Part shown: piece by piece, positions 1 to 64,000 of the stretch
Layout of the letters: every line of letters begins with the position of its first letter
How positions within the stretch are numbered: the stretch's first letter is position 1
NCBI GenBank assembly: GCA_937998865.1
Contig: CALLBR010000011.1
Span: 20,684-84,683 of the forward strand
Direction of reading: 5' to 3'
Length of the DNA: 64,000 nucleotides
Origin: an uncultured bacterium
GTDB taxonomy: Bacteria > Nitrospirota > Thermodesulfovibrionia > Thermodesulfovibrionales > Thermodesulfovibrionaceae
Notes under the pieces: model-generated
What the model was told of the DNA's origin: nothing
The model's database searches: none
Seen by the model: only the letters and a program-made list of their open reading frames with translations
Made by a program: the position numbers and the translations under genes

Positions 1-85
1 ATCTCTCACCTAACAGATGAAGGCATTCGTTATCAATTAGAATTTCATAACTTCGCTCACCGAGCTCTACTCTTGTTTTATCCAT
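1..85 (-). CDS. aroB: 3-dehydroquinate synthase, N-terminal fragment (truncated by window edge)
   Basis: Reverse strand translates MDKTRVELGERSYEILIDNECLHLLGER, AroB-like N-terminus; ATG overlaps the aroK stop by 8 bp. Confidence 0.65.
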   Translation of the reverse strand, partial: MDKTRVELGERSYEILIDNECLHLLGER

Positions 86-617
86 CTTTAACCCCTAAAA
101 TTTCAATTATTTCCTTTGCAACCTCGTGAGGACTTTTATTATCAGTAATTACCCTGTAATCTGCCTTTTCATAAAAAGGCATTCTCTCCTTCATAAGCTC
201 TTTAATTTTTTCTAAGGGATTTTCAACCATTAATAAAGGCCTGTCTTTACAATTTTTTAATCTTTCAAAGATAGTCTCTTCTGAGGCAACTAAACAGAAA
301 ATTTTACCAGCCTTTTTAAAATTTGTAAAATTTTCCTCTCTCAAGATAGCTCCACCTCCAGCTGAAATAACTTGACCTTTGCTCTTAGTAACTATTTTGA
401 TTATTTCACTCTCTATATCTCTAAAAAGACTTTCTCCAAATTTATTAAAAATTTGAGAAATTTTCATACCTAAAGTCTTCTCGATAAGCTCATCAATATC
501 GATAAATTTCATACATAACTTCTTCGATAGAATTTTACCTACCGTTGTTTTTCCTGTTCCCATAAAACCAACTAATATTAAATTGGGTGATCCATTCATA
601 TTGTAATTATAATACAA
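78..617 (-). CDS. aroK: shikimate kinase
   Basis: P-loop LVGFMGTGKTTVGK, SAGGGAILREEN, RPLL motifs. Confidence 0.95.
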   Translation of the reverse strand: MYYNYNMNGSPNLILVGFMGTGKTTVGKILSKKLCMKFIDIDELIEKTLGMKISQIFNKFGESLFRDIESEIIKIVTKSKGQVISAGGGAILREENFTNFKKAGKIFCLVASEETIFERLKNCKDRPLLMVENPLEKIKELMKERMPFYEKADYRVITDNKSPHEVAKEIIEILGVKDG

Positions 618-694
618 TTTTTATAGTTTCTCCTGCCATTTGCTTATAATGACAGAGTAACAAAAATCCATCAATTGATATAATAAAAAATAAC

Positions 695-1240
695 ATGTCA
701 ATGAGATTGATAAAAAAGAATATTTCTATTTTTTTAATCTTAATTGTATCCTTCAGTCTCTATTTTTGCAAAAAACAAGAAAATACAACATACAAGGTAG
801 TAGAAATAAATGATGGCGATACAGTGACTTTAGTAATGGATAAATTTTTAGGTCTAATTATTAAAACTGAAAGAGTAAGACTAATTGGTATTGATGCTCC
901 GGAATTGGGTCAACAACCATGGGGCAGAAGAGCTAAGAATTATTTACGAAATATTATAAAGGAAAGTGATTGGCAAGTAAGAATTGAGCTTGATGTGCAG
1001 CATAGAGATAAATATGGAAGAATTCTTGCATATCTTTGGGATAAAAAGGGAAATATGATCAATTATCTAATGGTAAGAAATGGATATGCCTTGGTATATA
1101 CAATTCCTCCTAATGTAAAGTACTCTCATTTACTCTTAGAGGCTCAGAGACTCGCTCGACAGGAAAAACTTGGTATTTGGGGGAAAGAAGGACTTAAAGA
1201 GAGCCCTTCTGATTGGCGTAAAGAAACCCTGAGGTATTAA
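695..1240 (+). CDS. thermonuclease (SNase-like) family protein, exported/lipoprotein-like N-terminus
   Basis: DGDTVTL, RLIGIDAPE, DKYGRILAY motifs typical of SNase domain. Confidence 0.9.
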   Translation: MSMRLIKKNISIFLILIVSFSLYFCKKQENTTYKVVEINDGDTVTLVMDKFLGLIIKTERVRLIGIDAPELGQQPWGRRAKNYLRNIIKESDWQVRIELDVQHRDKYGRILAYLWDKKGNMINYLMVRNGYALVYTIPPNVKYSHLLLEAQRLARQEKLGIWGKEGLKESPSDWRKETLRY

Positions 1241-2559
1241 ATTATAATTCTCTCTTTTTTCAAATAGTTTTTCACCTCATCACCTTCACTCTCAAATCCT
1301 CTTTTTCCAAGAGCTCCATAGGTAAGTCTTTTGCCCAATTCAACGCCTGGTTGATTGAAGGGATTTATACTGTAAAGAAAACCAGCCATGGCAGTTGTAA
1401 CTTGAAGAAACTGAAAAATTTGTCCCAATGTATGGGAATCTATTTTAGGCATTATTATTTTCATATTAGGCTTTTTATGAAGAGATAATGCCATTTCTGT
1501 AGCAATCTGTTCAGTATGCATCAATTCTTCAAGAGTATGTCCTCCTAAAAAACGTAATCCTTCTATATGGTAAAATTCTTCAGGGATTTCTTCTTGAACA
1601 TCGTGCCTTTCAACGGAAACAAAAAGTATTACCTTATCCTCAGGACCTTCCATCCATAGTTGGAGTTGAGAATGTTGGTCTGTTGTTCCTAAAGATGGAT
1701 AGGGAGTTGTACCTTTCCCATCTTTACCAAGGCTTTCAGCCCAAAGTTGGCAAAACCATTCAGAGAGACTCCTAAGCCGGTCAGAGTAAGGAAGAAATAC
1801 AATTATTTTCTTATCCTTGGAAACATCCATCAAATAAAGACTTGAAGCCAAATAAGCCATAGGATTTTCAGCAAGATTATTTGCTGTAGCTTTTTCTGTT
1901 ATTTCCTTTGCGCCTTCAAGGAGGTCCTCACTATTTATACCTATTGCTTCAGCTAAAAAGAGTCCCACCGGAGACAATACAGAGTATCTTCCTCCCACCT
2001 TTTTTGGAATTTCAAGTGTAGGAATATCGTATTCTTCAGAAAGTATTCTGAGATTACCTTTTTCAGGATCTGTTGTAAAGACAAAATGTTCTCTCACTTC
2101 CATTTTCTTATCTCTAATCATTCTCCAAAAAATTAAAAAGGAAGCCAAAGTCTCTGAGGTGCTTCCTGACTTGGAAATAACATTTATGAGAGTCTTCTTT
2201 AAATCAATGAGCTCTATTAAATTTCTTAGGGTATAAGGATCTACATTGTCAAATATAAAAACCTTCGGTTTTTTTTGGAAATTATGAAAAGTGCTTAAAC
2301 TCTCTAAGATAACCTTTGGACCTAATGCACTGCCTCCAATTCCAAGTAAAATAAAATATTCATATTCTCTTGCCTTTTGCCCAATCTCTTTAATTTTTTT
2401 CAAATCTTGATAAGGAAGATTTAAAAAATCCAAATCCTCATTTTTTCTTTCCCTTAGGAGATTTACTGCCTTTTCTGCCCTATTCTCTATTTCATCAAAA
2501 TCAAGACCACTCTGTCCTATCCTTTCCTTCAAAATATTCGTTAAGTCAAGCTTTATCAC
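1237..2559 (-). CDS. pgi: glucose-6-phosphate isomerase
   Basis: ISKSGSTSETL, GIGGSALGP, NPFNQPGVELGK motifs. Confidence 0.95.
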   Translation of the reverse strand: MIKLDLTNILKERIGQSGLDFDEIENRAEKAVNLLRERKNEDLDFLNLPYQDLKKIKEIGQKAREYEYFILLGIGGSALGPKVILESLSTFHNFQKKPKVFIFDNVDPYTLRNLIELIDLKKTLINVISKSGSTSETLASFLIFWRMIRDKKMEVREHFVFTTDPEKGNLRILSEEYDIPTLEIPKKVGGRYSVLSPVGLFLAEAIGINSEDLLEGAKEITEKATANNLAENPMAYLASSLYLMDVSKDKKIIVFLPYSDRLRSLSEWFCQLWAESLGKDGKGTTPYPSLGTTDQHSQLQLWMEGPEDKVILFVSVERHDVQEEIPEEFYHIEGLRFLGGHTLEELMHTEQIATEMALSLHKKPNMKIIMPKIDSHTLGQIFQFLQVTTAMAGFLYSINPFNQPGVELGKRLTYGALGKRGFESEGDEVKNYLKKERIII

Positions 2560-2707
2560 CTTTTTTGCCTCCTTTCTTCGAAAAATAAGCCATTAAAAAA
2601 ACAATGAAAACCAACAAGAGAATTATAATAGCAAGAATCTTCGTAATCTTAAATGCCATAATTACAAGAAGAGCTAAAGCTAAAAGAAAATATATCTGCC
2701 AGCTCAA
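2546..2707 (-). CDS. small membrane protein (53 aa, TTG start), not in supplied ORF track
   Basis: Translates (M)SWQIYFLLALALLVIMAFKITKILAIIILLLVFIVFLMAYFSKKGGKKGDKA; AAGGAGAAG ribosome-binding site upstream; fills the atpI-pgi gap. Confidence 0.6.
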   Translation of the reverse strand: MSWQIYFLLALALLVIMAFKITKILAIIILLLVFIVFLMAYFSKKGGKKGDKA

Positions 2708-2718
2708 GATTCTTCTCC

Positions 2719-3126
2719 TTATTTATCTTCTCTTTCATTCTGATTTTGAGTTGATAAATTTTCTAATTTCTGCTTTTTTATGAAAGCATAAGCCTCCTTT
2801 ACTGATACTACAAGTATTGCTATAAAGCCCATTAACAATCCTTTAATATTAAATAGTCCCTTTATAGCTATGAACCATAAAAACAAAAAAATTGCTCCTA
2901 ATTTTAAATAACTAAGGCCTATTACAGTAAGTTGAAACATTGGTTTCCCAAAAAATTTCTTCACTGCCCAAGCAAGCTCCCTTAAGCTCAACCAACTTAT
3001 AAATCCGCCAAGTATAACATTAAATGCTACAATTTTATCCTCCCAAAACAAATAACTTCCTGCTGCCAAGATAGGAATTAAGATAATTGCTCCTTTATTT
3101 ATTCTCTTGATTGTCTCTTTGTCCAT
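2719..3126 (-). CDS. atpI: ATP synthase subunit I-like membrane protein
   Basis: Four hydrophobic segments, AtpI-like; overlaps upstream AtpZ-like ORF. Confidence 0.6.
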   Translation of the reverse strand: MDKETIKRINKGAIILIPILAAGSYLFWEDKIVAFNVILGGFISWLSLRELAWAVKKFFGKPMFQLTVIGLSYLKLGAIFLFLWFIAIKGLFNIKGLLMGFIAILVVSVKEAYAFIKKQKLENLSTQNQNEREDK

Positions 3127-3349
3127 TTGTCTTATTAACCTTCCTTATAAATCTAAAAATTTCTTTAACTCCTGCGGCAAAGCCTGCCATAAGAAAAATT
3201 ATAGATAAAAAAGGGAATGTATTTAAAGCCTTGTCAATTAAATATCCTAAAATAATACCAATAACTACGCATAAAACAAAGTTTATGCCAAGGGCTGATG
3301 CTTCGAGGATTACCTTGAAAATTGATTTTTTTGCTCCTTCATCACTCAT
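3095..3349 (-). CDS. AtpZ/AtpI family protein
   Basis: Short two-TM protein with GIILGYLIDKALNTFPFLSIIFLMAGFAAGVKEIFR motif. Confidence 0.75.
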   Translation of the reverse strand: MSDEGAKKSIFKVILEASALGINFVLCVVIGIILGYLIDKALNTFPFLSIIFLMAGFAAGVKEIFRFIRKVNKTNGQRDNQENK

Positions 3350-3870
3350 ACTATTCCCTCACTCTCTGATAATACAAACTCTTTCAACGAAGTTGCAACC
3401 TCTTTATAGAAATCTGTTTTAGCTTTTTCATACACATTATCGCAAAACAAAGGGAGCCATTCCCTCAATCTTTTTAAAAATTCTATTTGTAACTCTAAAA
3501 GATTTTGCTCCACCAGATAACTCATGAAGATAAGTTCCATTGAAACATGATCTGGTGGTAAGTCAAATTCTTCCTCAATAGCTACTCCTGCAGCCCAGTA
3601 GAAGTGCTGAACATGGAGCAAATCTACTGCAATGGGAATTTCTTTGTAGATAAGCTCTCTGTAATAACTTTCATAATTGGGTACCTGACCCTCATTAAAT
3701 AAATTAATAAAGTCCTCACATATATCTTCATAACTATCTGCTATTGAGAATCCAATGAAATTTTCAAATTCCTCTATAAGTTGAAATTCAGGGATGTTAA
3801 GGAATAGTAAACCAAAAAGCCTGTATGTTTCAGCTCTTTCTTGTTGTTCTAAGGGATCAAAAAGGCTCAT
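3346..3870 (-). CDS. TorD/DmsD-family molybdoenzyme maturation chaperone
   Basis: All-helical, Y..LF.....[15 protein letters not shown] motif. Confidence 0.85.
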
Positions 3871-5150
3871 AATTCTTTAAAGGTATTATAAGCAGCTTCT
3901 ATGGTTTTGTCTATGTCCTTTGTATTATGGCTAAGAGAGATAAAGCCTGCTTCAAATTGGGAAGGTGCTATATATATACCTTTTTGAAGCATTCCCCAGA
4001 AAAATTTCTTAAACTTTTCTGTATCTGAAGTTTTAGCAGTTTTTGCATCGATTACTTCCATCTCTGTAAAATAAGTGCAAAACATAGTACCAGCCCTATA
4101 AAATTTAACCTTTATCCCAGCCCTTTTAGCAGCATCTCTTAAGCCTTCTTCAAGATGAACCATTGTTTTTTCAAGTTTTTTATAAGTTGAAGTCTTTTTT
4201 AATATTTTCAATGTTTCAATTCCTGCAGTCATTGCAAGAGGATTACCTGATAAAGTACCAGCTTGATAAACAGCGCCCTCTGGAGCAACAATCTGCATTA
4301 CTTCTCTTTTGCCTCCATAGGCACCTACAGGTAATCCCCCTCCAATTACCTTACCAAGACATGTAAGATCAGGTTTAATTTTGTAGTGAGCCTGAGCTCC
4401 ACCAAAGGAGACTCTAAAGCCTGTCATAACTTCATCAAAAATCAAAAGTATACCATATTTTTCTGTCTCCTCCCTCAGGGTAATTAAAAAATCCTCTTTT
4501 GGTAAAATACAACCCATATTCCCTACCACAGGCTCTACAATGACACAAGCAACATCACGCCAATGCTCTTTCACTGTAGATTTAAAGACTTCTTTATCAT
4601 TGAAGGGAAGAACTATTGTTTCAGCTGCATAGGAGTTAGGAACTCCTAAACTATCTGGAATACCTAAGGTTGCTCCTCCTGAACCAGCTGACACAAGAAG
4701 GCCATCTACATGACCATGATAACAACCTTCAAACTTTATTACTTTTGATCGATTTGTATAACCTCTTGCCACCCTTATGGCAGACATAGTAGCCTCGGTA
4801 CCAGAATTTACCATACGAATTTTTTCCATGGAAGGAAAAGCAGCCTTTAGGAGCTCAACAAGTTCTATTTCAAGCTTAGTAGGAGCCCCATAGCTTGTTC
4901 CTTTCTCAATGGACCTTTTTAAAGCCTTTACCACTGGTGGATAAGCATGTCCTAAAATAAGAGGTCCCCAAGACAAAACATAATCTATGTATTGGTTACC
5001 ATCTACATCGTACAACTTTGAACCTTTTGCCCTTTCTATGAAAATAGGATTACCACCCACTGCTTTAAAAGCTCTAACTGGACTGTTAACTCCGCCAGGC
5101 ATGCTTTTTAAAGCTCTTTTATAAAGCTTTTGAGATTTTTTTATCTTCAC
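3867..5150 (-). CDS. hemL: glutamate-1-semialdehyde 2,1-aminomutase
   Basis: [49 protein letters not shown]. Confidence 0.97.
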
Positions 5151-5356
5151 TTTAAACCTCCTGTTGAATATTTTTTCTTTTCAAATTTAATAAAAATAAC
5201 AAAAAAATTTGGAAAATCTCAAATCTTATAAAAATCTCTTCTTTAGGTTCCTAAGAAATAGCAATCCTGCTTTTGAGAAGAATCATAGTAAGAATTGGAG
5301 GCAATTAAATTTGGAAAAAACAAGAAGGAAGATAAAAATCTTTTAATAAAAAAAAA

Positions 5357-5477
<121 letters not shown>

Positions 5478-5799
5478 TTTTATGCTAACACACTCTCTTA
5501 AAAAATTGCAAGCATTAATTTTGCCCATTGGTTAATATTTTAAAATGTCAAATTTTTCATAATTTTCATCCTAAACCCTATCGATCAGCTGGTAAAGACA
5601 GATTGCTTCAACCTCTAAAAGCTCGGAGTGGAAATTACAATGGAGGAGTTATTGCTAGACTCACAAAGTAAGCCGTGGACATCCCTTTGTAGGCGTTTAC
5701 AAAAAGAGCTAATAAAGATAAGATTCCTTGGCTGCATGCGGATGCTCCTATTGACATAAAGAGGTATTGCCTAGTCGCTAAGGCTCCTGGCAATTAAAG

Positions 5800-5830
5800 A
5801 AAAAAGCCCTCGCATTGCGAGATTTTTAAA
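5800..5830 (-). terminator. possible rho-independent terminator downstream of 5869-6480
   Basis: CTCGC-aat-GCGAG hairpin followed on minus strand by GGCTTTTTTC. Confidence 0.5.
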
Positions 5831-5868
5831 TTTTACTTCAATTTATGCCTTTATTTGCTTAATGACAA

Positions 5869-6480
5869 TCAAGAATTAAAATACTTCTGCCTAATATAAC
5901 GTATAATATCATCATAAACTGTGGGAACCACAAGAAATATCTCAATGTCATTAGGCAATGAAAGTTTAATTCTGTCTTGATCCTTAAGAATAAGTATTCC
6001 TGATTCTCCTTCTTGAAGGGAATCATTTATTTTTGTTGAAATTTCAGAAAGTCGTTTTTGATATACTTCGTTAAAATGATTGAATATTTCCTCCAGTACA
6101 GAAGCTGTTTTTACAATTCTCAGACAATTACCCCAGTCTATATAGGCTCCAAAAGTTTCCGGATTTTCAATTCCTATGACCTCTGCCCCTTCAGCCACTT
6201 TTTTCTCTATCAATAAAGAGAGGAAGGGATTCGTCTCTTTAATAACATTCAATGCTTCTTGTCCTTCAATAAAAATTGACTCAACAAAAATTTTAGTAAC
6301 AAAACCTAATTTTTCAAGCTTTTCTATGTGTGAAATAGCCTCATTCCAATACTTTTCTATCAAATTTTCTAAAGTTTCATCTTGAGAATCAGTAATAAAA
6401 ACATTAGGCACACAAAAAAGTCTTCTTTTTCCCTTAAATTCATCAACACTCAACCTTTGAATTTTCCCTAATTCAGCCAT
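5869..6480 (-). CDS. conserved hypothetical protein (203 aa)
   Basis: Long ORF with good coding character; family not recognised. Confidence 0.8.
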   Translation of the reverse strand: MAELGKIQRLSVDEFKGKRRLFCVPNVFITDSQDETLENLIEKYWNEAISHIEKLEKLGFVTKIFVESIFIEGQEALNVIKETNPFLSLLIEKKVAEGAEVIGIENPETFGAYIDWGNCLRIVKTASVLEEIFNHFNEVYQKRLSEISTKINDSLQEGESGILILKDQDRIKLSLPNDIEIFLVVPTVYDDIIRYIRQKYFNS

Positions 6481-6511
6481 CTTTGTTACCTTTAAAAGTT
6501 TCGTTTCTTTA

Positions 6512-7522
6512 TTAGAATGTATGTGAAAGTTTGATCAATGTTTCTAATTTCCTGTAAGCGTTGCCACTGTCAATGCTAACCTTTGCCATTTCGAAGCCTT
6601 CCATAAAATCTTTAGCTTTTCCTGCAACAGTAAGGGCAATTGCAGCATTCATAAGAACCATATCTCTTATTTCGTTTTTACATCCTTGCAACAGCGAAAG
6701 AATTATTCTTGCATTACTTTTTTTGTCTCCCCCTTTAATTTTATCAATATTTGCCCTTTTTAATCCAAAATCTTCGGGAGATATGGTTAACCATTCAAAT
6801 TTATTATTGTGATATCTAATTAAAAAACTCTTACCTGTAATTGATATTTCATCTAAGCCATCTTCACTGTGCACTACAGCTACATCCTCACAGTCAAGGA
6901 GGGCAAGCACTTTTGAAATAGGTTCCATATAATCTTTTGAAAATACTCCAATTAGTTGTCTCTTTACAGAAGCTGGATTAAGCATGGGACCTAAAATGTT
7001 AAAGATGGTTCTAATCTTCAGCTCTTTTCTTATGGGCACCACTCTTTTCATGGCAGGATGATAAATGGGTGCAAATAGTATAGTTATGCCACACTCAAAA
7101 AGACACTTTTCTGCTACATCTGGTGACATATCTACCTTTATACCTAATTCCTCTAAAACATCTATACTGCCGCATTGGCTTGAAGCAGAACGATTTCCAT
7201 GCTTTGCCACAGGCACTCCAGCGCCAGCTACTACAAAACTTGTAGCTGTTGATACATTAAAAGTACCCGCCATGTCTCCACCTGTGCCTACTATATCAAT
7301 TGTTCCAGGAGGACATTTTATTTTTATTGCGTGATCTCTAAATACTTGAACGGTAGCTAAAATTTCCTCTAAGGTTTCTCCTTTTACTGATAAACCCATT
7401 AGAAATGCGGAAATTTGTATTTCTGAAGCTTTTCCTTCTATTATTTCTAAAAAGCTCTTTTTTATTAAGTCAGAAGAAAGATTCCTTTTTAATGATAATT
7501 GTTTAATTGCCTCTTCAATCAT
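6512..7522 (-). CDS. trpD: anthranilate phosphoribosyltransferase
   Basis: DIVGTGGDMAGTFNVST, KHGNRSASSQCGS motifs. Confidence 0.97.
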   Translation of the reverse strand: MIEEAIKQLSLKRNLSSDLIKKSFLEIIEGKASEIQISAFLMGLSVKGETLEEILATVQVFRDHAIKIKCPPGTIDIVGTGGDMAGTFNVSTATSFVVAGAGVPVAKHGNRSASSQCGSIDVLEELGIKVDMSPDVAEKCLFECGITILFAPIYHPAMKRVVPIRKELKIRTIFNILGPMLNPASVKRQLIGVFSKDYMEPISKVLALLDCEDVAVVHSEDGLDEISITGKSFLIRYHNNKFEWLTISPEDFGLKRANIDKIKGGDKKSNARIILSLLQGCKNEIRDMVLMNAAIALTVAGKAKDFMEGFEMAKVSIDSGNAYRKLETLIKLSHTF

Positions 7523-8082
7523 AGTTTTAGAAAGTTACGTAATATATCTTTACCTACCTTTGTTAGTATACTCTCAGGATGAAATTGTACTCCTTCAACA
7601 ATGTATTCCTTATGTCTTACTCCCATAATAATTCCCCTTGATGTCCAGGCTGAAATTTCAAGACATTCAGGTAAACTCTCCTTTTCTATTATAAGGGAAT
7701 GATATCTTGTTGCTTCAAAGGGATTCTGAATGTCTTTAAAAATTGTTTTATTATCATGATATATTAGTGAAGTTTTTCCATGCATGATTTCAGGAGATTT
7801 AATTACCTTGCCACCAAAGGCTACTCCTATTGATTGATGACCTAAACATACACCGAGTATGGGTATTTTACCAGCAAAGTGTCTTATCAACTCTATAGAA
7901 ATACCTGCTTGCTGAGGAGTACAAGGTCCTGGAGAAATTATTATCTTTTCAGGGTTCATTTCCTCTATTTCTGAAATTGTTAATTTATCATTTCTATAGA
8001 CTTTAACCTCTTTATGAATCTCACCAATGTATTGATAGAGATTATAGGTAAAGGAGTCATAATTGTCTATTATTAAAATCAT
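7519..8082 (-). CDS. trpG: anthranilate synthase component II (glutamine amidotransferase)
   Basis: IIDNYDSFTYNL, ISPGPCTP, GVCLGHQSI, QFHPESI. Confidence 0.96.
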   Translation of the reverse strand: MILIIDNYDSFTYNLYQYIGEIHKEVKVYRNDKLTISEIEEMNPEKIIISPGPCTPQQAGISIELIRHFAGKIPILGVCLGHQSIGVAFGGKVIKSPEIMHGKTSLIYHDNKTIFKDIQNPFEATRYHSLIIEKESLPECLEISAWTSRGIIMGVRHKEYIVEGVQFHPESILTKVGKDILRNFLKL

Positions 8083-8090
8083 AATGTTTT

Positions 8091-9566
8091 CTAACCCTCT
8101 AAAAAATTAACAGATTTTAGCATTGCCATAGCCTTATTTAATGTTTCCTGATACTCATTCTCTGGTATTGAGTCAGCCACTATCCCAGCACCTGCTTGAA
8201 CATAAACTTTTTTTCCTTTGACTGTAAGCATTCTTATTCCTATACACATATCCATGTTATTATTAAAACCAAAATAACCAACTGCTCCAGCATAGGGACC
8301 TCTTTGGGTAGGTTCCAATTCCTCAATTATTTGCATAGCTCTAACTTTAGGAGCTCCTGTTACTGTTCCTGCTGGAAAACAGGATAGAAAAACATCAAAC
8401 ATATCTAAACCTTTTTTAAGTTTGCCTTCTACATTACTTACTATATGCATTACATGACTGTACCTTTCCACAGCCATTAATTCTGTTACATTTACCGAAC
8501 CTATTTCTGCAACCCTACCTACATCATTTCTGCCAAGATCTACAAGCATTATGTGTTCTGCTATTTCTTTTTCATCAGTTAAAAGTTCCTTTTCAAGGGC
8601 TAAATCTTCTTCATCCGTTTTTCCTCTCCTTCTTGTACCTGCTATGGGTCTTACAGTAATCTTTTCATCTTCTAATCTTACAAGAATTTCTGGAGAAGAA
8701 CCTATAAGTTGTAGGTCTTCAGTGTTAATGTAAAACATGTATGGAGAGGGATTTATTATTCTTAGTGCTCTATAAATATCAAGGGAGTTACAATTTTTCT
8801 CTGTCTCAAATCTTTGAGATAGTACTACCTGCACAACATCACCAGAGACAACATACTCTTTTGCTTTCTCGACAGCCTGAAGAAAACCTTCTTTAGGAAA
8901 ATTAGAAGTGAATTTTTCTATAAAAATATCTTTTTGAGAAGGTATTAGAAAGTAATTAATTGATCTATTCCTTTTTGGTCCCTTAAGAGATCCTATGATA
9001 CTCTCTATCCTTTTTTTTGCCCTTTCATAAACTTCTTTATAATCTCCTTCCACAAAGGCATTATAGACAATTCTAACACTTTGCTTTAAATTATCAAAAA
9101 CAAGGAGAATTTCTGGAATCATAAGAAAAATATCGGGAACATTGAGAGATTTTTTATTTAAATTTGGAATTTTTTCATATAATTTCACTATATCATAAGA
9201 TATATAGCCTACCATTCCTCCAAAAAATCTTGGTAATTGAGGATCTAGGTAGGCATTATACTTTCTAAAAAAATTTCTTAAAAATTCAAAGGGTTTATCA
9301 TGCATAAATTGTTGGGTTTTGGAGTTTTCCTCTGTTCTAATTTGATTCTTATGGAATGTTATCGTAATTTTAGGATCAATTCCTACGAAAGAATATCTAC
9401 CCCATTTCTCACCTCCTAAAACGCTTTCAAGAAGGAAAGAAGGCTTTTTATTTAGTTTAGAGTATACTCCGATAGGTGTATCAAAATCAGCTACTAATTC
9501 CTTATAAAGGGGTATAACATTATATGTTTTTGCAAGTTCTATAAAGTTTTCCAAAGATAAATTCAT
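8091..9566 (-). CDS. trpE: anthranilate synthase component I
   Basis: chorismate-binding enzyme motifs RPIAGTRRRG, DLGRNDVGRV, GAPKVRAM. Confidence 0.96.
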   Translation of the reverse strand: MNLSLENFIELAKTYNVIPLYKELVADFDTPIGVYSKLNKKPSFLLESVLGGEKWGRYSFVGIDPKITITFHKNQIRTEENSKTQQFMHDKPFEFLRNFFRKYNAYLDPQLPRFFGGMVGYISYDIVKLYEKIPNLNKKSLNVPDIFLMIPEILLVFDNLKQSVRIVYNAFVEGDYKEVYERAKKRIESIIGSLKGPKRNRSINYFLIPSQKDIFIEKFTSNFPKEGFLQAVEKAKEYVVSGDVVQVVLSQRFETEKNCNSLDIYRALRIINPSPYMFYINTEDLQLIGSSPEILVRLEDEKITVRPIAGTRRRGKTDEEDLALEKELLTDEKEIAEHIMLVDLGRNDVGRVAEIGSVNVTELMAVERYSHVMHIVSNVEGKLKKGLDMFDVFLSCFPAGTVTGAPKVRAMQIIEELEPTQRGPYAGAVGYFGFNNNMDMCIGIRMLTVKGKKVYVQAGAGIVADSIPENEYQETLNKAMAMLKSVNFLEG

Positions 9567-10123
9567 TAGTTTATTTTATAGGATTTACCCAAAAAAGGCA
9601 AAATTTTAATTTGGCTCTCTTTGAGGAAAAAGTCTCAAAAATCTATTTTCTCCTTTAAATATTTTTTAACGACATTTAGGAAATGAATTAATAAAAGACT
9701 ACAAAAAATTTCAAAGAGTAAAAATCCATAAAATTAATGATATTAAATTCTCTGCCTATCCCACTTTCTGCTATTTTTTAGAGATAAGCTAGGATTTAGG
9801 AGATACATCAATTTATATATAAAGATGATGTTCTGAACTTCTTGCAAATTCCAAAAAGTAAACAAAAACAATAAAAAATTAAACTTAATGCTCTAAGTTA
9901 ATATCTTAAAATGTCACTTTTGTAAGTGCCTCCTTTTTAAGGATATTTAAATCTCAAGATGGAAGCTATTGCAGGTAAAGACTCATTTTTTTTCTTATCC
10001 AAAAAAAGGATTACGGAGATTGCTTCAGTTTCTCAAACACCATTGCAATAACCAATAAGAGTAAGGGGAGGATATAAAATATTATTTTGAAAAATATTTG
10101 AAAATTATTTAAAATTCTATATT

Positions 10124-10221
10124 GGGAGTGTATGGGGCTCTGGTGTCCCCCTTGGACTTCAAATCCAATGTTGCCTGTTAGAAGCAGGCAAGGTGGGTTC
10201 GATTCCCACACGCTCCCGCCA
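10124..10221 (+). tRNA. selC: tRNA-Sec (anticodon TCA)
   Basis: 8-bp acceptor GGGAGTGT/ACGCTCCC, long D arm, anticodon arm TTGGA-CTTCAAA-TCCAA, long variable arm TTGCCTG..CAGGCAA, T arm GTGGG-TTCGATT-CCCAC, encoded GCCA. Confidence 0.95.
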
Positions 10222-10238
10222 TACAGAAGGAGGTAACT

Positions 10239-10583
10239 ATGAAGATTACCCATTATTCTTTTGGAAAAATAATTGTTGATGAAAAAGAATATACTTCGGA
10301 TCTTATCGTATTTCCTGACAGTCTTTTACCTTCTTGGTGGAGAAAAGAAGGTCACTCCCTTTGTATGGAAGATTTAACTGAAGTGTTAAAGAGAGACATA
10401 AAATATCTGGTTGTAGGCACAGGAGCATATGGAAGAATGATAGTACCTGAGAGTCTTATGAGAGAATTGAAGTCTAAGGGCATAGAAGTCTATGTTATGG
10501 ATACCGACAAAGCAGTTACTCTATTTAATAAAATGAAGCAGGAAGATAAAAGAGTAGCTGGAGCCTTTCATCTAACATGTTAA
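10239..10583 (+). CDS. Mth938-like (DUF498) domain protein
   Basis: LVVGTGAYGRM and small alpha/beta Mth938-like pattern. Confidence 0.75.
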   Translation: MKITHYSFGKIIVDEKEYTSDLIVFPDSLLPSWWRKEGHSLCMEDLTEVLKRDIKYLVVGTGAYGRMIVPESLMRELKSKGIEVYVMDTDKAVTLFNKMKQEDKRVAGAFHLTC

Positions 10584-10596
10584 AAAGGAGAGAACT

Positions 10597-10779
10597 ATGA
10601 GCGAAGAGAGAAAACCTGATCCAACGAGGGTAGCGATTGTTAAAATGCTACCAAGAGACATTAAAGAAAAATTAACCATTGAAGAAATGAACTCTTTACT
10701 TTTTGATGAAGTTTTGCCTGATTCTTTAATGGAAAAATTAAAGGATTATTTATCAGATCTTGACAATCCAACAGAGTAA
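10597..10779 (+). CDS. small hypothetical protein (60 aa)
   Basis: AAAGGAG-type RBS (aaaaggagagaactATG), tightly spaced between neighbours. Confidence 0.65.
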   Translation: MSEERKPDPTRVAIVKMLPRDIKEKLTIEEMNSLLFDEVLPDSLMEKLKDYLSDLDNPTE

Positions 10780-10801
10780 AAACTTTTAAAAGGAGTTTTC
10801 A

Positions 10802-12571
10802 ATGCTATCTCCTGCTGGGAAATACCCAGATTGGTTAATTGCGCAAGAAGCTGAAAAGAGAATGAAATCAATATATGAGCTTGCTGAGGAAGCAGGAATA
10901 AGAAAAGAAGAACTTATTGCCTTTGGAAATTACATAGGAAAAGTTGATTATATAAAAATCTATGAAAGGCTAAAAGAAAAAAAGCAGGGTAAATATGTAG
11001 TTGTAACAGCTCTAACTCCAACTCCCTTTGGTGAGGGTAAAACAACTGCCACACTTGGAATCGTTCAAGGATTAGCAAAAAGAGGAATAAAGGTTGGTTG
11101 TGCTATAAGACAACCCTCAGCAGGTCCCCTCATGAATGTTAAAGGTACAGCTGCTGGAGGAGGACTATCCCAGTGTATTCCAAGAACGGAATTTTCATTA
11201 GGCTTTACAGGTGATATAAACGCTGTTATGAATGCTCACAATCTTGCAATGGTTGCTCTTACCTCGAGAATCCTTCATGAGTCTAATTATTCTGATGATA
11301 TTTTAAGTAAAAAAGGGCTTAAAAGGCTTGATATAGACATAAAAAACATTCAAATGGGTTGGGTCATAGATTTTTGTGCCCAAGCATTAAGAAAAATAGT
11401 TATTGGCTTGGGGACTAAAAAAGATGGCATCCCCATGGAATCCCGTTTTGATATAGCAACCTCTTCTGAGATAATGGCTATCTTAAGTTTGGTTAAGGAT
11501 GTAAGAGAATTAAGAGATAAAATAGGTAAGATTGTTGTTGCTTATTCCAAAAAAGGAATTCCTATTACCACAGAAGACTTAGAAGTGGCTGGTGCAATGA
11601 CTGCCTTAGTACTGCCTGCAATAAATCCCAATCTAATTCAAACCATTGAAGGACAACCGGTTTTGGTTCATGCTGCACCCTTTGCTAATATTGCTATAGG
11701 TCAATCATCAGTTATTGCCGATCTTATAGGAACTAAGCTTTTTGATTATCACATTACGGAAAGTGGATTCGGTGCTGACATAGGCTTTGAAAAATTTTGG
11801 AACATAAAATGTAGACATTCAGAACTCAAACCCCATTCAGCTGTTATTGTCACCACCTTGAGAGCTTTAAAATACCATGGAGCTGATGAAACTGCCCCTA
11901 AGATTATTACTGGGAATTCTATCCCAAAGGAGTATTATGAAAAAAATAATAGATGGCTTGAAAGAGGAATGGAAAATCTCCTTCATCATGTTGAAATAAT
12001 CAGAAAATCTGGAATAACTCCTGTTGTATGTATAAACAGATTCACCTATGATACTGAAGAAGAATTAATTTTAGTACAAAAATTATGCGATGAGCAAGGA
12101 ATTTTAGCTTCTGTATCAGAACACTGGAGTAAAGGTGGAGAAGGTGCCTTAGATCTGGCTGATAAAATTATAGAAGCCAGCAGTAGACAATCAAATTTTC
12201 AATATTTATATGATATGGAACTTCCTCTTTTATCGAAGATTGAACTCATCGCAAGAAGTATTTATGGTGCCGATTCAGTTGAATTTTCCTCTATTGCGCT
12301 TGAAAACATTAATAGAATTAATTCTAAAAAGGAATTCTCAGATTTCTACATTTGTATTGCCAAAACTCATCAAAGTTTATCTGATAACCCTCAATTAAGA
12401 GGTGTACCAAAAGGATGGCAACTTTGTGTAAAAGACATATTGATTTTTCATGGGGCAAAAATTATAGTTCCTGTTGCTGGTAATATTAGTTTAATGCCTG
12501 GAACTGCTTCAAATCCTAATTTCAGGAACATAGATATAGATTTGGAAACTCTTAAAGTTAAGGGCATTTAA
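10802..12571 (+). CDS. fhs: formate--tetrahydrofolate ligase
   Basis: TPTPFGEGKTTATLG P-loop, RQPSAGPLMNVKGTAAGGG, FTGDINAV, SGFGADIGFEKFWNIKCR. Confidence 0.97.
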   Translation: MLSPAGKYPDWLIAQEAEKRMKSIYELAEEAGIRKEELIAFGNYIGKVDYIKIYERLKEKKQGKYVVVTALTPTPFGEGKTTATLGIVQGLAKRGIKVGCAIRQPSAGPLMNVKGTAAGGGLSQCIPRTEFSLGFTGDINAVMNAHNLAMVALTSRILHESNYSDDILSKKGLKRLDIDIKNIQMGWVIDFCAQALRKIVIGLGTKKDGIPMESRFDIATSSEIMAILSLVKDVRELRDKIGKIVVAYSKKGIPITTEDLEVAGAMTALVLPAINPNLIQTIEGQPVLVHAAPFANIAIGQSSVIADLIGTKLFDYHITESGFGADIGFEKFWNIKCRHSELKPHSAVIVTTLRALKYHGADETAPKIITGNSIPKEYYEKNNRWLERGMENLLHHVEIIRKSGITPVVCINRFTYDTEEELILVQKLCDEQGILASVSEHWSKGGEGALDLADKIIEASSRQSNFQYLYDMELPLLSKIELIARSIYGADSVEFSSIALENINRINSKKEFSDFYICIAKTHQSLSDNPQLRGVPKGWQLCVKDILIFHGAKIIVPVAGNISLMPGTASNPNFRNIDIDLETLKVKGI

Positions 12572-12578
12572 AAATATA

Positions 12579-12608
12579 TTGACAAAGTCATATTTTTTTT
12601 CATATTTT
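12579..12608 (+). promoter_or_regulatory. candidate sigma-70 promoter upstream of MCP
   Basis: TTGACA, 18-nt spacer, TATTTT; ATG about 30 bp downstream. Confidence 0.4.
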
Positions 12609-12640
12609 ATTAAACCAATAGCCTGAAAGAGGAGGAGAAT

Positions 12641-14068
12641 ATGCCTAAAAGAATAGAATCAGAGAAAAAAATTCTTTCTATATCTCTCTACAGAAAGTTT
12701 TTAATTGTTTTTAATGCCTCTGTAATATTGTCAACCCTAATTCTTTTAGCGGGGTTAATCTTGACAGGATACAATATTTATGGTGAAGAATTTATAACAA
12801 AAAGAATAGGAATTCTAAACACTTTAATTAAATTCGCTCCTACCATAATAATTTTTGCATTAGCTTTAATCGGAATCTCGACAGCAAATGTTCTTTGGTT
12901 TAGAAAACAAATTATATTGCCTATATCAATAATTCAAGAAGTTTTAGAGTCAATCAAAGAAGGTGACTTTGACAAAAGAATTAAATTAAAAACTGGTGAT
13001 GAATTTCAAAAAATAGCTCAAGCCTTTAATGAAATGATGGATAAACTTTCAAAACTCATTCAAACGGAAGAAGAAAAAAGAGAAATGCAAAAAAACATAA
13101 TAAACTTCTTACAAATCATGACAGCTGCATCGGAAGGTGACCTTACAAAAAGAGCAGAAGTAACCCCTGATGTCTTTGGTTCTTTAGCTGATGCATTTAA
13201 TCTTATGGCAGATGGACTCAGTCAGTTAGTAGAGGAAGTTCAGTCCTCTGCCGGTGAAGTAGGACAAAAAACATTAATCATAAATGAAATTATAAATAAA
13301 TTGAAAGAGGGTGCTCAAATACAAAGAAAGGAAATAGATAAAATAGCGACTTTGATTGCTGAATCATCAGAAATTGCCACATCTACTTCTGAAAAAACTA
13401 TGATTGCCACAGATGTTTCTAATGATGCTTTAAATGCTATAAACAAAGGTAATGAGATAATTACTGACACGATGAGCAGCATACAGCTTATAAGAGCAGC
13501 CGTTCAAGTTATAAACAGAAGAATGAAACTACTATCTGAAAAACTCATGGAAATTGGTACCATATCAACTATCATAAGTGAAATTGCTAATAGAACAAAT
13601 TTACTTGCTTTAAACGCCTCCTTAGAGGCTGCAAGAGCCGGAGAAGAGGGAAAAGGATTTATTGTCATTGCTGAAGAAATAAGAACATTGGCAGACAAAA
13701 CAGCTAAATCATCGAAGAATATATCTGAAATCATCTCATCTATCCAGGAAGAAGCAAGTTTAGTAACAAAACATCTTGAGGAAGAGACTAATTATGTTGA
13801 AGAGGGAACAAGGATGGTTAATGAAACTACCTCTGTATTCGAAAAAATAAACACAGTAATTAGAAAAATAGGGGATATAATCACAGAGATCAATGAATTT
13901 GCTAAAAAACAAAAAGAAATAACCTTAGGAGAGGTTGAATCTATAAATGAAGTTAAAGAAGTTACTGAAAATGTAATGAAAATCACAGAAGAACTTACCG
14001 ATGTCTCTAAAACACTATCTAAAACTTCGGAAGAACTTGTGGAGATAACTGGAAGATTTAAGGTCTAG
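12641..14068 (+). CDS. methyl-accepting chemotaxis protein, PilJ-like, without a large ligand-binding domain
   Basis: Two TMs separated by a short loop, tandem HAMP regions, signalling hairpin tip [22 protein letters not shown]. Confidence 0.92.
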
Positions 14069-16305
14069 AAGATTAGATTTTCTATAATATTAAATCTCTC
14101 TAATAATTCCGTTATTGTTTTTTCATCAAAAGGTTTAACTAAAAAACCATCAGCACCTAAGTCTATAGCCTTTTCTTGATGCTTTTTAGTCCCTCGAGAT
14201 GTTAAAACAACAATGGGCAAATCATTAAATCTCTCATCTTTTCTTATTCGACTAATAAACTCGTATCCATGCATAACTGGCATTTCAAGATCTGTAATTA
14301 TCAAATCTACATTTTTCTCCTCGAGAATACTTAATGCTTCTAAACCATCTTTAGCTGTATAGACTTTTAAATTTTTTGCCTCCAATAATGCTTGTAAGGA
14401 CTTCCTAACGCTTATTGAATCGTCTACTATAAGAACTCTACCACTATATACAACATTTTCACGATAAAGATGAAGGGGAAGATTAAAGCTAAAATCTTCT
14501 TCAAATATTTTTACAGGATCAATAACAAAACGAGGATTACCCTTTGATGATATAACGTAACCTAAATACTGGTTTAACCCTTCTAAAAATTTTCCAAGAG
14601 AATATATAGTGGCTTCTTCCTGTCCTAAAATATCATCTACTAATAAAGCCTTACGAATACCTGAAAAATTAAAAACTATAATATATCCCTTCTCTAAGGG
14701 TTTACCATTAGAAGAGAGATATATTTCAGAAAAAATCTTCACTGGAATCACTCTACTTTTATGATTTATTACTCTTTCATCTTTTACATTGGGGAAATCA
14801 TCAATAGTTAAAATCTCTTCTATATAGTTTATTGGAACGGCAAATTCTAAACTGGAAGACATAAAAATTAAAAGATTTGTAATACTGAGAGATTGTGGTA
14901 TTTTTATTATAAATGTGGTATTCTTATGGATTTCTGAATATACTTCTATTGTACCTTTGAGCTTGGCAATAACTGTTTTAACAATATCAAGCCCCATACC
15001 TCTTCCACTTTGAAAGTCTACATCTTCTGAAGTAGAAAATCCTGGTACAAATATATAGGACAAAATTTCGTCCTTTGACATTTGAATAGCTTGCTGGGGA
15101 TTTAATAAACCCTTTTCTATGGCTCTTTGTTTAACCTTTTCAGTGTCTATACCTCTTCCATCGTCGGCAATTGATATTACTACATATTTACCTTCTTTTT
15201 TTGCATTTAGTTTTATGTTACCTTTTTGGGGTTTTCCAAGTGCTAATCTTTCCTGTGGTGTCTCTATTCCGTGATCTATAGCATTTCTTAAAACATGGAT
15301 CAAAGGTTCGTGTAATAAATCTAAAACAGGTTTATCAATTTTTATATCACCACCTTTTATTTCAATACTTATATCTTTACCTAAAGTATTTGCAATATCT
15401 TTTATTGCTTCAGAAATCTTACTAAGTAGCCTACCTATTGGTAACATTCTCAAAGAAAGTAAATTATCTTTAAGATTTGTTATTTCCTTGTTTAAAGTCT
15501 TAAAATTAGAGGAAAGATTCTCAGAAAATGAAATTAATTCACTTAAACCTTCGTTTATATCGTTTGTTATTTCACTTATCTTTCTTGTAAATATGTGATA
15601 TTCATCGTATCTGTCGAATTCTAAATCACTAAAATCAGTAAAAAACGTATCTAAAACTCTAGATTTATCACTTATTGGTGTAAGCCAATATCTCTCTGAA
15701 AAAGATACTATCTCGTTAAATAGTTTTTTGCCACCTTGCAAAATTACTTCTACCAAATTTGTTAGTTCCTTTTCTCTGTCAATTAATATATTTTTTTGAA
15801 CTATTATCTCTGATAAGATACCAAGAATACTATCAATTAAATTAAGATCCACTCTCACAGAGTTGATTGTAGGTAAAGGAGAATAAGTCTCTGAAACTTC
15901 TTCTACCTTTGTAATTGTCTTTTTGTTTACTATCTCATCAATCAATGCAATAAGTTTTTCATCTATTTCTGACTTTTCTTCATTATATTGAACGATTTCA
16001 TTTATAAGGCTAATAATTATATTAACAACTTTTCTTATAATGTTAAGTAGTGACAGATCATCAGGAATTTCCTTTTTTATTAAAGCTTCGAAGAGGTCTT
16101 CTAATTTATGGGCTAAACTTGCTATTTTGTTGAATTTAACTATAGAGGCAGAACCTTTAAGAGTATGAGTTGTCCTGTATAAAACTTCTAATGTTTCGTA
16201 ATTAAAACCTTTGTTTTCTAATTCTTCAATTCCTTCAATTAAGGTATTTACATAATCTTCAGACTCTAAAAGGAAATACTTTATAAGTTCAGCTTGTTCT
16301 ATCAT
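14065..16305 (-). CDS. cheA: hybrid chemotaxis histidine kinase CheA (Hpt, dimerisation/HATPase, CheW-like, REC)
   Basis: [12 protein letters not shown] Hpt; [22 protein letters not shown] HATPase; C-terminal receiver with [13 protein letters not shown]. Confidence 0.95.
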
Positions 16306-16307
16306 CC

Positions 16308-16718
16308 TTAGAGTATGTTTTCATTATTTTTATTGGAGGAGGGTTGTTTTACCTTTAATTCTTCATAAAGTTTTTTAGGATCGAGATAATCCTCTACAAC
16401 AATCTCTTTATCAAAACTTACAAAAAAGGGAGTTATATCTGACAATATGCCTATTTTATCACCCTCTACCTCTAAGACTAAAAGCTTATTTTCTGAATAG
16501 TTAATTCTCTCAATATTGTATACCTTGGCAAGATCGATAGCAGGAACAATTTTCCCTCTTACAGGCAATGCTCCTACTATGTAATCTGGAGAACCGGGAA
16601 TTGGAAATATTTTTGTTATATCTAATATCTGCACTACAGATTCCTTAGGTATAAGAAATTCTCTTTCTCCAACTCCAAAAACACAAAAGTGTCTCTCTTG
16701 TCTTATTTCTTCATCCAT
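16308..16718 (-). CDS. cheW: chemotaxis coupling protein CheW
   Basis: PIPGSPDYIVGALPVRGKIVPAIDLAKVY motif. Confidence 0.9.
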   Translation of the reverse strand: MDEEIRQERHFCVFGVGEREFLIPKESVVQILDITKIFPIPGSPDYIVGALPVRGKIVPAIDLAKVYNIERINYSENKLLVLEVEGDKIGILSDITPFFVSFDKEIVVEDYLDPKKLYEELKVKQPSSNKNNENIL

Positions 16719-17068
16719 TTTTTAATCACCGCTAAAAGATCAATGGGTTCAAAGGGTTTAGTTATATATTCGTCAGCGCCTTGCATTTTACCCCAATACT
16801 TATCTGCTTCCTCCTTTTTAGAAGTAACAAGAACAACTGGTATATGCTTTGTTTTATCATTTTTTTTTATCTCTCTACAAAGCTGGAAACCATTTTTTTT
16901 AGGCATTACAACATCAAGAAGTATTAAATCAAAATTCTCTGAATTAATTAAAGCCTCTGCTTCTTCTCCATCTTTAGCAAAAAAAAGTTCATATCCCTTG
17001 CCTTCTAAAATAGCTTCAATATATTTAGAATCTGTGATAGAATCTTCAGCAATCAGTATTTTTGCCAT
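16703..17068 (-). CDS. CheY/PilH-like response regulator
   Basis: Stand-alone receiver: AEDSITDSKYIEAIL, LILLDVVMPKKNG, LVTSKK, KPF. Confidence 0.92.
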   Translation of the reverse strand: MAKILIAEDSITDSKYIEAILEGKGYELFFAKDGEEAEALINSENFDLILLDVVMPKKNGFQLCREIKKNDKTKHIPVVLVTSKKEEADKYWGKMQGADEYITKPFEPIDLLAVIKKWMKK

Positions 17069-17144
17069 TTAATACTCCCCATATCATGAAGCAATAACTT
17101 TAAGTGTATTATAGTTTTTAAACTTTTATTAAGTCAATACTGAC

Positions 17145-18449
17145 CTAATCAAATTCCTTTATAAGTTCATTAATATCATAACGAGGCAGAGTATCCAAAT
17201 AGGTTTCTGACTTAACCCTATCTTCAAGAATAAAATTATCAATTTTAGTTTTCATGAGTAAGTTAAGACTTTGAATTGTAAATTTTTTTATCTCTTCGGA
17301 AGTAAAATCTTTCAAAAATTTGTTACCTAATTCTAATTTCAGCGAGCTTGCTATACCATAAACAATTTCACCTTCAATAAATAGAAATTCAAAAATTAGG
17401 TCATTACTAAATAAATTAAAAAATCCTGTTAATTTTGAATTAACTATGAATTCTAAAAGCACCTTTCCATCAAACTTAAAAGATTTGCCTTTTAAAATTA
17501 TTCTATCTTCAGGTATTATACCAAATTTTTTAAAAGCTCCCTCTAGAGCCATTGAGAGTGAATTATTTATCTTACTGTAAAAATCTTGAAGCTTATCTTC
17601 TATTATTTTCTCTATAGCCTCTAATTTTATTTCTGATAACTCTTCCTTCAATAGATATGGCTCCTGTACATGAAGTTCTTCCAAGGGAAACTTTACTTCC
17701 TCTTCCTTACTGGCAGAAAGAATTTCTTCAGGAATACTCATGATTTCATCTTTTTTCTCTTCTAATAAGGGTTCGTGAGGAATTTCAATTTCTTCTTCCC
17801 TCTCAGGAACTGATATTTCTTCTTGTTCCTTAGAGAATTCTTCTGGTTTTATCTCAGCAATCTCCTCAATTTCTTCTAGAGGCGGAAACTCAATAGGTTC
17901 TTCCTCACTTATTTGTGGTGGAGTCTCTTCGGAGGTAAATTTAATTATTTCTTGTGCCTCTTCTGGTAAAACTATCTCTTCCTCCGGAGTTAATTTCATT
18001 TCCTCTTCTACTATTTCTGGAATTTGCTCTTCAATAAAAGATTCCCTTGTAAACTCTTCTACCTTTTCTTCTGGCTTAACTTTTCCAAGTATAGATTCAA
18101 TTTTCTCAATAAGATCTTCAGATTTAAAGGGTTTTGTAAAATAATCCATAACTCCATATTTTTCAATAAAGGCTTGTCCTACAGCTTCTCCTTTTCCTGT
18201 TATTAAAATGATAGGGATATCTTTCAATTTTTCATTCTCTTTTAGCATTAAACAAAATTGAGAGCCAGTCATCTTAGGCATTATAAAATCCACCAATATT
18301 AAATCAGGCAATTCTTTCTCTGCGATTTTTAACCCATCTTCTCCATTGTCCGCAGTAAAAACCTCATAACCTGATTCTTGTAAGGAAACTTCTGCCAGTT
18401 TTCTTACAAGAGGGCTGTCATCAACTACTAAAATTTTACCTTTTGACAT
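17145..18449 (-). CDS. response regulator with acidic linker and C-terminal DUF4388/PATAN-like domain
   Basis: N-terminal REC (DDSPLVRKL, LILVDFIMPKMTG); Glu/Pro-rich linker; C-terminal LTGFFNLFSNDLIFEFLFIEGEIVYG. Confidence 0.8.
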   Translation of the reverse strand: MSKGKILVVDDSPLVRKLAEVSLQESGYEVFTADNGEDGLKIAEKELPDLILVDFIMPKMTGSQFCLMLKENEKLKDIPIILITGKGEAVGQAFIEKYGVMDYFTKPFKSEDLIEKIESILGKVKPEEKVEEFTRESFIEEQIPEIVEEEMKLTPEEEIVLPEEAQEIIKFTSEETPPQISEEEPIEFPPLEEIEEIAEIKPEEFSKEQEEISVPEREEEIEIPHEPLLEEKKDEIMSIPEEILSASKEEEVKFPLEELHVQEPYLLKEELSEIKLEAIEKIIEDKLQDFYSKINNSLSMALEGAFKKFGIIPEDRIILKGKSFKFDGKVLLEFIVNSKLTGFFNLFSNDLIFEFLFIEGEIVYGIASSLKLELGNKFLKDFTSEEIKKFTIQSLNLLMKTKIDNFILEDRVKSETYLDTLPRYDINELIKEFD

Positions 18450-18458
18450 ATTTTGCTC

Positions 18459-19286
18459 CTATTCAAGCAATTTTTTCATGGTAATTCTCATTCTTTCAAT
18501 GGATTTAGCAAGTATGGCTATTTCACCTCTTGCATTTTTAATATTTACCTTTTCTCCAATGTTTCCCATAGAAATATTGTCCGCAACTTTGGTGAGGGCT
18601 AGGATTGGATCAATAACATATTTATGCATTCCATAACCTATGAGTAAAGATATTAAAATAAGAATTACTACATATGCTAAAATATTAACTCCAAGAATTT
18701 TTATTATTGCTAAATTGGAAAGAATTCTCTCTTTCGTAATATATATATAGCCTAAATTTTTACCTGTCTGGGTTTGAATAGGCACATAAATAACATAATA
18801 ATCACCCTCATTTATTGAGGTTTCATATAAATAATATTTATCTTTTGCTTGATTAATTTTAGTGATAGATTTTTCCGATATAAATTGTTTCGGATCCTTA
18901 CCCGTATAATAAATTGAAACCCATTGTCCGAAGGTATTCTTCGATAAATTTTCAGAAATACTGGCAGGTAATATTTCTTTATTAGTTATAAATCCTACAT
19001 CAGAATTAATTGCCTTTTTAAGTTTATTTAGAAATTTTTCTAAATCTGAAAAACGCTCAAAAAAATTGTAAATCTCGTTAGTATTAGTAAATTCTTGAGA
19101 TAAAGGTGAAATATCCCATAATACATTTGTAGTATTTATAGCAAATTGAACCTCTCTGATTTCCTGTTCCTTCATGACATTTACTTGTGAAAAATAATTA
19201 AAGATAACTAATACACTCATTCCAACTATCAAAGTTGCAAGTAGAGGTAAAGCGATGCCTGCTCTTAAGCCTAATTGTATCTTCAT
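18459..19286 (-). CDS. membrane sensor protein with extracytoplasmic domain and HAMP but no output domain
   Basis: Two TMs flanking ~160 aa; C-terminal YVIDPILALTKVADNISMGNIGEKVNIKNARGEIAILAKSIERM (HAMP), ends there. Confidence 0.8.
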   Translation of the reverse strand: MKIQLGLRAGIALPLLATLIVGMSVLVIFNYFSQVNVMKEQEIREVQFAINTTNVLWDISPLSQEFTNTNEIYNFFERFSDLEKFLNKLKKAINSDVGFITNKEILPASISENLSKNTFGQWVSIYYTGKDPKQFISEKSITKINQAKDKYYLYETSINEGDYYVIYVPIQTQTGKNLGYIYITKERILSNLAIIKILGVNILAYVVILILISLLIGYGMHKYVIDPILALTKVADNISMGNIGEKVNIKNARGEIAILAKSIERMRITMKKLLE

Positions 19287-19840
19287 TTATAAACCTCCTG
19301 AATGTATTGTTCTAATTCTTTTTGAAACTCCTTTTTACCCTCAGGATCTTCAATTTCCTCTACAAGCAATCCTATTAATTTAATCAAATCTTCTTTTGTA
19401 TTATGTATAGTAGCATTCCATTTTTCTTTAATGACTCTGTCAATAACCTTATTGCCTATCGGTCCTATTTGTTTTATTAGAGCCAAGGTTATTTTTTCTT
19501 TTATCTTTTTGAATTCTAATGGAGAAAAATTTGATTGTTCTAAAGAAAGATATAAATTTAATTTTTTAACTTCTTCTATGATTTCTTTAGTATTGGGAAG
19601 CCCTTTATTTTCAATATCAATTGTTACATCGGGAATAAAATTAATCATTTTTATCTCTTTTTCAAATAATTCCCTTAAGCTATCCATACCCTTTTTTATT
19701 TTATATGAAATGTGATATATTTCGCCTTCTTTAAAATAAAATTTAAATAAATTTTTTTCAAAAGCCAAAATTATGTTAAGAATACCTGTTTTCTTATCTA
19801 TGTGTAATTGTTCCAAATAATTCTCTAAGGAAGATCTCAT
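19283..19840 (-). CDS. hypothetical protein, DUF4388-like effector of the chemosensory cluster
   Basis: KTGILNIILAFEKNLFKFYFKEGEIYHISY N-terminal pattern; overlaps 18459-19286. Confidence 0.6.
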   Translation of the reverse strand: MRSSLENYLEQLHIDKKTGILNIILAFEKNLFKFYFKEGEIYHISYKIKKGMDSLRELFEKEIKMINFIPDVTIDIENKGLPNTKEIIEEVKKLNLYLSLEQSNFSPLEFKKIKEKITLALIKQIGPIGNKVIDRVIKEKWNATIHNTKEDLIKLIGLLVEEIEDPEGKKEFQKELEQYIQEVYK

Positions 19841-20454
19841 TTTTTCTTTAGTTTATCGAATACTTTGGTAAACTTTTCTATATTGCCCTCTACATCACCT
19901 GATAAAATCCCCGAAGAAAGAGCAATATGGGTACAACCACATTCTATTATCTTTTCAATATTTTCCAAATTAATGCCTCCTATAGCAAATACCGGTATTT
20001 GGATTTTTTTTTGTATCAAAGATAACATATCGCAACCTCTGGGTTCAAGAGCATCTTTTTTTGTTAAAGTTCTGAATATGGGACCAAATCCTATATAGTG
20101 AGCCCCTTTTTTTTGAGCTTTTAATGCCTCCTGTAAATTATGAGTTGAAATTCCAATTATTCCAGAAAAAATTTTTTTTGCCGCCTCCAAAGGTAAATCA
20201 TCCTGCCCTAAATGAACTCCATCAGCTTGACAGGCTATTGCAATATCTAAGTAATCATTTATTGTAAGAAGAGCATTATATTGAAAGGTTAAATCTCTTA
20301 ATTTTAAGGCAAAGTAAAAAATTTCTTTTCTCGACAATTCTTTCTCCCGAAATTGGATCCATTTTATTCCTGCTTTTAAGGCTATCTCTACTTTACTGAA
20401 AATTTCATTGGAAGAAACTATGAGGCAAATGGAGGGAAGTCTATTGGGTGTCAT
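19837..20454 (-). CDS. thiE: thiamine phosphate synthase
   Basis: IQFREKELSRKE, INDYLDIAIACQADGVHLGQDDLP, IGISTHNL, IGFGPIF. Confidence 0.93.
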   Translation of the reverse strand: MTPNRLPSICLIVSSNEIFSKVEIALKAGIKWIQFREKELSRKEIFYFALKLRDLTFQYNALLTINDYLDIAIACQADGVHLGQDDLPLEAAKKIFSGIIGISTHNLQEALKAQKKGAHYIGFGPIFRTLTKKDALEPRGCDMLSLIQKKIQIPVFAIGGINLENIEKIIECGCTHIALSSGILSGDVEGNIEKFTKVFDKLKKK

Positions 20455-21796
20455 TACTGTTAATTATATGAACAAAATCTGTGTAATACTTACCTTTAAT
20501 AAAATCAGGATGCTGTAAAACTTTTAATAGGAAAGGAACATTCGTTTTAATTCCTCTTATGATAAGTTCTTCCAAAGCTCTTTTCATTCTGTCAATAGCC
20601 TCTTGTCTGTTTGCTCCTTTGGCAATAATTTTAGCAATAAGAGAGTCGTAATAGGGAGAAACTTTACAATCTTGATATAGGTAACTATCAACTCTTATAC
20701 CAGGCCCTCCTGGAAAATGGAGAAAATCTATAATTCCTGGAAATGGTGTAAATTTTTCAGGATCTTCTGCATTTACTCTGCACTCAATGGCATGTCCTTT
20801 GAGTTTAATTTGAGATTGTTTAATAGACAAGGGATACCCTTTTGCAATCTTAATCTGTTCTTTTATTATATCAATATCAGAAATTTCTTCAGTTACTGGA
20901 TGTTCTACTTGTACCCTTGTGTTTATCTCTATAAAATAGGGATTTAGCTCATTGTCTAAGATAAATTCAAAAGTTCCTGCATTCTTATACTTTAAAGCCT
21001 TTGCAGCTTTAATAGCATATTCACCTATTTTCTTTCTTAACTTTTCAGTTAACACAGGTGATGGAGCTTCTTCAATTACTTTCTGATGCCTTCTTTGCAC
21101 AGTACAGTCTCTCTCTCCAAGATGTACAATATTTCCTTGTTTATCTGCAATTATTTGTATTTCTATATGTCTTATTTTAGGAAAGAATTTCTCAATATAT
21201 AATTCTCCATTTCCAAAAGCAGCCAAGGCTTCTCTTTGAGCCATAAAAAAAGTTTGTTCTATTTCTTTTTCATCATACACAATTCTCATTCCTCTTCCAC
21301 CACCACCAGCAGAAGCCTTAAAAATAACCGGCAGTCCGATCTTTTTAATTACCTTTATAACTGCTTCCTCTGAGTTTACTGGACCATCACTTCCTGGAAC
21401 TACAGGTATTCCTTTTCTTTTTAAAATTTGTCTTGCCTTTGCTTTGTCTCCTCCAATTCGAATATTCTCAGGACTAGGTCCTATAAAGGTTATTCCTGAA
21501 TTTATGCAAGCTTCAGCAAATTGTGCATTTTCAGATAAAAAACCATATCCAGGATGAATCGCTTCAGAGTCAGTTATATCAGCAGCAGATAAAATTGCAG
21601 TGATATTTAGATAACTTTGAGTTGGATTAGCTGGGCCAATACATATAGCCTCGTCAGCAAGTTTTACATGAAGAGAATCTTTATCAGCTTCTGAATAGAC
21701 TGCCACTGTTTTTATTCCCAGCTCTTTACAGGCACGAATTATTCTTACAGCAATCTCCCCTCTATTGGCAATTAAAATTTTCTTGAAAAGCTCCAT
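20441..21796 (-). CDS. accC: acetyl-CoA carboxylase biotin carboxylase subunit
   Basis: KILIANRGEIAVRIIRA, HPGYGFLSENA, EINTRVQVEHPVTE. Confidence 0.97.
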   Translation of the reverse strand: MELFKKILIANRGEIAVRIIRACKELGIKTVAVYSEADKDSLHVKLADEAICIGPANPTQSYLNITAILSAADITDSEAIHPGYGFLSENAQFAEACINSGITFIGPSPENIRIGGDKAKARQILKRKGIPVVPGSDGPVNSEEAVIKVIKKIGLPVIFKASAGGGGRGMRIVYDEKEIEQTFFMAQREALAAFGNGELYIEKFFPKIRHIEIQIIADKQGNIVHLGERDCTVQRRHQKVIEEAPSPVLTEKLRKKIGEYAIKAAKALKYKNAGTFEFILDNELNPYFIEINTRVQVEHPVTEEISDIDIIKEQIKIAKGYPLSIKQSQIKLKGHAIECRVNAEDPEKFTPFPGIIDFLHFPGGPGIRVDSYLYQDCKVSPYYDSLIAKIIAKGANRQEAIDRMKRALEELIIRGIKTNVPFLLKVLQHPDFIKGKYYTDFVHIINSNDTQ

Positions 21797-22243
21797 TTAT
21801 GAAACCTCAATTAGAAATAAAGGTTCTCCGTATTCCACAGGTTGGCCATTTTCTACTAAAACTTTTTTTACAACACCAGAAACATCACTCTCTATTTCGT
21901 TCATTATTTTCATAGCCTCAATGATGCATAAGACCTGTCCCTTTTCTACCCTTGTACCAACCTCAACAAAGGGAGGTGAATCAGGTGAAGGGCTTCTGTA
22001 GAAAGTACCAACTAGGGGTGAAGTAATTGTATGAAGAGTCTCTTCTTCTTCTTTTAAAGGCTCAACCACGGAAGAGATTTTCTCTGTTTCTGCTTCCCTT
22101 TTTACAGTTTTCGTTATTTCAATTGGTCCATAGATGTACCCTCTTTTTATCTTTATTTTAAAACCTTCTCTTTCAATATTTAATTCTGTTACATCTGTAT
22201 CCTTCAGAAAGGATATAATATCTTTTATTTCCTCAAGTTCCAT
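21797..22243 (-). CDS. accB: biotin carboxyl carrier protein
   Basis: [12 protein letters not shown] biotinylation motif. Confidence 0.96.
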
Positions 22244-22246
22244 TGT

Positions 22247-22810
22247 TTACTCCTTTACTTTTTCAATGTACTCACCAGTTCTTGTGTCAATTTTCAATAG
22301 ATCACCAGTCTGGATATGAAAAGGTACCTTTACAACAAGACCTGTTTCAAGTTTCGCAGGTTTTGTACCTCCAGAAGCTGTATCTCCTCGAAAAGCAGGA
22401 TCTGTCTCTGCAACTCTTAACTCAACAAACATAGGTGGTTGAATAAGAAGTGGTTCTCCTTTGTAATAAAGAACATCCACTAACATTTCCTCTTTTATGT
22501 AATAGATAGCATCTCCTATTCTGTCTTTCTGAATTGAAATTTGGTCGTAAGTTTCCATGTCCATAAAAACATATGAGTCTCCTTGAGAGTATAAAAACTG
22601 CATTTGTTTTTCCTCAAGTTGAGGCTTTTCAAATTTCTCTCCCGCAGGAAAATTCTCTTCAAGCACTCTACCTGTTTTTAAATTTTTTATCTTTGTTCTA
22701 ACTATAGGAGCCCTTTGTTGCATTTTTACATGCTGAAAATCAATAATTTCATATGGCTCTCCTTTGTATTCAATTTTCAACCCCTTTTTGAAGTCTGTTG
22801 TTGATATCAA
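22247..22810 (-). CDS. efp: elongation factor P
   Basis: TDFKKGLKIEYKGEPYEIIDFQHVK..., ending VPFHIQTGDLLKIDTRTGEY. Confidence 0.97.
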   Translation of the reverse strand: MISTTDFKKGLKIEYKGEPYEIIDFQHVKMQQRAPIVRTKIKNLKTGRVLEENFPAGEKFEKPQLEEKQMQFLYSQGDSYVFMDMETYDQISIQKDRIGDAIYYIKEEMLVDVLYYKGEPLLIQPPMFVELRVAETDPAFRGDTASGGTKPAKLETGLVVKVPFHIQTGDLLKIDTRTGEYIEKVKE

Positions 22811-22821
22811 CTGTACACCTC

Positions 22822-23889
22822 CTATAAAATTTCTAAATCTGTTGAAAGATGAGTTAGTACTTCAAAGGAATCATCCTTTATTAAGACCATATCTTCTATC
22901 CTTACTCCTCCAAACCCTTCAATATAAATTCCTGGTTCAATAGTAAATACCATCCCATTTTTAATAATTTCCTCTGCATCAGGACCTATTTTGGGTATCT
23001 CATGAATATCCATGCCAACTCCATGACCTGTGGCATGCCCAAAATATTTTTCATAATCCCATTTTTTTATCAAATTTCTTGCCTTTCCGTCAATTTCTTT
23101 TGATATAATTCCTGCTCTAATAATTTCTATGGCTCCTTGGCGAGCTTTATTTACTATGTTGTAAATCTCAACTTGCTTTTCTGAAGGCTTTCCCACTATA
23201 AAAGTTCTTGTCATATCAGAGAAATATCCATCACATTCTGCTCCCCAATCAATTATAACAAAATCTCCCTTTTGCAATTTTCGATTTGAATTTTTCCAAT
23301 GTGGCATTGAAGAATTGGGCCCAGAAGCTACAATGACAGGAAATGGTAATTGCACCGCACCCTGTTTTTTTATTTCATACTCAAGCATTAAAGTAATGTC
23401 TCTTTCACTAGATCCCTCTTTTATGTGGGGCTTTATTTTTAAGAAGGCCTCTTCTGCTCTTCTTATAGATTCTCTTATGTTTTTTATCTCTTCTTCATCT
23501 TTTATAGCCCTCATATTTTCAATAATATTATGTTGAGGTATGAGCCTGATTTCTAAATTTTTAACTAATATTGAATAATTCTCAAAAGATAAAGTAGATT
23601 CGAAACTAAGTGTTTTAATTTTTTCTTCTATTAAAATATCCTTCAAAGTCTTATACCACTTTTCTGCTACTTCCACAATTTCTATTTGTACTTCCCTTTT
23701 TGCCTGCTCTAAATAACGAAAATCAATAAGTAAAAAGCTATTTTTTTCTGTACACAATAGAACTGCAGAACTACCAGAAAATCCAGTTAAGTATCTGATA
23801 TTTTTAATATTTGTAACTAAGAAGGCTTCTGAATGATGGGAGAAAATGTCCATTAATTTTTTAATTCTTTTAGAGAAATTACCCTTCAA
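22822..23889 (-). CDS. Xaa-Pro aminopeptidase (M24 family)
   Basis: IDWGAECDGYFSDMTRTF, GHATGHGVGMDIHE, TIEPGIYI motifs. Confidence 0.93.
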   Translation of the reverse strand: MKGNFSKRIKKLMDIFSHHSEAFLVTNIKNIRYLTGFSGSSAVLLCTEKNSFLLIDFRYLEQAKREVQIEIVEVAEKWYKTLKDILIEEKIKTLSFESTLSFENYSILVKNLEIRLIPQHNIIENMRAIKDEEEIKNIRESIRRAEEAFLKIKPHIKEGSSERDITLMLEYEIKKQGAVQLPFPVIVASGPNSSMPHWKNSNRKLQKGDFVIIDWGAECDGYFSDMTRTFIVGKPSEKQVEIYNIVNKARQGAIEIIRAGIISKEIDGKARNLIKKWDYEKYFGHATGHGVGMDIHEIPKIGPDAEEIIKNGMVFTIEPGIYIEGFGGVRIEDMVLIKDDSFEVLTHLSTDLEIL

Positions 23890-25069
23890 TCTTCAACTCC
23901 CTTATCTTTGAAAGAATAAAATTGGCAATTTCTTCTTTATGCAACAGAGGAGTTTTTTCTTCTACAAATTTACCTTCTTTTTTGTAAATCATTACAACTT
24001 GGTTATAATCAGATCCCATCTCACTTTGCTCAGCACTTATATCATTCAGCACTATCATTTTAAGATCTTTTTCTTGAAATTTTTTCTTCGCTCTGTCTAT
24101 GTTTAAACCCCATTCAGCTGAAAAACCTACTTTGAAAGTTTTTGAAGGGATTTTAGAAATTTCTTTAAGAATATCAGGACAAAGTTTCAATTGTATTGAT
24201 TTTATTGAATTTTTAGGAAGCTTTCTGTTAAAAGTTTCCACTGGCTCAAAATCCAATGGTGCTGCTGCCATGATTAAAATGCTTGCAGAATTCAAATTGT
24301 CCATTACAGCTTTTAACATATCTTCAGTGGTCTCTACCTTGATTAATTCATCTACAAAAGGATGATTAATATTTACAGGTCCACTTATAAGTTTCACATG
24401 GGCTCCTCTTCTACTCGCCATCTTGGCAAGAGCATATCCCATTTTACCAGATGATTTGTTGGTAATAAATCTGATAGGATCTAAATACTGTCTTGTTGGT
24501 CCAGCTGTTATCAAAATCCTCTCATCCTTCAAATCTTTTTCTGTCAAAGCATTAACAGTTATTTCAAAAATTTTATTCGATTCAGCAAGCCTTCCTCTGC
24601 CTTCTTCACCACAAGCCAGAGAACCTTTTTCAGGACCAACAAATATAACTCCTATACTTCTAAGATACTCAATACTTTTCTGCACTTGAGGCGATTCATA
24701 CATTCTCCAATTCATGGCAGGAGCAATAATAAAAGGTCCTCTGTAGGCAAGAGCTGCTGTTGTAAGAAGATCATCTGCAATCCCTGTTGCGTATTTATTA
24801 ATGAAATTTGCCGTGGCAGGTGCAATTAAAAAAAGATCAGCTTTCTTCGCTAATTCAATGTGCCCTAAGGGAGAGTCAAACATATCAATCAAAACTTTAT
24901 TACCACAGGCAATCTCTACGCTTAAAGGTGTTAAAAAATAGGTTGCCTTTTGAGTCATTACAGGATATATGCAAGCACCTGCTTCCCTAAAAAGCTTTAT
25001 CAACTCGAATATTTTATAAGCAGCTATGCTTCCTGTAATTCCTAATATTATTTTTTTATCTTTAAGCAA
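23879..25069 (-). CDS. coaBC: bifunctional phosphopantothenoylcysteine decarboxylase/phosphopantothenate-cysteine ligase
   Basis: GITGSIAAYK, APAMNWRMYESP, ITAGPTRQYLDPIRFITNKSSGKMGYA. Confidence 0.96.
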   Translation of the reverse strand: MLKDKKIILGITGSIAAYKIFELIKLFREAGACIYPVMTQKATYFLTPLSVEIACGNKVLIDMFDSPLGHIELAKKADLFLIAPATANFINKYATGIADDLLTTAALAYRGPFIIAPAMNWRMYESPQVQKSIEYLRSIGVIFVGPEKGSLACGEEGRGRLAESNKIFEITVNALTEKDLKDERILITAGPTRQYLDPIRFITNKSSGKMGYALAKMASRRGAHVKLISGPVNINHPFVDELIKVETTEDMLKAVMDNLNSASILIMAAAPLDFEPVETFNRKLPKNSIKSIQLKLCPDILKEISKIPSKTFKVGFSAEWGLNIDRAKKKFQEKDLKMIVLNDISAEQSEMGSDYNQVVMIYKKEGKFVEEKTPLLHKEEIANFILSKIRELKIEG

Positions 25070-25085
25070 TATTCAATCCCTGAAA

Positions 25086-25493
25086 CTATTCTTCATGCTG
25101 TTCATAATTTTCAGTAAAAAGGTCTTCTAGCATTTTTTCTGCTGATTCTTTACCGTGTAAATAAACCTTTAGATCCTTTTCAAGTTCAGAAAGATCAGGG
25201 ATTGCCTTTCTCTTTTCCTCAAGAAGCTTTTTAACATCTATTTTTTCTATTTTCCCTTTTGCTTTAAGAGCTTCTTCGCCGGTTATGTAGTCTATTTTAT
25301 CGTATAAAATCTCCAAAAGAGCTGTGGTTGTTACTTTTTTTGCTTTTTTCTCAATTTTTGGCGTAGCTCCTAAAGAAAGTTCTGAAGCCCTCTGAGCAGC
25401 AATTATTGCAAGGCGATATCTACTGTCAATCTTACTTCTGTCGATCTCTATCGGTAGAGAAACCATGTCCATTATTTTTTCCTTTTTCTCCAT
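25086..25493 (-). CDS. rpoZ: DNA-directed RNA polymerase subunit omega
   Basis: SRYRLAIIAAQRASEL, KKVTTTALLEI; lies next to gmk and coaBC. Confidence 0.85.
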   Translation of the reverse strand: MEKKEKIMDMVSLPIEIDRSKIDSRYRLAIIAAQRASELSLGATPKIEKKAKKVTTTALLEILYDKIDYITGEEALKAKGKIEKIDVKKLLEEKRKAIPDLSELEKDLKVYLHGKESAEKMLEDLFTENYEQHEE

Positions 25494-25495
25494 GC

Positions 25496-26116
25496 TTACC
25501 TCCCTTTATTAAGAATTTTTTCTAAAATATTATCCCTTATTCTATTTATTTTTTGCCTTTCTGCTTGAATTATACATTTTATTTTTTCTGTGGCTTCATC
25601 AAGATTATCATTTATCACTAAATAATCATAATTCAAATATTGTTCTATTTCTTCGAGGGCTTTATTTATTCTTTTCTTTATAATCTCATTCTCTTCTTTT
25701 CTTTGCAGCAATCTCCTCTCTAATTCTTCCAGAGAAGGTGGCAAAAGAAAAATAAGAACACTATTTTTGTAAATTTTTTTTATATTTTTCGCTCCTTGTA
25801 TATCAATGTCAAGAAGAATGTCATTGCCACTCATGTATATCTCATTAATCATTTTCTTTAAAGTACCATAATAATTTCCGTAAACTTCTGCCCATTCTAC
25901 AAAATCATCATTTTGGATCATCTGAATAAAAGTGGTTTTATCAACAAAAAAATAATCTACTCCATTTTCCTCACCAGGGCGAGGATTTCTCGTTGTGTGG
26001 GATACGCTCATTTTTAAATCACTAAAGCTACTTATTAATCTCTCGCAAATAGTGGTTTTGCCAGTCCCTGAAGGAGCAGATATAACAAAAATAATGCCTT
26101 CTCTACGGATTTCCAT
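25496..26116 (-). CDS. gmk: guanylate kinase
   Basis: [38 protein letters not shown]. Confidence 0.97.
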
Positions 26117-26360
26117 TCTCTATCCTCTTCATTTCATTAATTCTCTGCAGTATAGTCTCCACTTGTAAGGCACTCAGAATAATGTGGTCACTGTCGGTGA
26201 CTATTATTGCCCGAGTTTTTCTTCCCTCTGTAGCATCAATTAGTTTTCCTTGCTTTTTGGCTTCGTCCTTCATCCTTTTCATAGGAGAAGATCCCGGATT
26301 AACTATCGCTACTATCCTTGAAAGGGCTATTAAATTACCAAATCCTATATTCACAAGCAT
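26103..26360 (-). CDS. RemA/DUF370 family regulator
   Basis: [27 protein letters not shown]... [25 protein letters not shown]. Confidence 0.92.
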
Positions 26361-26362
26361 GG

Positions 26363-27214
26363 CTATTGAATATTCTGAATCTGTTCTTTCAGTCTCTCTG
26401 TTTGAGCTTTTATCTCTATGGAGAGATTCTTAATATTTATATTTTCTGTTTTAGAGAGAATAGTAGTCGTTTCTCGTAGAACCTCTTGAAGTAAAAAATC
26501 AAGCTTTTTACCAACCACTCCGCCCCTTTGTATAATTTCTCTAAATTGAGTTATGTGACTTTTCAACCTATCTACTTCCTCTTTAATATCTATTTTTTGA
26601 GCAAAAATTATAATGTGTTCTAAAATTTTATTTTCGTCTAAATTATTTTGACTTATGAATTCTCTTACTCTATTTTTTAAATTGTTTATAAAATTATTAT
26701 AACTAATATCTACTAAGCCTTCTATCTTTATTAAATCTGTTTCAATTTTCTGTAGAATTTCCATGATAGAGTCTTTTATAATTTCTCCCTCTCTTCTTCT
26801 CATGGAATGGAGCTTGTCTAAGGCTTCTAAAAAAGTATCCTTTAAATCATTTATATCTGGTTCTTCTTCTTGATAAATAAAAAGTTCTCTGAAATTAGAA
26901 AACATAGAAATGTCAATGGAACCCAAAATGCTCAATTCTTTTTTAAGATCAATAAAGGCAGAAAAAAGTTGTATGGCAAGGTTTTTATTCAGAAAAATTT
27001 TCCCACTTCTTTCACTCTCTTTTAAAGATACAATAATATCAAATTTTCCCCTTTGAAATTTTTGTTTTACTAAATTGCGAAGTTCTATATCGTATTTTGA
27101 AAGAATATTTGGCAATTTAATATTGATCTCCAAAAATCTATGATTAAGCGATTTTGCCTCTACTCTGAAAATACCTTTTTCTGAACTGCCATATCCTGTT
27201 AGGCTTTCAATCAT
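26363..27214 (-). CDS. YicC family endoribonuclease-like protein
   Basis: SLTGYG..., [19 protein letters not shown]-terminal ETNTI-like [15 protein letters not shown]. Confidence 0.92.
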
Positions 27215-27215
27215 T

Positions 27216-27473
27216 TTATTTCCTTTTTATTCTGATAAATTTATTTTTTGATGTTAGACCCTTTATTATCTCCATCTTTGATTTTGGCTCCTTAAGAAAT
27301 TCTGACAATATCTCTAATAATTCTATATTAGCTGCTCCATCATGAGGTTGGGATCTAACTCTTATTCTGATTATATCTTCATCTATTCCTTCAATGCCTG
27401 CTTTCTTTGATCCTGTTTTTACGCTTACTTTCAAAATATATCCGTCTTTATCTTTTATTAAGGGTATTTCCAT
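27216..27473 (-). CDS. DUF167 (YggU) family protein
   Basis: VKTGSKKAGIEGIDEDIIRIRVRSQPHDGAANIELLE. Confidence 0.92.
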   Translation of the reverse strand: MEIPLIKDKDGYILKVSVKTGSKKAGIEGIDEDIIRIRVRSQPHDGAANIELLEILSEFLKEPKSKMEIIKGLTSKNKFIRIKRK

Positions 27474-28332
27474 TTTTCATTAACCAAAAATTATAGTATA
27501 AATTACCAATTAATAAAGTTACAACTGTTAAAATTAATCCACCCAAAACATCAACAAAATAGTGGTATCTGCAATAAATAGTGGAGATCATGAGTAGTAA
27601 GACAGGGAAAAGTGTTAACCAAAAAATTTTTTTATTGTATCTATAAAACATTAACAGTATAAGAAAGGATATTCCTACATGTCCACTAGGGAAAGCATCT
27701 CTCTTTAAACCCTCTAATGAATTTAAAAGACTATTAATTTTGTCTGCTAAGAATAAACCTTTTAGTTCCTGTTTAAAAACCGAGGCAAGACTGAAGCGGG
27801 GACCTAATGCAGGAAAAATAAGATAGCCGATGTAGGAAATATAAAAACAAAGAATAACAAAAAATAGAGCTTTCTGGAATTCCTCCTGAGAGCCCTTTTT
27901 TATCAGGTAAAAACCTAATAGGAAAGGTAAAAAATAGTAGAAACAATAAGAAATTTGCATTATTTCTGTAAGTAAGGGATTATAATATTTTTCTAAATAA
28001 AGATAGGGATAGAAACCCAAGATTTTATAATCTAATGTGAGGAATATAAGATCCATATCTTTTTTTATGTGAGGAATTATATGTCCAATGGTATCAAAGG
28101 CAATTAGTATTGAAAAAAGAGGAAAACCTATATTTTTTAGAAAACTTATAAATTTGTTGTTATTAATCTTATATAGAAAAACCTGAAATAAAGGCAAAGA
28201 TAAATAAATTATAAAGAGATGGAATGCCATAGAAATTTTTGAATAAAAAAATAGTACTATTATACCAAGGATGAGAAAAAAAATAATGTTTAATTGCGCT
28301 GCTGGAGGCAATTTTAGAAATTCTCTCATCAT
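27448..28332 (-). CDS. PAP2-superfamily / inositolphosphotransferase-like membrane protein
   Basis: Multi-TM; RDAFPSGHVGIS and CRYHYFVDVLGG phosphatase motifs. Confidence 0.88.
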   Translation of the reverse strand: MMREFLKLPPAAQLNIIFFLILGIIVLFFYSKISMAFHLFIIYLSLPLFQVFLYKINNNKFISFLKNIGFPLFSILIAFDTIGHIIPHIKKDMDLIFLTLDYKILGFYPYLYLEKYYNPLLTEIMQISYCFYYFLPFLLGFYLIKKGSQEEFQKALFFVILCFYISYIGYLIFPALGPRFSLASVFKQELKGLFLADKINSLLNSLEGLKRDAFPSGHVGISFLILLMFYRYNKKIFWLTLFPVLLLMISTIYCRYHYFVDVLGGLILTVVTLLIGNLYYNFWLMKNGNTLNKR

Positions 28333-28799
28333 GTAAGTTTTTCAATTGTTCTTATTATGGCTTTCTCTTTTTTTGAAAGATTTAGCCCCTTGGGTCTTTC
28401 AATAAATATTTTCTCTCCATTAAGAATCTCAAAAAAAATAGAAGACTCTAGAGGGACGCATTTTTCTCTCCAGGCAGTTTTTTCTATTTCTCTGTCTGAA
28501 GAGATAACAATCCAAGAAGCCCTCTCATTTTTAATAATTCTTTTTATAATATCATCAGCCTTTTCATTGACACCAGAGTATATTATTCTTATTCCACCTT
28601 TAATCTCACAGGTTTCTTTACCTGGGCCATGCTTATAACCATCGAATACTAAAGTTATTTCATGTTTTTTATTCTTTGAGTAATTTATAAGACTTTCAAT
28701 AAGATTTTCTCTTGCTTTTCTGAGATCTTTATGATAGATTCCAATTAAATTGTAACCATCAATGATTATTTTACTCATAAAAAATTTTCCCCACCTCAA
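28329..28799 (-). CDS. NYN (YacP-like) domain RNase family protein; start more likely at 28778
   Basis: IIIDGYNLIG, VFDGYK, WIVISSDREIEKTA; AGGTGGGG precedes the ATG at 28778. Confidence 0.85.
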   Translation of the reverse strand: MRWGKFFMSKIIIDGYNLIGIYHKDLRKARENLIESLINYSKNKKHEITLVFDGYKHGPGKETCEIKGGIRIIYSGVNEKADDIIKRIIKNERASWIVISSDREIEKTAWREKCVPLESSIFFEILNGEKIFIERPKGLNLSKKEKAIIRTIEKLT

Positions 28800-28811
28800 T
28801 TTTTTATCTCT

Positions 28812-29003
28812 TTATACTTTGTCACAAGACCTTCGGGAGATTAATTCCCAAGTTTCTTCATCAATTTCATCAAGATATTGAGATACCTTAAATTCTGCTC
28901 CGCATTCAGTACAGCAGAGCACAACACGCCTTCAGTAAAAATAGATCATTATATTATTTTTACAGAATTTACATTTGAGGTTTTTTAAAAGCTTTTTTTT
29001 CAA
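28812..29003 (-). CDS. putative dual-CXXC small selenoprotein (in-frame TGA at 28932-28934 read as Sec)
   Basis: Translation from TTG: MKKKLLKNLKCKFCKNNIMIYFY-U-RRVVLCCTECGAEFKVSQYLDEIDEETWELISRRSCDKV*. CKFC lies before and CTEC after the TGA; tRNA-Sec is in the same window; hairpin follows the TGA. Confidence 0.75.
28896..28921 (-). promoter_or_regulatory. candidate bacterial SECIS element
   Basis: Minus-strand TGCTCTGC-TGTACTGAAT-GCGGAGCA: 8-bp stem with one G.U, 10-nt loop with G at position 2; loop starts 18 nt after the TGA. Confidence 0.65.
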
Positions 29004-29056
29004 CTTCGATGCCTTTTATTTCAGAAAATTAAAATCTGTTTTATAATATATTTTAA

Positions 29057-29593
29057 ATGGAGAGATTTTCTTTAATCAACAAAGGTGAAATACTTTTATG
29101 GCATAATATCCCTGAATTAGTTAAATTGATCAATAAAATAGATAGTATCTTTAGAGACTTCTCTGATGTTTTTGAAGAATCTAAAAGATTAGCACAACAA
29201 ATTAAAAGCTACTTATTGGAAATTGATCCTTTTATTGATGCTTATGCAAAAAAAGTTTGCTCTGCATGCACAAATATTTGCTGTCTTAATAAAAATAGCA
29301 GATACGAATATGATGATATAATTTATATTTTAGCTCTAAGGGAAAAATTTCCAATACCTAAAAGAAATCTCGAAGAAAAGGAGCCTTGTTACCTTCTAAG
29401 TGAAAAAGGATGCATAATTCCTCGGTATATAAGACCTTTCAGGTGTAATTGGTATTTGTGTGATAATCTATTAAAAGAAATGGAATCAGCACCTGCAAGA
29501 GTCTTTAGGGAGTTTTCAAATACCTTTAGTAAAATTCTTCAAGCAAGACAGCAGATGCTGAATTCCTTTTTTCAATCACTTTCCAACATCTAA
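29057..29593 (+). CDS. cysteine-cluster (YkgJ-like) protein
   Basis: CSACTNICC...CYLLSEKGCIIPRYIRPFRCNWYLC pattern. Confidence 0.65.
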   Translation: MERFSLINKGEILLWHNIPELVKLINKIDSIFRDFSDVFEESKRLAQQIKSYLLEIDPFIDAYAKKVCSACTNICCLNKNSRYEYDDIIYILALREKFPIPKRNLEEKEPCYLLSEKGCIIPRYIRPFRCNWYLCDNLLKEMESAPARVFREFSNTFSKILQARQQMLNSFFQSLSNI

Positions 29594-31036
29594 GGTTAAA
29601 TAATACACCATACCATTTCGATAATACCAAATTATAGCTCTTCCTCTTGTTTGACTAGCAACTTTGTTAAAATCTTTTACATTATTTATTTTTTGATTGT
29701 TGATTTCAATGATCACATCACCTTGTCTTAAATATCCTTGAGCCGGAGCATCCTCCTCAATAGAGGATATGATCACACCTGTAATTCTATTTGGAATTTT
29801 AAGCTGATTTCTTAACTTTGGTGTCAAATCCTCTACGTATATCCCAGCAAGGGGAGATTGAATCTCTGAAAATTGTTCCTCTGATGGTTTCTCAACAATG
29901 GTAGCTGTTAGAGTGTAAAGCTTGCCATTTCTTATTATCTCTAATTTTACAACCTTTCCAGGAGGTGTACTAACTACAAGATTTCTCAAATGTGCAGAAT
30001 CCTCCACATCTTTTCCGTCAAAACTAATTATTATGTCTTTCATTTTCAATCCAGCTTTATCTGCAGGGCTCCCTTCCTTCACATCAGTTACAACAGCACC
30101 TTTAAGTTCTTTCATATTGTTTTCTTTTGCCAATTGGGTATCTAAATCCATTACACCTACTCCAAGCCATCCACGAATCACCTTTTTATGTTTTATTAAA
30201 TTATCCATTACAACTTTTGCCATATTACTTGGTATTGCAAAACCTATTCCTTGATATCCTCCTGTAGTGCTAAATATAGCAGTGTTTATTCCTACAAGTT
30301 CTCCTCTAACGTTTACCAAAGGACCACCGGAGTTTCCAGGGTTTATGGCTGCATCTGTTTGTATAAAATCTTCGTAATCAGCAATTCCTACATTAGCTCT
30401 ACCCGTAGCACTTACAATGCCGCTTGTTACGGTAAGATTTAAACCATAAGGATTACCAACTGCAATGACAGTCTCTCCCACTTTGAGTTTATCTGAATCA
30501 CCCCACTTTATTGCTCTTAATACTTCTGCTTTAATTTTTAGCACTGCTAAATCTGTTTTTGCATCAAAGCCCACTATAGTACCGTCAAAGACTCTTTTGT
30601 CATAAAGCTTTACCTTAATCTCATCAGCACCCTTTATGACATGATAATTAGTTAAAATATAACCATTGGCACCATCTACAATTACTCCTGAGCCCAGAGA
30701 GGTTTGAGTATACTCTCTTGGTCTATCAAAAAATCCTCTGAATTCTTCATCAAAAAATCTCCTAAAGAAAGGATCACTGAAAGGAAAAGGAATAGTAGGT
30801 CTTTTAATTTTTTTTGTTGTGTAAATATTTACTACCGAAGGTCTGATTGCTTGGACAACTTCTGCCATGGCATTACCGATTTTTGATAGAGTCTCTTGAG
30901 ATTCTTTTGAAATCTGATAGTCCTCAGAAAATCCCTTGCTTTGAAATTCGAAGTTTGAGGCTATTATTAAGCCTATAGCTACGCCAATTAAGATTAGTAA
31001 TGCTGATGAAATAATGAATTTTTTATTTTTAAACAT
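29576..31036 (-). CDS. degP: Do/HtrA family serine protease with two PDZ domains
   Basis: TNYHVIKGAD, DLAVLKI, TDAAINPGNSGGPL; two PDZ regions. Confidence 0.95.
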   Translation of the reverse strand: MFKNKKFIISSALLILIGVAIGLIIASNFEFQSKGFSEDYQISKESQETLSKIGNAMAEVVQAIRPSVVNIYTTKKIKRPTIPFPFSDPFFRRFFDEEFRGFFDRPREYTQTSLGSGVIVDGANGYILTNYHVIKGADEIKVKLYDKRVFDGTIVGFDAKTDLAVLKIKAEVLRAIKWGDSDKLKVGETVIAVGNPYGLNLTVTSGIVSATGRANVGIADYEDFIQTDAAINPGNSGGPLVNVRGELVGINTAIFSTTGGYQGIGFAIPSNMAKVVMDNLIKHKKVIRGWLGVGVMDLDTQLAKENNMKELKGAVVTDVKEGSPADKAGLKMKDIIISFDGKDVEDSAHLRNLVVSTPPGKVVKLEIIRNGKLYTLTATIVEKPSEEQFSEIQSPLAGIYVEDLTPKLRNQLKIPNRITGVIISSIEEDAPAQGYLRQGDVIIEINNQKINNVKDFNKVASQTRGRAIIWYYRNGMVYYLTLDVGK

Positions 31037-31046
31037 TTTTAACCTC

Positions 31047-31691
31047 CTATTTTTGAAGCTTTTGCCAATCTTTTAAAAATTTTTCAATTCCTATATCTGT
31101 TAGAGGATGTTTTATTAATTGCTGTATGACTGAAAAGGGAATTGTGGCAATATCTGCGCCGATTCTTGCTGCTTCAACAACATGAATAGGATTTCGGATG
31201 CTGGCAACAATTACTTCTGTTTCAAAGGCATAATTTTCAAAAATTATCTGAATATCCCTTATAAGATCCATACCAAAATGACTTATATCATCCAGTCTAC
31301 CAACAAAAGGACTAACATAAGTAGCACCAGCTTTTGCAGCAAGTAATGCCTGTGAAGGAGAGAAAACCAAAGTTACATTTGTCTTTATTCCTTCCTGAGA
31401 AAGCTTCTTAACAGCCTTTAATCCTTCCTCTGTCAAGGGAATTTTTATCACTATGTTGGGAGCAATCTTACTAAGCTGAATAGCCTCTTTAATCATTTCT
31501 TCATACTTAACAGATACTGCCTCAGCACTTACGGGACCATCAACAATTTCACATATTTCCTTTAATAGACTAATAGGTTCCTTACCTTCCTTTGAAAGTA
31601 AGGAGGGATTAGTTGTTACTCCATCAATAACTCCCAGTTCCCAAGCTTTCTTAATCTCTTCAATATTAGCCGTATCAATGAAAAATTTCAT
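31047..31691 (-). CDS. fsa: fructose-6-phosphate aldolase/transaldolase (short TalC type)
   Basis: [61 protein letters not shown]. Confidence 0.95.
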
Positions 31692-32485
31692 TATTCTTCC
31701 TCCTCTATAACTTTTATTACAAAATTTTCTCCTTCTCTCTCTATGATTAAACCAAAAAAAGGTGCTATATCAAGAAAACTTCTCCCTAAAATAAGAGGCA
31801 AAACATCATCTGAAATAGATAACTTTTCTTTAAGCCAATCTCTTAGGTATAAATCATATAAGATCATTTCAGCAATTTTATCAGTATTTTCACTCTTATC
31901 TTTTTTTAATTCCTCTATTAAATCCTGAAATCTATAAAGAGAGCACTTTTCCTCTTGTTTTTTTATTACTTCCTTTAGCAACTCTATTTTACCAAATAAA
32001 TCAGACCTTGTTAGTCTTGACCTTTCAATACCTGTTAAGGTAATATTTTGCGACCAGCATTCATAAATTCTGCATACTGAAGGCCTTTTTTCATATATAG
32101 TACATCCTTCCTCTGGATCATAAAACAAACAAGTATAGGTTCCAAATATAGGCTTTATTTTTATCAATTCCATGGAGGTATAATAAATCTCTCCATCTAT
32201 AGAAGAACGTATCGTCTCTCCTTCTCTTATGGTGTAGATGTCTCTTTCAGAGATAATTCCTTCTATAAGAAGTGGCATATCCTCTTTAAGAATTATTGGA
32301 GTATCTCTTCTACAACATTCTCCACAGCGTTCACAGTCCTTTTTTGTGGAAAACTTCATTTTTTTTGATTTTCCATCGGGATCATAGCCAGTTATATAAT
32401 GAGTATTTTTTGTCTCTTTTTTTTCAGGTCTATAGACAGTCCCATCGGGTAATAATATCTCAAATTTGGAATTTTCTTCTGACAT
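31691..32485 (-). CDS. YkgJ family cysteine cluster protein
   Basis: [16 protein letters not shown] ... [25 protein letters not shown]. Confidence 0.88.
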
Positions 32486-32486
32486 T

Positions 32487-33626
32487 TTATTCTCCTTTCA
32501 ATAGATTTTTTTGAATAAATTCAATATAGTGCATTACTTTCTTATTTTCCATCATATATTTAAACTGAATTATACAGTTAGGACAAGAGCTTATTAACAT
32601 ATCTGCTTTTTCATATTCTAAAACTTTTTTTTTGAGAATATCCATAGATTCTTTTTCAAAGAGAAAGGAAAAAAGTCCAGCAAAACCACAACACCCTTCT
32701 TTTTTTTCTAAGGAGACACCTTGCTTTTTTATAATTTCCATAATCTTATTGGTATCTTTAATATAATTTGATGAATGGCATGATACATGAAAATATACTT
32801 GGAGGTGACTTTTTATGTCTTGAAAAATATTATCACTATTCTCAAGCAAATCTGCAAAATTTAAAATTTTTACATTTTCACCTGTAAGGTCTTTATACTG
32901 AGAACTCAAAAAATGCGCGCACGTGGAACAGGGGGTTATAACTCCATCAATTTGAAAAGATTTATAGATATTTATATTTTTCAAAGCTAAAGACAAAATC
33001 TCCTCTTTAAATCCTGCCGCTAAGAGAGGTGCACCACAACAACTTTGTTTAGGAATTATAATCTCAAAATTGGCTTTAGATAAAAGATCTATCATTGCTT
33101 CCCTTAAGGAAGGCATGAGATAATTAACAGAGCAACCTAAAAAAAGAGCTACTCTTCCTTTAGGTTTAATTTTATTAAAAATCTTTAAATTTTTTGTAAA
33201 TTCATGGCTTTTGTCAAAAACCCTTAGTTTATCAATTAATTTTAAAGGAAAAATCTTTATTTTTTGTAAAAAAGAACTTAAAGGGCTTATTTTCTCTAAA
33301 ATTTTAAGTCCTGTAAATGCTAGATGAGGATAGAGGGAGAAATATTTAAAAAGATAAAGTTTAGAATCTTTGGTAATTTTTTGCCTTGCCTCATACATAA
33401 AATCTGGAACATTTATCCCTAGAGGGCATTTAGAAAAACAACTTCCACATAAAAGACAGCTAAAAATTCGCTCTTTCAAAGCATTGCTGTCTGGCACAAG
33501 GCCTTCCTGAAAAAGATAAAAAAGATGAAGTCGTCCCCTTGGACAAAAAGCTTCACTCATAAAGACTTTATAACTGGGGCAAATTTCTTTACATTTTCCA
33601 CATCTATTACAATCTATTGATTCCAT
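32487..33626 (-). CDS. (Fe-S)-binding protein, GlcF/HdrD-like (two 4Fe-4S, CCG domains)
   Basis: CNRCGKCKEICP, CLLCGSCFSKCPLG, SCCGAPLLAAGF, KEGCCGFAG. Confidence 0.92.
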   Translation of the reverse strand: MESIDCNRCGKCKEICPSYKVFMSEAFCPRGRLHLFYLFQEGLVPDSNALKERIFSCLLCGSCFSKCPLGINVPDFMYEARQKITKDSKLYLFKYFSLYPHLAFTGLKILEKISPLSSFLQKIKIFPLKLIDKLRVFDKSHEFTKNLKIFNKIKPKGRVALFLGCSVNYLMPSLREAMIDLLSKANFEIIIPKQSCCGAPLLAAGFKEEILSLALKNINIYKSFQIDGVITPCSTCAHFLSSQYKDLTGENVKILNFADLLENSDNIFQDIKSHLQVYFHVSCHSSNYIKDTNKIMEIIKKQGVSLEKKEGCCGFAGLFSFLFEKESMDILKKKVLEYEKADMLISSCPNCIIQFKYMMENKKVMHYIEFIQKNLLKGE

Positions 33627-33631
33627 TTAGT

Positions 33632-35143
33632 CTAATTAAAAGATAGTTTATCTTGATGGATATGATAATTTTCTTGATGGACAGTGAAGTCTTTTTTGAT
33701 TGTAATTCTAACTCTTTTGGCATTTTCAATTTCTTCTAAAGAATCCCTCTCTTCATCAGTAAGTAAATCAGCCACCTGAGGATGAACAACAACAGTTATC
33801 TCTGTTCCTTCTTTGGGAGTTAAAAATTTTAGCTTTCTGAGTATCTCATAAGCAATTGATCTTATACTCATTACTCTTCCCTTGCCTTCACAATAAGGAC
33901 AAGTATCGCAAAGTATATGTTCAAGACTCTCCCTGGTTCTTTTTCGAGTCATTTGAACTATCCCCAGTTCAGTGATATTATATATGGTTGTTTTAGCTCT
34001 ATCTTTTTTCATCGCCTCTGCCATAGCATTAATAACTTTTTGTTTGTTTTCATCTTTTTCCATATCAATAAAATCTATAAGTATTATTCCACCCAGATTG
34101 CGAAGTCTTATCTGATAAGCAATCTCTTTTACTGCTTCAAGATTCGTTCTTAATATAGTATCTTCTAAGTTCTCTTTCCCAACGAATTTACCCGTATTTA
34201 CATCAATAACAGTCATTGCCTCTGTTTGATCAATTACAATATATCCACCTGATTTCAACCAAATCTTTCTCTCAAGAGCTCTATCTATGTCTACTTCAAC
34301 GCCAAAAGCATCAAAAATTGGCTCATCCCCTTCATAAAGTTCTATCTTATCTGCAATCCTAGGAAAATAAACATGGGCAAATTCCTTCAATCTATTCCAC
34401 TCCACATAGCTATCAATTATTAATCTGTCTACATTCTGATTCATAAAATCTCTTAAACTTCTTAAAATGAGATCAAATTCACTATGAACTAATGCTGGTG
34501 CAGGAACTTTATCTTTCTTTTTTTGAATATTATCCCAAAGAAGCAAGAGAAAATCAATATCTCTCAGAATTTCCTCTTCCGAGGCATCTTCACTTACAGT
34601 TCTCATAATTATTCCAAAACCCTGAGGCTTTACTTTTGTTGCTAGATCCTTTAATTCTTTTCTCTTTTCTTCATCTTCTATCTTTCTGGATATACCTACA
34701 TGTTCCATTCCAGGCATTAAAACCACATATCTTCCTGGAAGAGTAATCCTTGATGTAACTCTGGCACCTTTTGTTCCTATAGGATCCTTCGCCACTTGCA
34801 CAAGAATTTCCTGTCCCTGCTGGACAAGTTCTTCAATAGAGGTCTCTTTGAAATCAATTTTCGATAAAAATTCTGTTTCTTCTTCGGTTTCTAAAAAAGG
34901 ATAAAGATCTTTAATACCTCCCCTTATGTCATCTATGTAAAGAAAGGCTGCTTTATCTAATCCGATATCAACAAAGCATGCTTGCATACCTTTTAATACC
35001 TTTATTACCCTTCCCTTGTAAATATTACCTACAAAGCTGGAGTCTCCTTTTCTTTCAATATAAAACTCCACAACTTGTCCTCCTTCAAGAAGAGCAACTC
35101 GGTATTCCTGTTTTGTTACATTTATTAATAGTTCATTACTCAA
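33632..35143 (-). CDS. rng: ribonuclease G (RNase E/G family)
   Basis: S1-like NIYKGRVIKVLKGMQACFVDIGLDKAAFLY; MTVIDVNTGKF; GGIILIDFIDM; CDTCPYCEGKG Zn-link. Confidence 0.96.
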   Translation of the reverse strand: MSNELLINVTKQEYRVALLEGGQVVEFYIERKGDSSFVGNIYKGRVIKVLKGMQACFVDIGLDKAAFLYIDDIRGGIKDLYPFLETEEETEFLSKIDFKETSIEELVQQGQEILVQVAKDPIGTKGARVTSRITLPGRYVVLMPGMEHVGISRKIEDEEKRKELKDLATKVKPQGFGIIMRTVSEDASEEEILRDIDFLLLLWDNIQKKKDKVPAPALVHSEFDLILRSLRDFMNQNVDRLIIDSYVEWNRLKEFAHVYFPRIADKIELYEGDEPIFDAFGVEVDIDRALERKIWLKSGGYIVIDQTEAMTVIDVNTGKFVGKENLEDTILRTNLEAVKEIAYQIRLRNLGGIILIDFIDMEKDENKQKVINAMAEAMKKDRAKTTIYNITELGIVQMTRKRTRESLEHILCDTCPYCEGKGRVMSIRSIAYEILRKLKFLTPKEGTEITVVVHPQVADLLTDEERDSLEEIENAKRVRITIKKDFTVHQENYHIHQDKLSFN

Positions 35144-37548
35144 GGTTCAACCAACCTCCCATCATATCCGTACATGCCTAATCTTTTTATTTGAAACTCT
35201 TTAGAGGAAACACCCCAAAGGGCTTCAACAATTTCATTAATTCTGGCTTTTACTTCACTATCCTTAACTATTATACATATATCATTATCATAAATTTGAA
35301 ACTCTAAAACAAAATCTCTCAAAGAATAGCTCTTTCCATCCCTTACTATTTCTATACTTTCAATAGGAAGATGGGGCACAGAAGGGACATTGACAATTTT
35401 ATATTTATAGGCTTTTATAAAAGCACTTAGCGATGGACTCTGGGGTGGAACTAACTTGGCATCCTTTATTTTAATGCCTTCTGGAAGAAGGTTGTTTAAT
35501 TGATGAAGATATTGTACTTTAAAGGAGCCATATATTTTTAGATCAAAATATTCGCATTCACTCTCTATACCTACAGGGAGGGAAGGGCAAAAGGATATTT
35601 CAATTTTTGGATGAAATCCCTTTGACAGTACAAAAGGAATGTTTGCTCTTCTTATAGCTCTTATAAGAACACTAGAAAGTTCAAGCTGAGAGAGATATTT
35701 CATGAGTCCTAATTTGGTATGACAAAATCTGATAGTATTTATTTTGCTATCCTGAATATTTGCCTGGGATTTTGAAGGTTCATCAATTGAAGGTGAAAAT
35801 TCAGTGTCTATTCTATTATTTGATTTACAACCTAATCCACAGCCTTCACATTTTATAGTACAATCATTACTTTTTTGTTCTTTTAAAGCTCTCTCGAATT
35901 CTTTAATTAGAAATTCTTTTCTAACTCCCACATCTATAAAATCCCAAGGAAGCGCTTCTTGAAAGGAAAAACTTTTTGAGGCTTTTTCAAATAGATCAAT
36001 GCCTGTTTCCTCCATAGCTGAGAGCCATCTATTAAAATCAAAAAATTCTGTCCATGCTGAAAGTATCTCTCCCCTACACCATACTTTGTATATTACTTCA
36101 CCAACACTTTTATCAGCCCTTGACAAAGCTCCTTCAAGAATACTCATTTTAGGATTGTGTCCCTTGTAATGAATTTTACCTCTATGGAAGCTTTCTCTTA
36201 AAAAATCAAGTTTTTGCTTCATCTCTTCAAAAGAAATCTGGCCAAGCCATTGAAAAGGTGTATGAGGTTTTGGTACAAAAGGTGAGACAGTAATATTGAT
36301 ATCTACAAACTTTTTTGTAAAATTTTTTGCCATTTTTAAAATACTCTTTGATAACTTCACGATTTCTTCAATATCCTCTTGTGTTTCAGTGGGTAGACCT
36401 ATCATGAAGTAAAGTTTTATTGTATGCCAACCTTCTTCAAAAAGAAGTCTGCAAGCTCTCTCAATATCTTCATTCGATATATTCTTATTTATCAAAAATC
36501 TCAACCTTTCTGTGGCTGCTTCAGGTGCAATGGTAAAGCCTGTTTTTCGTGTAATTTTTATCTTTTTAAGAAGCTGTCCAGTTACTTTGTCTGCTCTTAT
36601 AGAAGGCAGGGAAAGGGCGATGCCTTTTGAAGAGAAATTATTATTTAAAGCATCGATTAATTCCATCAAATAGGGATAATGTCCAATACTAAAAGAAAGA
36701 AGAGAGATTTCTTCGTACCCCGTATTTTCTATGGATTTTTTTGCTATATCTAAGATTTTCTCAGGCTTTCTAATTCTAAGAGGTCTATAAATCATTCCAG
36801 CCTGACAGAACCTACAACCAGAAGGACAACCTCGTGAAACCTCAATAGAGAGGCGATCATGGACAATTCTCATATAAGGTACTATGGTTGATAGGGGGAA
36901 ATCGGCTTCCTCTAAGTTTGAAATGAATCTTCTTTTTACGATTTTTTCTCCCTCGTAGGGAACATAAAAACCCTTTATTTGGCTGATACCTTTTAGAAGA
37001 GTTTCTTTTTCACTGCCTGATTCTTTCCATTCCTTGTAGAGATTTACCAATTCCACTACAGCTTCCTCTCCCTCCCCAATGAGAAAAGCATCTATAAAGG
37101 AAGACATGGCTAAGGGATTAGCTGTACAAGGACCACCAGCTACTACAAGAGGATATTCTCTTTTAAGTCTGTCTTGCCATTTTAAGGGAATACCTCCAAG
37201 ACTAAGCATATTTAAAACAGTAGGATAGGAAAGCTCATACTGAAGACTAAAACCTACAATATCAAATTTACAGAGAGGAGTTTTTGTCTCCAGCGACAGT
37301 AAAGGCAACTTATTTCTTCTCATGTAATCCTGTAGATCAACCCAAGGGGAAAAAACTCTTTCTGCCCTAACAAAAGGTATCTTATTTAAAATATGATAAA
37401 GAATTTTTAAACCCAGATGAGACATTCCAATTTCATAGACATCAGGAAAACAAAGGGCAAAACTTATAAGATTTTTTCCTTCCTTTGAAATACAATTAAT
37501 CTCACTGTTTATGTATCTTGTGGGTTTTTCAAAATATAGAAGATTCAT
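35140..37548 (-). CDS. TIGR03960-type B12-binding-like radical SAM protein fused to DUF2344 (TIGR03936)
   Basis: EVSRGCPSGCRFCQAGMIYRP radical SAM cluster; C-terminal MKYLSQLELSSVLIRAIRRANIPFVLSKGFHPKIEISFCPSLPVGIES. Confidence 0.93.
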   Translation of the reverse strand: MNLLYFEKPTRYINSEINCISKEGKNLISFALCFPDVYEIGMSHLGLKILYHILNKIPFVRAERVFSPWVDLQDYMRRNKLPLLSLETKTPLCKFDIVGFSLQYELSYPTVLNMLSLGGIPLKWQDRLKREYPLVVAGGPCTANPLAMSSFIDAFLIGEGEEAVVELVNLYKEWKESGSEKETLLKGISQIKGFYVPYEGEKIVKRRFISNLEEADFPLSTIVPYMRIVHDRLSIEVSRGCPSGCRFCQAGMIYRPLRIRKPEKILDIAKKSIENTGYEEISLLSFSIGHYPYLMELIDALNNNFSSKGIALSLPSIRADKVTGQLLKKIKITRKTGFTIAPEAATERLRFLINKNISNEDIERACRLLFEEGWHTIKLYFMIGLPTETQEDIEEIVKLSKSILKMAKNFTKKFVDINITVSPFVPKPHTPFQWLGQISFEEMKQKLDFLRESFHRGKIHYKGHNPKMSILEGALSRADKSVGEVIYKVWCRGEILSAWTEFFDFNRWLSAMEETGIDLFEKASKSFSFQEALPWDFIDVGVRKEFLIKEFERALKEQKSNDCTIKCEGCGLGCKSNNRIDTEFSPSIDEPSKSQANIQDSKINTIRFCHTKLGLMKYLSQLELSSVLIRAIRRANIPFVLSKGFHPKIEISFCPSLPVGIESECEYFDLKIYGSFKVQYLHQLNNLLPEGIKIKDAKLVPPQSPSLSAFIKAYKYKIVNVPSVPHLPIESIEIVRDGKSYSLRDFVLEFQIYDNDICIIVKDSEVKARINEIVEALWGVSSKEFQIKRLGMYGYDGRLVEP

Positions 37549-37607
37549 AACTTAATTAAAACAGAGTGAGGGCTTTTTAAGCAATTTTTTGAGAGAGAAT
37601 ATTTTAG

Positions 37608-37646
37608 TAGCTATATTGGGGGCTACAACCCCCTGTTATATAGCTA
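37608..37646 (-). terminator. strong hairpin overlapping the flgE stop codon
   Basis: TAGCTATAT-t-GGGGG-ctacaa-CCCCC-tgtt-ATATAGCTA inverted repeat; no clear U-tract. Confidence 0.45.
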
Positions 37647-38915
37647 TCTTACAATGTTCATTAATTCATTAAGCATATTATCAGTTGTTGTAATGACTCT
37701 AACATTTGCCTGATAAGCTCTTTGGGCAGCAATCATACGAATAAATTCTTCTGCTAAGTCCACGTTGCTTGATTCAAGAGAATTTGCATAAATGGTTCCC
37801 ACTCCCACTGTCCCTGGCGCTCCATAGGTGGGATTTCCTGAAGAATAGGATTCGAGAAAGAGGTTCTTCCCTACTTTTGTTAGGTTATAGGGTGCTACAA
37901 ATTTGGAAAGCACCACTTGAGCTACATTCTTTACCTGGCCATTAGTAAAAACTCCTGAAATCACTCCGTTCTGATCTACGGTAACAGCTATTAAATTTCC
38001 AGAAGAGTATCCATTCTGAGTCTGAAACACAACAGCGTTGGGAGAGCCATATTGGGTTGTGTCTTGGAAATTAATTGTTATGGTGGCAGTCTGTGCTCCC
38101 CAGGGTGTGAAATCAAAATTAAAGGAAGTATAAGGTGGAGTGTTAGTAAGAGCTCCCGTATTATTAAAATTTAATGTATAGGGAACCAAACTCACCTCTG
38201 CATAAATTGGATTATTTGGATTATTACTGGTATCGTATACCACATGGGCATCCCAAGTATTTACACCAGTTTTATTAAAATACATGTAGACAAGATGGGG
38301 ATTACCTAAGCTGTCGTAGACAGTTATTGCTGTAGAGTAGTTATAGTTGTTATTAGTAGGCAGACTACTATTTCCTGTAACAGGGTATGTCCAAGTTTTA
38401 GTTGCCTCTCTTGAGTCCAGGTTTAGTTGAGCCCTTATTTCACTTGTTGCTCTTGGATCACTCATTAATCCAGCTAAATAAACATCACCTATACCACCAG
38501 TTATATTTCCCATAGCATCCATTAAATAAGCCTGAAGTCTGTAGCCATTTGGATCAACAACATATCCCTCTTTGTCCAATCTAAATTGGCCTGCTCTTGT
38601 GTAGTAGGTTGGACCATTTGGTTGTCTTACAACAAAAAATCCATCTCCTTCTATTGCCAAATCAAGTGGATTTGCTGTGGTCTCAAGAGTACCTTGAGTA
38701 AACATTTTCTGAATATCAATAATCATGGTACCACGCCCCACTTGCATAGCCGATGTACCACTTAGTGTTTGACTTATTATGTCTCCAAAATTAGCTCTAC
38801 TTGACTTAAATCCTACAGTATTAGCATTGGCAATATTATCTCCAATGACTGATAGAGCAAGTCCATTAGCATTGAGACCGCTTATCCCAGTGAATAAGGA
38901 TGTTAACATACCCAT
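37644..38915 (-). CDS. flgE: flagellar hook protein FlgE
   Basis: SLFTGISGLNANGLALSVIGDNIANANTVGFKSSRANFGD; C-terminal NVDLAEEFIRMIAAQRAYQANVRVITTTDNMLNELMNI. Confidence 0.96.
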   Translation of the reverse strand: MGMLTSLFTGISGLNANGLALSVIGDNIANANTVGFKSSRANFGDIISQTLSGTSAMQVGRGTMIIDIQKMFTQGTLETTANPLDLAIEGDGFFVVRQPNGPTYYTRAGQFRLDKEGYVVDPNGYRLQAYLMDAMGNITGGIGDVYLAGLMSDPRATSEIRAQLNLDSREATKTWTYPVTGNSSLPTNNNYNYSTAITVYDSLGNPHLVYMYFNKTGVNTWDAHVVYDTSNNPNNPIYAEVSLVPYTLNFNNTGALTNTPPYTSFNFDFTPWGAQTATITINFQDTTQYGSPNAVVFQTQNGYSSGNLIAVTVDQNGVISGVFTNGQVKNVAQVVLSKFVAPYNLTKVGKNLFLESYSSGNPTYGAPGTVGVGTIYANSLESSNVDLAEEFIRMIAAQRAYQANVRVITTTDNMLNELMNIVR

Positions 38916-38926
38916 TTTATTACCTC

Positions 38927-39340
38927 CTAAGCTTTGATTTCTCTAATTTGACTCATAGAAAGATAGTTATCACCCACATCAATCTTTAACTTTCCATCTT
39001 CCAATGCAATACCTTGCGCCACATATTCTTTCCCATCAGTAGTGATTATGGTTTTACCAATTATGTTTGATCCAATCATTAAAGCATTTGAATAAATCTG
39101 ATAAGTTGTCAATTCTTCTAAAGTTTTATTCATATTAATAATTTGTTCAAGTGTTGTCATGGCAGTTAATTGTCCCATAAACTCCGTATCCTTTAGTGGG
39201 TTTAAAGGGTCTTGATACTTAAGTTGAGCAGTAAGAAGCTTAAGAAACGCTTCTTTATCAAGTTTATTATTACCTGATACCTTTTTGCCTTCCTGAAACA
39301 TATAGATAGGGTTTTCAAAGATAGATGTTATTTCTGACAT
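38927..39340 (-). CDS. flgD: flagellar hook capping protein FlgD
   Basis: LDKEAFLKLLTAQLKYQDPLNPLKDTEFMGQLTAMTTLEQI. Confidence 0.95.
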   Translation of the reverse strand: MSEITSIFENPIYMFQEGKKVSGNNKLDKEAFLKLLTAQLKYQDPLNPLKDTEFMGQLTAMTTLEQIINMNKTLEELTTYQIYSNALMIGSNIIGKTIITTDGKEYVAQGIALEDGKLKIDVGDNYLSMSQIREIKA

Positions 39341-39352
39341 AGTTTAGTCCTC

Positions 39353-40411
39353 CTAAGCAAAATATTCTAAAAATTTTTGTTCTCTTTTATTCTTTTTCTG
39401 ACCTGATGAGGTATCGTAATAACCTTTGTATTCTCGATTAGAATCAAGAAGAAAATCAGAAACTTTTACTCCTGAAGATTGAAGATTACTTTTAATCTCT
39501 GGTATTAGATTTGTTATCATCTCTTTCACCTGAGGGTAATCAACTCTCATCTCTGCTTTTATACCTGAAGTCTCCATAGATAGTTTAATTAAAATTTTCC
39601 CAAGTTCTGGTGGTTCAAGATGGACAACAAGAGTTTTTTGTGAATTGAAAAATCCTTTAAAAATAATGTCTGAAATCTCATGAAGTCTTGTTATAGGTAA
39701 TGCAACTTTTTGTGAATTATCTATTTGTGTAATGTTGGTGTGAGAGCTACTCAGGTGCGAAAATGTATTATTATTTGTCTTTTGCTCTCTTGCCTTCACT
39801 GTATCAATGAGGGATTCTTTCTCGGTATTTAAGTACTCCAAATTAATGAAATTGCTCTTTTGTTTATTGTCTAAAAGAGGTTCACTTTCTAATTTAAATA
39901 GGGACTTTATTGAAGAGTTTTCTTCTTTAAAAATTTGTGTGTTTTTTATAACCTCTTCTAAATTATCAAGAGAATTTATTGAAAGTCTTTCATCCTTTCT
40001 GTTTGAGGGGATTAAAGAGGGATTAATCTCGCCTCTTAATTTCATAGTATTTGTAATATCTATGTTTTCACCTTTGTCTATGGTAATTATTCTATAGAGA
40101 GGGATTAATTCTTCTTTCAGATTTTCAAAATTTTTCATCAAGTTTTCAAGGTGAGAGAAATTTTGCAACTCTAAGGGCGTAAAAGGCATAAAAGGTACAA
40201 ATAGGAGTGATCCTAAATTTGCTGATTTTTCTCCTTCAGAAAGGAGGTTCAAAAAATCTTTTAAAAAGCTCTCTATTTCTGCCTTTGTTTCATTTTGATT
40301 TAGAGAGTTTTCCTTTATCAGATTTATCTGGCTTAACTTTATATTTACTCCGTTTATCATGCAAAAAAGAAAATCAAAATAAATGCCATAAAAAAACTGG
40401 CTTTTTTCCAA
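39353..40411 (-). CDS. fliK: flagellar hook-length control protein FliK
   Basis: C-terminal LVVHLEPPELGKILIKLSMETSGIKAEMRVDYPQVKEMI; position upstream of flgD. Confidence 0.88.
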   Translation of the reverse strand: MEKSQFFYGIYFDFLFCMINGVNIKLSQINLIKENSLNQNETKAEIESFLKDFLNLLSEGEKSANLGSLLFVPFMPFTPLELQNFSHLENLMKNFENLKEELIPLYRIITIDKGENIDITNTMKLRGEINPSLIPSNRKDERLSINSLDNLEEVIKNTQIFKEENSSIKSLFKLESEPLLDNKQKSNFINLEYLNTEKESLIDTVKAREQKTNNNTFSHLSSSHTNITQIDNSQKVALPITRLHEISDIIFKGFFNSQKTLVVHLEPPELGKILIKLSMETSGIKAEMRVDYPQVKEMITNLIPEIKSNLQSSGVKVSDFLLDSNREYKGYYDTSSGQKKNKREQKFLEYFA

Positions 40412-40444
40412 AATTTTAGCAGTACAAAAGGAGGAAAATTTTTC

Positions 40445-40903
40445 CTATTTGGAAAGCTTTTCCCTTACACTTACTATTTTTTTCGATAAAATAGCTGCTT
40501 TTTCAGGATTCACATTAGCTAAAATCTTAGCAGCTTGACGAGGCTTTATAGCCAGAATCAGTATAGTTGCTGTATCATCATCAAGCTTCTCAAGACGAGC
40601 TGCTGCTTCTTCCGGAGGCATGGATTCGTATATCTTTGCTAATCGCTGATAATTCTCACTTTGTGCTTTTTCCAACTGAGCTTTTAATTCCCCTTGTTCT
40701 TTAATTTTTTTATTTATCTCTTCTTTAAGTTTTTTTAATTCATCAATTTTTTTTGAGAGATCTTCTTGAAGTATCCTATTCCTTTCTTCTTCTATGGAAG
40801 GATTTATCTTCTCCTTGGGTATAGTTTGTTGTCCGATGATTGTTCCCGCAGCTATACCAAAAAAAGTAAGAAAAATTCCTAACAAAAAAGATTTTTTTAA
40901 CAT
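40445..40903 (-). CDS. MotE/MgtE-N-like flagellar protein
   Basis: Single TM, coiled coil, then YESMPPEEAAARLEKLDDDTATILILAIKPRQAAKILANVNPEKAA. Confidence 0.85.
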   Translation of the reverse strand: MLKKSFLLGIFLTFFGIAAGTIIGQQTIPKEKINPSIEEERNRILQEDLSKKIDELKKLKEEINKKIKEQGELKAQLEKAQSENYQRLAKIYESMPPEEAAARLEKLDDDTATILILAIKPRQAAKILANVNPEKAAILSKKIVSVREKLSK

Positions 40904-41325
40904 TAGATGCTCCTTTGTCTTACAGAGAGTAAATTTGAAATTATTTTCTCTTCTGTTTTTTCTCTTTCCTTTCTCAAGTTAATCTCTAATTTCTCCTTGA
41001 GTTTTTCAATTTTCTTTCTCTCTTTTATGGATTCTTCATAAATTTCTCTCTGTTTTTCCAGTTCTTCTTCAATTTTATTTAAAAGATCTCTTGATTCTTC
41101 AATTTTTCTGAATAAATACTGAATTTCACTGTATAGATAGTGGAGCTCCTCAGGAGTGAAAACTTCTTTTTTTTCATCGCTAATTTTTTGGAGTCTTTTT
41201 TCCATGTAATTAATTTGATCTTCTAGAGTTTTCATATTCGATAGAATATATATATATCTCTGTTTCTCTAGTTCTTCATCCCATTCTCTGATCTTTAAAA
41301 TCATTTTCAAAGTAAGGTTATTCAT
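40903..41325 (-). CDS. fliJ: flagellar export chaperone FliJ
   Basis: Coiled-coil protein immediately downstream of fliI. Confidence 0.75.
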   Translation of the reverse strand: MNNLTLKMILKIREWDEELEKQRYIYILSNMKTLEDQINYMEKRLQKISDEKKEVFTPEELHYLYSEIQYLFRKIEESRDLLNKIEEELEKQREIYEESIKERKKIEKLKEKLEINLRKEREKTEEKIISNLLSVRQRSI

Positions 41326-41327
41326 AT

Positions 41328-42641
41328 TTATTCAAAAATTTTATAGAGTTCTTCTATGCTTTCTTGGAAGCTTGCTTTTGTATTTATGTCCTGTTTTAAA
41401 AAATCATTTATTTTATCAATCATTTTGATGGCATAGTCTAATTGAGGATTAGTTCCCTCTTTATAAGCTCCAATATTAATTATATCTTCATATTTTTCAT
41501 AAGTAGCTAAAATATCAAGTAGCTTCCCAGCGATTTGCACATGTTTTTCCTCTACTATCTCCTTCATTAATCTACTTATACTCTTTAATACATCTATAGC
41601 TGGATAGTGATTTCTATTTGCTAAATCTCTGGAAAGGACAATATGTCCGTCAAGAATAGATCTAGCCGCATCAGTTACTGGATCAGCAAGATCATCTCCT
41701 TCCACTAAAATTGTATATATTCCTGTTATTGAACCTCCAGACTTAACTGCTCCAACTCTCTCAAGAAGTTTAGGCATTAATTTAAAAACTGAAGGAGGGT
41801 ATCCTTTCATGGTAGGTGGTTCTCCAGCAGCAAGACCTATTTCTCTTTGCGCCATGGCAAATCTTGTAAGAGAATCCATAAGCAGCAATACATCTTTACC
41901 TTTTTCCCTAAAATACTCAGCAATAGCAGTAGCAATAAAAGCACCTCTTATTCTTGCCAAAGCAGGAGTATCAGAAGTGGACACAACAACAACAGATTTT
42001 TTTAAACCTTCTTTACCTAAATCTCTCTCAATAAACTCCCTTACCTCTCGACCTCTCTCACCTATTAAGGCTATAACATTTACATCAGCAGAAGTATAGC
42101 GGGCTATCATACCAAGAAGAACACTTTTACCAACTCCGCTTCCTGCCATAATTCCAATTTTTTGACCTTTTCCACAAGTAAGTAATGCATTGATTGCTCT
42201 TATACCAAGGTCAAGGGGCTCTTTTATGATTTCCCTTTCCAAAGGATTAATAGCTTCTCTATAAATAGGATAAGGAGTGCCAGTGAGAGCTAAAGGGCTG
42301 TCAATGGGATTTCCAATGCCGTCTATTATTCTACCTAAAATAGATTCGTCAATTTTTATATAACTTTGTTTTCCCTTTAGGAAGATCTTATCTCCGGGTT
42401 TTATTCCGTAAATTTCTCCTAAGGGTGAAAGTAATGTTACATTATCTCTAAATCCCACTACTTCTGCTTCAATGGAATGTTCATGGGAGATAATCTCACA
42501 AATATCTCCAATGCTTGCGTTTAAACCTTTTGCCTCTACTATGAGCCCTAAAGCCTTTATTACCTTTCCGTAAATCTTAAAGGGCTTTATCTCATGAAGA
42601 ACTTCTTCAGTCTTTTGAATAAAGGACTGAATGGATTGCAT
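41328..42641 (-). CDS. fliI: flagellum-specific ATPase FliI
   Basis: MAGSGVGKSVLLGMIARYTSADVNVIALIGERGREVREFIE. Confidence 0.97.
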   Translation of the reverse strand: MQSIQSFIQKTEEVLHEIKPFKIYGKVIKALGLIVEAKGLNASIGDICEIISHEHSIEAEVVGFRDNVTLLSPLGEIYGIKPGDKIFLKGKQSYIKIDESILGRIIDGIGNPIDSPLALTGTPYPIYREAINPLEREIIKEPLDLGIRAINALLTCGKGQKIGIMAGSGVGKSVLLGMIARYTSADVNVIALIGERGREVREFIERDLGKEGLKKSVVVVSTSDTPALARIRGAFIATAIAEYFREKGKDVLLLMDSLTRFAMAQREIGLAAGEPPTMKGYPPSVFKLMPKLLERVGAVKSGGSITGIYTILVEGDDLADPVTDAARSILDGHIVLSRDLANRNHYPAIDVLKSISRLMKEIVEEKHVQIAGKLLDILATYEKYEDIINIGAYKEGTNPQLDYAIKMIDKINDFLKQDINTKASFQESIEELYKIFE

Positions 42642-43266
42642 TTTCTAACTCCCGGAATTTCTCCTCCACTTTTGAATCAATAATATTATCCTCTGTTTCT
42701 ATGTAACAACTTCCTTGACTAATTTCATTGGTGGGAATAATTTTTATTGAGGAATTTTCACCGGTTATTTGATCAATTTCTTCCTTTATAGTCGCAAAAT
42801 CCTCAGGGTTTATCTTTATTATTATTTTTTCAGCAACTGAAATCTCCTTTAAAGCTTCTTTTATGATATTTAGCAATATTTTTTTATTGATGGATAATTC
42901 AGTAGAGACAATTTTTTTTGCTATTTTAATAGAAAGTCCTAAGATTTCTGGTAAAAAGCTCTTTATTTGCTCCTCTTTAAAGCTAACAAGATGGTGAATT
43001 ATTTTATCTAAGTCTGATATTTTGCTCTTTAATTTTTTTTGCTCTATTAAAATATCCTCTGAAGCCTTCTTAAATCCTTCCTCATATCCTTTTTCAAAGC
43101 CTTTTTCAAAGCCTTCTTTAAATCCTGAATTGTATCCCTCTTTCTTCGACTCTTCATAAATTTTGAGTATTTCAGAGGAGTCTTTCAGATTTGATTGTTT
43201 ATCCTTTTTTTCATCAAAAGCCGATGGTATATAGGGTTTAATATTAGACGACAAGAGTCTCACCAC
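42607..43266 (-). CDS. fliH: flagellar assembly protein FliH
   Basis: GFKEGFEKGFEKGYEEGFKKA glycine-repeat helix; between fliG and fliI. Confidence 0.92.
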   Translation of the reverse strand: MVRLLSSNIKPYIPSAFDEKKDKQSNLKDSSEILKIYEESKKEGYNSGFKEGFEKGFEKGYEEGFKKASEDILIEQKKLKSKISDLDKIIHHLVSFKEEQIKSFLPEILGLSIKIAKKIVSTELSINKKILLNIIKEALKEISVAEKIIIKINPEDFATIKEEIDQITGENSSIKIIPTNEISQGSCYIETEDNIIDSKVEEKFRELENAIHSVLYSKD

Positions 43267-44224
43267 CCTTTCCGCCTATAACAATTTTACCTTCTTCTTC
43301 TAACCTTCTTGCTACTCTTACTATGTTCATCTGGGCTTTCTCTACATCAGAAACCCTCACAGGACCTTTTGTCTCCATTTCCTCTTTTAGGATTTCTACA
43401 GCTCTACTGGACATATTTTTAAATATTTTCTCCTTTAATTCTTCTGAAGCCATCTTTAAGGCTAAAGCAAGATCATCTGTGGAGATCTCTTTAAGAATCG
43501 TCTGAATTCCTCTATCATCAATATTTATAATATCTTCAAAGGTAAACATGAGTTTTCTAATTTCCTCTGCTAAAATAGGATCTTTTTCCTCAATATTTTT
43601 TAGAATTAACTCTTCTGATGTCCTATCCATTTGATTAAGGATCTCAGCTACAGTTTTGATACCTCCAATTCTTCTTGATTGTGTATATGAACGAAGTTGA
43701 CTCTGAAGCACATCCTCCAATTCAGTTAATATGGTGGGAGATATTTGATCAAGGCTTGCAATTCTTTGAGATACCTCTATTTTTAATTGTTCCGGAAATT
43801 TACTAAGTACCTCTGCTGCTTGAGTGGGATCTAAATGAGCTAATACTATTGCTATTGTCTGAGGATGCTCTCTCTGAAGCATTGTAGCAATGGCAGAAGA
43901 GTCAAGCCATCTAAGAATGTCAAATGCACTAGCACCGCTTTCAATTTTTGATATAAGTTTTGCTGCCTGCTCTTCTCCGAAAGCTTTTTTAAGTATAGTT
44001 TTAATGTATTCCTCATCAACGGTCACAGGAGTATTACCTATTTTTTCAGAAAATTCTTGGATTATGCTCTCTGCCTCTTCTGGTGTGAGTTTTATTCTTG
44101 ACATCATGGGGATTATTCTGGCAAGCTCTATAGGATCAAAGTGTTTAAATAGTTCTGTAGCCGCCTCTTCACCGATTATAGATAGAAAGGCAGCAACTTT
44201 CTCTATGCCACTTAATTTCTTCAT
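43244..44224 (-). CDS. fliG: flagellar motor switch protein FliG
   Basis: EHPQTIAIVLAHLDPTQAAEVLS; FTFEDIINIDDRGIQTIL; MSSRAVEILKEEMETKGPVRVSDVEKAQ. Confidence 0.97.
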   Translation of the reverse strand: MKKLSGIEKVAAFLSIIGEEAATELFKHFDPIELARIIPMMSRIKLTPEEAESIIQEFSEKIGNTPVTVDEEYIKTILKKAFGEEQAAKLISKIESGASAFDILRWLDSSAIATMLQREHPQTIAIVLAHLDPTQAAEVLSKFPEQLKIEVSQRIASLDQISPTILTELEDVLQSQLRSYTQSRRIGGIKTVAEILNQMDRTSEELILKNIEEKDPILAEEIRKLMFTFEDIINIDDRGIQTILKEISTDDLALALKMASEELKEKIFKNMSSRAVEILKEEMETKGPVRVSDVEKAQMNIVRVARRLEEEGKIVIGGKGGETLVV

Positions 44225-45747
44225 TATTCAGCCATCCATTCTCTTAAAATTGAAACTACTTTTTTAGGGTTGTTTCTAACTAATTCGTTTATTTCTTGCT
44301 TAATGTCTCTCTCTTCTGGTACTTTGGTAATAAGTTCAGGAGGTATCTTTTCTGAGATGATTACTTCTTTTGCTCTTCTTTCTTCAGCTGGTTTTCTAAA
44401 TATTTCAAGTAGAGGTTTAATGACAAAAAATATAATAAGAAGTGTAATGATAAGCGGTAATAAGTATTTTAATACAGTCATGGCTAAAGCCACATAGTCA
44501 ATGCCTGGTTTTTCTTCTGGTACTATTTCAAAGGGCATACTCTCTACAATTATTAAGTCACCCCTCTCCTTATTGTATCCTACAGCAGCTTGAACAAGTT
44601 CCTGATACTTTTTTAACTCCTCTTCACTTCTTGGCACATAGACTTTTTTACCTTTTTCCTCTCTATAATTTCCATCAACTAGCACAGCAACCGATATTTT
44701 CTTTATTTGACCTGTTTGTTGCATTATTTTACTTATACTTTTTGAAACTTCATAGTTTATACTTTCCTGCTGTTTTTGAGACTGAATATTCTGAGTAGTA
44801 GTTGGTGGAACTTGTCCAGGCTGATTTGACAATACTCCGGGAATTCCTCCTGTTTGAGGTGCCATTGTTTTTTCTTGGCTTCTCTGTTCACTTCTAATGG
44901 CAATAGTGTCAGGATCGTATTTTTCCTCAAGTTTTTCTACTTTGGAAAAATCAATATCTGCCGATACTCTTACTACTGCTTTTCCTTTTCCCACTATGTT
45001 TTCAAGCATACTTTGAATATTTTTTTCATAGGCTCTTTCAATATTTTTCTTGTACTCCATCTGTTCATTCTGAACAACTTGAGTAAATTCCTTTGGAGAA
45101 GAAAGGAGATTGCCATATTGATCAACTATAGTTACATGCTGAGGTGAAAGCCCTTCAACACTACTTGATACAAGATGAACTATACTTGCCACTTGCTCTT
45201 TAGTAAGATTTCTGCCTGGTTTAAGTTTAAGAACAACAGAAGCTGTTGGATGGTCTTCCTTATCAGCAAAAATTGTTTTTTCTGGTAGGGCAATATGAAC
45301 TCTTGCCTGATCAACTTCTTGTATTTGTTTAATTGTCCTTGCAAGTTCACCCTGCAAAGCTCTTATATAATTTACTCTTTGAGAAAATTCCGTCAATCCA
45401 ATGGATGTCTTATCAAATATCTCAAAACCCACTCCACCACCACTGGGTATTCCTAGGGAGGCAAGTTCAAGCCTTAGTTCATGAACTTTTCCGGATGGAA
45501 CATAAATAGCATTATCTTTTACACTGTAAGGTATTTTTTTCTCCTTTAATTTAGCTATAACATTACCAGCATCTTCTGGAGATAAATTTGAATAGAGTAC
45601 CTGATAATCTTGTTTTGGTAACCATAGAAAAAGAGTGGCAATAAGTCCAATAACTAATACTAAGACAGCAGCAAGAGCAATTTTTTTGTTATTTGGCAAA
45701 TTTTTAAAATTATCTACTATTAACTTTAATCTATCTGCTAGAGCCAT
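44224..45747 (-). CDS. fliF: flagellar MS-ring protein FliF
   Basis: YQVLYSNLSPEDAGNVIAKLKEKKIPY; ELARTIKQIQEVDQARVHIALPE. Confidence 0.97.
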   Translation of the reverse strand: MALADRLKLIVDNFKNLPNNKKIALAAVLVLVIGLIATLFLWLPKQDYQVLYSNLSPEDAGNVIAKLKEKKIPYSVKDNAIYVPSGKVHELRLELASLGIPSGGGVGFEIFDKTSIGLTEFSQRVNYIRALQGELARTIKQIQEVDQARVHIALPEKTIFADKEDHPTASVVLKLKPGRNLTKEQVASIVHLVSSSVEGLSPQHVTIVDQYGNLLSSPKEFTQVVQNEQMEYKKNIERAYEKNIQSMLENIVGKGKAVVRVSADIDFSKVEKLEEKYDPDTIAIRSEQRSQEKTMAPQTGGIPGVLSNQPGQVPPTTTQNIQSQKQQESINYEVSKSISKIMQQTGQIKKISVAVLVDGNYREEKGKKVYVPRSEEELKKYQELVQAAVGYNKERGDLIIVESMPFEIVPEEKPGIDYVALAMTVLKYLLPLIITLLIIFFVIKPLLEIFRKPAEERRAKEVIISEKIPPELITKVPEERDIKQEINELVRNNPKKVVSILREWMAE

Positions 45748-45749
45748 TA

Positions 45750-46043
45750 TTAAACCTGCATACGGGAAATTTCTTCGTAAGCAGTAAGAACTTTATTTCT
45801 AACCTGTATAAGGGTTTGTAGAGTCATGTCTGCCTTTTCCATGGCGAGAACAACTTGATGAATACTTATTTCTCCCTTGGAAAAGGCTTCAATTGCCTTT
45901 TGAGCTTCTTGTTCCACTTGAGAGGCTTCCTTGATAGCCTCTTTTAAGGCTTTCTCAAAAGAATCCTTTGGTGTTCCTTTTAAATCTTGAACATTTTCTA
46001 AATTTCGATTCAAGAGTTCATTTATAATCTTTATTTCTGACAT
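45750..46043 (-). CDS. fliE: flagellar hook-basal body protein FliE
   Basis: SFEKALKEAIKEASQVEQEAQKA; VVLAMEKADMTLQTLIQVRNKVLTAYEEISRMQV. Confidence 0.95.
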   Translation of the reverse strand: MSEIKIINELLNRNLENVQDLKGTPKDSFEKALKEAIKEASQVEQEAQKAIEAFSKGEISIHQVVLAMEKADMTLQTLIQVRNKVLTAYEEISRMQV

Positions 46044-46052
46044 AAAAGCCTC

Positions 46053-46460
46053 CTAAATTTTTAATAAATCAATGGTCCTTAAAAACATCTCCTTATATGA
46101 GTTTATCATAGTTAAATTGGCTTCGTATGCTCGAGAGGCAGATATAAGATTAACCATTTCTTCCATGGGATTTACATTCGAATATCTAACGTAGCCCTCT
46201 TTGTCTGCATCTGGATGAGAGGGATCAAAGACAACCCTAAAAGGTCTTTGATCCTCAATAATTTCCTTTATATCAACTCCAATAGCTGTAGAGTCATACA
46301 TGTAACTCATAAACAATACATCTTTTCTTCGATAAGGTCCTCCTTCAGGAGTTCTTGTAGAGTTAATATTTGCTAAATTGGAAGCTATAGTGTTAATCCT
46401 TATTTTTTGAGCCTCTAAACCTGTAGCAGATACTTTTAAAGGTAAAAATAAATCTTTCAT
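46053..46460 (-). CDS. flgC: flagellar basal-body rod protein FlgC
   Basis: ATGLEAQKIRINTIASNLANINSTRTPEGGPYRRK; MVNLISASRAYEANLTMINSYKEM. Confidence 0.97.
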   Translation of the reverse strand: MKDLFLPLKVSATGLEAQKIRINTIASNLANINSTRTPEGGPYRRKDVLFMSYMYDSTAIGVDIKEIIEDQRPFRVVFDPSHPDADKEGYVRYSNVNPMEEMVNLISASRAYEANLTMINSYKEMFLRTIDLLKI

Positions 46461-46795
46461 TATCTACCTCCCTTAATAGCATCCTTTAACATCCTTATTC
46501 GTGTAGAAAGGAGTTGAACGGCTGTATTGTACATCAAGTGCGTCTCCGTAAGCTTTGTCATTTCAATTTCTATGTTTACGGTATTTCCATCTCTATTAGG
46601 CATTGTTGTCGGTGACTCAATAATAGAATAGGATATATCCTTTGACTCCAAAGCTTTTTTGAGTGTAGCTTGAAAATCTATGTCTTTTGCTTTATAGTTT
46701 GGAGTGTCCACGTTAGCTATATTGGAGGCTAGAATTTTCTGCCTATAGGCACAAATATCCATTATTTTCTGCAATAAATCCATTGATCTATCCAT
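46460..46795 (-). CDS. flgB: flagellar basal-body rod protein FlgB
   Basis: YRQKILASNIANVDTPNYKAKDIDF. Confidence 0.96.
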   Translation of the reverse strand: MDRSMDLLQKIMDICAYRQKILASNIANVDTPNYKAKDIDFQATLKKALESKDISYSIIESPTTMPNRDGNTVNIEIEMTKLTETHLMYNTAVQLLSTRIRMLKDAIKGGR

Positions 46796-46836
46796 TTTTT
46801 AAACCTCCAAAAATTTAATAAACAAATTTCATGCCA

Positions 46837-48111
46837 TTATAATTCTTTAAGTCCGTAATCTCTTATTTTATTCCTAAGAGTTCTTACGCTGATGCCCAAA
46901 ATTTTCGCTGCTTGTGTTCTATTGCCCTTAGTTTTCTTTAAAGCATCAATTATCATGTCTTTTTCCACATCCTTTAATTTTCCAGCCTTTGGAACCTCAA
47001 AATCCTCTAATTCTATATCCAAGTTTTGAGGTGAATGTATTTCTGATTCCTGACTTAAAACAGCAATCCTGTATATAAAGTTTTCTAACTCTCTTACATT
47101 ACCATTCCAAGGCTTTTTAATTAGGTATTGCTTCATTTCCTCTGATAGATATAGATTTTTTGAAATTTTATGGGATAGTCTCCTTAGGAAAAATTCAGCT
47201 AAAGGTATTATATCCTCCTTTCTCTCTCTTAAAGGTGGAATTCTTATGGGAAAAACATTTATTCTATAGTAAAGATCTTCTCTGAAATTACCCTTTTTAA
47301 CCTCTTCCCATAGATCTCTATTTGTTGTGGCAATAATCCTCACATCAACAGGTATAGGCTTTGTTCCACCCACTCTATCAACTTCTTTTTCTTGAATTAC
47401 TCTCAATAGTTTTGCCTGAAGTTTATATGCCATTTCACTTATTTCATCTAATAAAAGTGTTCCTTTATCAGCCAACTCAAATTTACCTGGTTTTCTCTCA
47501 GTGGCACCAGTGAAAGCGCCTTTTTCGTAACCGAACAATTCTGCTTCAAGAAGTGTTTCAGTTATGGCAGCACAGTTTATTGCTACAAAAGAATTATTAG
47601 CTCTATTGCTATGTTTATGAATATATTTTGCGATTACTTCTTTGCCTACTCCGCTTTCACCAGTGAGTAAAATCGTAATGTCTGTCTTAGCTATTTGTCT
47701 CGAAATTTCAAGAATTCTTTTCATCTCAGGAGACTCTGCCACTATTTCATCATTCTGGGGAATTAATCTTGATACTAATTTTTTTAGATCATCAAGAGAA
47801 AAAGGTTTAGTAAGATAATCAACAGCACCAAGCTTCATAGCTTTAACAGCATCCTGAACATTGGCATATCCCGTCACTACAATTACAGGTATATATATTC
47901 CTCTTTGACGAATTTCTGACAAAAATTGTATACCATCCATTTTAGGCATTTTTACATCTGTTATGATAAGAGAAAAATCTCTGATGTTTACATTGGAAAG
48001 CACATAAAGAGGATCCCTATAGAATTCACAATTAAATCCTATACGCCATAAGGCTTCCTTTAGAGCAAAGCCCATATCTGGTTCATCATCTATAATTAAA
48101 ACTGACCTCAT
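46837..48111 (-). CDS. sigma-54-dependent response regulator (FlrC/NtrC type)
   Basis: REC + AAA+ (GESGVGKEVIAKYIH, GAFTGA) + Fis-type HTH. Confidence 0.93.
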   Translation of the reverse strand: MRSVLIIDDEPDMGFALKEALWRIGFNCEFYRDPLYVLSNVNIRDFSLIITDVKMPKMDGIQFLSEIRQRGIYIPVIVVTGYANVQDAVKAMKLGAVDYLTKPFSLDDLKKLVSRLIPQNDEIVAESPEMKRILEISRQIAKTDITILLTGESGVGKEVIAKYIHKHSNRANNSFVAINCAAITETLLEAELFGYEKGAFTGATERKPGKFELADKGTLLLDEISEMAYKLQAKLLRVIQEKEVDRVGGTKPIPVDVRIIATTNRDLWEEVKKGNFREDLYYRINVFPIRIPPLRERKEDIIPLAEFFLRRLSHKISKNLYLSEEMKQYLIKKPWNGNVRELENFIYRIAVLSQESEIHSPQNLDIELEDFEVPKAGKLKDVEKDMIIDALKKTKGNRTQAAKILGISVRTLRNKIRDYGLKEL

Positions 48112-49199
48112 TCTAAAGGCAAGTATATTGCAAATTCTGTGCCTTTATTAGGTGTGCTCGTTACTTTAATTTTACCACCATGGGAAGAGATTATACTATT
48201 GGTTATACTAAGTCCTAATCCTGAACCTCTGTCTTTTGTGGAGAAGAAAGGCTCAAAAATTTTGTCAAGTATTTCTTCATCAATTCCATGTCCTGTATCT
48301 CTTAAGTTAATCCTCAAAAATTTTTCTTCCTTTAATAATTCTACAGTTAATGAGCCTCCTTCTGGCATTGCCTGATAGGCATTAACAATGAGGTTTATAA
48401 GGGCTTGTCTAAATAAAGGTGGGTCTATTAGAATTTCAAAGTTACCTTCAGACTGAAAGTCTATTTTAATTCCTACTCTTTGCAATATTCCTTCAAATTC
48501 AGCAATTATCTCTCTAATTAAAATATTAATATTAGTTTTCTCTCTCTTGGGAGTAATTCCTTTTGTAAAGCTTAACATGTTTTCAAGGGTATTTCTAAGC
48601 ATGCTCACAGCACCAGATATTCTCCTTGCATACTCTCCATGTATAGTATCTGAAAGATCCTCGGCAATCATATTGGCAAAAAGTTCTATACTTCCAAGCG
48701 GATTTCTTATTTCATGGGCTATTTTCATAAGAAGAGATCCCATGGCAGTAAGCCTTCGGTTCCTCTCATTCTCTGCTTCTAACTCCTTTATTCTGGAAAT
48801 GTCTTTACAAATAAAAACTATACCAATGCTATTTCCTTCGGAGTCTAAAACCTGAGAAGAGGAAACTATGGCATAGAAAGGCTTAATGGAATTAGCAGGA
48901 TATACAAGTTCACCTTCAATTTTTATAGGAAGATCTCTCTTCCCAAGGACTTCTTCAGAACTTATACCAAAAAGCCTCTCTGCTGATTTATTGACTAATC
49001 TTATGACATGATCCCTGTCAAAAAAAACAACAGCAATGTCTATACTGTCAATTATACTGCTTAAAAGTCTTTTCTTCTCGTCAACTTCCTCTGTTAAAAG
49101 CTTTATCTTTTCTTCCAGTACTTTATAGTATTTTACTAATGCCTCAGAAGCTGTATTTATTTTTAAAATTGCCTCGTTTAAAAGTTCTTTCTGCATCAT
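48108..49199 (-). CDS. PAS-domain sensor histidine kinase (FlrB-like)
   Basis: KIAHEIRNPLGSIELFA H-box; FEPFFSTKDRGSGLGLSI. Confidence 0.93.
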   Translation of the reverse strand: MMQKELLNEAILKINTASEALVKYYKVLEEKIKLLTEEVDEKKRLLSSIIDSIDIAVVFFDRDHVIRLVNKSAERLFGISSEEVLGKRDLPIKIEGELVYPANSIKPFYAIVSSSQVLDSEGNSIGIVFICKDISRIKELEAENERNRRLTAMGSLLMKIAHEIRNPLGSIELFANMIAEDLSDTIHGEYARRISGAVSMLRNTLENMLSFTKGITPKREKTNINILIREIIAEFEGILQRVGIKIDFQSEGNFEILIDPPLFRQALINLIVNAYQAMPEGGSLTVELLKEEKFLRINLRDTGHGIDEEILDKIFEPFFSTKDRGSGLGLSITNSIISSHGGKIKVTSTPNKGTEFAIYLPLE

Positions 49200-50806
49200 A
49201 ATTTTTCAAGTAATTCTTGAGCTGCCTTTGCCAATTCTCCACCAGAATTAGCTACTTTTTCAAGATAAGATTTATCTTTATTGATTTTTCCATATTGATA
49301 GTAAGCCCAAAGGAGGGACTTATTGTGGAGATTTCCTAATTCAATGGCTTTTTTATAGAATTTTGAAGCTTCCTCTATTTTCTTTGACAAATAGTAAAAA
49401 TCAGCCACTTTTAGTAAAGCCTCAGCATTTCCCAATTCCCCTGATTTTGTCCAAAGCCTTAACGCCGCTTTTTTATCTCCCACTGAATATTCTAAATCTC
49501 CAGCTATTAATATCATCTGGGGGTCATCAATGTTTTTAATTGCTTTTCTCATATAATTTAGAGCATTTTTGAGATCACCCTCTTTATATAGGATCTGGGC
49601 ATATAATCCTGCTGCTTGCGGTTTTTTTTCTTTAATTCCCTCAAGCATTTTTTTTGCCTCACTTAATTTCCCCTCAAATATCAATATTTTAGCATAGGGT
49701 ATAAGTGCCTCTCCTTTTCTTGGTCCTGATAAAACTTTCTTTAGCACATTTTTTGCTTCTATTATTTTGCCTTGGTTTATTAGAAACTCTCCATAATAAA
49801 TTAAAACAGAGGCGTCAGAACTGAAAAAGGGATAAAGCTTAACTATATACTCTGCAGCTTTTTGTGGATTTTCACTTTCTAAAATCTTTATTGTCTCTTC
49901 CATTTTTTTCATTTTTATTTGAGGATCTCTGAAAGTTACAAGTAATTTTAGAGCCTCATCGTAATTTTTTTGAGTTAAATAAGCTGACAGGAGTTTTATC
50001 TTGAACTCATCAGTGGGTACATATAAATAGATTTCTTTTCCAATTTTTATTGCCTCCTCTACCTTTCCTTGTTGTAAATGTAAATCAAAGAGCATATTCT
50101 TTGCTTTAATCTTGTTCAATAATTTGTCATCTTGAGCTATTATTTTTGATAAAATTTTTTCTGCTTCTTGAAATTTTTTTGCCCTTATCAATAACTCAGC
50201 TCTTTCAATTAGAAAATTTTTGCCTTTAAGTTTCGGATTCTTTTCAAATTCTTTTAAAGCCTCCTCTAATTTACCTGTTGATGCAAGATATTTTATCTTT
50301 AAAAGGTGCGCATCAATATTTTCTTTAAAATCAACGTAGTTCAGCCTATTTAATAAGCTCTCAACAGCCTTCATATCTCCTTTTTCATAGGAAATCCAGC
50401 CTAAACCTATTTGTGCCTCTTTTTCAAAGGGAGGTGTAACTTTTTTAAGATAATACTCTGCGTCTTTAATTTTACCCATTTTCAAATAGCTTAAGCCTAA
50501 GTAAAGACTACCCTCATTGACATAAGGACTATCTTTGAAATCCCTTAAAAGTCTTCTTAAATAAAGGGTTGCTTCTGGGTAATTATTCAAGAAATACTCA
50601 CATTTACCTGTATTAAGAAGAGCTCCATCTGCTATGTTTGGATACTCCATAAATTTTTTGTAATAATCCCTACATTTAAGATATTCACCGGATTTTATAA
50701 ATTTTTCTCCTTCTTTTAGAATATCCTCTGCCAAAGAAGAGAGGGGAAACCAAAGACAAAGAAAAATCAAAAAAAACATAATTTTTTTTATCTCAATTGC
50801 TTTCAT
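49196..50806 (-). CDS. exported TPR-repeat protein
   Basis: Signal peptide and repeated TPR-like helices. Confidence 0.85.
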   Translation of the reverse strand: MKAIEIKKIMFFLIFLCLWFPLSSLAEDILKEGEKFIKSGEYLKCRDYYKKFMEYPNIADGALLNTGKCEYFLNNYPEATLYLRRLLRDFKDSPYVNEGSLYLGLSYLKMGKIKDAEYYLKKVTPPFEKEAQIGLGWISYEKGDMKAVESLLNRLNYVDFKENIDAHLLKIKYLASTGKLEEALKEFEKNPKLKGKNFLIERAELLIRAKKFQEAEKILSKIIAQDDKLLNKIKAKNMLFDLHLQQGKVEEAIKIGKEIYLYVPTDEFKIKLLSAYLTQKNYDEALKLLVTFRDPQIKMKKMEETIKILESENPQKAAEYIVKLYPFFSSDASVLIYYGEFLINQGKIIEAKNVLKKVLSGPRKGEALIPYAKILIFEGKLSEAKKMLEGIKEKKPQAAGLYAQILYKEGDLKNALNYMRKAIKNIDDPQMILIAGDLEYSVGDKKAALRLWTKSGELGNAEALLKVADFYYLSKKIEEASKFYKKAIELGNLHNKSLLWAYYQYGKINKDKSYLEKVANSGGELAKAAQELLEKL

Positions 50807-51827
50807 AATTAATGCCTAATCTTTTCATTTTTTCAATGAGGGTAGTTCTGTTAATTTTCAAATACTTTGCAGCCTTACTCTTTATTCCTTTATTTACACT
50901 CAAGGCATGAAGAATTAACTTCTTTTCATAATCCATTACAAGGGCATTGAAGTCCATTTCTTTGGCAAAGGGATTAAAATCCTCATGGATTAAATCTCTG
51001 GGGATAGAATTCTCTTGAAATCTAATCCTCTCTGGAATATCCTCTAAACTTACCTTTCCATTTTCACTAAATACATAAAGCCTCTCAATTAAATTCTCCA
51101 GTTCTCTAACATTGCCAGGCCAGTTATATTTAAAGAACAAGTTCATAACTTCGCTGTTAAGATTAAGTTTGTAGCCAAATTTCTCTGAAAACTTTTCTAT
51201 AAAGTAATCACAAAGAAGAGGTATATCCTCCTTTCTTTCTCTTAATGGTGGAAGCAGAAGGGGTACTACATTGAGCCGCCAAAATAGATCTTCTCTAAAC
51301 TCTCCTCTCTTAACTTCCTCTTCTAAATTCTTATTAGTAGCTGCAATAATTCTAACATTCACGTTTATAGGTTTGGTAGAACCAATCCTTTCAAAGCTTC
51401 TCTCTTGAAGAACTCTTAGAATTTTCACCTGTAAATTTATTGGCATATCTCCTATTTCATCAAGAAAAATAGTCCCCTCATTGGCAAGCTCAAATCTACC
51501 AGGTCTTGAAAAAACAGCTCCTGTAAAAGCTCCTTTTTCATAGCCAAATAACTCTGCTTCAAGAAGTTCTGAAGGAATTGCTGCACAATTAACTGGAATA
51601 AAAGATTTCTCAGCTCTGGGGCTAAGCTCATGAATGAGCTTAGCTACAAGTTCTTTTCCTGTTCCACTCTCTCCTGTAATAAGAACTGTACTATCACTTT
51701 TGGAAATCTTATCTATTAGTTTAAGAATCCTCTGAATTGCCAGAGATTTTCCAATTATTTTTACACTCTTTTTCATGTCATAAATATGACATATGAAAAG
51801 AAATTTTTTCAATCCTTTTTTAAACAA
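50793..51827 (-). CDS. sigma-54-interacting transcriptional activator without receiver domain (FlrA/PspF-like)
   Basis: GESGTGKELVAKLIHELS, ELFGYEKGAFTGA, C-terminal Fis-type HTH; no REC domain. Confidence 0.93.
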   Translation of the reverse strand: MFKKGLKKFLFICHIYDMKKSVKIIGKSLAIQRILKLIDKISKSDSTVLITGESGTGKELVAKLIHELSPRAEKSFIPVNCAAIPSELLEAELFGYEKGAFTGAVFSRPGRFELANEGTIFLDEIGDMPINLQVKILRVLQERSFERIGSTKPINVNVRIIAATNKNLEEEVKRGEFREDLFWRLNVVPLLLPPLRERKEDIPLLCDYFIEKFSEKFGYKLNLNSEVMNLFFKYNWPGNVRELENLIERLYVFSENGKVSLEDIPERIRFQENSIPRDLIHEDFNPFAKEMDFNALVMDYEKKLILHALSVNKGIKSKAAKYLKINRTTLIEKMKRLGINYESN

Positions 51828-51960
51828 TGTGCTGCCATTGTTCTGACCTTTGCTCTTATTTCAAGCCAGATACTAAACAAAAAGAAGTGAAAAGGGCGAG
51901 ATTTCCACCTCCTGACCATCTCTCTCCTTCAAAGTGGCTGTTACAACGACACTCCCTAAA

Positions 51961-52062
51961 GTCATTGCGAGCACCCCTAAGGGTGCGAATCAATTCCATT
52001 AAGACTCTTTCAGAAAAAAGTGGACGATGTGATTGCTTCGTCCCTAAGGCTTCTCCTAATGA
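51961..52062. repeat. degenerate REP-like repeat pair
   Basis: GTCATTGCGAGCacccctaaGGGTGCGAATCAATtcc and GATTGCTTCGTCCCTAAGGCTTCTCCTAATGAt; the spanning ORF reads GTKQSH/GARND, typical of translated REP-like repeats. Confidence 0.6.
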
Positions 52063-52194
52063 TAGGATCAGCAGACTCTTCAAAAGGACGGAGAAAAGAA
52101 GACTCCTCAAAATAAAACTCCTCATGCCTCATTTCAACCCCAAGCATTGCAAAAAAGCTGTACAAAACTTTTATAGAACCAAAACTATAAATTT

Positions 52195-52752
52195 CTATTT
52201 AGTAGCAAATCCTTCTAAGGCATCCTTATTTTGAAATAATAAATCTCTATAAAGATTCCGGGCAAGATTAAAAATTTTTATATACTCTTTATCAGCATAA
52301 TCTCTGTATGTGAATTCATGAGGTTGAAAAGAATCTCTTTTAAAGTAGAGAGTAACTTCTCCATAGATACCATGAGCAATATAAATTCTATGACAGTAAT
52401 CCTTTGTTGTGGCAAGGACTAGTTTAGCTAAACTTATATAACCAGGATCCAGATTTATATTTCTTTTGTCATTTTTTGATAGTTTTCTTTCAATTTCATT
52501 TGTCTTTATCTTAATGGAAGCAAGCTCTTCTTCCGAGATTAATTTTTTAAAGAATATAAACCTCCTAAAAAGAGGGCTTCCCATTTCAGGTTCATAATAG
52601 CTTGAATATCTCCAGATCTTAAAGGAAGATTCAAATAAAATTTCACCATATAAATTTTCCAAAATTTTTAAAGCATCATAGTAATAACTCATATCTCGAA
52701 AAAGAGTGCCTACAAAGAGCAAAACATTTTTTGGTTTGCCAGGAATACCCAT
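52195..52752 (-). CDS. DUF4416 family protein
   Basis: LFVGTLFRDMSYYYDALKILENLYGEI; LDPGYISLAKLVLATTKDYCHRIYIAHGIYGEVTL. Confidence 0.88.
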   Translation of the reverse strand: MGIPGKPKNVLLFVGTLFRDMSYYYDALKILENLYGEILFESSFKIWRYSSYYEPEMGSPLFRRFIFFKKLISEEELASIKIKTNEIERKLSKNDKRNINLDPGYISLAKLVLATTKDYCHRIYIAHGIYGEVTLYFKRDSFQPHEFTYRDYADKEYIKIFNLARNLYRDLLFQNKDALEGFATK

Positions 52753-53280
52753 TTAGGATAAAACTTGTTTCAGATGAGGAATTATGTGAGGATCATCCCA
52801 TTGTATAGGTCCTATTATTTTATGTCTTAAAATACCATTCTTGTCTATTAAAAAGGTCTCAGGAACTCCTTTTATGCCATAGATTTTGGAGACCTCTCCA
52901 TCATCCACAAGCACTGGAAAGGTAAATCCCTCCTTCTTAATCATTTCCTTTACTTTCTCAGGGTTATCCTTATAGAGCACTGTAATGAAAACCAAATCAT
53001 CAGATTTATTATTTTTGTTTAGATAAGCTTGAATAGACCTTTTTTCTGCCTTGCATTCATTACACCAAGATGCCCAGAAATTAAGAATAACTATTTTCCC
53101 CCTTAGGCTATCTAATGTTAAATTAGAGCCGTTTATATCTTTTAATGTAAAATTTGGAGCAGACATACCTATCTTAATCATGGAAGATGAAGAGGAAGTT
53201 TTTGATTTTTTAAAAATTACGCTACCCACAATTATAACGCTAAGTAAAATAATGATAATTAAAAATACATTCTTTTTCAT
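52753..53280 (-). CDS. TlpA/ResA-like thioredoxin-fold protein
   Basis: Membrane anchor; GKIVILNFWASWCNECKAE; GVPETFLIDKNG. Confidence 0.93.
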   Translation of the reverse strand: MKKNVFLIIIILLSVIIVGSVIFKKSKTSSSSSMIKIGMSAPNFTLKDINGSNLTLDSLRGKIVILNFWASWCNECKAEKRSIQAYLNKNNKSDDLVFITVLYKDNPEKVKEMIKKEGFTFPVLVDDGEVSKIYGIKGVPETFLIDKNGILRHKIIGPIQWDDPHIIPHLKQVLS

Positions 53281-53294
53281 CTTATTACCCTCAC

Positions 53295-55745
53295 TTAATT
53301 GACAGATGTAGTTACTTCTTCATGAACCTCTTCGAATGCAATATTATTACTCCTTAGTAACACCTTAATATTAGTAGCGCCTTTAAATCTGCCTTTCAAT
53401 ATCTCTTCTGAGAGAGGATCTTCTATTTCCCTTGCAATTGCTCTTCTCATTGGTCTTGCACCATAGGCAGGTTGATAATATTTATTCAAAATCCATTTTT
53501 TTACCTCTTCAGAGACAGAGAGGGTAAAACCAAAATCTGATAATTTTTTATTAGTTTCTTCAATTAATAGATCAATTATTGCCAAAAGATGAGGCTCCTC
53601 TAAAGGATGAAATACAACAATATCATCTACTCTGTTAAGGAATTCTGGATTGAATGTTTTTTTCAATTCGTCAAAAACATTGTCTTTAATCTTTGAGTAA
53701 ACTTCCTGGGAATCTTGCTTTCTAAATCCAAGAGGGGTAGACTTCTCTATCAATCTTGCTCCAATATTAGAGGTCATTATTATAATGGTATTTTTAAAGT
53801 CTACTTTTCTACCAAAACTATCTGTCAAAATACCCTCATCAAGAATTTGAAGGAGTAAATTAAAAACATCAGGATGAGCCTTCTCAATTTCATCAAATAA
53901 AACAACTGAATAGGGTCTCTTCCGGATCTTTTCTGTTAACTGTCCTCCCTCTTCATATCCTACATAGCCAGGAGGAGCTCCAATAAGTTTTGATACATTA
54001 AATTTTTCCATATATTCAGACATATCAAATTTTATTAAAGCATTTTCATCATTAAACATAAACTCTGCTAAGGCTTTTGCAAGCTCTGTTTTGCCAACAC
54101 CTGTTGGTCCTAGAAAGAAGAAGGAACCTATTGGTCTGTTTTTTGTTTTCAATCCTGCACGAGATCTTCTAATAGCCTTACACACGCTTTTTATTGCTTC
54201 ATCCTGTCCCACAATTCTCTTGTGTAAGGACTCCTCCATGTGTAAAAGTTTTTCCTTTTCTGTTTGTTCTATCTTAAATAGAGGTATGCCAGTCATTTTA
54301 GAAACAGTATAGGACACATCTTCAGCAGTAACAATGGGAACTTCTTTATAAATAGAGTCTTTCCATTTTTTATAATTTGATTCGTATATCCTTCTTAATT
54401 TATCTTCTTCATATTTTGTTTTTTGGGCTGCTAGTAAATCATGAAGTTTGATATATAGAGCTTTTTCTTTTGAGAGTTTTGTTAATTCAAATTCCATGTC
54501 TTTCAATTCCTGAGGAATTGTAGCTTTCTTGAGCTTTATTCTTGAAGCTGTTTCATCTATTACATCAATTGCTTTGTCAGGTAAATATCTATCTGTTATA
54601 TATCTATCTGAAAGTTTCACAGCCATTTCAATGGCTTCATCTGTTATTTTAACTTTGTGATGAACTTCATATTTCTCTTTTATTCCCTTCAAAATCTCTA
54701 TTGTTGTCTCAACTGTTGTAGGTTGAATATATACAGGTTGAAATCTCCTCTCTAAAGCCCCATCCTTTTCAATATATTTTCTATATTCTTGAGGAGTAGT
54801 AGCACCAATACACTGCAATTCTCCTCGAGAAAGAGCTGGTTTAAGCATATTTGAAGCATCAACTGAACCTTCTGCAGCACCAGCTCCTATTATTGTATGA
54901 AGTTCATCAATAAAGAGGATTATATTATCTGATTGCGTTGCTTCTCGCATAACTGCTTTAAGCCTTTCTTCAAATTGTCCACGATATTTTGTTCCAGCGA
55001 TTAAAGCTCCTAAGTCAAGGGCTATTATTCTTTTACCAATAAGTATATCAGGCACATCCCCTTCAACTATCTTTTGAGCAAGACCCTCTACAATAGCTGT
55101 TTTACCCACACCTGGTTCACCAATTATGACAGGGTTGTTCTTTATTCTTCTTCCTAAGATTTGAATTACTCTCTCTATTTCGTCTTCTCTTCCAATGACA
55201 GGATCAAGTTTTCCCTCTAATGCTAATGATGTTAAATCCCTTCCAAACTCATCAAGAGCTGGAGTATTTGTCCTCTTTTTCTCTCTTTGTTGATTAGATT
55301 GAAAATGGGGTCTTATTGAAAAATTTATTGTAAGCTGTCTAACTCCTAATAGGTTTACTCCTAAACTTCTTAATACTTTTCCAGCAGTACCCTCTTCTTC
55401 TTTTATAAGTCCCAAAAAAAGATGTTCGCTTCCTATGTAAGGATGCCCTAAAAGTCTTGCTTCTTCTACAGCATACTCCAACACTTTTTTTGCCCTGGGC
55501 GAGAAGGGTATTTCGCCATAGGTAAGGAGATTGCTCTCTGTGGATATTTTCTTCTCAATTTCATATCTAACATTTTCTGGTTGGATGCCGATTTTCCTTA
55601 ATATTGCTACTGGAATAGATTCTTCATCTCTTAAAATTGCCAACAATATATGCTCAGTATCGAGAAATTCACTATTTCTTTTTTCAGCCTCTTCTCTTGC
55701 ATATAATATAACTTTTCGACCTTTTTCTGTAAATTTTTCAAACAT
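53295..55745 (-). CDS. clpC: ATP-dependent Clp protease ATP-binding subunit ClpC
   Basis: N-terminal Clp repeats; two Walker A ([25 protein letters not shown]); UVR-like middle region. Confidence 0.95.
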
Positions 55746-55994
55746 GATAAATACTCCTTCAGGATTTTTATCTCTTTATCAATATTAATTATTTTTCATA
55801 AATCCTGTCAAATTTATGTATTTTTTTTAAAACACTATAAAATAACAATCGCCGTAAATCATTGATAATTAAACATTGAGACGCTTTGTCTTTATGGCTC
55901 CTCTTTACGATGGATTACATGGAGAGTCTGAAGGCATCCTAGCGATGAAAACCATTTCTTTTTTTATCAAAATTATGTATAATTAAACATAAAA

Positions 55995-56924
55995 ATGAAA
56001 AAAGTTGTTCTCCATTGTATAATTTTTCTCCTAATCTTTTTAACTATTAATTATGCCTGGAGCTTTTTAATTCCCAAGACCCTACTAATTTTGCCAGAAA
56101 ATAGTGCTGTAAAAATTAAATGGCTTTTAATTTCTGAAGAGAGAGATAAATATAAATCATCATACAAAGAAGCAAGTAATATACACTTTTTTTTAAACCA
56201 TAAAGATGAACCAATAATTATTTATAACTCCCAGATACTTTTTAATCCTAAAAGTGGATACTTAGCAAAATTTAAAAATCCTTTGAAGGCTGTAATATCT
56301 TTTGAAAATGGAGTTTCCTTTTTCTTTGATGGCAAAAATATGGGTTTTCTTGAAATTGAAAATAAAGACGAATTCCCTCCTCTTCTTTATGTAAAACCTT
56401 TCATAAAGATACCCTTCTCTAATGTAGAATTCTTTACTGGTGAGAATACCCTTTATGCCATGACAAGGAATCCAAAAACCAAAAAACAGGAGATATATCT
56501 TTTTGATCTAAATTCAAAAAACTTTAAAAAAATTGCCTCTCTTAATGAGTTCTTTCAAGTAATAAGTGGAAAAGGTGAACATTTATATTTGGTAAAGGGC
56601 AGATTAATTAAGGAGTTAAGGCAAGGAAAAATTACAAATGTATACGAACACCCAAGGGAAGAAATAACTGAAATTCAATATAATGAAAAAGTTGGACTTA
56701 TCTATAAAACATCAAATGGAGTAGGACTAATAAACAATAACTCTGCTATTGAATTTCTTCAGACAGAAAACCCGAAAATATATCTAAAAAATACAAGCCT
56801 CTATGTATTATTTAGCTACTTATCAGCAATTATGGAAATTAAAAACCTGGATGACCTAAAAAATTATAACTTTAAAGTAGAAAAAATCATCGATATTCAG
56901 CAAACTTTTAAGGAGGATGAGTAA
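55995..56924 (+). CDS. hypothetical exported protein (309 aa)
   Basis: N-terminal signal sequence; beta-rich; ATG of next gene overlaps stop. Confidence 0.8.
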   Translation: MKKVVLHCIIFLLIFLTINYAWSFLIPKTLLILPENSAVKIKWLLISEERDKYKSSYKEASNIHFFLNHKDEPIIIYNSQILFNPKSGYLAKFKNPLKAVISFENGVSFFFDGKNMGFLEIENKDEFPPLLYVKPFIKIPFSNVEFFTGENTLYAMTRNPKTKKQEIYLFDLNSKNFKKIASLNEFFQVISGKGEHLYLVKGRLIKELRQGKITNVYEHPREEITEIQYNEKVGLIYKTSNGVGLINNNSAIEFLQTENPKIYLKNTSLYVLFSYLSAIMEIKNLDDLKNYNFKVEKIIDIQQTFKEDE

Positions 56925-58036
56925 TGAATAAGCTTTTAAGTTTTTTAATAATTCTTTTATTAATTATGGAATCTTCCTTATCCTATGGAGGAAATATACC
57001 AATGCCTACTGGTAGGACATGTGATGGATCTCAGTTGTTTGATGGTACTTTTATCCCAGCTGGACAAGTAAGGGAAATAACCTATGGAGGCGTAAGATAC
57101 AGATGCGTTGGATGTGGAGATTGCACTCCTATAAGTAGTGGTTCATCAGGTAGCTCTTCATCATCTACTCCCTCCATCCCTTCTTATGGAACTACTTCAC
57201 AGCAAATAGCAATAGGACTCATGGGTGCTTTTTTAAGCGGATTCTTTAGCTCTCTTATGAGTGGAATTTTTGATGATGACTCCGCTTACACTGCCCAAAA
57301 ACAGAGAGAGTATGAAGAACAGCAAAGGAAAAAGTACGAAGAGGAAAAAAGAAAACAAGAAGAACATAAAAAACAACTACTCTCTCAATACAACACTCTC
57401 TTAGTTCAGGCAAAAAATCAATTGCCCTCTACTTCATTACAAAGTTCATCTCCCTTTTCATTTCAAACTCTTGGCAGTCAACTTACTGCCTTTCAGTGGC
57501 AATCCCCATCAAGTAGTCCTTCAGTTAGTGATAGTCTAAACAGCAAAGAGGAATATCTAAGAAGTACCGCTCATATTAATAAAATTGATATTAATAGTAT
57601 TCTTGGCAATGTAATACAAGAGAAAATAACTGAAAAAATAGAAGAAAAAATCGAAGATTATGGTGGTAAACTTATGGAAAAACTTGATAAGAAATATGGA
57701 AAAGAGTGGGGCTCCAAATTTTATGAAAAGGGATTGCCAATCATAAAAATTGCAGTTACAGCTAAAACCGAGGGAATTCCCGCTGCTGGAGCAGAAACGA
57801 TAAATTATGGTATTTCTCTCCTCCCCATGCCCACAATTCAATCAGAAATCTCTGACATAGGAAGAAAAATATACACAAAAATTGCCTTTTCAGCGATAGA
57901 TATGTTTCTTACAGAGACTGAAAGAGCCGCTGAAATTCATGGATTAAATTTCAATAAAGAGGAGTTCCTTGAGAATTTAGAAAACGATATGAACATAGCA
58001 CAGAAAATAATATATAAATGGCTTAGAGGAGACTAA
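56924..58036 (+). CDS. hypothetical exported protein with Cys motif and Ser/charged low-complexity segments (370 aa)
   Basis: Signal peptide; YRCVGCGDC; SSGSSGSSSSS; KQREYEEQQRKKYEEEKRKQEE. Confidence 0.8.
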   Translation: MNKLLSFLIILLLIMESSLSYGGNIPMPTGRTCDGSQLFDGTFIPAGQVREITYGGVRYRCVGCGDCTPISSGSSGSSSSSTPSIPSYGTTSQQIAIGLMGAFLSGFFSSLMSGIFDDDSAYTAQKQREYEEQQRKKYEEEKRKQEEHKKQLLSQYNTLLVQAKNQLPSTSLQSSSPFSFQTLGSQLTAFQWQSPSSSPSVSDSLNSKEEYLRSTAHINKIDINSILGNVIQEKITEKIEEKIEDYGGKLMEKLDKKYGKEWGSKFYEKGLPIIKIAVTAKTEGIPAAGAETINYGISLLPMPTIQSEISDIGRKIYTKIAFSAIDMFLTETERAAEIHGLNFNKEEFLENLENDMNIAQKIIYKWLRGD

Positions 58037-58037
58037 T

Positions 58038-60170
58038 ATGAAAACCTTAAAAATTTTATTGACTCTATATCTTTTTACTCTCCTCATTAGTTGTGAACCT
58101 ATTAGATACACCACCAAATTAGAACCCTTTAACATAGAACCACCGAAGGAATCACCACAGGTTAAAAAACTTAACTACAATGCCATAATTCTCATTGATG
58201 AAGAACAAATTTTAAGAAATACTGAGCATGATTATGATTTTGGCATTATCCATACCATAGAATTTCCTGTGGGTAATATACTTAAACAGATTCTTCCCCT
58301 TTACTTTAACCAAATGTTTTTAGAAACAAGATATGAAAAAAATCTCCCTCTCTTATTTCCTCCTAAAACTCTTATAATTACGGCAGAAGGAGACAATATT
58401 TATTTCAAAGAAAAAAGAAGTTATCCCATAGCTTTCAATTTAGAAGCCAGGACAAAATTTTTCATCTATGACAATGATTTGTTACCTATCTCTACACCTT
58501 TATTAGGCAATGGCTCTGGAAGAATTGAAAAACCAGGACTTTTCTCCTATCTAAGTGAAAAAGACTACAGTAATACTGCCTATCAAGCCTTGCTTAAATC
58601 TGTAAATGATGCTATCGAAAAAATTCATAAGGCAATACAAAATCCTAATGCTCAGATTTCAGAAGCTAAAAAAATCATAAATAATGATCCCACAAGTGTT
58701 TTTGCCTACAAAGTAATTGCTAATTTGTCACTAAAAATTAATGACATTCCAGAGGCTTTAGCAGCTTCCCAGATGATAGAAAAACTTTCTCCAAATGATA
58801 AAGATGCCTATGTACTTCTTCATAAATGTTACTTAGCAAGCAAAAGATATAAAGAGGCTTTGATTCATCTTGAAAAAGCAATCTCCTTGGCACCTCAAAA
58901 TAGAAATTTGATACTAAAACTCAATGAATTTTATATTGAAAGAGGTAAATATAATAAGGCCATTGAGTCTCTTGAAAGATACTTAGAAAAAAACCCAGAT
59001 GACAACTATATGCCCTTTTATTTGGCAAAGCTTTACTATAAAATGGGCAAATACAATGAAGCACGAAGAATTGCAGAGAAATCCGGTGAAAGCCTATCTT
59101 CTTCAGGCATTGGAGTAACTATAGTAAAAATTGAAGATCAATATCCTAAAATTAAACAAATTCTACCAAATAGTCCTTCCCAAAAAGCAGGTCTTCAGGT
59201 AAATTATGAAATAACTGAAATTGATGGGAAATCAACACTTCCACTAAAATTAATGGATATCATTGAAATGTTAAGAGGAAAAGAAGGAAGTGATGTGAAG
59301 CTAAAAATTAAAAAACCTGAATCAGAGGAGGCTTTTGCAGTAACATTGACCCGTCAAAAATTCTATAAAGACTCTTACGCTGCCTCTTACTTAGGACTTT
59401 TAGCATTAGTCTATCTTGAAGAAAAAGAAAAGAGCAAAGCTAAAGAATATATTGAAGAAGCTGAAAGGTTTTTCCCCACAGATACCTTAATTAGCTATGC
59501 AAAAGCAAGATATTATTTACAGGAAAAAGAATTCAAAAAAGCTTTATCTATAGCATCTTCTTTGGAAGACAATGACTTGGCTATGGTTATAAATACAATA
59601 GCTTATGCAAAATTAGGAAAAGCAGATGAAAGTGTCAAATTTTTTAAAAAAATTGCACAATCTAAAAATTTTTTCATAACAGAAAAAGTAAGGGATGAAT
59701 TACTCTCAAGCCTCTCTTCTTATGCAGAGGGAATCGAGAAAAAAGCTTATGAGTATGAAAAAACAGGACACCATGCATTAGCCTTAAAAGAATATGCTAA
59801 TCTTCTTGAAATATCCAATCCTCAGAAAGCTCAATGGATAAGAAGTAGAGTAGCAAAAATAATCTCTCAAAATCCCTCACTGGCGGATATAAAAGACGAA
59901 GCAAGAAAACATTTCCTCCATGCAGAAGTTTTATTTTCCAATAACAAATTAGAAGAAGCTATGGAAGAATTAGAAAAAGCCTCGAAGCTTCAGCCATTTA
60001 ATCCTCAAATTTACTTTAATAAGGCAATTATCTATGAAAAAATGTCAGATTATGCAAATGCTATTGAGAACATGGAAATCTATCTACAGCTTAATCCACT
60101 AGACCCAAAGGCACAGACAATAAAAGATCAGATTTATAAATGGAGATTCATCCTTGAAAAAGAAACTTAG
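58038..60170 (+). CDS. TPR- and PDZ-containing lipoprotein (710 aa)
   Basis: Lipobox LLISC; TPR repeats; PDZ-like KIKQILPNSPSQKAGLQVNYEITEIDGKS. Confidence 0.85.
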   Translation: MKTLKILLTLYLFTLLISCEPIRYTTKLEPFNIEPPKESPQVKKLNYNAIILIDEEQILRNTEHDYDFGIIHTIEFPVGNILKQILPLYFNQMFLETRYEKNLPLLFPPKTLIITAEGDNIYFKEKRSYPIAFNLEARTKFFIYDNDLLPISTPLLGNGSGRIEKPGLFSYLSEKDYSNTAYQALLKSVNDAIEKIHKAIQNPNAQISEAKKIINNDPTSVFAYKVIANLSLKINDIPEALAASQMIEKLSPNDKDAYVLLHKCYLASKRYKEALIHLEKAISLAPQNRNLILKLNEFYIERGKYNKAIESLERYLEKNPDDNYMPFYLAKLYYKMGKYNEARRIAEKSGESLSSSGIGVTIVKIEDQYPKIKQILPNSPSQKAGLQVNYEITEIDGKSTLPLKLMDIIEMLRGKEGSDVKLKIKKPESEEAFAVTLTRQKFYKDSYAASYLGLLALVYLEEKEKSKAKEYIEEAERFFPTDTLISYAKARYYLQEKEFKKALSIASSLEDNDLAMVINTIAYAKLGKADESVKFFKKIAQSKNFFITEKVRDELLSSLSSYAEGIEKKAYEYEKTGHHALALKEYANLLEISNPQKAQWIRSRVAKIISQNPSLADIKDEARKHFLHAEVLFSNNKLEEAMEELEKASKLQPFNPQIYFNKAIIYEKMSDYANAIENMEIYLQLNPLDPKAQTIKDQIYKWRFILEKET

Positions 60171-60651
60171 TATAATAATTCTACTTTTTTTCTTGATAGG
60201 ATGTGCCTCTCAAACAAGTGTTAAACCTGATTCTCTTTTTCAAATTAAGGAGGTAAAAAGTGTTTCGGTAATAGTAGACACAATTATTCCTTCCTCTGAA
60301 AAAGAGATTGAGGCTATTGAGCAAAAGCTAATTGAAAAATTAAGAGAAGCAAATATTTTTAGTAAAGTCTCCATAAAAAACCAAAAATCTGATTTGATAA
60401 TTAAGGTTCAGATAGAAGAGCTTGTTAAAGTCTCAAAATCTGATCGTTTCTGGTTCGGTTCCCTGGCAGGAAGAGCAAAAGTGGCAGGTAAAGTAACTCT
60501 AATTGAGAGTTTTTCAGGGAAAGTCTTAGGAAGTTTTGATTTGGAGGCAATCTCTTCAGGAGGAACAATTTTTGCTGGAACAACTGAACAGGCAATAGAT
60601 AATTTTGTTGAAAAGTTAACTGACTTCATCCTCACTCATGTGGTAATTTAG
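60154..60651 (+). CDS. lipoprotein, DUF4410-like
   Basis: Lipobox FLIGC; SDLIIKVQIEELVKV...RAKVAGKVTLIESFSGKVLGSFDLEA. Confidence 0.7.
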   Translation: MKKKLSIIILLFFLIGCASQTSVKPDSLFQIKEVKSVSVIVDTIIPSSEKEIEAIEQKLIEKLREANIFSKVSIKNQKSDLIIKVQIEELVKVSKSDRFWFGSLAGRAKVAGKVTLIESFSGKVLGSFDLEAISSGGTIFAGTTEQAIDNFVEKLTDFILTHVVI

Positions 60652-60725
60652 TAAAACAAGATATTGCATTATTTTCCATAATTTAATCTATAATAAATAT
60701 CAATCTTTGAAGCTGGAGGAATGCT

Positions 60726-61943
60726 ATGTTGATTGTTCAGAAATATGGAGGTACTTCTGTTGCAAACATTGAAAGAATAAAAGCTGTGGCTGAAAGAGTC
60801 TCTCAAACAGCAAAAGAAGGACACAAGGTAGTTGTGGTAGTATCAGCTATGGCAGGAGAAACAGACAAGCTAATAGGACTTGCCCATCAGGTTTGCCCAA
60901 ATCCTCCTGAAAGAGAAATGGACCTTCTTTTATCATCAGGTGAAAGAGTAACATCAGCCCTTACAGCTATGGCGCTCCATGGATTAGGACATAAAGCAAT
61001 AGCCCTTACAGGAAGACAAATGGGAATAATTACAGACGCTGTTCATACCAAAGCAAAAATTGAAAAAATTATAGCCACAAGAGCTGTAAAAGCCTTGGAA
61101 GAGGGATACATAGTTGTTGTAGCAGGTTTTCAAGGAATTACAGAGGAAGAGGACGTAACAACCTTAGGAAGAGGTGGTTCTGATCTAACAGCCGTTGCAA
61201 TTGCTGCTGCTTTGAATGCGGACATATGTGAGATTTATACTGATGTTGATGGCGTGTATACTGCAGATCCAAACATAGTGCCTAATGCGATAAAACTTGA
61301 TAAAATTTCTTATGAAGAAATGCTTGAGCTTGCATCTCTTGGCGCAAAAGTATTACAAACTCGCTCTGTTGAGTTTGCAATGAAGTATAGTGTACCTGTC
61401 GTTGTGCGCTCAAGTTTTAACAATAACCCAGGAACCTTAGTTACAAAGGAGGATAAAGACATGGAAAAAGTAGTTGTATCAGGTATTGCTCACGATAAAA
61501 ATCAGGCAAAAATTACAATCGTAAAAGTGCCTGATAGACCTGGTATTGCCGGCAAACTATTTAGAACTATTGCAGATGCAAACATTGTAGTGGACATGAT
61601 TGTACAAAACATAAGCAGCGACGGCAAAGCTACAGATATCTCCTTCACAGTACCAAAAACCGATGCTAAAAAAGCTTTTGATATAGCCGAAAAAATATGT
61701 AAAGAATTGGGAGCAGAAAAAGTTTTACTTAATGATTCCATCGCTAAAGTTTCCATTGTTGGTGTAGGAATGAGAACTCATTCAGGAGTTGCTGCTCAAA
61801 TGTTTGAAACTCTTGCCAGTCATGGAATAAACATAATGGCTATAAGTACCTCTGAAATAAAAATATCTTGTCTCATTGATTCAAAATACACTGAGCTTGC
61901 AGTAAGAGTGCTTCATGATACTTTTAAATTAGGTGGGCAATAG
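60726..61943 (+). CDS. lysC: aspartate kinase
   Basis: [33 protein letters not shown], tandem ACT domains. Confidence 0.97.
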
Positions 61944-63127
61944 TGGAAATTGCTAAACCTAAGGGATTTGAATACGCTGTTGCTAAAGCAGGGATAAAGT
62001 ATCCCCATAGATATGATTTGGCTCTAATCTACTCAAAAAAACCAGCACATGCAGCAGCCTTATTTACCACCAATAGAATCAAAGCTGCACCAGTAAAACT
62101 TTGTATGAAAAGAATTAAAACAGGTATAGCTCAAGCAATAATAGCCAACAGCGGAAATGCTAATGCATGCACAGGCAAAAGAGGGTTCCAAGATGCCCTT
62201 GAAATTACAAAGAAGGTAGGAGAACTTCTGGGAACAGACAAAGAGCTAGTTTTACCTTTATCCACAGGTGTAATAGGAATGCCCATGCCTATGGAGAAAA
62301 TTCTACCAGCAATTAATGAATTAGTTAAAAATCTTGGAAAAATAGAACCTCTCCAAGTAGCTGAAGCTATTATGACTACAGATACTTTTCCAAAGATAGT
62401 GGCAAAACAGATAGAGGCTGAAAATACTGTTATTACTATGCTTGGGTTATGTAAAGGTGCAGGAATGATATGCCCAAACTTGGCAACAATGCTTTCTGTA
62501 ATACTTACCGATGCTTGGATAGATGCCCCTCTTCTTCAAGAAGCCTTAAGATTAGCAGTCTCTGAAAGTTTTAATTCAATCACTGTAGATGGAGATATGT
62601 CAACTAACGATACAGTGTTAATTTTAGCTAACGGTGCCTCAGGATCTCCAAAGATTGATAGAAAAAGCAAGCTATGGAAGTCTTTCAGAAGCTTACTCAA
62701 TGAAATATGTCTTGAGCTTGCCCAAATGATTGTAAAGGATGGTGAAGGTGCTACGAAATTTATCACAATAAATGTTGTAGGTGCCAAAAATTCCTCCGAT
62801 GCAAAGAGAGTAGCAAAAACCGTTGCTAATTCTGCTCTTGTAAAAACTGCTTTTTACGGAGAAGATCCAAACTGGGGTAGAATAATCGCTGCTGTGGGCT
62901 ATAGTGGCGTTCCCCTTAAGGAGGAAAAAATTGATATATACATAAATGGAATATGCCTCTTTGAAAAAGGATTACCTACAATGAAAGAAGATGAACTTAA
63001 AGACTCTCTAAAACAAAAAGAAATAGATGTTTTAATTAACCTAAATGCGGGTAAATCAAGAGCAAGAGTCTTTACAAGTGATCTTACGGAAGAATATGTA
63101 AAAATTAACTCTGCTTATAGAACTTAG
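61943..63127 (+). CDS. argJ: bifunctional glutamate N-acetyltransferase/amino-acid acetyltransferase
   Basis: ANSGNANACTG, STGVIGMPMP, ATMLSVILTDA cleavage site, GEDPNWGRIIAAVGYSG; GTG start overlaps lysC stop. Confidence 0.97.
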   Translation: MEIAKPKGFEYAVAKAGIKYPHRYDLALIYSKKPAHAAALFTTNRIKAAPVKLCMKRIKTGIAQAIIANSGNANACTGKRGFQDALEITKKVGELLGTDKELVLPLSTGVIGMPMPMEKILPAINELVKNLGKIEPLQVAEAIMTTDTFPKIVAKQIEAENTVITMLGLCKGAGMICPNLATMLSVILTDAWIDAPLLQEALRLAVSESFNSITVDGDMSTNDTVLILANGASGSPKIDRKSKLWKSFRSLLNEICLELAQMIVKDGEGATKFITINVVGAKNSSDAKRVAKTVANSALVKTAFYGEDPNWGRIIAAVGYSGVPLKEEKIDIYINGICLFEKGLPTMKEDELKDSLKQKEIDVLINLNAGKSRARVFTSDLTEEYVKINSAYRT

Positions 63128-63143
63128 GGATATTTATCTAATC

Positions 63144-63536
63144 ATGATTTGCCTTCGAGGACATCATCTCATATGTCTTAATTTTTTCAATGGTGAAGGT
63201 TATAATAGAGAATTCATTGAAAATCTTAAAGAAATTCTCCTAAGAGCAAGAAAGGAACCTGTTGAACTAGTAGAAAGTGCTGATGATGTTTGTGGGAAAT
63301 GCCCTTTTTTGAAAGATGGAATATGCAAAGACGAAGAGGAAATTAGAGAAATGGACAAAATTGCCCTTGATTTATTGAAAAGAAAAGTAGGGGATATTGT
63401 ATATTGGAGTGAAATAAGCAATATACTACCTGAAATATTCTCTCTTTGGTATAAGCAATATTGCATTCCCTGCGGTTATTTAGAGATTTGTTCAAAAACT
63501 TTTTTATTCAACAGCCTTCTTAGACTTTCTTCCTGA
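63144..63536 (+). CDS. DUF1284 domain-containing protein
   Basis: LRGHHLICLNFFNGEGYNREFIENL; Cys-rich CGKCPFLKDGIC. Confidence 0.88.
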   Translation: MICLRGHHLICLNFFNGEGYNREFIENLKEILLRARKEPVELVESADDVCGKCPFLKDGICKDEEEIREMDKIALDLLKRKVGDIVYWSEISNILPEIFSLWYKQYCIPCGYLEICSKTFLFNSLLRLSS

Positions 63537-63827
63537 CAAAGCTCTCTTTAAATCAATTTTTTCTTTGTAGTTTTTTATTGAATCTTCAACATCTTTGAGT
63601 CCTTCAGCATAGAGGTATCTCAAGTATCCTTCGGTTCTGTAAGGCATAATGCTACGGAATCTTTCTTTTAGAGTTAAAAAGTAGCAGTAATAAAAAAGGT
63701 CTTCATCAGGAGTGTAACCCTCTTTATAAATTGCCTCATCAACTTTGTTAAGGAAAAAGTATTGTTCTGAGGGAGAAAGCTCTTTAAGAAATCTTTTTGC
63801 CAGTATTTTGTCAAAACTCTCATTCAT
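63504..63827 (-). CDS. hypothetical protein (107 aa)
   Basis: Intact ORF, convergent and overlapping with 63144-63536. Confidence 0.65.
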   Translation of the reverse strand: MNESFDKILAKRFLKELSPSEQYFFLNKVDEAIYKEGYTPDEDLFYYCYFLTLKERFRSIMPYRTEGYLRYLYAEGLKDVEDSIKNYKEKIDLKRALSGRKSKKAVE

Positions 63828-63952
63828 TCTGTTTTTTATTATATCTTAGATAGCTGTAACAAAAAAATCAAATAAAAACCCCTTAAGCAACATGATCTTT
63901 TGATTGTTTAGAGTAAGGACAAGTATTAATTAATAATCAAATAATTTTTTTC

Positions 63953-64000
63953 TTACCAGGTAAGTACTTTACCACAAACGCTACATTTAGACCCTTTTTT
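63953..64000 (-). CDS. C-terminal fragment of a CXXC zinc-ribbon-like protein (truncated by window edge)
   Basis: Minus strand reads ...KKGSKCSVCGKVLTW*. Confidence 0.35.
   Translation of the reverse strand, partial: KKGSKCSVCGKVLTW

Follow-up and report, generated by a model that had tools for sequence, protein, structure and literature searches.

The stretch of DNA analyzed here (the window; 64,000 nucleotides from the 1.75 Mb genome G000 of an uncultured bacterium, probably of the genus Thermodesulfovibrio) contains four contiguous genes, designated here g1 to g4, and their sequences and distribution indicate that the products of the first three are likely to be parts of one envelope complex. 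In the reading that we prefer, to which we assign a probability of about 0.5, this complex would be encoded by a mobile cassette and would be adaptor-like, with g3 as its anchor and hub, g1 docked on g3, g2 as a partner or client, and g4 as an accessory protein. Owing to the fusions of the relevant genes in two families and the transfer of the whole cassette, four genes of "hypothetical" envelope proteins become a complex that can be tested and whose core is defined. This core is found again in Nitrospirota, Deltaproteobacteria, Syntrophaceae, Aminicenantes, and Acidobacteria, and provides a handle on TPR-PDZ lipoproteins, a group annotated by repeats alone.

Organization of the operon

The four genes occupy positions 55995-60651 of the plus strand, with neighboring genes either abutting or overlapping by 1-17 bases. 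According to the list of open reading frames and the sequence, all of them encode exported proteins (Table 1). One base is shared at the g1/g2 junction (TAATG), a gap of one base separates g2 from g3, and g3 and g4 overlap by 17 bases. The operon is flanked by the divergent clpC gene, ending at position 55745, and by lysC, starting at position 60726; no tRNA insertion site adjoining it was found. The coordinates, spacing, and sequence features of all four open reading frames agree with the original prediction, as do the export signals read from the sequence, namely, lipoboxes in g3 and g4 and Sec-type N-termini in g1 and g2. The earlier description of the locus as an envelope/lipoprotein operon is accurate for all four proteins with respect to export, but with respect to lipid modification only for g3 and g4, and not for g1 and g2.

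In a scan of the operon for promoters and terminators, the number of sites was not above that in shuffled sequences, and thus the probable co-transcription of g1-g4 is deduced from gene spacing only. The dN/dS values calculated against the nearest relative (0.17, 0.21, 0.28, and 0.45 for the four genes, with a range of 0.17-0.28 for g1-g2-g3) indicate purifying selection in each case, which argues that the gene set is more than a chance arrangement.

Table 1. Genes of the operon and selected features of their products (positions in the window).
Feature	Position	Strand	Description	Basis or remarks
g1	55995..56924	+	exported protein, predicted six-bladed beta-propeller, 309 aa	ORF, AF2, Foldseek; no Pfam family
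g2	56924..58036	+	exported Cys4 and coiled-coil protein with helical C-terminal domain, 370 aa	ORF, alignments
g2 cysteine module	57020..57124	+	residues 33-67	fibronectin type I likeness in model only, without sequence support
g2 hydrophobic/small-residue helix	57194..57277	+	residues 91-118	helix 91-113 in model
g2 charged coiled coil	57278..57433	+	residues 119-170	sequence; helix 123-165 in model
g2 C-terminal helical domain	57599..58033	+	residues 226-370	common to the g2-like protein of L186 (hhalign E 1.6e-10)
g3	58038..60170	+	lipoprotein with N-terminal domain, TPR, PDZ, and TPR, 710 aa	ORF, Pfam, NCBIfam, alignment
g3 lipobox cysteine	58092..58094	+	C19 (...LLISC19, then E), Glu at +2	C19 and E20 invariant
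g3 PDZ domain	59097..59348	+	residues 354-437; peptide-binding SGIG loop kept	Pfam PDZ/PDZ_6
g3 C-terminal TPR end	59883..60167	+	residues 616-710; motif PFNPQIYF...KDQIYKW	best conserved part of g3
g4	60154..60651	+	DUF4410 lipoprotein, optional member, 165 aa, TTG start	PF14366 E 2e-10; distribution

Predicted products of the operon

No family match to g1 was obtained in the Pfam and NCBIfam scans. The AlphaFold2 model of this protein (built with 10 sequences) is all-beta, with pLDDT of 83 and pTM of 0.78, in line with the exported beta-rich protein that had been proposed. A Foldseek comparison of the model with PDB gave 307 matches at E <= 1e-3, the top ones being propellers. The closest of them are six-bladed (SMP30, gluconolactonase, and Pizza6; E 9e-7 to 2e-5), and it is from these structural matches that the number of blades in the predicted g1 propeller is taken. 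The assignment of the fold comes from Foldseek, the Pfam scan having given no TolB/PD40 sequence match.

The g2 protein, also devoid of a family match in the library scans, is a Ser-rich exported protein with the CVGCGDC motif and a charged coiled coil, just as originally described. The four cysteines of g2 (C33, C61, C64, and C67) are all invariant in the alignment of sequences from the genus. They are followed by a Ser-rich linker, a conserved hydrophobic helix (77% mean pairwise identity of residues 91-118 in the genus, with the hydropathy maximum at residue 95), the charged coil, and the helical C-terminal domain. The AF2 model of g2 is of low overall confidence (pLDDT 52), and a Foldseek search with the whole model returned nothing at E <= 1e-3. 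The only fold match of interest concerns the cysteine module of the model, which resembles fibronectin type I folds (Foldseek probability 0.97-1.0, E 0.1-0.3, local pLDDT of about 75). We do not adopt this assignment, as the likeness is confined to the model, with no fn1 in the Pfam scan and no FnI chain in sequence searches of PDB. An iron-sulfur site at CVGCGDC was rejected; the Fer4-like matches were all sub-threshold, and g2 is an exported protein with four cysteines.

The lipobox and the Pfam matches to TPR_2 (E 8e-23) and PDZ_6 (E 6e-9) identify g3 as the 710-aa TPR and PDZ lipoprotein that had been predicted. Residues G357 and G359 of its PDZ domain are invariant in the alignment, and the solved PDZ domains nearest to it in sequence are those of CtpB-type (S41) proteases. 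The mean pairwise identity of residues 616-710 is 70%, and 35 of these 95 positions are invariant. The best NCBIfam match of g3 is PrsT, a PEP-CTERM TPR lipoprotein (TIGR02917, E 2e-27), but the score of 95 bits is far from the cut-off of 312, and the match spans the TPR part only. The N-terminal domain of g3 was considered as a relative of g4, i.e., of DUF4410, and rejected (hhalign E 0.33). Its presence in the lipoprotein encoded by locus L187 was not supported either, despite an apparent likeness by eye (E 0.04 over 17 columns).

The g4 lipobox was read from the sequence as ...FLIGC17 followed by A. With 41.1 bits against DUF4410 (PF14366; gathering cut-off 26), g4 belongs to this family, as had been suggested. 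The family is of unknown function, and our literature search retrieved no paper that names it. A DUF4410 paralog of g4 is encoded away from the cassette in G013 (L085 5345-5842), where it adjoins a gene of a TraT-like lipoprotein.

Distribution in the genus and horizontal transfer

Among 11 genomes of the genus Thermodesulfovibrio, each at least 90% complete, g1-g2-g3 are intact and in this order in nine (G008 included, where a contig break falls inside g3). In G012 only g3 and the end of g2 are present, at a contig end. In the genome G010, g3 is absent and g1 and g2 are reduced to decayed remnants (L081 8235-8872), and the prepilin-like gene beside these remnants is the one that lies 3' of the intact cassette in G013 (L077); this represents a joint loss of the cassette. 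The genes flanking the cassette differ in most genomes of the genus. The co-occurrence on which the original prediction depended was accordingly found for g1, g2, and g3, which stay together at different chromosomal sites.

The position of g4 is less regular. It comes after g3 in G000, G009, G004, G005, G015, and G001. In G008 its place is between g1 and g2, in G013 it is located elsewhere, and G014, G002, and G012 lack it. Since g4 is missing or displaced in several genomes, the unit is g1-g2-g3 with g4 as an optional member, and the four-part composition proposed earlier had to be given up. The cassette of G007, another genome of the genus, has diverged and contains g2-like, g3-like, and FecR genes. 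Directly upstream of the cassette of G004, a long repeat-rich protein is encoded (L072 12499-14610; SGTISANATATSE... repeats). The genus also has a second family of TPR-PDZ proteins, of about 640 aa, encoded in L082, L083, L084, and L087 next to a DUF2330-like protein of 342 aa.

The whole cassette, including g4, is also present in G181, a genome of another family. While ClpC of G181 is at 70% to that of the window, as compared with 87-98% inside the genus, the G181 cassette is sister to that of G015 in the g1, g2, and g3 trees alike, at 72-76% identity. The gene that adjoins the G181 cassette on the g4 side is 60% identical to its counterparts in the family of G181 and 48-53% identical to those in the genus. 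As this gene is typical of the family, a misbinned contig can be ruled out, which indicates that the cassette was transferred. For the pairwise distances, the Spearman coefficients are 0.64-0.89 among g1, g2, and g3, and 0.22-0.44 between each of these and ClpC (36 pairs from nine genomes, the pairs not being independent). The different insertion sites, the poor agreement with the species marker, and the whole transfer to another family indicate that the cassette appears to be horizontally mobile.

Relatives in other lineages and gene fusions

A wider search for g3 relatives, with a profile of the region from PDZ to the protein end (A1) and with the C-terminal TPR motif as a pattern, was also performed. 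In Deltaproteobacteria, Syntrophaceae, Aminicenantes, Acidobacteria, and other Nitrospirota, the profile search identified relatives of 27-35% identity. Outside the genus, the neighboring gene could be seen at 17 distinct g3-like loci, and in 15 of these cases a g2-like gene adjoins the g3-like one. A FecR/coil gene is also present at most of the g3-like loci outside the genus, usually in place of g1; the FecR domain encoded beside g2-g3 in other lineages matches PF04773 with E 2e-10. As this g2-g3 core, joined by a FecR/coil protein as the third component, occurs in several phyla, the cassette of the window is one lineage's version of a more widespread and uncharacterised g2-g3 module.

Of 396 genomes of the phylum, 15 encode relatives of g1; these are genomes of the genus, G181, and four more (G018, G329, G352, and G102). 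At all of these g1 loci, a g2-like/coil gene and a TPR gene adjoin g1 or are fused to it, the exception being the decayed locus of G010. Except in some Nitrospirota, the FecR/coil protein is found in place of g1, so the propeller is not essential to the core. The FecR protein of L176 was tried as a g1 relative and rejected on the basis of a negative shuffle control (10/60).

In two families other than that of the window, f4 and f22 (a count of families and not of independent origins), the propeller is a part of a larger protein. A single 998-aa frame of L186 combines the g1 propeller with ankyrin repeats and PDZ, and lies directly downstream of the gene of a g2-like protein; the C-terminal domain of this protein is matched by that of g2 (hhalign E 1.6e-10). 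In L175, a single 834-aa frame comprises the propeller, ankyrin repeats, and the TPR end, directly downstream of the gene of a coil protein, the C-terminus of which is more weakly similar to g2 (E 0.0018, 0/60 shuffles). Of all the evidence, these fusions point most strongly to g1 and g3 acting in one complex. Two further families, represented by L177 and L187, retain the order of g2-like protein, propeller, and TPR lipoprotein. The propeller of L187 matches the g1 profile with E 5.8e-11, and the weaker match of that of L177 is supported by a shuffle control of 0/60 and a collinear alignment.

Several other features of these loci were noted. The fusion gene of L186 is followed by a gene of the DUF2330-like type that accompanies the second TPR-PDZ family of the genus. 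Serpin genes, which are unusual for bacteria, lie beside or near module genes in Nitrospirota (PF00079; L175 9021-10226, E 8e-119, and L128 14595-15914, E 7e-125), and a possible one was seen by eye at the start of L082. In L176 (G150), the g2-like and g3-like genes are in line with genes of FecR-TPR, DUF4384, CHASE2/cyclase-like, and CHAT-TPR proteins. The g2-like protein encoded at L131 2471-3862 has a C-terminus that by eye is NlpC/P60-like (LQPGDVLL...H...), without a Pfam match.

Proposed complex and alternative explanations

Because g1, g2, and g3 travel together and the propeller is fused to the scaffold in two distant relatives, it is very probable that they specify one undescribed envelope machine. 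The retained synteny and the two fusions support the single complex of the original prediction for these three proteins, but not for g4, which is not fixed. The system can be called undescribed in the sense that no family library or solved structure places all four proteins in a characterised system, and our literature search found no paper describing the gene set. As regards its composition, the term applies in a narrower sense, since the g2-g3 core spans several phyla.

By the +2 rule for lipoboxes, the lipid tail of g3 would anchor the complex most likely to the outer membrane, where the TPR arms of g3, as the hub, would bind partners and its PDZ domain could take the C-terminus of a protein. 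The C-terminus of g1 (...QTF-COOH) was considered as such a ligand; an end of the T-F/L/I type was found in 7 of 10 genomes, but g1 of the window ends with KEDE, and this candidate is not put forward here. The g1 propeller would dock on g3. The g2 protein, a cysteine-capped coiled coil with a hydrophobic helix that is probably disulfide-locked, would be a constant partner of g3 or a client handled by it, a role that is a guess in view of the poor model. The complex would most likely act as an adaptor of the NlpI/LbcA type, which captures and positions envelope proteins without catalysis, and g4 would be its optional accessory lipoprotein.

TPR lipoproteins are established adaptors of PDZ proteases (PMC8764530, PMC5686067). 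The g3 protein, with its lipobox cysteine C19 and TPR repeats, resembles the lipoproteins of the NlpI-Prc and LbcA-CtpA systems in being a TPR lipoprotein, probably of the outer membrane, that is tied to PDZ biology, its own PDZ domain being nearest to those of the CtpB type (PMC5686067, PMC8764530). In contrast to these systems, g3 itself bears the PDZ domain, the operon encodes no protease, and the propeller and the Cys-coil protein have no counterparts among their components. We do not claim membership of the complex in adaptor-protease systems; NlpI and LbcA may serve as its nearest working model. The lack of a catalytic or Ctp partner in the operon is a counterpoint to the adaptor function; in its favor, an S41/PDZ protease is encoded in the genome of the window, on another contig.

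The fast and mobile evolution of the cassette fits a role facing competitors or the surface as well as it fits an adaptor role, and the neighborhoods with CHAT, FecR, DUF4384, and serpin genes hint at another function. A broader possibility, which we consider tentatively and with less confidence than the adaptor-like complex, is a hitherto undescribed multi-phylum envelope machine spread by horizontal transfer, with a fixed core of the Cys-capped coil and the TPR-PDZ scaffold, an exchangeable third part (the beta-propeller in some Nitrospirota and the FecR/coil protein elsewhere), and a function unlike that of Tol-Pal, BAM, or adaptor-protease systems.

The Tol-Pal system comprises the six-bladed propeller TolB, the coil/TPR protein CpoB/YbgF, and the lipoprotein Pal, while the accessory lipoproteins of BAM include the propeller BamB and the TPR protein BamD. 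The parts list of g1, g2, and g3 is the same as that of Tol-Pal, and the propeller and TPR lipoprotein are shared with BAM. A tethering or assembly complex of the outer membrane built in this manner, which would build or brace an envelope structure and capture no clients, is compatible with these parts (a six-bladed propeller, a coiled coil, and a TPR lipoprotein) and with the fusion of the propeller to TPR/Ank parts. We consider it unlikely, as Pfam and NCBIfam scans detected no OmpA-like peptidoglycan-binding domain (such as that of Pal), POTRA, or barrel in the four proteins. Moreover, the operon encodes neither TolA/Q/R nor a BamA-type POTRA/barrel protein, g1 is not a lipoprotein, g3 bears a PDZ domain, and the cassette is mobile, dispensable, and decayed in G010, unlike those conserved systems.

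An equally unlikely explanation is a system of antagonism or secretion, in which g1 and g3 would carry or hold g2 as an effector-like protein that is secreted and whose C-terminal part can be exchanged. The g2-like proteins do share the N-terminal part and differ in C-termini (the coil type, the helical type of the genus, and the NlpC/P60-like one of L131), and the cassette is horizontally transferred. However, the L131 C-terminus lacks a Pfam match, no toxin, immunity, or secretion family was detected with Pfam, NCBIfam, or PADLOC, and the C-terminus of g2 is well conserved in the genus (69% pairwise identity) and not hypervariable. An anti-phage defense system was rejected, as PADLOC gave only weak TPR cross-matches (PDC-M71B, E 1e-7, in the TPR region) and matches at chance level.

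A slightly lower probability can be given to a periplasmic sensing module, in which g3 together with g1 or the FecR protein would read an envelope signal and relay it onward. In Burkholderia, FecR and CHASE2 genes belong to one biofilm-regulating operon (PMC5192318), which, together with the FecR domain proteins adjoining g2-g3 in other lineages and the L176 locus with FecR, DUF4384, CHASE2-cyclase-like, and CHAT genes, speaks for such a function. None of the genes in the operon of the window, however, encodes a FecR protein, a kinase, a cyclase, or a sigma/anti-sigma factor, and the intact FecR proteins that were found consist of a coil and FecR, without an evident regulator. Least probable of all is that separate envelope genes are merely co-transcribed neighbors whose products do not associate, since this agrees with the coming and going of g4 but not with the joint transfer and joint decay of the cassette, its reordering with retention in L177 and L187, and the two fusions.
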